Source: a virus. Taken from it: a stretch of DNA of 32,210 nt. Location: positions 1-32,210 of the IMG/VR virus record IMGVR_UViG_3300033388_004406; one strand, 5' to 3'. This document shows positions 1-32,210 of this stretch, one piece after another (the stretch's first letter is position 1; every line of letters begins with the position of its first letter). The translations under genes and the position numbers were made by a program. The notes below the pieces were generated by a model. That model made no database searches, had not been told where the DNA came from, and saw nothing but the letters and a program-made list of their open reading frames with translations.

Positions 1-1
1 T

Positions 2-196
2 GGTTGTCCTACAAACAGAATAGATTCTCATCATTTTGATGATAAACCTACAGGTGTACCTATTGAATTGGCCGATATTATTATAAGAATTTTAGATTTA
101 TGTGCTAAAGACAAAATTGATATTGATAAAGCAATAAAATTAAAGATTAAATATAACAAAGGCCGTGAATATCGGCATGGTAATAAAAAAATATAA
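2..196 (+). CDS. MazG-like nucleotide pyrophosphohydrolase, C-terminal fragment
   Basis: The window opens inside a reading frame that ends at TAA 194-196, leaving about 64 residues. The fragment contains an acidic helix IELADIIIRILDL followed by IDIDKAIKLKIKYNKGR and EYRHG. This is the usual C-terminal signature of phage and bacterial MazG-like all-alpha NTP pyrophosphohydrolases, in which E and D of the ELAD helix help bind Mg2+. Family members hydrolyse (d)NTPs to the monophosphate plus pyrophosphate and act as house-cleaning or nucleotide-pool enzymes in the cytoplasm. The N-terminal half lies outside the window, so the full metal-binding set cannot be checked. The next gene follows 14 nt downstream. 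Confidence 0.72.
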   Translation, partial: GCPTNRIDSHHFDDKPTGVPIELADIIIRILDLCAKDKIDIDKAIKLKIKYNKGREYRHGNKKI

Positions 197-210
197 TAAG
201 GAGTAAAAAA

Positions 211-705
211 ATGTTGACAATTTTAATTAGTATGATATTTTTTCCGCTTTTATTTATGATTTTAAGTAAGTTTAAAAATATAGGAGAATGTGTTTTGGGC
301 GGGGTTTTTGTAGGGCTGATAATAGGTTTTGTAAGCGCTGGTACAGTACAAGCTACAATTAAAGAAAGATGGGTAAATAAATATATTTATGAACTTAAAC
401 AATTACAGTTAGATCGGACATGGAGTGGGACTTTTTTCTTAGGTTGTGGTAGTATTGGCGAAGATGATTATTACTATTTTTATTGTAAATACCCAAGTGG
501 TTTAATTAAATTAAAAAAACGTAATGTTTTTGATTGTTATATAGTTGAAAGTAATACAGCAAGTTACAATATTCAAAAAAGAATACCAATAGAAAAATAT
601 GAAAAACGCAGTTATTTGTTTGGGATTTATCCAAGTCAAGAGCGCCATGTTTTTTATATTCCAGATGGCAGTATTAAAAATCAAATAAATATAAATTTAA
701 AATAA
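211..705 (+). CDS. Hypothetical membrane protein with two N-terminal membrane segments
   Basis: This 164-residue protein starts at an ATG preceded by AAGGAG at about 7 nt. Residues 1-17 are strongly hydrophobic, and a second hydrophobic stretch (about residues 28-45) contains GGVFVGLIIGFVSAG, so two membrane passes are likely. The remaining part is polar and rich in Tyr, with a DDYYYFYCKYPSG segment. I do not recognise a family. It sits between the MazG-like gene and a methyltransferase in a run of accessory genes. Confidence 0.6.
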   Translation: MLTILISMIFFPLLFMILSKFKNIGECVLGGVFVGLIIGFVSAGTVQATIKERWVNKYIYELKQLQLDRTWSGTFFLGCGSIGEDDYYYFYCKYPSGLIKLKKRNVFDCYIVESNTASYNIQKRIPIEKYEKRSYLFGIYPSQERHVFYIPDGSIKNQININLK

Positions 706-720
706 GAAAGGAGCGATAAT

Positions 721-1263
721 ATGGGATTTTCGGCCGAGGGTATGATTGATATATTCAAAAATCTAGGCGATAATATTATAGGCGCGGAAATAGGCGTCTG
801 CCGGGGGAGAAATATAAAAGCTGTTCTTGATAGATGTCCTAATATCAGAAAAATATACGGGATAGACCCCTGGGCATCTTATCCAGCTATTGATGCGCAA
901 ACAAGTATAGATAATTATATAATTGCTAAAAAAACATTATCTTCTTATATGCTTGATGATAATGTGGAATTAATTAAAACGACATCGCTTAATGCAGCAA
1001 CTACATTATTCAAAGATAATTTTTTTGATTTTGTTTATATTGATGGTGACCATTCGGAAGAAGCTGTTTTCTGTGATTTGCATGCATGGTGGCCAAAAGT
1101 AAAATCTACTGGCATTTTATGCGGACATGATTTCCGGCCTAAAGATATCGCAGTACGTAGAGCCGTGAAAGATTTTGTAAATACTATATTAAAAAATGCT
1201 ATAGTAATTGAAACAAAACATCATTCATGGTATATTAAAAAATACAATTGTGGAGTGCAATAA
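721..1263 (+). CDS. Class I SAM-dependent methyltransferase (Methyltransf_24-like)
   Basis: The protein has 180 residues and shows a Rossmann methyltransferase layout. Motif I is GAEIGVCRGRN (about residues 21-31), followed by an acidic end of strand 2 in YGIDPW (near 47-51), and then DFVYIDGDHSEEAVFCDL (about 103-120), ending with LCGHDF. The YIDGDH element is characteristic of the class often found in glycan and small-molecule modification clusters, including FkbM/TylF-type and Methyltransf_24 enzymes. The substrate cannot be read from the sequence. A good SD (AAGGAGCG) precedes the ATG. The same genome carries two more SAM methyltransferases (6677-7234 and 23806-24453), which suggests glycan or virion modification rather than DNA methylation. 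Confidence 0.82.
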   Translation: MGFSAEGMIDIFKNLGDNIIGAEIGVCRGRNIKAVLDRCPNIRKIYGIDPWASYPAIDAQTSIDNYIIAKKTLSSYMLDDNVELIKTTSLNAATTLFKDNFFDFVYIDGDHSEEAVFCDLHAWWPKVKSTGILCGHDFRPKDIAVRRAVKDFVNTILKNAIVIETKHHSWYIKKYNCGVQ

Positions 1264-1264
1264 T

Positions 1265-1480
1265 ATGTCAAGAGAAATATTGGAATATACAGATGGTATT
1301 ACATGGGACCCACCACAAAAACCATTATTGAAAAGTGGGCAATCTGTTTGGTGGCTAGAAAAATCTCATAATGGCGACGGAATATACCGCGTAGCTGCTG
1401 GTGATGTTTATTCTAGGATGTATTCTAGCGATCCCCAAAATCATTGCATATCTAGGATGGGCAGATACTTTTTTTTATAA
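1265..1480 (+). CDS. Small phage protein, N-terminal part of a frameshifted gene
   Basis: The ATG at 1265 follows the preceding stop by 1 nt. The frame gives 71 residues, with a hydrophilic N-terminus and a segment (KSGQSVWWLEKSHNGDGIYR) that looks like the small beta-barrel proteins often found among phage accessory genes. The frame ends at TAA 1478-1480 just after a run of eight T at 1469-1476. Dropping one T from that run joins it to a frame that continues sensibly to 1625, including a VFLTEIEAKTRAKQLNEWL helix typical of the C-terminus of such proteins. I therefore read it as the first part of a protein of about 120 residues. Function unknown. Confidence 0.6.
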   Translation: MSREILEYTDGITWDPPQKPLLKSGQSVWWLEKSHNGDGIYRVAAGDVYSRMYSSDPQNHCISRMGRYFFL

Positions 1481-1625
1481 CATAAAGGTCCCGGAGAATT
1501 TAGTTTTTCTTACTGAAATTGAAGCAAAAACCAGGGCTAAACAATTAAATGAATGGTTGAAAAAATGTTTAGATGGAAAGAATTTGAAATATCCGGTTGA
1601 TAACCGCCGAGTAAATAATTTATAA
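1470..1625 (+). pseudogene. C-terminal continuation of the 1265 gene in the +1 frame
   Basis: In the frame of 1470 the sequence reads FFYNIKVPENLVFLT and continues through an amphipathic helix to TAA at 1623-1625. No convincing start with a ribosome site exists for this piece alone: the only upstream starts (GTG 1401, ATG 1404) lie deep inside the other frame and lack an SD. The join at the T8 run makes one coherent protein. It may be an indel in the assembly, a true mutation, or a +1 recoding site. Confidence 0.55.
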
Positions 1626-1651
1626 CAAAAACATAATTGTGAGGTGAAAAT

Positions 1652-1804
1652 ATGAGTAAAGACCCATTTATTAATCATTTAAATAAGGCCACTAAAACTG
1701 TTAATTCCTGGCCGGAATGGAAACAAAGTTTACTAGGTGCTGCTACTAAAAAACATCGTCAAAAGGAAATATCTTTGAAAGAGAAAAAAAATGAGAAAAT
1801 ATAA
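1652..1804 (+). CDS. Small conserved phage protein (F-x-x-H-x(3)-A ... W-P-x-W-K type)
   Basis: This 50-residue protein starts at ATG 1652 with a GAGGTGA site 5 to 8 nt upstream and ends at TAA 1802-1804. It begins MSKDPFINHLNKATKTV and continues NSWPEWKQSLLG, a pattern I recognise from many short phage proteins of unknown function in nucleotide or DNA-modification neighbourhoods. The C-terminus is lysine rich. It overlaps the next start (ATG 1791) by 14 nt, so the two are probably translationally coupled. Confidence 0.65.
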   Translation: MSKDPFINHLNKATKTVNSWPEWKQSLLGAATKKHRQKEISLKEKKNEKI

Positions 1805-2063
1805 AAAAATATTAGAAGAGAAAAAAGGTTTTGACAAGTTAGTATGCGATATGTGCGGCGCAGAAACAAAAAAAGATTATTGGATAGATAATGTGGCAGC
1901 TTTCAATATTACAATTAAAAAAGAGTTAGCCAAATATATTGAAAGATGTGCCTGGTGGGATATACACGATAAAGATTATAGGGAATTTGAGCGGAGTTTT
2001 GATCTTTGCCCTGATTGTTTTAATAAAATAGAAGAAATTATAAAGAAAGGAAATAATGATTAA
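1791..2063 (+). CDS. Small zinc-finger-like protein
   Basis: This is a 90-residue protein with two cysteine pairs, VCDMCG near residue 20 and LCPDCF near residue 76. They are separated by a charged, tryptophan-containing middle. The spacing suggests one zinc site built from both ends of the polypeptide, as in small phage zinc-binding proteins. No enzymatic motif is visible. The gene overlaps its upstream neighbour by 14 nt and the downstream methylase by 8 nt, which places all three in one transcript. Confidence 0.6.
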   Translation: MRKYKKILEEKKGFDKLVCDMCGAETKKDYWIDNVAAFNITIKKELAKYIERCAWWDIHDKDYREFERSFDLCPDCFNKIEEIIKKGNND

Positions 2064-2649
2064 ACCATATTATCAAGATGATTATGCTACAATTTATCAT
2101 GGTGATTGTTTGGAAATACTGCCACAATTGCCAAAAGCTGATCTTGTGTTAACTGATCCGCCATATGGATTAAATAAATTTAATGAAGATAAATTAAATT
2201 TAGATTGGTTTTATCAGTTAAAAGGACCCCTTATTTTTACTCCGGGTATTGCAAATATGTTTTTTTATCCAAAACCTGATTGGGTAATGTGTTGGTATAA
2301 ACCTGCATCAACTTCAAGAACCAGGTATGGATTTAATTGTTGGGAGCCAATATATTTATATAGGACAATGAGTTCTACAAAATCGCCTGATGTAATAGTT
2401 CAACCCGTATCAAAACAATTAGAAGCCGAAGGACATCCGACACCAAAACCATATAAATTGTTTTGTGATCTTATAAAACAATACTCAATATACAATAATC
2501 TTGTTATTGATCCCTTTTTAGGTTCGGGCACAACATTAAGAGCGGCTAAAGACCTACAAAGAAAGTCAATCGGCATTGAAATTGAAGAAAAGTATTGCGA
2601 AATAGCAGCCAAACGATTAAATCAGGAGGTGCTTCCCTTTGTTAGTTAA
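2056..2649 (+). CDS. DNA methyltransferase, N6-adenine/N4-cytosine, beta-class order
   Basis: The 197-residue protein begins YHGDCLEILPQLPKADL and reaches the catalytic motif IV DPPYG at residues 34-38. The SAM-binding motif I lies at the C-terminal end (VIDPFLGSGTT, about residues 148-158), followed by GIEIEEKYCEIAAKRL. That order, catalytic motif first and SAM motif last, is the beta class. DPPY fits N6-adenine methylation best, but N4-cytosine cannot be excluded. The middle target-recognition region is short, so this is a compact phage-type orphan enzyme with no restriction partner next to it. It could protect phage DNA from host restriction. Confidence 0.9.
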   Translation: MIKPYYQDDYATIYHGDCLEILPQLPKADLVLTDPPYGLNKFNEDKLNLDWFYQLKGPLIFTPGIANMFFYPKPDWVMCWYKPASTSRTRYGFNCWEPIYLYRTMSSTKSPDVIVQPVSKQLEAEGHPTPKPYKLFCDLIKQYSIYNNLVIDPFLGSGTTLRAAKDLQRKSIGIEIEEKYCEIAAKRLNQEVLPFVS

Positions 2650-2821
2650 AAAAGATTTCTATTGTAATAAATGCGATTTTGTTTATAATGATATCTGGTG
2701 TGGCAATGAAAAAGATACCCCGCCGGAATGCCCGGCTTGTAATATCGTAATGGTTAGATATTGGCCGGTTCCTGTAGCAAACAAAATAAAAGGATTAGAT
2801 AAAAATAGATTTAAAAAATAA
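2639..2821 (+). CDS. Small zinc-ribbon protein with TTG start
   Basis: The start is inferred as TTG at 2639, placed 9 nt after AGGAGG at 2624-2629, inside the last codons of the methylase. The 60-residue protein has YCNKCDFVYNDIW and later PPECPACNIVMVRYW, two CxxC knuckles with an FmdB-like regulatory zinc-ribbon appearance. Its role is unknown. Zinc ribbons of this kind are common beside phage DNA-modification genes. Confidence 0.62.
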   Translation: MLVKKDFYCNKCDFVYNDIWCGNEKDTPPECPACNIVMVRYWPVPVANKIKGLDKNRFKK

Positions 2822-2865
2822 TTAATTTAGTATGAAATAATAAGTTATTTGATAAGAGGTGTTAT

Positions 2866-3390
2866 ATGAAAAAACTCCACACAGCTATTGAACTAAAATT
2901 TTTAAAAAAACTTAATGATATAGAGTCATGGCTTAACTGGAATACGGAACATATATATCAGCATATACAAACGCTCGAAGATAGACAAAGTTTAACTGAT
3001 AGACTTACTATTCAGCAAACTAAATTTATTATTAATCATTGGAATGCGATTAAATCAAAAAAATATGTTAAAAATAAGCTTAAAGAGTTGCTTAAATCAA
3101 ATTTAAAAGGATACCAAGCTTTTGATGATGCGTTATTTGTTTTTGAACAGAGTTTAATAACTGAACACAAACAATTGATAAGAAAATTTAAGCGTGATTT
3201 TAATAATTGTGTATATGATTCAGTAGATAAACCATTAAACCGAATAGTAGAAATTCAAAATATATTATTAGAACTGCCTACCAAGTTTATAGATGGCTCT
3301 GACAATTGCTATACTCCTAACGAGCGGCAATTAAACACGCATATTGATTGCTCTCTCATGTCCGGGCGAGCCGGACTAGCAAAAAAATAA
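2866..3390 (+). CDS. Hypothetical helical protein
   Basis: This 174-residue protein is predominantly charged and alpha-helical by composition, with many Lys, Leu and Gln and a motif-like stretch LTDRLTIQQTKFIINHWNAI near residues 43-62. An SD (AAGAGGTG) lies upstream of ATG 2866. I see no catalytic motif, signal peptide or membrane segment and recognise no family. The last codons contain a GC-rich hairpin (3360-3376) that stands out from the AT-rich coding sequence. Confidence 0.55.
   Translation: MKKLHTAIELKFLKKLNDIESWLNWNTEHIYQHIQTLEDRQSLTDRLTIQQTKFIINHWNAIKSKKYVKNKLKELLKSNLKGYQAFDDALFVFEQSLITEHKQLIRKFKRDFNNCVYDSVDKPLNRIVEIQNILLELPTKFIDGSDNCYTPNERQLNTHIDCSLMSGRAGLAKK
3360..3376 (+). other. 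GC-rich perfect hairpin at the end of the 2866 gene
   Basis: The arms GTCCGG and CCGGAC form a 6 bp perfect stem around a 5-nt loop, GCGAG. It lies 14 nt before the stop codon of the preceding gene. An A-run rather than a T-run follows, so it is not a classical terminator on this strand. It may stabilise mRNA or slow translation before the ACP-like gene. Confidence 0.45.
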
Positions 3391-3408
3391 TTTAGTGGAG
3401 GTATCCAT

Positions 3409-3651
3409 ATGAATAAAATAGATATAGAAAAAGAATTAAGGAAAATAATATCAAAGCAAACAAAAACTAATGCTTTTGCGTGCAATACAAAACTTATGGA
3501 ATTATATAATGATTCAATTGATTACATGGAATTAATAATGGCAGCGGAATGTATATTAAAAATAAATATCAATATTAAGGACATTGATAAGATTATTACT
3601 GTAGAGGATTTAATAAAATATATTGAAGAAGAATTGGAGGGTCAGGAATGA
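3409..3651 (+). CDS. Acyl carrier protein-like protein
   Basis: The protein has 80 residues, the usual length for an acyl carrier protein. The centre reads LYNDSIDYMELIMAAE, aligning with the ACP signature DSLD-x-x-ELIM-x-x-E. Ser36 would be the 4'-phosphopantetheine attachment site. The C-terminal half, with INIKDIDKIITVEDLIKYI, matches helices III and IV of ACPs. The protein should be a cytoplasmic carrier of acyl or aminoacyl groups as a thioester. No ketosynthase, acyltransferase or phosphopantetheinyl transferase is seen nearby, so it presumably uses host enzymes. GTGGAGG precedes ATG 3409, and the stop overlaps the next start by ATGA. Confidence 0.75.
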   Translation: MNKIDIEKELRKIISKQTKTNAFACNTKLMELYNDSIDYMELIMAAECILKININIKDIDKIITVEDLIKYIEEELEGQE

Positions 3652-3830
3652 AAGTTAAAATAGGAAATAAAATATATGATTCTGATAAAGAGCCAATATT
3701 ATTGATTTTAGGCGCGATGGATAAAGTAAAAATATATTACGCTATGAATGAATATTGCGCTTATCCAGAAAATAGCGATTTAAATAAAATCAAGGAATGG
3801 AAAGAAAAAGGATGTGAGAATGGACAATAA
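3648..3830 (+). CDS. Small conserved phage protein (VGNKIYD-x(5)-P-type)
   Basis: This 60-residue protein starts with an ATGA overlap on the ACP-like gene. Its sequence MKVKIGNKIYDSDKEPILLIL, followed by DKVKI and YCAYPENSD, matches a short phage protein seen widely in siphovirus genomes and usually annotated as hypothetical. No known catalytic function. Its end overlaps the ribosome site and start of the next methyltransferase gene. Confidence 0.6.
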   Translation: MKVKIGNKIYDSDKEPILLILGAMDKVKIYYAMNEYCAYPENSDLNKIKEWKEKGCENGQ

Positions 3831-4392
3831 AGATAAAATAATCTTGCATTTATGTGCCGAAGATGGAAGCGATTCTTTGCCCTACAAAGAAGCCGGTTAC
3901 GATGTGCGATTGATAACCAAAAAAATAGGTGTAGAAAATTATCATCCATTGGATAATATTTACGGAATCATTGCAAACCCACCATGTACGCATTTTTCAA
4001 TCACAAGAACAACAGCTAAAACACCTAGGGATTTACGCGAAGGAATGCGTTTAGTAAAAGAATGTTTGCGTATAATTTGGGAATGTCAATATAATTTTAG
4101 CGAAAAATCAAGGAAACCAAGTTTGAAATTTTGGGTTATAGAAAATCCGGCAACAGGATTTTTAAAGTGGTTTTTAGGTAAACCAGTATTTCAATATGAT
4201 CCAGTTTTATACGGTGCTAATTTTCATAAAAAAACAGCATTATGGGGGGATTTTAATATTCCTAAAATTCCGTTGTTATCTAATCCTTTAATATCCGGTA
4301 GAAGTTTATGTAATATAACATCTAGCGGAAGCAAAAAAAGGAGCGAGTGCTATTATCCATTTGCAAAGGTGTTTTATTATGCCAATCAATAA
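3820..4392 (+). CDS. C5-cytosine DNA methyltransferase-like phage protein
   Basis: The likely start is ATG 3820, 7 nt after AAGGA; a GTG at 3814 is also in frame. The product is about 190 residues. It begins IILHLCAEDGSDSLPYKEAGYDV, a diverged motif I. It carries IIANPPCTHFS with the catalytic-type PPC (Cys56), then IENPATG (motif VI, Glu108) and YGANFHKKTALWGDF. This layout is typical of the short DCM-like proteins in phages. They look catalytically plausible but are smaller than standalone DNA-cytosine methylases and lack a clear target-recognition domain. It would add a methyl group to C5 of cytosine, or it may act on modified pyrimidines. It is the last gene before the late promoter at 4409. 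Confidence 0.8.
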   Translation: MDNKDKIILHLCAEDGSDSLPYKEAGYDVRLITKKIGVENYHPLDNIYGIIANPPCTHFSITRTTAKTPRDLREGMRLVKECLRIIWECQYNFSEKSRKPSLKFWVIENPATGFLKWFLGKPVFQYDPVLYGANFHKKTALWGDFNIPKIPLLSNPLISGRSLCNITSSGSKKRSECYYPFAKVFYYANQ

Positions 4393-4408
4393 TAATAAAA
4401 GAAAAGAC

Positions 4409-4436
4409 TTGACTTTATCTTAAAAACTATTATAGT
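4409..4436 (+). promoter_or_regulatory. Sigma70-like promoter ahead of the head module
   Basis: TTGACT at 4409-4414 and TATAGT at 4431-4436 are separated by 16 nt. The element lies in the 85-nt gap between the C5-methyltransferase-like gene and the portal, which is the only clear non-coding break in this part. The -10 sequence and spacer length are the same as for the candidate at 28607-28634, which supports a common sigma factor. Confidence 0.6.
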
Positions 4437-4477
4437 GATTGCGTTTCCTAAACATCAACCGGAGGCGCATACCAAAT

Positions 4478-6418
4478 ATGAAAAAATTCATAGATAATAT
4501 TTTTTTGAATATAGCAACTAAATTAAATGAACAATATACAAAAGTATCTAAACAAAAAAATAAAACGCTTGGCGGAGCTTCTTCGGTAGATACTTTTGAT
4601 GATGATATTACAACAATAGCCGCTATCAATAAATTAAAAGATTTTTCCGACTATTACAAATTAATACCTCAAGTTTATTCTGTAGCAAAAAGCGTGAAAG
4701 AAATTAAAGATACCTGTATAGCCCAAAAGTGGGTGATTTATGACAAGGTTTCCGAGGATGAAGTTGAGCCGGCCAATCAATCACCTGAATTAAAAGAATT
4801 TTTAAAAAACCCTTCAATAAGTGATTGTTGGGACGATCTTTTAACATTATTTATTATTGATTATTTAATTGCAGGAAATATCTATGCTTATTTTGTAATT
4901 AATGAAGGCCGATTAGTTATTCAGCGATTTAATCCGAGCGATATAGAAATTGAGGGAACTAATTTAGGATATGAATATTTTTTAAATAATAATAATAATA
5001 GAATCCCATTAAATAAAAAATATTTAATACACATAAAAAACTCACCTAATCCCAATAATCCTTTGATCGGCGTTGGAGTTATTGAAGAAAATCTGGAAAT
5101 GTTTAAACATATAATTGACGTCCTGGCATTTCGGTATTATTTTTTTAAAAATGGCTGCAATCCTTCCGGTGTTTTTTCTACCGATAACCCAGAGGGCGGA
5201 CTTATCCAGGATGATAGATTGCAAAAATTAATTGATACAAAATATATCGGATCAAAAAAAGCAGGGGTACCATTAATATTACCAGAAAAATTAACATTTC
5301 ATCAGATCGGATTAGATACTGCACGGTTAAATATATCTGATGAATTAAGCGGTGAACATATTGAAATTATGTCAGCTTTTGGGTTGCCGCGTTTTTTAAT
5401 GGAGTTAGGTATAAAATCAATCGGACAAAAATATAATAATCATGAAAAACAGCTGCAACATTATCTATTAAATACGATTATTCCTGTTTTGAAAAAAATA
5501 ACGATAATATTTAACGAAGGGGTTTCGAAATTTAATCCTCGTTTTGGTTTTAAATTTTTAGTACCAATAGAAATATTCACACCTGAAATTATTGACAAAT
5601 TGGTTGAACGTGGTATTTTTACCCCGAATGAAGGGCGAAAATTATTAGGGATGCCATTATCAGAAAATCCGGCTATGGATAAACATTATACGCAGTCTGG
5701 GCGCGTGGAGTTAGGCGCGAAAGAACCAACTCAAGCGCCGCCTGTGCCGGCTATTCCCCCGCCAGAACCTGAAAAAAAACCTCCGTTGCCGGCTGCGCCT
5801 GTAAAAAAAATATATATTAATAATGGCATTGCCAGAATAAAATCATGGCGTGATACTGTTGCTGGTGGGTGGGTTAGTATTCCGGAAAATTTAATTTGGT
5901 CGACCGATGAATTATTGAATGAAAAAAATAAATCTAAAATCAGGGATGATTTTTTGCGATTAGGCAAAGCAACTATTGATCGCAAAGGAAAAGGGCAAGC
6001 TAAAAATTTTGCTGAATATTTAGCTGAAATATATGTTGGTATATTAAAAAAACTTAACGACAATAAGGTAGAATGGGAAGCAGAATCAAAAAATAATCGC
6101 AAAAAATTGACAAGTAAGCCTTGGGAGTCAGTGTTATTCGATTCAAAAGGCGCGGATTTGGCAGTTATCCCAGTTATGGATGCTGCACATATAGCTGTTG
6201 GCGAAGCTGCCTATAGTAATATAGGCGAAGTATTAACGGCCGAAATTCCGTTTGGTAGTATTGGTCGGCCGGAGGTTGCTGCTAAAATAAAATTATTACG
6301 TATAAATGGCCCAAGATTAACAAAAACTACAAACGATAAGCTGGCTATTGTGTTAAAGAATTCTATGAGTTTAATCCTGGGGTTCATACCCATAAAAAAC
6401 AATGGGATACAGTTATGA
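4478..6418 (+). CDS. HK97-type phage portal protein with C-terminal extension
   Basis: ATG 4478 is preferred, preceded by GGAGG at 4461-4465; a TTG at 4439 overlaps the promoter and is unlikely. The 646-residue product has the portal core: a region around SVKEIKDTCIAQKW, then FIIDYLIAGNIYAYFV, RFNPSDIEI, and HIKNSPNPNNPLIGVGVIEE (about residues 190-208). A later segment is SAFGLPRFLMELG. Portals form a dodecameric ring at one capsid vertex and are the channel for DNA packaging and ejection. A proline-rich linker (about residues 414-443) leads to a second domain of about 200 residues. Its end, with PRLTKTTNDKLAIVL, resembles the beginning of MuF-type minor head domains. It seems to continue in another frame into the following gene. 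Confidence 0.88.
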   Translation: MKKFIDNIFLNIATKLNEQYTKVSKQKNKTLGGASSVDTFDDDITTIAAINKLKDFSDYYKLIPQVYSVAKSVKEIKDTCIAQKWVIYDKVSEDEVEPANQSPELKEFLKNPSISDCWDDLLTLFIIDYLIAGNIYAYFVINEGRLVIQRFNPSDIEIEGTNLGYEYFLNNNNNRIPLNKKYLIHIKNSPNPNNPLIGVGVIEENLEMFKHIIDVLAFRYYFFKNGCNPSGVFSTDNPEGGLIQDDRLQKLIDTKYIGSKKAGVPLILPEKLTFHQIGLDTARLNISDELSGEHIEIMSAFGLPRFLMELGIKSIGQKYNNHEKQLQHYLLNTIIPVLKKITIIFNEGVSKFNPRFGFKFLVPIEIFTPEIIDKLVERGIFTPNEGRKLLGMPLSENPAMDKHYTQSGRVELGAKEPTQAPPVPAIPPPEPEKKPPLPAAPVKKIYINNGIARIKSWRDTVAGGWVSIPENLIWSTDELLNEKNKSKIRDDFLRLGKATIDRKGKGQAKNFAEYLAEIYVGILKKLNDNKVEWEAESKNNRKKLTSKPWESVLFDSKGADLAVIPVMDAAHIAVGEAAYSNIGEVLTAEIPFGSIGRPEVAAKIKLLRINGPRLTKTTNDKLAIVLKNSMSLILGFIPIKNNGIQL

Positions 6419-6666
6419 AAGAAATATTACATACAGATAAATTAATGAACCGTGCTTTGGTAATTGCCCGGAACGAGGCCGCTGTAGCGTATACAGAGTT
6501 TAGTAAATCGGCGCTTGTTGATTCTGGTGTGGTAAAATCAGCGCAAATAATAGGTTGTACGCAAACCGGGGAAGTAAATAGTAATACTAGTTGCGTAAAA
6601 GAAATTGATTCATTAACTCTAAAACATATACAATGTTCGGGCGTAGTTGTGCCGTGTGGATTTTAG
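6415..6666 (+). CDS. MuF-like minor head protein, C-terminal part (probably split from the portal fusion)
   Basis: The frame contains MNRALVIARNEAAVAYTEFSK and ALVDSGVVKSAQIIG, the hallmark second half of SPP1 gp7/MuF head-morphogenesis domains (R-A-x-x-IARtE-x-x-x-A-y...sGVvK). In those proteins this region follows the TT-x-x-L helix, here found at the end of the upstream frame. The distance between TKTTND and IARNE matches the family if the frames are joined by a -1 shift near 6353-6358. The alternative is a separate 83-residue gene starting at ATG 6415 through an ATGA overlap, but its SD is weak. MuF proteins are minor capsid components near the portal. Confidence 0.65.
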   Translation: MKEILHTDKLMNRALVIARNEAAVAYTEFSKSALVDSGVVKSAQIIGCTQTGEVNSNTSCVKEIDSLTLKHIQCSGVVVPCGF

Positions 6667-6676
6667 GAGGGAATAA

Positions 6677-7234
6677 ATGAAAAAAGTTAAGAAAATTATT
6701 AACGGAAATATTTTTTGGAAATATAACGGACGTTTATATCCCGATTATTTGGCGCATGGAAATGCCCAGGCTTTTATTTCTGAAATTGCATTAAAATATT
6801 GTGTTGGTAATGGGTTAGATATCGGTGCGGGAATTAATGTTTTGCCTGGTGCCACGCCAGTCGGACAATGGCCGCTTTTAAATATGGGAGCGCATAAATT
6901 ACCGCATTCTAATTGCGGAAATCAAACTTTGGATTATATTTTCAGTTCGCATTGCTTGGAGCATTTAAAAGCACCAGGCGAAGCGCTTGATTTATGGATT
7001 AGTAAAATCAAAACAGATGGGATACTTTTTCTTTATTTGCCACATCCTGATATGGAAATGTGGCGGCAGGGTGAGGAACATGGACAAAAGCATGAATGGA
7101 TACCAACCCCGGCTATTCTTGAAAAAATGTTTAGAGAAAGAAATTTACAAGTTTTAGAAATACAATATACCGAGGATATTTATTATTCGTTTCATATTGT
7201 TGGAAGAAAATTAAAGGAGACTCAAAATGTTTAA
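6677..7234 (+). CDS. SAM-dependent methyltransferase inserted in the head module
   Basis: This 185-residue class I methyltransferase follows a strong AGGAGGG site. Motif I is NGLDIGAGINVLPG (about residues 50-63), the later segment has DYIFSSHCLEHL, and a post-motif region is DGILFLYLPHPD. It resembles small-molecule, glycan or lipid type methyltransferases (Methyltransf_11/23 group) rather than DNA methylases. Its position between portal and prohead protease is unusual because head genes are normally contiguous. Substrate unknown. It overlaps the protease start by 8 nt. Confidence 0.82.
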   Translation: MKKVKKIINGNIFWKYNGRLYPDYLAHGNAQAFISEIALKYCVGNGLDIGAGINVLPGATPVGQWPLLNMGAHKLPHSNCGNQTLDYIFSSHCLEHLKAPGEALDLWISKIKTDGILFLYLPHPDMEMWRQGEEHGQKHEWIPTPAILEKMFRERNLQVLEIQYTEDIYYSFHIVGRKLKETQNV

Positions 7235-7865
7235 AATAATTGACGGCGCGTTATCTATGCAATCAAAAAAACCTACTTACAAAACTATAACAAATAATAA
7301 TGGATTGATTATAGATTATCAAGATATTAAAATAGCCGGGTGTGCTAGCGAGTTCGGGCTTGACCGCGACGACGAAGACATGCAACCGGGTGCTTTTCAT
7401 AAAGATTTAAAAGTTTTTATGAAAAATGCTTTGATGACATTCAATCACGATCGTACTAGTAAGGACGCCGGAGTAGGCCGTTTTACTTTTGCCCAAGAGG
7501 ATAAAAAAGGGTTAAATGTCGAGGGTTTTTTGAGTAATGCACCTGGATTGTGTGATTTAAGGTTTAAAGTTGTGGAAGAGGTGATAAAGTCCTTTTCTGT
7601 TGGCGGTAGGTTTACAATGGAATTTGGTAAAAATTTTGTTAAAATTCATAAAGTAGCATTAAGAGAAATTGCGCTTTGTACTATTCCTGCATGTGAAAAA
7701 GCATCTTTTGAAATAAAATCAGAATCGAAGTCTTTTGAATCGCTTGAAAATATAGCGGAATGTAAGATTGATGATGATTTTTTTCAGAATGATTTCAAAA
7801 TGAATGGTTTTGATATTACAGAAATAGAAATTGATGGAATTAACCATAAAATAACGGAGGCTTAA
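7227..7865 (+). CDS. HK97-family prohead (maturation) protease
   Basis: The 212-residue protein has the S78 protease layout: GCASEFGLDRDDEDMQPGAFHKDL, then LMTFNHDRT with catalytic His74, and VIKSFSVGGRF with catalytic Ser124. The later VALREIALCTIPA is the usual family tail. The enzyme cleaves the scaffold or delta domain from the capsid protein during prohead maturation. An extra acidic C-terminal stretch of about 60 residues follows the core, perhaps a scaffold-targeting region. ATG 7227 has an AAGGAGA site, and the gene lies just before the major capsid gene, the standard arrangement. Confidence 0.9.
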   Translation: MFKIIDGALSMQSKKPTYKTITNNNGLIIDYQDIKIAGCASEFGLDRDDEDMQPGAFHKDLKVFMKNALMTFNHDRTSKDAGVGRFTFAQEDKKGLNVEGFLSNAPGLCDLRFKVVEEVIKSFSVGGRFTMEFGKNFVKIHKVALREIALCTIPACEKASFEIKSESKSFESLENIAECKIDDDFFQNDFKMNGFDITEIEIDGINHKITEA

Positions 7866-7866
7866 A

Positions 7867-9348
7867 ATGACTTTTAAAGAATTAGTTGAAAAAATTGTTG
7901 AACATATTAAAAGCGAAAATCTTATCTCACAAGAAGAATTTGATAAAAGCAAAAATTCAGAAAATGAAATCGATTTAAAAAAGTTGAGTGAGTTAATTAG
8001 TGCTGATGTTATGGCAAAGGTTCATTTGGCTATTGTTGAAGAAAGCGCAAAACAAGAAAAAGAAGCGGAGAAAAAAGCGGCTGAATTGCGTGTTTCTGAT
8101 TTAGAAAAACGCGAAAAGGAAGTTAAAGAAAAAGAAGAAAAAATGAAAGAGATGTTAAAGCATGGTGCTCCGCCTATTGCTGGTAGGTTTTCTTCTAAAA
8201 ATATTTCTAAAGCTGACGAGGAAATGCGGGATGCTGTTATTGATGCGCGTGAGCGCGGAACAAAAACAGTGATAAAATCTGATCTTAATGTGGCTCACGG
8301 CGATCATGTTTGTCAGCAAATTGAAATGAATAAAAATAAAGCTGATACAAATTTTGACGCTGCTGCTGGCTATGGTATTGAGTGGGTTCCGGAAGCACGG
8401 GGGACTGATTTGTATGTGCGCATGCAGACTGTTGGAGACTCAATTCATCGACGTTTTAAAAAGAAAAATATGACTTCCCGCACACAAAAAGTTAATGAAT
8501 TGCTGACAGGTGTAACAGTTAAGGTTTATTCCGGGAACCAGACTGCTGACAAAGCACTTGAAAGCGTTGAGGCTTCCGCGTTAGGTACAGATGATTTAAC
8601 ATTGACATCCAAATCATTTGTAGCTAAAAGTAATTTATATGATGATATTATTGAGGATTCCATTATTGACTCAGTGAGAGAACATAAAACCGATCACGCA
8701 ATACAGATGAATGAATCTGTTGACGAGGCCACTATTAACGGTGATACCTCTAGTCCTCATATGGATAATGACACGGAAGATATTGCAAACGATCCCAAAA
8801 AAGCATGGAAGGGTTTGCGTTATTATGCAATTACTGGCGGGTTAACAAGTGACTGGGGGTCTGGTAATTTATCTTTAGCTAATATGGATAAGCTTAAAGT
8901 GTTGCTTGGAAAATATTGTCGTGATCCGAAAACAATTAAGCAAGTTTTTTGGCTGTTAGGAATTAAAGGCATAAATACGCTTGAGGCATTAGCCGATTTT
9001 AAAACAGCCGAAAAAGCTGGGGCAAGATTAACTTTGTTTGATGGGCGAGTCGAAAAGTACTCCGGATATGATCTTTTATCAACTTCGCAAATGCGTGAAG
9101 ATTTGGACGCTGATGGTTATTATGATGATGTTACTAGCGGCCAGGTAAGCACTAAAGGTTCTACTTTCTTAATTAATCCTAGTCAATTTATTTTTGGCGT
9201 GCGAAAAAAATTAAAAACAATAATTGTACCAAAACCGGAAGATGATAAAATTATTATTGTAAGTAAAATTAGGATGGCTTTTTCTCCTTATGAAACGCCT
9301 TCTTCTTCGATTTCTAGCGTTGCTATTGGTATTAATAACACTGCATAA
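7867..9348 (+). CDS. Major capsid protein, HK97 fold, with N-terminal scaffold-like coiled coil
   Basis: The 493-residue protein starts 1 nt after the protease stop. Residues 1 to about 105 are highly charged, with an EKEAEKKAAELRVSDLEKRE coiled-coil type segment, consistent with the delta domain that is removed by the protease. The rest is the capsid fold: AAAGYGIEWVPEARGTDLY near residues 160-178 is the N-arm and P-loop type region, and FVAKSNLYDDIIEDSIID, FLINPSQFIFG and KIRMAFSPYE follow in family order. It forms the shell hexons and pentons. A hairpin (9373-9413) follows it. Confidence 0.93.
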   Translation: MTFKELVEKIVEHIKSENLISQEEFDKSKNSENEIDLKKLSELISADVMAKVHLAIVEESAKQEKEAEKKAAELRVSDLEKREKEVKEKEEKMKEMLKHGAPPIAGRFSSKNISKADEEMRDAVIDARERGTKTVIKSDLNVAHGDHVCQQIEMNKNKADTNFDAAAGYGIEWVPEARGTDLYVRMQTVGDSIHRRFKKKNMTSRTQKVNELLTGVTVKVYSGNQTADKALESVEASALGTDDLTLTSKSFVAKSNLYDDIIEDSIIDSVREHKTDHAIQMNESVDEATINGDTSSPHMDNDTEDIANDPKKAWKGLRYYAITGGLTSDWGSGNLSLANMDKLKVLLGKYCRDPKTIKQVFWLLGIKGINTLEALADFKTAEKAGARLTLFDGRVEKYSGYDLLSTSQMREDLDADGYYDDVTSGQVSTKGSTFLINPSQFIFGVRKKLKTIIVPKPEDDKIIIVSKIRMAFSPYETPSSSISSVAIGINNTA

Positions 9349-9372
9349 TTTTAATAGGCACAGCTAGCCTAT

Positions 9373-9413
9373 CGCCTGGAGGGCCGTAATTTTGCGGTCC
9401 TCCAAATATGGCG
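9373..9413 (+). other. Strong RNA hairpin after the major capsid gene
   Basis: The arms 9377-9386 (TGGAGGGCCG) and 9395-9404 (CGGTCCTCCA) form a 10 bp stem with one G-U pair and an 8-nt loop. CGCC at 9373-9376 and GGCG at 9410-9413 can extend it. No T tract follows, so this is more likely an mRNA stability, processing or attenuation element than a full terminator. Its GC content is far above the surroundings. Confidence 0.6.
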
Positions 9414-9429
9414 AACGAAAGGAATTAGT

Positions 9430-9723
9430 ATGAAAAAAATTGTTAATTTAGGAAAATATAAAATTGAAAGTGATGGATATGATTTTATTCCAAAAAAAGT
9501 TTTAAAAGTATCGGACGAATTAGCGGATAAATTAATGGCAACTTTTATTAATCCAAATGGAAATTTTTATTTTGAAATTGCGAAGGATGAAATTATAGGG
9601 AAACCGTTATATGATAAAGTCCCGTCGGCGGAAGATGAACAAATTGACGAATCAATTAATATTAATGAAATGCTAGAAAAACCAAAAAGCAAAGGGCGAG
9701 GCCGGCCTAAAAAGGAAAAATAA
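9430..9723 (+). CDS. Hypothetical head-module protein with AT-hook-like tail
   Basis: This 97-residue protein follows an AAAGGA site. The N-terminal part contains KYKIESDGYDFIPKKVLKVSD and is otherwise unremarkable. The C-terminus SKGRGRPKKEK includes GRGRP, the core of an AT-hook, which binds the minor groove of AT-rich DNA. It sits between the capsid and connector genes, the place where decoration or head-completion proteins are found. No family is recognised. Confidence 0.6.
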   Translation: MKKIVNLGKYKIESDGYDFIPKKVLKVSDELADKLMATFINPNGNFYFEIAKDEIIGKPLYDKVPSAEDEQIDESININEMLEKPKSKGRGRPKKEK

Positions 9724-9725
9724 TT

Positions 9726-10343
9726 ATGAGTACGTTATTAAATCCATATACAACTTTAGCAGATATTAAAAGTTTTTGTGGTGTATCTGCATCAGATTTT
9801 GATGATAGGATTAAAACTGGCATCAATCAAGCATCACGTTTAATTGATGCTATAACTAGCCGGTTTTTTTATAAAAAAACATATACAGATTACTATATAA
9901 AACATACTGGAGGCGGAGCAGGTTGGCAAATTCTTGCGAGGCCATACGATAAAAGGCGCGGAGGTGTAATATTAACTCCACAAAATGCGCCTATTATTTC
10001 TGTTACTTCAATTTATGAAGACGATGTTTTGCTAGTTGAAAATGATGATTATTATTTGGATATTGATTTAGGGCAAATCGAGCGCTTAGGGTCATGGCCG
10101 CAATTACCGCGTACAATCAAAATGACATGCAATATAGGATATGATACCGCTGATACCGAAACGCCGAGCGATGATTTACCGGGTGATATTGCATATTATA
10201 CGCTAGAAATAGCGGCACGATTGTCCGGGCGATATCATAAAGAACAACCTGGACTTGATGGTACGATAGTTAATATCAATTCTCATAATGTACCGAAATG
10301 GATAGTTGACAATTTAAAGAAAATGAAACCAATTTATTTATAA
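9726..10343 (+). CDS. Head-tail connector (gp6-like)
   Basis: The 205-residue product begins STLLNPYTTLADIKSFCGVSASDFDDRI, the typical N-terminus of HK97 gp6-like connectors. It continues with helical ASRLIDAITSRFFY, beta segments APIISVTSIYEDD and ENDDYYLDIDLGQI, and a C-terminal helix region DIAYYTLEIAARL. These proteins form a ring under the portal that closes the head and docks the tail. ATG 9726 lies 2 nt after the previous stop. The order capsid, small protein, connector agrees with the assignment. Confidence 0.82.
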   Translation: MSTLLNPYTTLADIKSFCGVSASDFDDRIKTGINQASRLIDAITSRFFYKKTYTDYYIKHTGGGAGWQILARPYDKRRGGVILTPQNAPIISVTSIYEDDVLLVENDDYYLDIDLGQIERLGSWPQLPRTIKMTCNIGYDTADTETPSDDLPGDIAYYTLEIAARLSGRYHKEQPGLDGTIVNINSHNVPKWIVDNLKKMKPIYL

Positions 10344-10352
10344 GGGGGTATT

Positions 10353-10469
10353 ATGGTTACTTCAAATTTAAACGGTAAAAATATATGGTATGATAACAAA
10401 AACAAAATTTGGAGGTATAAACAAAGTAATAAAAAAGTTTATAATCAAGGTAAACGCAATAATGGCTGA
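10353..10469 (+). CDS. Small phage protein, 38 residues
   Basis: ATG 10353 is preceded by AAGGGGG, a strong SD. The peptide begins MVTSNLNGKNIWYD and then NKNKIWRYKQ. It resembles the N-terminus of a family of short phage proteins that read roughly G...Y-D-....W-x-Y-x-D and continue into a CxxC knuckle, which this version lacks. It may be a truncated relative. It overlaps the following gene's start by 8 nt. Confidence 0.5.
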   Translation: MVTSNLNGKNIWYDNKNKIWRYKQSNKKVYNQGKRNNG

Positions 10470-10944
10470 TATTGAGTTTAAATATGATAAAGTAGCATGG
10501 AAAAAATTTATTAATAGGATAGAAAAAAAAGTTTCTAAAGATACACAAGATAGAATTTTAAAATCGACTGCCTTTAATGAAGGGCTATCAACTTTTATCC
10601 GCGCAACGGGTAAATGGCGGTCCATTAGAAATCAATGGAAGGTTTTAGCTGAGTCGAGCGGATATAAAATTGTTAATACTAACAAAGTCGCCGGTTTTTT
10701 AGAAAAAGGTACCGGATTACATGGTCCGATGCACAGAATTATAACGCCAAAGAAAAAGAAGTGGTTATATATTCCTTTGCGCCGGAGTGCGGCTATTTGG
10801 CGTCCTGGTTTAGTTATTGGAAAAGATTATATCCTAGCAAAAGAATCAAAAGGGATGTCTGCTCAACCGTTTTTTGATGATGCAAAGAAAACAGTTTTTA
10901 AGGCTTTTGTAAAAAACTTTTTAACGGAGTTAAGAAAAAAATGA
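10462..10944 (+). CDS. HK97 gp10-like head-tail/tail-completion protein
   Basis: ATG 10462 is chosen over the upstream ATG 10390 because the latter lies inside the preceding small gene and adds an atypical basic stretch. The 160-residue product carries VAGFLEKGTGLHGPMHRIITPKK, the conserved centre (Y/F-x-x-x-x-E-x-GT ... I-x-PK) of gp10-like proteins, followed by WLYIPLRR. These small proteins sit at the head-tail joining region or in the tail terminator complex. The stop overlaps the next start. Confidence 0.72.
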   Translation: MADIEFKYDKVAWKKFINRIEKKVSKDTQDRILKSTAFNEGLSTFIRATGKWRSIRNQWKVLAESSGYKIVNTNKVAGFLEKGTGLHGPMHRIITPKKKKWLYIPLRRSAAIWRPGLVIGKDYILAKESKGMSAQPFFDDAKKTVFKAFVKNFLTELRKK

Positions 10945-11639
10945 ATAAATTATTAAAACATCCAGTTTTTCCAGGCGTATTATCGGCGTTGGCTATAGAT
11001 GCCAATAAAGATTGGCAAGGTAAAAATATTACTAATATCAATAATATTGATGCGAATATAGCGACTATTGGCGACGGAAGTAATTATTCTGAATTTAATT
11101 CTACTGGCCGCTTGATTTTGCATGGAAATGCGCGTATTGCTAAAGATTTATTTATGCCGGCGGCTGGTATACGGGCACCAGGAACCAAACCTGCAACATA
11201 TGTCGATTTGGGATTAAATGGCGCTTGGGAATTTTCGGACGGCACAGACGACACGGTCGGCGTTTTTATTTATGTTCCGCATGAAATAGATATAGCAGTC
11301 CAGCCATGTATTAGAATAAAGTGGTCGAGTCCTACGGCTGACCCCGGAAATGATTCAAAGCAGGCTGTATGGCAAGTGGAATATTTATGGGTTGCATTAA
11401 ATGAGGCTGTAGACGGTGCAGCGCAAGAAACATTATCTGTAACAACATCTGCATCAATTGTAGCTAATGGGTTAATTAAATCTTGCGTTACTTTAGTTGC
11501 TCCTTCTGTCGATGACATTGGTTTGGTTGTTCGTATCAAAAGACTAGGCGCAGATGGTGCTGACACGCTAGGTGATGTTGCACATGTTTCAGGATTTAAT
11601 TTACATTATATTAGTAATAAATTAGGGGAAATATTATGA
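10941..11639 (+). CDS. Beta-rich virion-associated protein
   Basis: The protein has 232 residues and starts with an overlap on the gp10-like gene. The N-terminal third contains DWQGKNITNINNIDANIATIG and repeated Ile-Asn-Ile-Asp style turns, as in tail-spike and fibre N-termini. The remainder has long beta strands: VGVFIYVPHEIDIAVQPCIRI, followed by QETLSVTTSASIVANGLIK. No catalytic motif is seen. It may be a neck fibre, decoration or baseplate-associated beta protein. Certainty about the role is low. Confidence 0.55.
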   Translation: MNKLLKHPVFPGVLSALAIDANKDWQGKNITNINNIDANIATIGDGSNYSEFNSTGRLILHGNARIAKDLFMPAAGIRAPGTKPATYVDLGLNGAWEFSDGTDDTVGVFIYVPHEIDIAVQPCIRIKWSSPTADPGNDSKQAVWQVEYLWVALNEAVDGAAQETLSVTTSASIVANGLIKSCVTLVAPSVDDIGLVVRIKRLGADGADTLGDVAHVSGFNLHYISNKLGEIL

Positions 11640-12091
11640 ATATTGTTGTATTTTTTGCTGATATTGGTGTTCCTAAAACTGGATTATCGCCGGTTATAGA
11701 TATTTGGGAGTTAGATGGAACGCATGTTATAAATAATCAGGCTATGACTGAAATTGCCGGGGGATTTTATAAATATAATTTTACTTCTTATGATGCTACA
11801 AAAGATTATGTTATTCGGAGCGATTCTGTGACGCTTTCTGGTTCGGAACGATACGCTTACAGTTCAAACGAACATAAAAAAGAATTGGATGTTTTACAAG
11901 CGTTAATTGGAAAAAATTATAGATTAAAAAATATTACTCGTGATGATGCTGGCAATATGACTGCAGGTACAGTTGTAGGATATGCTAATGCAACGGATGC
12001 CAATAACGATACTAATGCTATTGTTACATTAACAGTTACCGGAACAGCAGAAAATAATAGATTGACAGATGCTTTACAATTAGAGGCGTAA
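11636..12091 (+). CDS. Ig-like beta-sandwich virion protein
   Basis: The 151-residue product begins with an ATGA overlap. The first 80 residues carry a beta-sandwich pattern with DIWELDGTHVINNQAMTEIAGGFYKYNFT and DYVIRSDSV, which I recognise from phage structural proteins with Ig or carbohydrate-binding-like folds. The C-terminal half has DDAGNMTAGTVVGYANATDAN and TVTGTAENN. It is likely surface exposed on the virion. It is adjacent to a second beta-rich gene and the two may work together. Confidence 0.5.
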   Translation: MNIVVFFADIGVPKTGLSPVIDIWELDGTHVINNQAMTEIAGGFYKYNFTSYDATKDYVIRSDSVTLSGSERYAYSSNEHKKELDVLQALIGKNYRLKNITRDDAGNMTAGTVVGYANATDANNDTNAIVTLTVTGTAENNRLTDALQLEA

Positions 12092-12144
12092 TAATGGGAT
12101 TATTTTCTTTAGCTACACATGGATTATTTGAGGATTTAGCGATT

Positions 12145-12150
12145 AGGAGG
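12145..12150 (+). promoter_or_regulatory. Ribosome binding site that sets the 12160 start
   Basis: AGGAGG lies 9 nt upstream of an in-frame ATG at 12160, inside the longer frame that begins at 12094. It is the strongest SD in the neighbourhood and argues for internal initiation. Confidence 0.5.
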
Positions 12151-12159
12151 GTTTCAGGA

Positions 12160-12618
12160 ATGGCGAATGAAATTATAAATGCTTTTGATGAAATGGTTTC
12201 TCGGTTGAATAACGCTTCTGAAGCTGGCGAACAATTAGAAGGCGTGGAAATAATTGAGGGCCCGGTTAGCGATATCCGAGGGCATGAAAATTTACCATAC
12301 GTGCAATATGAGCTTGTACGTGGAGGGTTTTTAGAAAATACAGAACTTAACGCACGTGCTAATTTTAAACTTGATGTTTTGTTGCGGTGCGGGGAGTCAT
12401 TGGAAAAAAAATATTATGATACTAATAAAGTCAGGGGTGTGTTATGGTTATTGCAGCGCGTACAAAACGCAATTGATGGATCGGATTTAGGTGGTAACCA
12501 AAATTGGCACGCTCCACCTGTTTATTTAGCAGAAAATTTTGAGGTGTCAGAATTAAGAATGCTATATGATATTAGATTAACATTAACAACTAAAAAATAT
12601 TCACGAGGATCATTATAG
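12160..12618 (+). CDS. Tail terminator/minor tail protein-like
   Basis: The preferred start is ATG 12160 after AGGAGG; a longer frame starting at ATG 12094 adds 22 residues (MGLFSLATHGLFEDLAIRRV...). The 152-residue product has an N-terminal helix (EIINAFDEMVSRLNNAS), beta strands including LPYVQYELVRGG, and a C-terminal YDIRLTLTTKKYSRGSL strand. This pattern and its position between the gp10-like protein and tail tube suggest a tail-terminator role, in which a hexameric ring caps the tail tube and joins it to the head. The evidence is mostly from position and general fold. Confidence 0.6.
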   Translation: MANEIINAFDEMVSRLNNASEAGEQLEGVEIIEGPVSDIRGHENLPYVQYELVRGGFLENTELNARANFKLDVLLRCGESLEKKYYDTNKVRGVLWLLQRVQNAIDGSDLGGNQNWHAPPVYLAENFEVSELRMLYDIRLTLTTKKYSRGSL

Positions 12619-12633
12619 AAAGGAGGTCAAAAT

Positions 12634-12900
12634 ATGAAATTAAAATATTGCGGATATGAACCTATTTTTAATACGATTTGGGGGACTTTTATACATGGCC
12701 AAGTGAAAAATGTTCCCAAAACATTAGAAAAAACCGCGCTATCTTTAGCACAAACGCCGCAATGGGAAATAATAACCGAATCACCGGGTATTAGTAGGGT
12801 TGTACAAACAAAATTTGAAACGGAAAGCAAATTTTTTGAACACAAAAAAGGCTCAAAAAGAAGCCGGAAAGGATTGACTAATGACAATGCAACGCGGTAG
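12634..12900 (+). CDS. Small conserved protein upstream of the tail tube
   Basis: The 88-residue product follows AAGGAGG at 12619-12625. Its start MKLKYCGYEPIFNTIWGTFIHGQVK matches a short phage protein type (YxGYEPxFNTxWGTF-like) often located just before tail genes. The C-terminus is basic (KKGSKRSRKG), which may allow nucleic acid or partner binding. It overlaps the tail tube start by 20 nt. Confidence 0.6.
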   Translation: MKLKYCGYEPIFNTIWGTFIHGQVKNVPKTLEKTALSLAQTPQWEIITESPGISRVVQTKFETESKFFEHKKGSKRSRKGLTNDNATR

Positions 12901-14209
12901 TCAAGTTTTTGTAGGATATTCTCAAAATGGGATTTTAGGTGTTCATCGCGATCCGACACATTATGTCGCTTGCGAATCTTTCGCTTACAATGTTGAACCA
13001 ATAGAAATTGATAGGGAAATTTTTATCCCAGGACAACATCACGAATCTATTGAGCGATTAATAGCAGGATTTAATTATTCCGGCAATATGGTTTTTGATT
13101 TACACCCGGCAGAAGGTATTCATTTTATGAAGGGTGTTTTGGGTGAAATCACTACAACCGAATTAACTGGAGCAGGCGCAATTGAACATCAATTTTTAGG
13201 TGGTGATACAGTCCCCATGCCTAATGGGTTTAGTTTTACGGTAGAAATGGACCGGAAAGTTTATTTATTTTCTGGTGTTGTTGTTACCAGTATAGAAAAA
13301 GTTAGCGAGGCTGATGGCGTTGTAAAATGCACCGTTAATTGGATTGCTAAACTTTTGGATATCTCTAGTGATGGCACAAGCGGTACAAGTATAGGACAAA
13401 ATGCAATGAGTTTTACCGTCACGCTTGTTGTAGATACATCTGATCAAATAAAGTTGAATATAGATAGCGGTGGCGCTGTAGAGATAACAATAGCAGCCGG
13501 CGCATATACAACCGCGGCTGCATTGGAAGCAGCTATCAATACAGCTATTGAGGGGACTAGTGGATTGTTAGATAGTGATGGAAATCCAGAGGTTGCCTGT
13601 TATATTGATAGTGATAATAAGTGCCATTTTTATACGGCTGATAAAGGATCGGGCGCAGAAGTTGCCTGGACCGCTGGTACTAACGATGCGAGTACCCTGT
13701 TAGGGATGGGAACGCCTGTTGAAGCTGCTGGTTCTGACACAATCGCATCACCGAGTTACTCATCTATCGCACCGTTTAAAGCGCATCAATTATCGGTTTT
13801 GTATGCCGGTAGTGAAATTTATGTTGATAAATTCACTATTTTAATTGACGCCGGGATAATTGGTAAACGATATCATGGCCATAAATACATGCGCCGGCCA
13901 CAATTAGAAAAAAAGCGTATGATTACCGGATCGTATGAAAAAGATTATGAAGATGAGACAGAAATAACCGCAGCGGTTGCAAATTCTAATGTTGAGTTGA
14001 AAGGACAGTACAGAACTGGTATTGTAGCCGCCGGCGGTGTTAACTACGATGCTGATGAGTGGTTGAAACGTGTGCGTATAACTGGCGCGCCGCATCCGCA
14101 ACCGATACATGGCACTTTACGGCAAGTTGTAACTTTTAAAGCGTACAAAGAGGACGCGACTTACAATGATTATCGTTTTGATGTTATTAATTTATTAAGT
14201 TCAATTTAA
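12881..14209 (+). CDS. Tail tube-like protein with an inserted flagellin-IN-like domain
   Basis: The 442-residue protein has outer parts with a tail-tube/major tail pattern: RGSQVFVGYSQNGILG at the start, FIPGQHHESIERLIAGFNYSG, and the C-terminal LKRVRITGAPHPQPIHGTLRQVVTF. Between about residues 170 and 290 lies an insertion: TVTLVVDTSDQIKLNIDSG, VEITIAAGAYTTAAALEAAI, CYIDSDNKCHFYTADKGSG. This resembles the flagellin-IN type module, in which a beta unit with a terminal D-x-N/G-x-hydrophobic strand decorates filaments. The tail tube is the inner tube of the siphovirus tail. A strong terminator follows. Confidence 0.72.
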   Translation: MTMQRGSQVFVGYSQNGILGVHRDPTHYVACESFAYNVEPIEIDREIFIPGQHHESIERLIAGFNYSGNMVFDLHPAEGIHFMKGVLGEITTTELTGAGAIEHQFLGGDTVPMPNGFSFTVEMDRKVYLFSGVVVTSIEKVSEADGVVKCTVNWIAKLLDISSDGTSGTSIGQNAMSFTVTLVVDTSDQIKLNIDSGGAVEITIAAGAYTTAAALEAAINTAIEGTSGLLDSDGNPEVACYIDSDNKCHFYTADKGSGAEVAWTAGTNDASTLLGMGTPVEAAGSDTIASPSYSSIAPFKAHQLSVLYAGSEIYVDKFTILIDAGIIGKRYHGHKYMRRPQLEKKRMITGSYEKDYEDETEITAAVANSNVELKGQYRTGIVAAGGVNYDADEWLKRVRITGAPHPQPIHGTLRQVVTFKAYKEDATYNDYRFDVINLLSSI

Positions 14210-14220
14210 AGAAAGGGGCG

Positions 14221-14251
14221 GGTGTCCTGGGGTTCCCTGGGGCACCTTTTT
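14221..14251 (+). terminator. Rho-independent terminator after the tail tube gene
   Basis: Starting 12 nt after the stop at 14209, an 11 bp stem pairs 14221-14231 with 14236-14246 (outer arms GGTG and CACC, three G-U pairs). The loop is GTTC. TTTTT at 14247-14251 follows. This is the clearest intrinsic terminator in the window. A possible GTG start for the next gene (14222) lies inside it. Confidence 0.8.
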
Positions 14252-14257
14252 AAAAAA

Positions 14258-14818
14258 ATGATTAATAGAAAAACGAAAAAAATTAAAATCAATAAAAAAG
14301 TATGGCATATTAAAGGATTATTGCCAATTGATTTTATAGGATATAAATATTTTCCGTTTTCCTATTTTATTTTTCCTAAAAAATGCACACCTATAACAAT
14401 AAAACGCGATTGGAAATTGAAAACAAAAAAAATGCGTGAGGAAGACGAAGTTAAAGCACAAATTTTAAAAATTGGGCTTATATCACCTAAGAATATAATT
14501 ATTGATCCTGAAAAAGATGAATTTTTATATAATACTTTAATAAATGAAATTTACGCTTTAACATTTAATTTAACCTTAATTGAGAAATATTACAATCCAC
14601 AAAAAGAGATTAATATAGAATTTGCTGAAAATATTTATTTTTTATCGCAAAAAATGAATTGTGAGCCATACAGTTTATATGCTGATATAAAAAATGAGTT
14701 ACCATCATTGTATAATTGTAAACGATGGGATTTTAATTTGCTTATTATTCAGGCGGGGATTGAACGCGAACAAATGGAAATAGAAGAACAAATGCGCAAA
14801 GCAAAGGCGGGAAAATAA
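14258..14818 (+). CDS. Tail assembly chaperone-like protein
   Basis: I take ATG 14258, directly after the terminator. A GTG at 14222 has a good SD (AAAGGGG) but sits inside the terminator stem. The 186-residue product is lysine rich at its N-terminus and later has KREDEVKA-like helices, IYALTFNLTLIEKYY and WDFNLLIIQAGIEREQMEIEEQMRKAK. Its position directly before the tape measure gene fits the tail-assembly chaperone that coats the tape measure. The usual slippery frameshift between two chaperone forms is not seen. The sequence match itself is weak. Confidence 0.5.
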   Translation: MINRKTKKIKINKKVWHIKGLLPIDFIGYKYFPFSYFIFPKKCTPITIKRDWKLKTKKMREEDEVKAQILKIGLISPKNIIIDPEKDEFLYNTLINEIYALTFNLTLIEKYYNPQKEINIEFAENIYFLSQKMNCEPYSLYADIKNELPSLYNCKRWDFNLLIIQAGIEREQMEIEEQMRKAKAGK

Positions 14819-16980
14819 TGCCAGAAGAAAAAATTAGTCTTTTATTAATATTAAAAGATGGTGTTAGTAAGGTTTTTAATAAAATAAAAGGTGCAGGTAA
14901 TAAATTTGCATCTGGCATGAAATCAATTATGGGAACAGTTAAAGACGCTTTTAAAAGTTCCATGTTTTCAGCCGTGGCATTAGGTACGGCTGTATCTCAA
15001 TTTGCATTTAAAGCTATTGCATCAATAAAACAATGGGCAACAGAAGCTAAACTGCAATTTCAAACTTTTGAAAAATCATTAGCGGCTGTTTACACTTTAT
15101 TAGATAAAGATACTTTTAATAAACATGCGAAAGATTTGGAAGATGGCGCAATAAAAATAATGCAAGATTATAATTTATCTATTGAGGACGTTAATAAAGC
15201 ATTATTTGATACTGTATCAGCTGGGGTCAATGCAGCTGATGCAACGGATTTTTTAGCTAGTGCAGCCAAATTAGCCAAGGGTGGCGTCACGGATTTATCT
15301 ACTGCGGTTGATGGTATAACGTCAATCATGAATGCTTACGGATTAGAAACAAATGAGGCATCAAATATTGCGGATGCTTTTTTTACTGCTCAAAAATTTG
15401 GGAAAACCACAGTAGAGGAAATGTCTCGTAGTGTTGGCAAAGTTGTCCCTATTGCAAAAGCGGCAGGCATGTCTTACCAGGAAGTTTTTGCAGCATTATC
15501 GCAGATGACTCTAGCCGGTATTTCAACAGATGAAGCAGTCACAGCTTTAAAAGGAACGCTAACAGCTATAATTAAACCAACAAGCGAAGCGGCTAGCTTA
15601 TTTGATGCGCTTGGGATACCTATGGGGTCTGCTGCTTTTGAAGGTGAAAATTTTGGCAAAACAATGGAAAAAATCAAAACAGCTACAGGCGGTAATATAG
15701 ATGAAATTGCTAAACTCATTCCAAATGTTCGGGCGTTACTAAATGTAACTTCTGTTGCAACAAAAGAAGGATTGCAGAAATATGATGATATATTAAAAGA
15801 GATAAAAATAGACCATGAAAGTTTAACTCAAGCTTTAAAAAAACAAATGGCTGTACAATCTGAATTGATTGCGACTGAAAAAGGAAAATTATTGCCACAC
15901 AAATTAAAACTTGGTAAATTACTTTCTAAAATTGAATTAGGATGGTTAAAATTAGCAAATGCGACATTGAAAGTTAAAAATATTTATGTGGCATCAATGG
16001 GCGTATATGGGCAAGTTTTAGGTTATTTATCTTCAATGGCAAATAAAATAGTAGAAATAACAGGATTAAGAAAAAAAGAACACGATCAAGAAAAAACAAT
16101 AAATGAAGAAAAGAAAACAATCATAGATGAACAAATTGAAAAAGAGGCAGAAGCAAACGAATCTAAACATGAATTGGATCAGGAATTTTTAGATCGTAAA
16201 GCAGAAATGGAATTAATTGCAGAAGAAGCACGGCGAGAATTTGAACAACAGAAAAAGAATTTTGATAATTTATCCGCAGAAGAAAGGATAAAATTATTAA
16301 CTGATCTTTTAGGAAAAGAAAAAATAATAAAAACAACACAGCAAATACAGGAATTGCTAGAAAAAGGATTACATGAAAAGGCTTTAGCAAAACAAAATAA
16401 ATTATACCACGCTGCTTTTATTAAATTAAATAGCGAAACTATTGAAAATTTAGATAACAGCTGGAAAAAACACTGGACTTTTTTATTAGCAGGACAAAAA
16501 TTAAATGCCAAAGAACGAAAAACAGTTGATAGCGCCATGGCGACTGCTTTTTCTGATATTATGTATTTAATGGGAAAAGAATCAATCGCAGCTTTTAGAA
16601 TTATGCAGGGCGTTGCTATAGCAGAGACATTGCTCAAAACTTATGAATCTGCCCAGCTTGCTTTTACTGCGCTTGCTGGTATTCCCATTGTTGGGCCTGT
16701 GCTTGGGGGTATTGCGGCCGGTGTAGCTATCACAGCCGGATTGGCGCGCGCAGAATCTATCAGACAACAACGTCCGCCGGCCTTAGAAAAAGGTGGTCGC
16801 GTTGTAAGGGGCGGTTTAGCTGAACTGCATGATGCAGAAGTGATATTAAATAAAACAGAAGCGCAAAACATAGGATCACCGCAAATAATTAATATAATTT
16901 GGGATGATGAAACAATAGCTACCTTTGTTAGTGCTTTTGAATCAAAAAAAGAGCAATATATCGAAGAGGGGAAAATATAA
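14818..16980 (+). CDS. Phage tail tape measure protein (TP901 type)
   Basis: This 720-residue protein starts with a TAATG overlap on the chaperone-like gene. The TP901 core is clear around residues 95-270: SIEDVNKALFDTVSAGVNAAD, DLSTAVDGITSIMNAYG, MSRSVGKVVPIAKAAGMSYQE, AALSQMTLAGIST. Charged coiled-coil sections fill about residues 415-500, and a hydrophobic segment (about 605-645, LAGIPIVGPVLGGIAAGVAI) follows. The C-terminus has LEKGGRVVRGGLAELHDAEVI, a common tape measure ending. It sets tail length and takes part in DNA injection. By the usual rule of about 0.15 nm per residue the tail would be near 110 nm, supporting a siphovirus. Confidence 0.92.
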   Translation: MPEEKISLLLILKDGVSKVFNKIKGAGNKFASGMKSIMGTVKDAFKSSMFSAVALGTAVSQFAFKAIASIKQWATEAKLQFQTFEKSLAAVYTLLDKDTFNKHAKDLEDGAIKIMQDYNLSIEDVNKALFDTVSAGVNAADATDFLASAAKLAKGGVTDLSTAVDGITSIMNAYGLETNEASNIADAFFTAQKFGKTTVEEMSRSVGKVVPIAKAAGMSYQEVFAALSQMTLAGISTDEAVTALKGTLTAIIKPTSEAASLFDALGIPMGSAAFEGENFGKTMEKIKTATGGNIDEIAKLIPNVRALLNVTSVATKEGLQKYDDILKEIKIDHESLTQALKKQMAVQSELIATEKGKLLPHKLKLGKLLSKIELGWLKLANATLKVKNIYVASMGVYGQVLGYLSSMANKIVEITGLRKKEHDQEKTINEEKKTIIDEQIEKEAEANESKHELDQEFLDRKAEMELIAEEARREFEQQKKNFDNLSAEERIKLLTDLLGKEKIIKTTQQIQELLEKGLHEKALAKQNKLYHAAFIKLNSETIENLDNSWKKHWTFLLAGQKLNAKERKTVDSAMATAFSDIMYLMGKESIAAFRIMQGVAIAETLLKTYESAQLAFTALAGIPIVGPVLGGIAAGVAITAGLARAESIRQQRPPALEKGGRVVRGGLAELHDAEVILNKTEAQNIGSPQIINIIWDDETIATFVSAFESKKEQYIEEGKI

Positions 16981-17759
16981 TGCCAAACTCAAAAGCTGAA
17001 TTTTATTATAGATCATATATCGATATGGATGTTACAGGGTATACGTTAAGCGGGGATTTGCTGAATGATGAAAAAATGCTTGATCGGAATAAAAATACAT
17101 TTTCAGGAACAGATGGATCAAATGATGATACCGACACAGTTGAAGAAATTTTCGATTTAGGTTGGGCGAGATCAGTTGACACTTTTGTTTTACGATCCAA
17201 CCTGACTGATTTTGATATACAATATTGGGATGGTGCTGCCTGGCAAGCTTTCTCTCCGGCGGTTTTGTATACAACCAATACAGAAACTTTTTTATTAATT
17301 AAATTGTCTTCACCAGTAAGTACTTCTAAAATTAAATTAACAATGACAAAAACTATAGTTGCTGATGAAGAAAAGAAAATTTATCAATTTGAAATTACAA
17401 AGAAAATAACTGAATTATATTTGGAGGATGTTGATATAAAGGAGCAATGGGAACAAAAAGAATTTAAAAACATTTATGGCGGTTCGATTTTTGTTGTTTT
17501 TCATCCCAATCATGGCAAAAAAACAATAATTATTAATTTTAGTAAATTAACTGATACTGAATATACCGCATATAAAACAATTAAAGATAGAAAATTAAAA
17601 GATGCTTACAATATTTATTGTTATTTATCAGATGAGTTTGATTTATTTAAAATTGATGCTTATTATTTAGTTAATGATGTAGCTGATTTTGAATCTTCGC
17701 CTTCCACAGATAATATTATAGCTGGTATTGATGGAAAATTAATATTACAGGAGTGTTAA
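16980..17759 (+). CDS. Distal tail-like protein with galactose-binding-like N-terminal domain
   Basis: The 259-residue product overlaps the tape measure stop (TAATG). Residues about 15-140 form a discoidin or F5/8-type beta pattern: SVDTFVLRSNLTDFDIQYWDGAAWQAFS, then SSPVSTSKIKLTMTKTI. The rest contains beta strands ending with NIIAGIDGKLILQEC. Position immediately after the tape measure is where the distal tail (Dit) protein of siphoviruses lies; Dit proteins often carry carbohydrate-binding modules. The assignment depends mainly on order and the binding-domain pattern. Confidence 0.55.
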   Translation: MPNSKAEFYYRSYIDMDVTGYTLSGDLLNDEKMLDRNKNTFSGTDGSNDDTDTVEEIFDLGWARSVDTFVLRSNLTDFDIQYWDGAAWQAFSPAVLYTTNTETFLLIKLSSPVSTSKIKLTMTKTIVADEEKKIYQFEITKKITELYLEDVDIKEQWEQKEFKNIYGGSIFVVFHPNHGKKTIIINFSKLTDTEYTAYKTIKDRKLKDAYNIYCYLSDEFDLFKIDAYYLVNDVADFESSPSTDNIIAGIDGKLILQEC

Positions 17760-17763
17760 AAAT

Positions 17764-18360
17764 ATGTTACCATTAATTGTTGTCGGTGGTGGAGAAAGTG
17801 CTACTAAATATTTCCCTTTTTTATGGGATGATTTAAAAAAAACAAAAGCCGATATATTAAGTATTAATTCTATTTTTGAAATAATGCCATATCAGCCTAC
17901 TATACAATTATGGATGGATGAAAAATTTTTCCATACAAATCGGCAAAAATTGTTTGATTTACGATCAAATGGCAGTTCTCTTTATACGCAAAATTTAAAA
18001 ATTTATAGCAATTGCCCTAACAAGATAAATACATTTATTAAACATAAAGATATAACTGATTATGATAATAAAAAAATATTTGTAGGACAACGTTGTTTAT
18101 CTGGTATGGCCGCATTGTCATTAGCTGTAAAATTGCATTATTTCCCCATTTTTTTATTTGGGTATGACTTTTATCCGCAAAATATTAAGCAACGTGATGT
18201 TTACCAAAACATTGACGGTGGTGTTGCGGATCATGTCAAGGATTTTGATTATTTTAAAAATCATATTAATAAAATTTATTTAGTTGGCGAAGAAAGCAAA
18301 ATAGAAAGTTTTCATAAAATAGATTATAATAATTTTTTAAGGAGAATCGAAAATGTCTGA
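17764..18360 (+). CDS. Rossmann-like glycan-related protein (DUF115/MAF-like)
   Basis: This 198-residue protein has LPLIVVGGGESATKYFPFLW at the start, LSINSIFEIMPYQPTIQLWMD in the middle and GQRCLSGMAALSLAVKLHYFPIFLFGYDFYP near residues 117-147. The combination of a G-G-G-E-S phosphate-type loop, an (I/V)N-x-x-(F/Y) strand and a late SG-x-x-AL ... GYDF motif recalls phage proteins of the DUF115/MAF and sialyltransferase-like type. These are thought to act on sugar residues, but the chemistry for this one is unknown. It is embedded between tail genes. The C-terminal half of the 22317 gene shares the same late motif. Confidence 0.55.
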   Translation: MLPLIVVGGGESATKYFPFLWDDLKKTKADILSINSIFEIMPYQPTIQLWMDEKFFHTNRQKLFDLRSNGSSLYTQNLKIYSNCPNKINTFIKHKDITDYDNKKIFVGQRCLSGMAALSLAVKLHYFPIFLFGYDFYPQNIKQRDVYQNIDGGVADHVKDFDYFKNHINKIYLVGEESKIESFHKIDYNNFLRRIENV

Positions 18361-18757
18361 TACGCGACGTGATTTAAGCACTTTACAAACAATATTTGCT
18401 GATAATACCGCCCGGAATATTAACGCTCAAGATTCAAGGGATTTTTTAGTAACCGCAGAATTAAAAAATCTAGTAATCAAAACCAGTGATTATACATCAG
18501 ACGCGGATGACCAAATAATTGTATTAGATGGTACCGGCGCAACTGTTGTTATAACACTTCCTACAGCGTCAGGGATTTTGGCGAAAAAATATTGGTTGAA
18601 ATGTATAAATAAAGATAATGCTTGCACAATAGAACCTGATGGCGCTGAAACAATTGATGGTGCTGCAAATTATACATTTGCAACGGTGCAGGATTGTATT
18701 GAGATAGTTTCGGACGGAACGAATTGGATAATTTTAAATGAATATTTAAATGTTTAA
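18353..18757 (+). CDS. Small beta-rich tail or fibre-associated protein
   Basis: The 134-residue product begins MSDTRRDLSTLQTIFADNTARNINAQDSRDFL, an N-terminal helical pair seen in phage fibre or baseplate proteins. It continues with a regular beta pattern: SDADDQIIVLDGTGATVVITLPTASGI, then CTIEPDGAETIDGAANY. The last part resembles bacteriophage fibre modules used as trimeric beta structures. The start overlaps the previous gene by 8 nt after an AAGGAGA site. Function is inferred from position only. Confidence 0.55.
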   Translation: MSDTRRDLSTLQTIFADNTARNINAQDSRDFLVTAELKNLVIKTSDYTSDADDQIIVLDGTGATVVITLPTASGILAKKYWLKCINKDNACTIEPDGAETIDGAANYTFATVQDCIEIVSDGTNWIILNEYLNV

Positions 18758-18768
18758 TAGGAGGCATT

Positions 18769-20652
18769 ATGTCTCGTTGGGATGATTTAATATTATATAG
18801 TCAGGATTTTGAGTTACTTAGTCCAGGGGATGATATGGAAGCACAGGACTGGACGCATTTTATATTCCCCGGACATACAGGGACATTTAAAGGTGACACT
18901 GGCATGGTGGGTGAATGTATAGGAGCGGCTTGGTCAGGCGGATTTATTTATACAGGTCCGGGCGCAGGTACTTGGGCTGATTATATTTTAGAATTTGATG
19001 TAATTTCATATGCAGATAGGGTGAATTTTGGTTTTAGATGTTCTGATGATGAATGCTATTGGGTCCAGGCGCATCCCCCGACATTAGCATCATTATTATA
19101 TAAAGCTGCTAGGGATGGGCTAACTGGAAAGGCAGATTTAGAGACACAAACTTGCCCGGCAACGATTACGAGTGTTAAAGTAATAGTCAGCGGATCATCT
19201 ATCAAAATATATTATAATGGCAGTTCTTCCCCTGCACATGATTTAATTGATGCTACGTATTCAACTGGTAGTATTGGCATAATGACATATGGAGATAGTT
19301 TAAAAATAGATAATATTAAAGTAACTTTTCCTGCTGCCGCACCATATGCTTTTACGACGCCCAATAATTCGGAAATAGTAAAACGTAATTCGTTATTTCC
19401 TTCTGATATTTCTGTAAATTTTAAACTCAACAATGGATCATCTTTAAATTCCGCGCAGGATATTACAAAATATATCACTAAAATTTCAGATATAAAAGAA
19501 AAATTAACAAAGTCCTCCGTTAATGCCGGTGGTGTTATTTTGCCTGATTTAAATATTTTACTAAATAATAGTCGTGGTAAATGGAATATTAACGGCGATT
19601 TTTTTAGTAATGGATTTGTTGAAAAAAGTGTTATAGAGATAGAATTGGCGCAAACTTTTCATTCTGAATATGGTGCTTTCGATGAATCTTTTAGTGAAGC
19701 TTTTGATACAGGTGCCGGATATCGTAAAGTTTTGCCTAGTTTAAAATATCGCGGTATAATTTCAACTATCAATTCCGAATGGAATATTAAATCAAAAAAA
19801 TTAAAAATTGCTTTATCCAGTCCGGCTACTTTATTCACTGCTGAAAAAATAGAACCAGGTATCATTTCTGTTGATAGTTTTGCAAATGTTATTTATAAGA
19901 TATTAAGCCGCAACCCTTTTATAAAATACATGACAATTGATAGAGCAAATATAAATCCTGGTTATGATATTGCCAATATTATTGACAACCCGGCTGAATT
20001 TGTAAATAAAAAAGTAAAAGATGTTCTTGACGAGATTGCATTTTTAAGCGGGAGTATATATTATATTAATTATGATAATGAGTTTATTTTTGAATCAATT
20101 TATAATTTAAATCCATCTTCTGTATGGAACATTCGCGGAAATGATATTATTTCAATCGACAAATTGGCTTTTGATTGGCGCGGGCAATATACATCATATG
20201 TATGGGATGATACGGAAAACGATATTATTAGATCGGAAATGATATTTTTGGATAGGGAAGCGTACCAATACCGATATCGTGAGAAAAAAATTAGCAGTAA
20301 ATATGTGTTATCTGATACGAATAGACAGTTAATAGCTGATAATTTATTACTTTGGAATCAACATTTAAAGCGAGTTGTAACATTTACTTGTAAATGGAAT
20401 CCGGAAATAATAATAAATAAATATATTAATTTAGATATTCCAACAGAATCTATAGCAGGGGATGAATATATGACCTGGAATAACCCAGGGCATAATTGGA
20501 ATGCAGGTTTGTTGTGGGGGATAGAGTCACCTGGTGAGTCATTTGACAATTCGGTTTTTTGGCGTATAATAGAAGTATCTAAAAGTGTTAGTGGTGAAAA
20601 AATGAGAATAACTGCTAGGGTTGCAGGCATCAATCCTGATGATAATCTATAG
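18769..20652 (+). CDS. Tail hub/baseplate protein with N-terminal concanavalin A-like domain
   Basis: The 627-residue protein starts after TAGGAGG. Residues about 12-190 show a jelly-roll lectin pattern: MEAQDWTHFIFPGHTGTFKGDTG, ADYILEFDVISYADRVNFGFRCSDDECYWVQ, SVKVIVSGSSIKIYYNGSS, and GSIGIMTYGDSLKIDNIKVTF, as in laminin-G/DUF1080-like domains. The rest (about 200-627) has ITKYITKISDIKEKLTKSSV, KVLPSLKYRGIISTINSEWN, DVLDEIAFLSGSIYYINYDNEFIFE and ends GEKMRITARVAGINPDDNL. This is the type of multi-domain hub protein below the tape measure. The lectin-like part could contact host glycans. Confidence 0.62.
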   Translation: MSRWDDLILYSQDFELLSPGDDMEAQDWTHFIFPGHTGTFKGDTGMVGECIGAAWSGGFIYTGPGAGTWADYILEFDVISYADRVNFGFRCSDDECYWVQAHPPTLASLLYKAARDGLTGKADLETQTCPATITSVKVIVSGSSIKIYYNGSSSPAHDLIDATYSTGSIGIMTYGDSLKIDNIKVTFPAAAPYAFTTPNNSEIVKRNSLFPSDISVNFKLNNGSSLNSAQDITKYITKISDIKEKLTKSSVNAGGVILPDLNILLNNSRGKWNINGDFFSNGFVEKSVIEIELAQTFHSEYGAFDESFSEAFDTGAGYRKVLPSLKYRGIISTINSEWNIKSKKLKIALSSPATLFTAEKIEPGIISVDSFANVIYKILSRNPFIKYMTIDRANINPGYDIANIIDNPAEFVNKKVKDVLDEIAFLSGSIYYINYDNEFIFESIYNLNPSSVWNIRGNDIISIDKLAFDWRGQYTSYVWDDTENDIIRSEMIFLDREAYQYRYREKKISSKYVLSDTNRQLIADNLLLWNQHLKRVVTFTCKWNPEIIINKYINLDIPTESIAGDEYMTWNNPGHNWNAGLLWGIESPGESFDNSVFWRIIEVSKSVSGEKMRITARVAGINPDDNL

Positions 20653-20666
20653 ATAGAGGTGATAAA

Positions 20667-22298
20667 ATGGGCAACAGTAATTTACCAAAAATTGCGGCAG
20701 CACCGACAGAGGTTGAAGCAACTAGCACTCAGTATAATGCTGTTGTTGATGCTTTACATGGTGATTTAGTTGCGCGGAATTCTTCTGGGGTAAAAACTGA
20801 CGGCGCCGGGGATATTGGTGAACCGGGTGGGGGTAGATTTGATAAGTTGCATTTAAAAACTGGAATGACTGTTGCTAATAGAGTAATAGATTTTTCCACT
20901 ATTAGTTTACATCCATCAGGGGTTACTTCCGGCAAATCTAAAGTTAGCGGGTTTCCTAATTTTTTAACTCCACTAGGCGTTGATGGTGGTGCAACTAACA
21001 CTTTTACGATAGAGGCCGAATCAACTAATTTGATTATGACTATTGATGGTGTATCTTATAAATTGGAAATTGATTTGGTAAGCGATGATTTAGCGCTTGC
21101 ACCTGGTGCTAATAATTTATGCGATATCGACGATACTTTTTTTGCAGATCAGGATTTAACTAAATATGTGGGTGAACATGGATATTATATTACTATTGAT
21201 AATATTGGGAGTGAAATTACAGACTCTAGGGGAACGTTGCAATGTTTCAAACATGGTTCGGAAGTTTTTATAGGAAAACTCGATGCAGTAGAAGATTACA
21301 TAACGCCTAGATTTCGCGGAATTGGCGGGACAGCAAGGGAAGTTTTTTCTGATGATGATACAATAACATTATTAAAAGCACATTATATTTTTTTAGATAA
21401 AGACCTGGCCACAGTTGATACTACTACTAATTATCCTATTTGGTCAGCAATCGAACCGGCTGCGCCGGCCACAGGTGATCGATGGTGGGATGTTGTTAAT
21501 ACAACCTGGAAAAGATACAGTGGCGCATCATGGGAAACTTTGGGGCAGATATATCTAGGTTATGCAATTTGTGACGATGCAGATTGTTTGTATGTGCAGC
21601 ATGAGGATTATAATATAGCCTGGAATGAGTTATGCTATTTTAACACAATAGAGACTGATGCGGCCGATAGAGGTTTATTACATGTTTTTGGAGACATTAA
21701 AGTTAATGTTGCAAATAATTTAGTGTTTTCAGGAGATGTTATTTTAGATAAAGATTCTGATTTTGTATCTGGTGAATCTGATCCGGCAACAGGATGGATA
21801 TATATATATATCGATAATCTCGGAAATATATTTTTAAGCACAACTGCTCCGCGGCCCAAAGATCATAAACTAGGCTGGTATCATCCAAATGAATATTGGC
21901 GGTTGTTGAGCATGGCTTACAAATATGAGGCAGCAAGCATATTAATGATGTCGCATTCATCCAGGGAAAATTTAATTTCATATCAAGATGATTGGGATTG
22001 GCATAACACCCCCACAACTGGACTTTATGATAGTTATGTTTGTCCTATTATCAGGCATGCTGAAATAGATTGGCGGACTACTTTGCCTAATGGCGCTACA
22101 ATAGGCAAAATAACAATAACATCTTTAGATAGAGATCCTGTGACACAATATCTAATGGGTTTTTCTTCTTCTGCCTTTGTTCCGGCCTCATACACTCTTA
22201 AGTCATCTGGTTTATTCCGAAGCGGAATAATGAATATTACTGTTACTGGTTTTAATGCTCTTGATATTAATATAAGCAAAATTTTTATTAATTTATAA
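20667..22298 (+). CDS. Tail fibre / receptor-binding protein candidate
   Basis: This 543-residue protein has the N-terminus of many phage fibre proteins: LPKIAAAPTEVEATSTQYNAVVDALHGDLVARNSSG, followed by GDIGEPGGGRFDKLHLKTG. Beta-rich modules continue to the end, with GWIYIYIDNLGNIFLSTTAPRPKDHKLGWYHPNEYWRLLSM in the second half and a terminal MNITVTGFNALDINISKIFINL. The late module looks like a C-terminal adhesion domain. It precedes the glycan cassette, so it may be the target of those enzymes. Confidence 0.66.
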   Translation: MGNSNLPKIAAAPTEVEATSTQYNAVVDALHGDLVARNSSGVKTDGAGDIGEPGGGRFDKLHLKTGMTVANRVIDFSTISLHPSGVTSGKSKVSGFPNFLTPLGVDGGATNTFTIEAESTNLIMTIDGVSYKLEIDLVSDDLALAPGANNLCDIDDTFFADQDLTKYVGEHGYYITIDNIGSEITDSRGTLQCFKHGSEVFIGKLDAVEDYITPRFRGIGGTAREVFSDDDTITLLKAHYIFLDKDLATVDTTTNYPIWSAIEPAAPATGDRWWDVVNTTWKRYSGASWETLGQIYLGYAICDDADCLYVQHEDYNIAWNELCYFNTIETDAADRGLLHVFGDIKVNVANNLVFSGDVILDKDSDFVSGESDPATGWIYIYIDNLGNIFLSTTAPRPKDHKLGWYHPNEYWRLLSMAYKYEAASILMMSHSSRENLISYQDDWDWHNTPTTGLYDSYVCPIIRHAEIDWRTTLPNGATIGKITITSLDRDPVTQYLMGFSSSAFVPASYTLKSSGLFRSGIMNITVTGFNALDINISKIFINL

Positions 22299-22316
22299 TT
22301 ATTGAAGGGGTACAAT

Positions 22317-23804
22317 ATGATTATTCGCGGCGCGCGTGGATTAGGTGATGCATTATTTTTATATCCAATAATAGAATATTATATTAATAAGGGCGAAAAT
22401 GTTACTGTTAAAACAAATTATCCAGAAATTTTTAAAGAATTAAATTGCAAAACAGTTCCTTTAATAACAGCTGGTACGACTGATATTGTTGCGCGATATG
22501 CTGAAAGATTTGAAAATCCAGAAACTAATATGCTTGAAGATACAGCCATTTTAGCGGATATGCCTTTACCTGTTGAATTGAGTGTAAAATATAAATGTAA
22601 GCGTAAATTTAAATTTAATACTAATAAAAAAATATGTGTAATTAGGCAACCTGATTACCCTATGAATGCAAAAAGACCAGAATCAACTTTGGTTTTAGTT
22701 CCTAAAATAGAAATTATTCAAGAAATAATTAATAAATTCAAAGATGAATGTTATTTTGTGTTAGCTGGAAGCGGTCATGGATTAAAACCAGAATTAACAG
22801 GTATAGACGAAGATTTAACCGATATATCTGTTATACAAGAATTATTAGAGTTAGTTAATTCTTCTGATATAGTTTTGACTCAAATGGGTTATATGCTGCC
22901 TATGGCTGAAGCATTAAATAAAAAATTATTTTCTTTACATTCTTATGCCGGATTACATACTAATCAAGCTTTTTATCGGTGGTTAACTCCGCAAAAATCA
23001 GTAACAAGAAAATCCTCTGTTTATATAATTGATAATGAACCAATTAATCAAATTTTAAATAAATTCAAAGAATTACTTGATAGAAAAGAAATAAAAAAAC
23101 CAGTATTAAGACGATCCAGGAAATTTGTAGATAATTTTTTTAAAAATAAAAGTGTCGTTATTTTAGGATCAGCCCCTAACGTTAAAAATATCTCTGCTAA
23201 AAAATTGAATAGTTTTGATATTGTAGTTAGAGTAAATAATTATAAAATATTTAATGAGTGTAAACGTGTTGATGTTTTTTATTCTTTTTTGGGAAAAAGT
23301 ATAAGAACTACAAACGAAGAAATAAAAAAAACAAAATGCAAGTTAATATATTGTAAATGTCCGAATGAAAATATAATAACAAAAAATATTAATGGTGAAA
23401 TAAACGAACGTTTAACAGAAGATTTTCGTTGGATTTATTGTTTCCGGTCGGATTGGTTTAATGTTCCGTATTATATTCCACCAGTAGAAACCTTTAGTCA
23501 AAATAGCGCTTTTGTTAACCAGGTTATGACTACTGGTGTAAGTGCAATTATAGATATTTTACGACACAAACCCACCTTAGTTCATATAGCTGGTTTTGAT
23601 TTTTTTACCTCCGGGTTACATAATGGCGGTGCGGCCGCAAAATGGAAAGGAAAAAAAGGACATAATTTTGAAGGCGAGGCAAATGTTGTCCGTAAATTAT
23701 TGAAAAATGATTGGATAACTTGCGAATCTGAAATAAAAGATTTGTTAAATAAAAAATTAGTGTGGAATTTTAACGGTGAAGTAAAAAAAATAGAAGGGCA
23801 ATAG
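22317..23804 (+). CDS. GT9-like and GT29 (sialyltransferase)-like fused glycosyltransferase
   Basis: ATG 22317 follows AAGGGG. The 495-residue protein has two parts. Residues 1-250 have a heptosyltransferase (GT9, GT-B) appearance: MIIRGARGLGDALFLYPIIEYY, FVLAGSGHG, NSSDIVLTQMGYMLPMAEAL. Residues about 275-480 have sialyltransferase-like motifs: VVILGSAPNVKN with FDIVVRVNNYK (L-like motif), then MTTGVSAIIDILRHKP with VHIAGFDFFTSGLHN (S-like motif), and HNFEGEANV as an H-x-x-E element. Each part would transfer a sugar (heptose or similar, sialic or other acid sugar) onto a glycan; the acceptor is unknown. It is coupled with the methyltransferase that follows. Confidence 0.72.
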   Translation: MIIRGARGLGDALFLYPIIEYYINKGENVTVKTNYPEIFKELNCKTVPLITAGTTDIVARYAERFENPETNMLEDTAILADMPLPVELSVKYKCKRKFKFNTNKKICVIRQPDYPMNAKRPESTLVLVPKIEIIQEIINKFKDECYFVLAGSGHGLKPELTGIDEDLTDISVIQELLELVNSSDIVLTQMGYMLPMAEALNKKLFSLHSYAGLHTNQAFYRWLTPQKSVTRKSSVYIIDNEPINQILNKFKELLDRKEIKKPVLRRSRKFVDNFFKNKSVVILGSAPNVKNISAKKLNSFDIVVRVNNYKIFNECKRVDVFYSFLGKSIRTTNEEIKKTKCKLIYCKCPNENIITKNINGEINERLTEDFRWIYCFRSDWFNVPYYIPPVETFSQNSAFVNQVMTTGVSAIIDILRHKPTLVHIAGFDFFTSGLHNGGAAAKWKGKKGHNFEGEANVVRKLLKNDWITCESEIKDLLNKKLVWNFNGEVKKIEGQ

Positions 23805-23805
23805 A

Positions 23806-24453
23806 ATGGATAATATTATTTCAAAATTTAAATATAAAAAAAAAGGAATATTAAATATCTGCAAATATGGGATTGCATATCAGCGAGATATTGCAGTTTC
23901 TGTTCCGTATGGTAAAAAATATTTTGATATTTTGAAAAATTTCGAATATAATAGAAAATCACGGAAAATAAATTTTGGCAGAGTATGGCTAGTTGGAGCT
24001 TATTGTGCCGGCGAAAATGTGCTAGATATTGGAGCAGGCGCGGGAACATTTATAAACCGATGGGCACCTTTTGAAATATATGGGTATGATATAAATAAAT
24101 ATAGCGTAGCTTGGCTGAAATCACAGAATAAATATTATAATATAAGAAAATCATTAGATAAATTTACTGGGTTTACTTTTTGGGATACATTAGAACATAT
24201 AGCCGAACCACAAGAAATTCTAAAACGTATTCCAAAAAATGCTTATGTATTTGTTTCTATACCAATATTTAAAAATTTTAGAAACATTACACAAAAAAAA
24301 CATTATAGACCGAATGAACATTATTATTATTTTACAAAAAAAGGTTTAATTTTTTGGTTTAAAAAACATAATTTCAAACTAATAAAATATTCTGATTATG
24401 AAACTAAAAAATGTGGCCGTGAAAACATCGGTAAGTTTGTTTTTCAGAGGTGA
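23806..24453 (+). CDS. SAM-dependent methyltransferase of the glycan cassette
   Basis: This 215-residue class I methyltransferase starts 1 nt after the glycosyltransferase stop. Motif I is NVLDIGAGAGTFINRW (about residues 70-85), followed by IYGYDINKYS, then TFWDTLEHIAEPQEIL, with a post-motif AYVFVSIPIF. It is of the Methyltransf_23 type, often found methylating sugars or glycolipids. The tight linkage with the GT9/GT29-like enzyme suggests it methylates the same glycan. The region ends with an SD for the terminase small subunit. Confidence 0.82.
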   Translation: MDNIISKFKYKKKGILNICKYGIAYQRDIAVSVPYGKKYFDILKNFEYNRKSRKINFGRVWLVGAYCAGENVLDIGAGAGTFINRWAPFEIYGYDINKYSVAWLKSQNKYYNIRKSLDKFTGFTFWDTLEHIAEPQEILKRIPKNAYVFVSIPIFKNFRNITQKKHYRPNEHYYYFTKKGLIFWFKKHNFKLIKYSDYETKKCGRENIGKFVFQR

Positions 24454-24456
24454 ACT

Positions 24457-24864
24457 ATGCAAAATACAAATATTGAAATAGAAGAAAAACCTAAAAAGGG
24501 CCGGCCTAAAGGCGTTCGAGCATGGAAATTAGTTATGAGGGAATGTTTGTGGTTATTAGAACATAAACCGGAAAGATTAGAAAAAAAAATCGGGCAAAAA
24601 TTGCCACCTGAATTAAAAAAACGCGATTTACAATCAATTTTATTTATAAAATATTTAACACAAGCATTGAACGGCGAATTAAAAGCTTTTGAAACTATTA
24701 TGAGATGGATGGACGGCGACCCTAAACAAACATTAGAAGTAACCGGGCAAGTTGAAATTAAACCAGTAGTTGATTTTGAAAGATTGTCTATGCCATTACA
24801 AGAAAAATATTTAGAAGAAAGATTACAACATATAAAAAAACTTAAAAAATTGGCTAAAAAATGA
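24457..24864 (+). CDS. Terminase small subunit
   Basis: The 135-residue protein starts after GAGGTGA and overlaps the large subunit start by 4 nt. It begins with an AT-hook-like KKGRPKG, then has helices in ELKKRDLQSILFIKYLTQALNGELKAFE and MDGDPKQTLEVTGQVEIKP, a common pattern for small terminases in this position. The small subunit recognises the packaging site and hands DNA to the large subunit. The C-terminal basic LKKLKKLAKK is consistent with DNA binding. The assignment is strong through adjacency to the large subunit. Confidence 0.85.
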   Translation: MQNTNIEIEEKPKKGRPKGVRAWKLVMRECLWLLEHKPERLEKKIGQKLPPELKKRDLQSILFIKYLTQALNGELKAFETIMRWMDGDPKQTLEVTGQVEIKPVVDFERLSMPLQEKYLEERLQHIKKLKKLAKK

Positions 24865-26276
24865 ATAGTTTTGGAGTTAAAAAATCATGGTTAAGGGCTA
24901 GTTTGTTAAATACTAAACAATATGTCCACGATTGGTATGAACCAGGAACGATTCATAATCAATTGGCAGGTGTGTTGTGTGACGAAAAAATTACAAAATT
25001 TCTTATTTCAGTCGCTCCGCAATTTGGAAAAACTGAATTGGTTTGTAGAACTTTTCCAGCGAATTATCTTGCACATAATCCAAATAAAAATATATTAATA
25101 ATAACTTATAGCCAAACATACGCGAATGCACTATCTGTTCAATGCCGCGATTATTTTTTGTCAGAAAAATTCCAAGAATTGTTCCCTTCAAAACTTCATC
25201 CTGAAATGTCAACCAAACATGAGTGGCGATTAGCTCCGCCATATAGGGGTGGTGTGGTTTTTTCTGGGAAGGGAATAACCGGCAAGCCGGCTGATATGAT
25301 TTTAGTTGATGATATTTTTGCGACTTATGAAGATGCTATGTCACGCGTCGAACAAGAAAACGCGGAAAATTGGTATTATAATGTTTTGTTACCGCGTTTA
25401 CAATCGGAAAAATCGCGCATAGGTGTGATTATGTCCCGTTTTGTTAGGGGTGATTTAATAGGTAGAATTATTGCAAAAGAAAAAAAAGAACACATACCTA
25501 AAAAAGATCAATATTATAAATTGAATATTAAACCTATTATTAATTGTAAGAAAAAAGGCGACAGGACTACAGGAGAATCTTCCTGGCCGCAAAAAAAGTC
25601 GTTAAAATTTCTTTTAAATGCTTATAAAAATTCGCCTAGCGTGTTTGTTTCTTTATGGGAAGGCAACCCACGCGATACCGAAGCGTTAATTTTTGATCCT
25701 AAATGGTTTAAAATAATTTCCGCATCGGAATTAAAATCTTATGGAAAACGTTTGTTCTCCGTTCGAGCGTGGGATTTTGGATATACAGAGAGTGGAAATG
25801 AAACCGCCGGCGGTAGAATAGACGTTTTTGAAAACAATAAACCAGTTATTATTAATATAAAATCTTTTTATGCTACGCCTAAGGACGCGAAAATAAAAAT
25901 TATTGAAATAACACTAGAAGACGGAACAAAAACTATAGTCGGGGTTGAATCTGGCGGTACGCAAATTGCTATGGCGGATAGTATAAAAGATGCAGAAGAA
26001 TTACAATTATATACGGTAATTTCTAAGCCGCCAATAAAAAACAAAATACAGCGATCAAGTTCTTGGATGTTGCGTGCAGAAGATAAAAAACTTGTGATGT
26101 TAGAAGGTCCTTGGAATGATGATTTTCTGCAAGAATTAGAAGATTTTTCGGAAAACTCTAAAAAGGATAATAAAATTGATAGTGTTTCTTTGGCTTGGCA
26201 GATTCTTTATGGAAAAAGAGGGAGACATAAGGAAAATGAAAATAAAGAGAAAGGAGGTGCGGACAATGCAAAATAA
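24861..26276 (+). CDS. Terminase large subunit (ATPase and nuclease)
   Basis: The 471-residue packaging motor has a Walker A-like loop SVAPQFGKTEL (about residues 50-60, Lys57) and Walker B MILVDDIF (about 145-152, with the usual acidic pair). Adenine-binding and coupling helices follow, including NVLLPRLQSEKSRIGVIMSRF. The RNase H-like nuclease domain shows RAWDFGYTES (Asp305) and IVGVESGG, and the C-terminal acidic cluster QELEDFSENSKKDNKIDSVSLAW. It drives ATP-powered DNA packaging through the portal. Here it lies after the tail module instead of before the portal. Confidence 0.94.
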   Translation: MNSFGVKKSWLRASLLNTKQYVHDWYEPGTIHNQLAGVLCDEKITKFLISVAPQFGKTELVCRTFPANYLAHNPNKNILIITYSQTYANALSVQCRDYFLSEKFQELFPSKLHPEMSTKHEWRLAPPYRGGVVFSGKGITGKPADMILVDDIFATYEDAMSRVEQENAENWYYNVLLPRLQSEKSRIGVIMSRFVRGDLIGRIIAKEKKEHIPKKDQYYKLNIKPIINCKKKGDRTTGESSWPQKKSLKFLLNAYKNSPSVFVSLWEGNPRDTEALIFDPKWFKIISASELKSYGKRLFSVRAWDFGYTESGNETAGGRIDVFENNKPVIINIKSFYATPKDAKIKIIEITLEDGTKTIVGVESGGTQIAMADSIKDAEELQLYTVISKPPIKNKIQRSSSWMLRAEDKKLVMLEGPWNDDFLQELEDFSENSKKDNKIDSVSLAWQILYGKRGRHKENENKEKGGADNAK

Positions 26277-26496
26277 TGGTATACTTAAATTAATATTGGA
26301 ACGTTTTAATTCAGTAGAAAAATATTTAGATAAAATTTCCGATACAATGAGAATACAGCATGGAGAAAATCAAAAGCGTATTACTAATTTAGAGAAGTCC
26401 AGAGCAAAATTTATAGGGATTTTTATTGCGCTTTGGGCTGTTGCCGGGCTGACATTATCAGCAATAACAATACTAGGGTTTAACGGAGGGAAATAA
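26266..26496 (+). CDS. XhlA-like membrane protein
   Basis: ATG 26266 has AAGGAGG at 26251-26257 and overlaps the end of the terminase gene. The 76-residue product has a coiled-coil-like N-terminus (KLILERFNSVEKYLDKISDT..., NQKRITNLEKS) and one membrane segment (FIGIFIALWAVAGLTLSAITI) at the C-terminus. This architecture matches the XhlA/haemolysin-type proteins that assist holins in phage lysis. It begins the lysis gene group. Confidence 0.68.
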   Translation: MQNNGILKLILERFNSVEKYLDKISDTMRIQHGENQKRITNLEKSRAKFIGIFIALWAVAGLTLSAITILGFNGGK

Positions 26497-26497
26497 A

Positions 26498-26890
26498 ATG
26501 ATAGAAAATTTAGCAGCTAAAGGAATTAAAAGAAAAATTAAAGCACCTATTGCAGATTTAGAAATCATAAAAGAATATCATCCAGAAGTATTATTAAAAT
26601 TAGCTTTATTATCGCAACGTATGGGAATTGATCCGCTTTGGTTAGGTAATTTTTATTTAAATAAAAAAATTCCACAATGGATCGAAAGTGGATACCGTGA
26701 GATAGCAAAAAAATCGAAAATTTTAAATTCTGCGCATTATTTTGGTATTGCAGTTGATATTATGGTAGGAAAATTAATTAAACAATATGAATGGGCAAGG
26801 GCAGCAACGGAAGACAATAATTTGTTTTTCCGCGCTGGTTTGTATCCGCAACAAAATACCATGCACTTAGATATTGCCGATATGGGATAA
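26498..26890 (+). CDS. Endolysin, M15-like peptidase (DD-/LD-carboxypeptidase fold)
   Basis: The first 60 residues of this frame are helical. They are followed by SGYREI and then NSAHYFGIAVDIM, the M15 zinc motif S-x-H-x(6)-D with His80 and Asp87. The third ligand lies in NTMHLDIAD (His123, Asp125). M15 enzymes cleave peptide bonds in peptidoglycan stems. TAA at 26888-26890 cuts the frame just after MHLDIADMG, before the C-terminal part seen in relatives; the sequence continues in the next frame to 26963. The position next to XhlA-like and holin-like genes supports a lysis role. No signal peptide is seen, so it would need holin-mediated access. Confidence 0.75.
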   Translation: MIENLAAKGIKRKIKAPIADLEIIKEYHPEVLLKLALLSQRMGIDPLWLGNFYLNKKIPQWIESGYREIAKKSKILNSAHYFGIAVDIMVGKLIKQYEWARAATEDNNLFFRAGLYPQQNTMHLDIADMG

Positions 26891-26963
26891 ACAATATACA
26901 GGATTTTATAATTTAAAAAGCGCCATGGAATTTGCTTGGAAAAAAATTGATGGAGGTGAGTAA
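26883..26963 (+). pseudogene. C-terminal tail of the endolysin in a shifted frame
   Basis: From TGG at 26883 the frame reads WDKQYTGFYNLKSAMEFAWKKI and ends at TAA 26961-26963, which overlaps the RusA start by TAATG. This sequence resembles the aromatic C-terminus (Y-W...) of M15 lysins. Skipping one base near 26882 joins it to the endolysin frame. It has no start codon of its own with an SD. Confidence 0.5.
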
Positions 26964-27355
26964 TGCAATGTAGAATTGTTATTTATAATGTAAAACCGAT
27001 TTCCAAACAATCAGGTACAAAATACGGTCGGCGACATGCTTATTTAACACAAGAATATAAAAATTTTAAAGAAATTATTGCATGGGAAGCTAAAAACCAA
27101 TTGTCAAAAGAGGGATGGAAAATCTGTACAGATAAAGAAATATATATATCTTGTGGATTAGTTTGGCCTAAAAAAACTAAACGCGAAGACAAATTAGGCG
27201 ATATTGCCGATAATGTTATTAGTGGTATATATGATGCGTTGCAGGGGGTGGTTTATAAAAATGACAAACAAATATATAGTAGTATAGTTAGTTTATATCA
27301 TTCCCAAAATATAAAAAAAATAGAAATATTAATAACAACAGGTTGTAAACTATGA
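26963..27355 (+). CDS. RusA-like Holliday junction resolvase
   Basis: The 130-residue protein has IVIYNVKPISKQSGTKYGRRHAYLTQEYKNF at the N-terminus, matching the RusA core (P-x-x-K-x-R ... Y-x-x-F/Y). Near residues 78-100 it has KLGDIADNVISGIYDALQGVVYKNDKQI, where Asp residues of the D-x-DN-x(3)-x-x-x-DAL-x-G-x-x-x-x-D-x-Q-I motif bind catalytic metal. RusA cuts four-way junctions in recombination or packaging. A nuclease amid lysis genes is unusual. GGAGGTGAG lies upstream. Confidence 0.85.
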   Translation: MQCRIVIYNVKPISKQSGTKYGRRHAYLTQEYKNFKEIIAWEAKNQLSKEGWKICTDKEIYISCGLVWPKKTKREDKLGDIADNVISGIYDALQGVVYKNDKQIYSSIVSLYHSQNIKKIEILITTGCKL

Positions 27356-27537
27356 AAATAGGTCAACGTAAATTTTTATTAGCTTGTTTTTTTGCTTTAG
27401 CAGGAACCGCGGCGCTATTTTTTAACAAAATATCCGGCGGGGAATTTATTGCTTTAATCACTTTAGTTATGGGTATTTATAATACTGCCAATTATTTAAT
27501 TAAAAAGGAGAGTAAAAAAAATGATATTCAAAAATAA
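27352..27537 (+). CDS. Small holin-like membrane protein
   Basis: This 61-residue protein is linked to RusA by ATGA. It has two membrane segments, KFLLACFFALAGTAALFF (about residues 7-24) and FIALITLVMGIYNTANYL (about 32-49), and a charged tail KKESKKNDIQK. A two-pass small protein with a lysine tail beside a peptidase and an XhlA-like gene is typical of a class II holin. The pattern is short, so homology cannot be firm. Confidence 0.55.
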   Translation: MKIGQRKFLLACFFALAGTAALFFNKISGGEFIALITLVMGIYNTANYLIKKESKKNDIQK

Positions 27538-28093
27538 AATTATTTCAATAATATTAGCAATTGTTTTTTTAGTAGGAGTTTTTTTAATTGTAAAAACGTT
27601 TATTGAGGTTTGTAATTTTCCATTATCATCTGAAAATAATATTGAGACTATAACAGAAGTATCCCCGGAAAAAACAATTTCCCCGCAAATTAAAAAGATT
27701 TTTAAAGATAAAATTGAGCAACCTAAAATACAGATTATTATTCCTGAAAAGAAAAAAATCATTGGTAAAAAAGCAACTCAAAATATTATAGTTACAGATG
27801 TGGGAAACACGTTGGTTGTAACAACCTATAAAATTGACTGGGGATGCCGGTTTGATCCGAAATTATATTGCAGCTATAATAAAAATTATTGCATCGGCGC
27901 CGGTATATCGTTTTTTAGGATAGGCCGCTTCAATAGTGATTTTTTTGCTAGTTATGAATTTTTTGATAAAAATATTGATGTTAATTTAGGTGTCTCATTT
28001 CAGATTACAAATAATACTTTTGTAGGGTTGCATTATAACGGTTTTCTGGAAGACAAAACCAGGATAGGCATTTTTGCATCTATGCAATTTTAG
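27521..28093 (+). CDS. Spanin-like protein with N-terminal anchor and beta C-terminus
   Basis: The 190-residue protein begins after AAAAGGAGAG and overlaps the holin-like gene by 17 nt. A strong N-terminal membrane segment, IISIILAIVFLVGVFLIV, is followed by a charged linker (SPQIKKIFKDKIEQPKIQIIIPEKKKIIG). The C-terminus is beta rich: IGAGISFFRIGRF, DVNLGVSFQI, FVGLHYNGFLEDKTRIGIFASMQF. The final Phe and alternating pattern resemble outer membrane beta-strands. Together with its place at the end of the lysis set, this suggests a bridge between the inner and outer membranes, a spanin-like job. No clear family motif is seen. Confidence 0.5.
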   Translation: MIFKNKIISIILAIVFLVGVFLIVKTFIEVCNFPLSSENNIETITEVSPEKTISPQIKKIFKDKIEQPKIQIIIPEKKKIIGKKATQNIIVTDVGNTLVVTTYKIDWGCRFDPKLYCSYNKNYCIGAGISFFRIGRFNSDFFASYEFFDKNIDVNLGVSFQITNNTFVGLHYNGFLEDKTRIGIFASMQF

Positions 28094-28348
28094 CGTATTG
28101 ATTTAATATTTATTGTTTTGTGATAGATTAAAATATGCAATGTATAGGGTATATTTTGATTTTTATAAAAAACAATAAATACATGCGATGAAAAATAATT
28201 ATCGAAAAAAACCAGCTTTTTGGAAGGATTTGGCCTTTTACATAACCCCCAAGGATGGCCTTTATTTAAATGAAAAAAAATAATTACTACAACTACACTA
28301 TCTATAAAATATTATGCAAATAAACCAGCGTGATAACTGTTTTTATTT

Positions 28349-28474
28349 GTACGAAATTCCGTCATCTTCTTTTTCAATAAAACACTTAAAATCAACAATA
28401 CCCTTATTTTATCATAATAAAATACCTAACATAATGGTGACGAATTTTTGTACACGAATGACGAATTTCCGTCA
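28349..28474 (+). promoter_or_regulatory. Cluster of three related operator-like sites
   Basis: Site 1 (28349-28365) reads GTACGAAATTCCGTCAT, site 2 (28438-28454) TGACGAATTTTTGTACA and site 3 (28459-28474) TGACGAATTTCCGTCA. Site 2 read on the other strand gives TGTACAAAAATTCGTCA and aligns with TGTACGAAATTCCGTCA at 28348-28364. Site 3 is a near-palindrome with TGACG and CGTCA arms. Shared half-sites CGTCA and TGTAC suggest binding by a dimeric regulator. No regulator gene was found in the window. Confidence 0.45.
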
Positions 28475-28485
28475 CTCAAATAAGT

Positions 28486-28510
28486 TGCCCAGTATATTTA
28501 TGGGCATTTT
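28486..28510 (+). terminator. Candidate intrinsic terminator upstream of the early promoter
   Basis: TGCCCA (28486-28491) pairs with TGGGCA (28501-28506), with a 9-nt loop and TTTT at 28507-28510. The stem is 6 bp with three G-C pairs, moderate strength. It could stop late transcription or a leftward upstream transcript before the promoter at 28607. Confidence 0.4.
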
Positions 28511-28528
28511 GCATATTTTTTTATGCAA
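28509..28528 (+). repeat. Perfect inverted repeat TTGCATA-N6-TATGCAA
   Basis: TTGCATA (28509-28515) and TATGCAA (28522-28528) are exact reverse complements with six T between. The TATGCAA half also occurs at 28081-28087, 28134-28140 and 28313-28319, giving a density well above chance for such a short AT-rich region. It may be an operator, or hairpin DNA at an origin. Confidence 0.5.
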
Positions 28529-28606
28529 GAATATTAATTTATTTCTTATGTATACCATATATTGTATTGCTAGAAGAAACATATACAAGATGTTTTATTT
28601 TATAAA

Positions 28607-28634
28607 TTGGCATAGTATATGCATTATATATAGT
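28607..28634 (+). promoter_or_regulatory. Sigma70-like promoter for the early genes
   Basis: TTGGCA (28607-28612) and TATAGT (28629-28634) are 16 nt apart. The spacer contains an inverted repeat GCATA-GTA-TATGC (28610-28622), so a regulator could overlap the polymerase. It lies 44 nt before the ATG at 28678. It has the same spacing and -10 as the promoter at 4409. Confidence 0.55.
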
Positions 28635-28645
28635 AGAATTTAAAA

Positions 28646-28677
28646 CTGGCGACGGCCCTAAAACGGAAGGGGACAAG
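28646..28677 (+). promoter_or_regulatory. Leader element copy A (structured SD leader)
   Basis: The 32-nt leader before the 28678 start contains GACGG, AAACGG and the SD GGAAGGGG. It matches copy B (29054-29085) at 26 of 32 positions by direct count. Two weaker relatives precede the genes at 29281 and 29875. Confidence 0.5.
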
Positions 28678-29049
28678 ATGGAAAAGAAAAAAACAAAATT
28701 GAAAATCACATCATGCAAAGGCAGGCTCTTTCATACCTATCCTGGACAATGTCAACCGCAGGATAGGTATATTGAGGTTTCAGCCAACGGAGAATTATAT
28801 ATTAGTTGGAATGCAGAAATCGGCAACGCAGTCCCGGCTAATGTCTGGCACGGGATCGAACGGCGGATACATATTTCAGCGGAAACCAAATACGAGGCAA
28901 AACAATTCATTTTGAAAAATTATAAAGCTTTTCAAAAATTAGTCGATGGAATGGACACGAAACTAGATGCAACTAGTAATTATATCGGCACTCTGACATC
29001 GGACGCAGAAACAGCCCTAGAAGAATTAGAATATACTAGTTTATATTAA
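28678..29049 (+). CDS. Conserved early phage protein
   Basis: The 123-residue product starts at ATG 28678 after the GGAAGGGG leader. It contains KITSCKGRLFHTYPGQCQPQDRYIEVSANGELYISWN, a sequence type I recognise from hypothetical proteins (DRYIEV ... W-N-x-E-IGN-x-VP ... V-W-H) encoded in phage early regions, often near anti-host or DNA metabolism genes. No catalytic residues are apparent. Ending is SDAETALEELEYTSLY. Confidence 0.62.
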   Translation: MEKKKTKLKITSCKGRLFHTYPGQCQPQDRYIEVSANGELYISWNAEIGNAVPANVWHGIERRIHISAETKYEAKQFILKNYKAFQKLVDGMDTKLDATSNYIGTLTSDAETALEELEYTSLY

Positions 29050-29053
29050 AAAC

Positions 29054-29085
29054 CAGCCGACGGGCTTGAAACGGAAGGGGATAAG
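29054..29085 (+). promoter_or_regulatory. Leader element copy B
   Basis: The leader before the 29086 gene has CCGACGG, then GAAACGGAAGGGG. The identity with copy A covers the part between the preceding stop and the start, which is not expected if both were merely ordinary SDs. Confidence 0.5.
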
Positions 29086-29250
29086 ATGAAATTCAACCTT
29101 GTAACATTTGGGATAGACAAAAAGGCTCTTTATTATATCGAGGAGAAATCATATCAAAATGAAATAGTTTCTATCCGATTCGAACATAAAGAAGACGCTG
29201 AAAAAGCAATTAAAGTTTTGAATAGTGCCATTAGCATTATTGTGCATTAA
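29086..29250 (+). CDS. Small early protein, 54 residues
   Basis: The ATG at 29086 is preceded by GGAAGGGG. The product begins MKFNLVTFGIDKKALYYIEE and ends in HKEDAEKAIKVLNSAISIIVH, an alpha/beta ferredoxin-like small fold appearance. It is too short for a reliable assignment. It lies in the run of early genes with shared leaders. Confidence 0.5.
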   Translation: MKFNLVTFGIDKKALYYIEEKSYQNEIVSIRFEHKEDAEKAIKVLNSAISIIVH

Positions 29251-29280
29251 GCTGACGAGGCTACCGGAAAGGATGAAAAA

Positions 29281-29529
29281 ATGGAAAAATATTATATCGT
29301 TACATATAAATGTCATGTAGGAGAAAAAGGGTTTCGTTGCGGACATAGACATCTCACCTTGATGGGCGTTTTTCGATGCCTAAATAAATTAAAGCAAAAA
29401 CAATTATATTTCAAAGAAAAGCGATTATTTAAAGAGGATTTATTTATTATTGCTGTTGAAAATTGTAATTATAGGAAATTAAACGATAATGAAACAATTA
29501 TTCTAAATGGTTTTGAATACGGAAATTAA
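29281..29529 (+). CDS. Small early protein with CGHRH motif
   Basis: The 82-residue protein follows a GGAAAGGATG leader (related to copies A and B). It has YKCHVGEKGFRCGHRHLTLMGVFRCLNKLKQK, where a C-x(8)-C-G-H-R-H-x(9)-C arrangement could bind zinc. The pattern CGHRH-x-T occurs in small phage proteins of unknown function. The C-terminus is plain. Confidence 0.58.
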   Translation: MEKYYIVTYKCHVGEKGFRCGHRHLTLMGVFRCLNKLKQKQLYFKEKRLFKEDLFIIAVENCNYRKLNDNETIILNGFEYGN

Positions 29530-29539
29530 GGGGTTTGAA

Positions 29540-29692
29540 ATGATTATAAAGCAACTTACTATAAAAAAATCATTTAGTACGGCTAATTCTGAGATGGTAT
29601 TAGACCAGGATATTCCGGTTGAGGCAATTTCAGAAAAATACAATCATTGGCGGCAGGATTTATTGATTAAATATTTTGATCCGAGGTGGTAA
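29540..29692 (+). CDS. Small early protein, 50 residues
   Basis: ATG 29540 has AAGGGG 9 nt upstream, better than the ATG at 29507 that lies inside the preceding gene. The peptide begins MIIKQLTIKKSFSTANSEMV and ends RQDLLIKYFDPRW. No family was recognised. Confidence 0.5.
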   Translation: MIIKQLTIKKSFSTANSEMVLDQDIPVEAISEKYNHWRQDLLIKYFDPRW

Positions 29693-29693
29693 T

Positions 29694-29855
29694 ATGTTTC
29701 TTTTTTTAATGGAAAATAATATTTTAGTATCAATTATTTTAGGTGTTTTGTATGCTTTGATAATATTTTGTATTATTTTGTTTTTATGCGCTGTGGTTGC
29801 TGAAATTTTGCTATATTGTAAAATAATTAAATCCGAAGATATAGAAAAATATTAA
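29694..29855 (+). CDS. Small membrane protein, 53 residues
   Basis: The product begins MFLFLMENNILVSIILGVLYALIIFCIILFLCAVV, a long hydrophobic helix or two short ones, and ends in a charged tail KIIKSEDIEKY. The ATG follows GAGGTGG. It could be an early-expressed membrane protein such as a superinfection-exclusion or lysis-timing factor, but the short sequence gives no direct clue. Confidence 0.5.
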   Translation: MFLFLMENNILVSIILGVLYALIIFCIILFLCAVVAEILLYCKIIKSEDIEKY

Positions 29856-29874
29856 AGCTGGCAGGGGTGATAAT

Positions 29875-30039
29875 ATGACGCCAATAAAAAAGTCAAAATG
29901 GGTCCGGCAGCATTTATTTAAACAAAAAATTTTATGCTGGTTATTAGATCATCATATTATTACTAACCGGATTGCGGAATTGTTAGACGATAAAGACAAT
30001 AAAACACAAGAAAAAAAAATAAAAAAGGAAGGAGGATAA
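29875..30039 (+). CDS. Small basic early protein, 54 residues
   Basis: ATG 29875 follows GCAGGGGTGAT, another variant of the early leader. The product starts TPIKKSKWVRQHLFKQKILCWLLDHH and ends with a lysine-rich tail. The helix ITNRIAELLDDKDNK is visible. No assignment is possible. Confidence 0.45.
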   Translation: MTPIKKSKWVRQHLFKQKILCWLLDHHIITNRIAELLDDKDNKTQEKKIKKEGG

Positions 30040-30040
30040 A

Positions 30041-30292
30041 ATGACAGTAATTACTAGAGAATGTAAACATTGTTACGGACGTGGTTTTATTGGTTATGCG
30101 GTTGATAAAAGAATAAGACCTAGAACTAAAAAATATGTTTGTACGAAATGTGGCGGCGATGGTATTAGAAAATATGTAGATGAAGAAAAAAAATCGTTGC
30201 TGATTTCTTTAAAAAGATTTTTAAAAAGACTTTTTAGTATAATAATCAATTTTATTAAAAAAATAACAATTATTAGAAAGAGGAAAATATGA
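30041..30292 (+). CDS. DnaJ-type zinc-finger protein with basic hydrophobic tail
   Basis: The 83-residue protein follows AAGGAGG. It has two zinc modules, CKHCYGRGFIG (residues 8-18) and CTKCGGDGI (about 34-42), of the CxxCxGxG DnaJ type. The C-terminal half (SLLISLKRFLKRLFSIIINFIKKITII) is strongly amphipathic and basic. It may associate with membranes or nucleic acid. DnaJ-like zinc fingers are used for peptide binding in chaperones, but the J domain is absent. Function unknown. Its stop overlaps the next start. Confidence 0.62.
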   Translation: MTVITRECKHCYGRGFIGYAVDKRIRPRTKKYVCTKCGGDGIRKYVDEEKKSLLISLKRFLKRLFSIIINFIKKITIIRKRKI

Positions 30293-31011
30293 AAACTGAA
30301 CAAGCTGTAATTGTTAAAAACAATAATTTAATTTTACATCAAAAAGAAGAATTATTGCCGATTATAGATATAAAAAAACGCGCAGACCATATACACGCAA
30401 TTATGCGCGATTTAATGCAAAAAGATGTCCATTACGGGATAATTCCAGGATGCGGAACTAAGCCCGCTCTTTTTAAAGCCGGCGCGGAAAAGATTTTAAT
30501 GGGCTTCCAACTTGCCGCAGAATATGAAATAACAGAGTTATCAACTGATAAATTTTTTGGATTCCGTATAGTTGCTAAAATTCATAGTGTAAATACCGGA
30601 AGATTGTTAGGCGGTGGGATCGGTGACGCAACTACACGTGAAAAAAAATGGCGACATTTATTTGAGGCTGGAAATTCTAACACAGTTTTGAAAATGGCTA
30701 AAGTTAGAGCGCTAAGAGACGCTATTTTAACGGTTACTGCAGCAAGTGATATTTTCGCTCAAGATATTGAAGATTCTGATTTAGAAAAACAAAACGAAAA
30801 TAAAGAGAATGCGACTAAGCCAGAAACAAATAAACCGGAAATTAATCTTAAATTACAAGCTATTGCGGATATGAGCCGGGAAATGAAAAGCACAGAAGAT
30901 CAAAAGAATATCTATCAAAAAATGGTTAAAATAAACGGAGTAGACGTAACCTATAATGAGGTTTATAGGCGTTTTTTAGCATACGAGGAAAAAAATGGAA
31001 TTATCAGATAA
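30289..31011 (+). CDS. Conserved phage DNA-metabolism protein, candidate annealing or recombination factor
   Basis: The 240-residue protein contains MQKDVHYGIIPGCGTKP followed by LFKAGAEKILMGFQLA (about residues 42-76), then GRLLGGGIGDATTREKKW and VLKMAKVRALRDAILTVTAASDIFAQDIED. I recognise this layout (HYG-x-IPG-x-x-KP-x-L-x-K-x-GAEK ... KMAK-x-RAL-x-DA-x-LT-x-TAASD-x-F-x-QD) from phage proteins next to exonucleases. Their biochemical role is not certain to me. Since the PD-(D/E)XK nuclease follows with an overlap, a role in recombination or DNA end handling is inferred. Confidence 0.65.
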   Translation: MKTEQAVIVKNNNLILHQKEELLPIIDIKKRADHIHAIMRDLMQKDVHYGIIPGCGTKPALFKAGAEKILMGFQLAAEYEITELSTDKFFGFRIVAKIHSVNTGRLLGGGIGDATTREKKWRHLFEAGNSNTVLKMAKVRALRDAILTVTAASDIFAQDIEDSDLEKQNENKENATKPETNKPEINLKLQAIADMSREMKSTEDQKNIYQKMVKINGVDVTYNEVYRRFLAYEEKNGIIR

Positions 31012-31594
31012 TAAAAAAACATACATAAGTCAAACTGGCGCGAGTTATCCGCGAATAACTAATGTAATAAATGACATTATTGGATTTGATTTTAGTTGTA
31101 TTGCAAAAAAATATTTAGAACAAGCAATTGATTTTGGAAACAATATCCATTCAATGATAAGTTTAGATATTAAGGGAATTTTAGATGAATCAAAACTAAC
31201 ATCAGATATGATAAAAATTCTTGATAGTTGGCGTGATATTACACGAGAATATAAATTTATTGCATCTGAAATGGTTGTTTTTTATGATAGAGCAGGTATG
31301 AAATTTGCCGGAACACTTGATATCGTTGCTGACATTAATGGAGAAATCACATTGATTGATATTAAAACTAGTGCAGTGGTTGTTTTGCATACATGCGGCC
31401 CACAAACAGCCGCATATCAAAAAGCATATAATAATATGGATGACAATAAAGAAAAACAAAAAATAACCAAAAGGGGGATATTCCAAATAAAATCCGAAAG
31501 AGATATTAAATATTATACATTAAAAAACAAAAGAGATTATGATATTTTTTTAAATTGTTTAAATTTGTATAATTGGAAAAACAACAAATACTAA
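30995..31594 (+). CDS. PD-(D/E)XK nuclease (RecB/Cas4-like exonuclease)
   Basis: The 199-residue protein overlaps the gene before by 17 nt. The nuclease core is visible: SEMVVFYDRAGMKFAGTLDIVADING (acidic residue in GTLD), TLIDIKTS with the D-x-K pair, and GPQTAAYQKAYNN, the Q-x-x-x-Y motif. The order fits PD-(D/E)XK nucleases of the RecB or Cas4 fold. An early SYPRITNVI motif is also common in these phage nucleases. It would resect double-stranded ends in phage recombination, in partnership with the preceding protein. Confidence 0.85.
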   Translation: MELSDNKKTYISQTGASYPRITNVINDIIGFDFSCIAKKYLEQAIDFGNNIHSMISLDIKGILDESKLTSDMIKILDSWRDITREYKFIASEMVVFYDRAGMKFAGTLDIVADINGEITLIDIKTSAVVVLHTCGPQTAAYQKAYNNMDDNKEKQKITKRGIFQIKSERDIKYYTLKNKRDYDIFLNCLNLYNWKNNKY

Positions 31595-31606
31595 AGGAGA
31601 AAACTT

Positions 31607-32210
31607 ATGAATAACAGAATACCATTTAAAGACAATGAACCACAGCCGGATTTGAATTTTAGTTCTAATTCAGAGTGCATTACGGTTGATGAAGTTACTA
31701 CAAAAAAAACAGAAGAAATCGAGCAACATAATTCAGTTTTGTTAAAACAAGCAAACGCTTTGGTAGTTGAAAATAAAAGTCAATTTGATTATGCGGGCGA
31801 AATGCTTTTAAATATAAATAAGCGTTTTAAAGATGTCAAGGCTTTTTTTGATAATCTTGCTACGCCAATAAAGAAATCGCTTGACAATGTAAGAAACAAA
31901 CAAAAAGACAGCTTGATGGGACCAAAGCGAGCAATGGAAATTATCGAATCAAAAATGCTTACACATCGAAAAAAAGAAAAAGAAAAAGAAGAAAAAGAGC
32001 AAGCCAGGCTTGATTTTATTGCTATAGAAAAAGAAAGAAAAGCAAAAGAAAAACTGGAAGAAAAAGCAAAAATAGCAGAATCATCTGGAAAAATAGAAAC
32101 AGCAGAATTATTGCGCGAACAGGCAGAAGAAACTCATATCATGGCACCAGTAATACAAACACAAGAAAAAAATACCGATGTTACTGGCGGGCAGATCGGC
32201 ACATCAAATG
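31607..32210 (+). CDS. Conserved coiled-coil phage protein, 5' part (runs off the window)
   Basis: ATG 31607 follows AAAGGAGA. At least 201 residues are visible before the window ends. The protein has LLKQANALVVENKSQFDYAGEM and NINKRFKDVKAFFDNLATPIKKSLDNV, then a long charged helical region including KEKEEKEQARLDFI, EKLEEKAKIAE and TAELLREQAEE. This is a recognisable phage protein type found beside recombination genes and usually called hypothetical. It likely forms coiled coils. The 3' end is missing, so no stop can be placed. Confidence 0.7.
   Translation, partial: MNNRIPFKDNEPQPDLNFSSNSECITVDEVTTKKTEEIEQHNSVLLKQANALVVENKSQFDYAGEMLLNINKRFKDVKAFFDNLATPIKKSLDNVRNKQKDSLMGPKRAMEIIESKMLTHRKKEKEKEEKEQARLDFIAIEKERKAKEKLEEKAKIAESSGKIETAELLREQAEETHIMAPVIQTQEKNTDVTGGQIGTSN

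What the first reader, a model, noticed from the sequence alone, without database searches (positions are those of the whole stretch)
22317..24453. GT9-like plus GT29-like fusion coupled to a methyltransferase in the tail region
One reading frame contains both a heptosyltransferase-like half (RGARGLGDALFLYP) and a sialyltransferase-like half (GSAPNVKN ... TTGVSAIIDILRHKP ... AGFDFF). A methyltransferase follows within 1 nt. Together they form a compact glycan-building unit between the tail fibre and terminase genes, in a late transcript. It might decorate the virion (fibre) or alter host surface sugars. Motif reading is direct; the function is inferred.
Basis: partly seen in the sequence, partly recalled or inferred. 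Interest (0 to 1): 0.75.

Follow-up and report, generated by a model that had tools for sequence, protein, structure and literature searches.

The report
Fused phage sugar-transferase in glycosylation cassette
An uncultured phage makes one protein that fuses two different sugar-adding enzymes, and about 70 related uncultured viruses carry the same two enzymes as neighbouring genes in an ordered set with methyltransferases, mostly beside their head and tail genes, so these phages probably build a methylated sugar chain, most likely on their own particles.

Summary
ORF 22317-23804 (495 aa) has an N-terminal GT9-type (heptosyltransferase) fold and a C-terminal GT29-type (sialyltransferase) fold. 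AlphaFold models are confident (pLDDT 93 and 89); best structural matches are TibC/WaaF/WaaC (Z 17.0-18.7) and ST3Gal1 (Z 13.3). The methyltransferase starts 1 nt downstream. Sequence libraries alone give the window protein no glycosyltransferase name.

All 47 with enough upstream sequence have the GT9-like gene just upstream or fused. All 46 with enough downstream sequence have a methyltransferase of one of three families; 40/47 have another sialyltransferase-fold gene further upstream. Remote S-motif proteins (control): 0/26 and 0/18. Usual order: ST-like, GT9, GT29, methyltransferases, mostly inside the head-tail gene module. The window has all six families, scattered, with GT9 and GT29 fused. 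A second virus has the same fusion; the two are sisters in both half-trees.

Best reading: a glycan-building pathway that most likely decorates the virion (about 0.6). Host-surface modification is the main rival. Target, donor sugars and product are not shown.

The parts
22317..23804 (+). Fused two-domain glycosyltransferase, 495 aa
   Evidence: full-length homologue in L099/L216
22317..23090 (+). N-terminal GT9-type (GT-B) domain, about residues 1-258; D11 (codon 22347-22349) invariant in 42 relatives
   Evidence: AlphaFold pLDDT 93; Z 18.7 to TibC, 18.4 to WaaF; phrog_6804 E 3e-5
23103..23801 (+). C-terminal GT29-type (sialyltransferase-fold) domain, residues 263-495; R305, N307, TG407, GFD428, H435, H449 and E454 conserved
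   Evidence: AlphaFold pLDDT 89; Z 13.3 to ST3Gal1; PF00777 in 30/44 relatives
23532..23606 (+). S-type motif TTGVSA...GFDFF used as the search pattern
   Evidence: 0 expected in shuffles; at least 119 virus contigs against 4 for a frame-shifted control
23806..24453 (+). Methyltransferase MTA (215 aa), 1 nt downstream
   Evidence: phrog_6564 E 1.4e-44, Methyltransf_23 E 1.3e-13; downstream of GT29 in 43 of 46 close relatives with room
17764..18360 (+). Separate small sialyltransferase-like protein (198 aa), same S-type motif at 18100-18174
   Evidence: phrog_4603 E 2e-4; pattern hit; cassette ST profile 1.3e-14
6677..7234 (+). Methyltransferase MTB, between portal and prohead protease; same family as cassette MTB
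   Evidence: phmmer to 46 other cassette-locus ORFs, best 1e-39
721..1263 (+). Methyltransferase MTC; same family as cassette MTC
   Evidence: phmmer best 7e-18 (L085), L099 1.9e-12

Best explanation
The ORF encodes a two-domain glycosyltransferase, probably cytosolic: a GT9-type GT-B enzyme fused to a GT29-type (sialyltransferase-fold) enzyme. With the methyltransferase 1 nt downstream, and probably the ST-like glycosyltransferase and two further methyltransferases elsewhere in the window, it forms a phage-encoded pathway that adds sugars one after another and methylates the product. The fusion would put two consecutive steps in one polypeptide. The most likely acceptor is a head or tail protein of the phage, so that the virion carries a short methylated glycan. 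Shown: the two folds (by prediction), conserved active-site-type residues, the conserved gene set and its usual place in the head-tail module, and the fusion in two viruses. Inferred: catalysis, order of steps, donor sugars, and the virion as target.
For: Folds. Conserved residues. Full-length homologue and sister grouping of both halves (0.995, 0.994). GT9-like gene upstream or fused in 47/47, cassette methyltransferase downstream in 46/46, second sialyltransferase-fold gene upstream in 40/47 close relatives with room; control 0/26, 0/18, 0/26. Structural (head, tail or terminase) genes within about 5 kb on the same strand in 44/51 loci of 6 kb or more against 4/25 for remote members. The shorter module sits among head-tail genes in Pseudomonas phages D3 and Psp6 and in Enterobacter phage Mulvp2. 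Precedent: mycobacteriophages glycosylate capsid and tail tube with their own glycosyltransferases (cited in PMC12363180 and PMC12619734).
Against: No activity, substrate or product is shown. In the two fused viruses the gene lies upstream of terminase genes rather than beside the capsid gene, and in the window the parts are scattered. GT9 enzymes such as WaaC and WaaF act on LPS, which fits the host-surface rival as well. The window's C-half itself has no Pfam hit.
Confidence: 0.6

Rival explanations
1. The cassette modifies a host surface glycan (LPS core, LOS or exopolysaccharide) late in infection, for example so that progeny are not trapped on debris or that other phages are excluded.
For: Nearest GT9 structures include the LPS enzymes WaaF and WaaC, and GT42 CstII/Cst-I, LOS enzymes, are among the C-half matches. 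The fusion virus has a sulfotransferase-like and a cupin-like gene in the same cluster (names by eye). A phage paper suggests exopolysaccharide as target for a lone sialyltransferase gene (PMC12772287).
Against: Most cassettes sit inside the head-tail structural module (44/51), where dedicated host-surface genes are not usual; no flippase or other membrane transport gene was recognised in the six cassette loci read by eye.
Confidence: 0.22
2. The C-domain is not a glycosyltransferase but an MptE/HPPK-like pyrophosphokinase-fold enzyme or a non-catalytic relative.
For: HPPK has a similar fold (Z 12.3, tied within 1 of ST3Gal1), and PF01973 touches 3/44 relatives (best 0.018).
Against: PF00777 touches 30/44 and once passes its cut-off. 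The H-x4-E, R-x-N and TG..GFD motifs are kept in 41-44 of 44 sequences, as expected for GT29. Its fixed neighbours are another glycosyltransferase and methyltransferases.
Confidence: 0.07
3. The enzymes glycosylate and methylate phage DNA bases as a defence against restriction.
For: Phage glycosyltransferases that hypermodify DNA are known (reference in PMC12619734); the window also has a DPPY-type methyltransferase at 2056-2649.
Against: No base-hydroxylating or hydroxymethylating enzyme was recognised by eye among the window's ORFs, though the record may be partial and this was not searched by profile; the cassette sits with structural genes.
Confidence: 0.05

Closest known systems
Glycosyltransferase family 9 (PF01075): WaaC, WaaF, TibC
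   Same: Fold over the whole N-half (Z 17.0-18.7) and an invariant GxGD aspartate near the N-terminus
   Different: Sequence too far for Pfam in the window protein; shorter (about 260 residues against 320-390); fused to a second glycosyltransferase; donor unknown
Glycosyltransferase family 29 (PF00777): ST3Gal1, ST6GalNAc2, ST8SiaIII
   Same: Best structural match (Z 13.3), L/S/VS-like motifs, Pfam match in 30/44 relatives
   Different: The window's own C-half is below Pfam detection; phage-borne; shorter (about 230 residues); donor unknown
Glycosyltransferase family 42 (Cst-I, Cst-II)
   Same: Related sialyltransferase fold (Z 10.9; Foldseek's first hit)
   Different: Lower Z than GT29; no GT42 Pfam hit among 44 members
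D3-type gene pair phrog_6804 + phrog_6564 (D3 orf12-orf13, Psp6, Mulvp2, Eowyn, BUCT-ZZ01)
   Same: GT9-like gene directly before the methyltransferase; D3 and Eowyn also have an annotated sialyltransferase gene
   Different: No GT29-like gene seen in the stretches read, and no fusion
Virion glycosylation of mycobacteriophages (Che8, Corndog, Myrna)
   Same: Phage-encoded glycosyltransferases that decorate capsid or tail tube (as cited in PMC12363180)
   Different: Relation of those enzymes to this GT9/GT29 pair not tested here; the product here is unknown

Membership tests
GT9 (PF01075) | GT9 GT-B fold | tested here: met
   Top eight structural matches are GT9 (Z 17.0-18.7); next group 14.4-14.7; model pLDDT 93
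GT9 (PF01075) | Pfam profile match above cut-off | tested here: inconclusive
   Window protein no hit; 3/42 relatives, best E 3.6e-4, bit score against the cut-off not read
GT9 (PF01075) | Catalytic-type Asp in the N-terminal G-x-x-G-D loop | tested here: met
   D11 invariant in 42/42; its equivalence to the catalytic Asp of WaaC is from family knowledge
GT9 (PF01075) | ADP-heptose (or other) donor | not testable with these tools
   Needs biochemistry
GT29 (PF00777) | Sialyltransferase fold of GT29 | tested here: met
   ST3Gal1 Z 13.3, 2.9 A over 178; ST6GalNAc2 12.7; ST8SiaIII 12.6. HPPK at 12.3 is tied, so the fold alone does not decide
GT29 (PF00777) | Sialyl motifs L, S and VS (H-x4-E) | tested here: met
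   R305 44/44, N307 41/44, TG407 44/44, GFD428 44/44, H449-x4-E454 44/44. Residue mapping onto ST3Gal1 is from knowledge, not from a superposition
GT29 (PF00777) | Pfam profile match above cut-off | tested here: inconclusive
   Window none; 30/44 of the alignment at E up to 1; L069 24.9 bits against a cut-off of 23
GT29 (PF00777) | CMP-sialic acid (or CMP-Kdo) donor | not testable with these tools
   Needs biochemistry
GT42 (Cst-I/Cst-II) | GT42 fold and profile | tested here: inconclusive
   Z 10.9, Foldseek first hit, no GT42 Pfam hit
Phage virion glycosylation module | Glycosyltransferase genes among or beside structural genes | tested here: met
   44/51 close-relative loci of 6 kb or more against 4/25 remote ones
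Phage virion glycosylation module | Glycan present on a capsid or tail protein | not testable with these tools
   Needs mass spectrometry of virions

The most novel reading that the evidence does not exclude
A phage-encoded, six-family glycan pathway (two sialyltransferase-fold enzymes, a heptosyltransferase-fold enzyme and three methyltransferases), largely conserved in gene order in about 70 uncultured phages, puts a methylated glycan with a sialic-acid- or Kdo-like sugar on the virion. The window shows it with two of the enzymes fused into one bifunctional protein.
Probability: 0.4. Interest if true: 0.75.

Novelty: new variant of a known kind. Interest (0 to 1): 0.62.

Why it matters
Virion glycosylation by phage enzymes is, as far as the papers read here report, shown for a few mycobacteriophages. 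A conserved multi-enzyme cassette lodged in the head-tail module would make it a common strategy of uncultured phages, with a defined gene set to test. The fusion ties the GT9 and GT29 steps to one pathway more firmly than gene neighbourhood does. It also gives a testable meaning to 'hypothetical' genes in model phages such as D3 (orf12, orf13). The GT29-like family matches no PHROG family well, and the one member tried was absent from 50,697 phage records.

Tried and rejected
Direct library searches with the window protein found no GT name. tblastn of the C-half against 50,697 phage records found nothing; the N-half gave one credible weak hit, in Mulvp2 (E 0.05), which proved to be the right family. 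The search for related loci with single proteins chose poor patterns and found nothing. A first S-motif DNA pattern had two N too many (4 contigs); I kept it as an accidental frame-shifted control against the correct pattern (at least 119 contigs). I generated randomised copies of the C-half as possible search rows and then did not use them, because the rule on changed viral sequences might cover it; only real sequences were used afterwards. PDB sequence searches with both profiles found no true relative. No held paper describes the cassette; one query was malformed, and the mycobacteriophage glycosylation paper itself is not held. Presence in bacterial genomes was tested in one order: 1 of 300 genomes, the one already known. 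The iterated ST profile also absorbs the GT29-like family, so ST counts mean 'another sialyltransferase-fold gene', not a clean subfamily. The first count of upstream partners used too narrow a gap; correct it.

Full report
The window is one virus record of 32,210 bases, linear, 33% G+C. The large genes lie on the + strand: portal 4439, prohead protease-like 7227, tape measure 14818 and terminase large subunit 24861, plus a probable capsid protein at 7867, judged by size and position. The record may be incomplete.

Library searches name only the methyltransferase (phrog_6564 E 1.4e-44; Methyltransf_23 E 1.3e-13). The first half touches phrog_6804, a family without a function (E 3e-5), and the second half touches nothing convincing.

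To find relatives of the second half I searched virus contigs for a degenerate DNA pattern of its S-type motif. In the window itself the pattern hits twice, with none expected: in the second half, and in ORF 17764-18360, a phrog_4603 'alpha-2,3-sialyltransferase'. Forty-three relatives align at 29-41% identity, with R305, TG407, GFD428, H435, H449 and E454 invariant. Pfam's GT29 model matches 30 of these 44 sequences, once above its cut-off; no other family matches more than 3.

AlphaFold models built on alignments of relatives are confident. The C-half (pLDDT 89, pTM 0.87) matches pig ST3Gal1 best (Z 13.3, 2.9 A over 178 residues), then other GT29 enzymes, HPPK (12.3) and GT42 CstII (10.9). 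Foldseek's own ranking puts CstII first. So the sialyltransferase-type fold is well supported, and the GT29 label is probable. The N-half (pLDDT 93, pTM 0.90) matches GT9 enzymes in the top eight places (Z 17.0-18.7), and the next group scores 14.4-14.7. The GT9 Pfam model matches 3 of 42 relatives, best 3.6e-4.

Gene order is the main new result. The loci were fetched with a C-half pattern only, yet N-half homologues were found immediately upstream. With strict room criteria, 47 of 47 distinct close relatives have the GT9-like gene upstream or fused, 46 of 46 have a cassette methyltransferase downstream, and 40 of 47 have a further sialyltransferase-fold gene upstream. Remote S-motif proteins from the same search have none (0 of 26, 0 of 18, 0 of 26). 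The usual order is ST-like, GT9, GT29, then methyltransferases of up to three families (MTB, MTC, MTA, their order varying), set between head-tail connector genes or after the capsid gene. The close relatives form 52 clusters at 70% identity, so this is not one phage sampled many times.

The window carries all six families, but not together: MTC at 721-1263, MTB at 6677-7234 between portal and protease, ST at 17764-18360, the fused GT, and MTA. A second virus, contig IMGVR_UViG_3300038954_000279 (L099 and L216 are the same contig), has the same fusion. Its gene is followed by MTC- and MTB-like genes, sulfotransferase-like and cupin-like genes and another ST-like gene, and lies upstream of terminase genes as in the window (the sulfotransferase, cupin and terminase names there are by eye). 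In trees of either half the two fused proteins are sisters (0.995, 0.994), so one old fusion explains both.

Simpler versions exist in isolated phages. D3 orf12/orf13, Eowyn gp004/gp003, Psp6, Mulvp2 and BUCT-ZZ01 have a GT9-like gene next to the methyltransferase. D3 (orf7) and Eowyn (gp005) also have an annotated sialyltransferase. No GT29-like gene was seen in the stretches read. One relative's GT29-like and GT9-like proteins (from L054) had no match in 50,697 phage records, and the GT29-like one none in the plasmid collection. In one bacterial order 1 of 300 genomes had the GT29-like gene.

Mechanism. Soluble enzymes of these folds use nucleotide sugars in the cytosol (family knowledge). 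Together with methyltransferases they would assemble and cap a short glycan. The place among head and tail genes, and the precedent of mycobacteriophages that glycosylate capsid and tail tube (cited in PMC12363180 and PMC12619734), make a virion protein the likeliest acceptor. WaaC/WaaF and Cst enzymes act on LPS or LOS, so host-surface modification remains a serious rival. DNA modification is unlikely but not excluded. No step of catalysis has been shown.

Noticed in passing
window 211-705; L216 14838-15350: A small protein with a hydrophobic N-terminus has a weak homologue next to the ST-like gene of the other fusion virus (33% over 90 residues, E 5e-4); it may travel with the cassette.
   Followed up: no
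NC_002484.2 (phage D3) orf12 and orf13; locus L003: The 'hypothetical' orf12 of Pseudomonas phage D3 belongs with the GT9-like family (phrog_6804-like), next to the orf13 methyltransferase and near orf7, annotated as a sialyltransferase.
   Followed up: partly
L024, L068, L078, L120: Other long viral frames carrying an S-motif domain: in L078 the frame continues into a methyltransferase-like stretch, and L068 and L120 look like fusions with other glycosyltransferase-type domains (by eye).
   Followed up: no
window 2056-2649: A DPPY-type methyltransferase, probably a DNA methyltransferase (by eye; relatives found).
   Followed up: no
L016, L045, L048, L063 and similar loci: A separate group of about 190-aa viral S-motif proteins (TTGFVAIYWLLNH...GFDFFKTKNR) without the GT9-like or methyltransferase partners.
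   Followed up: partly
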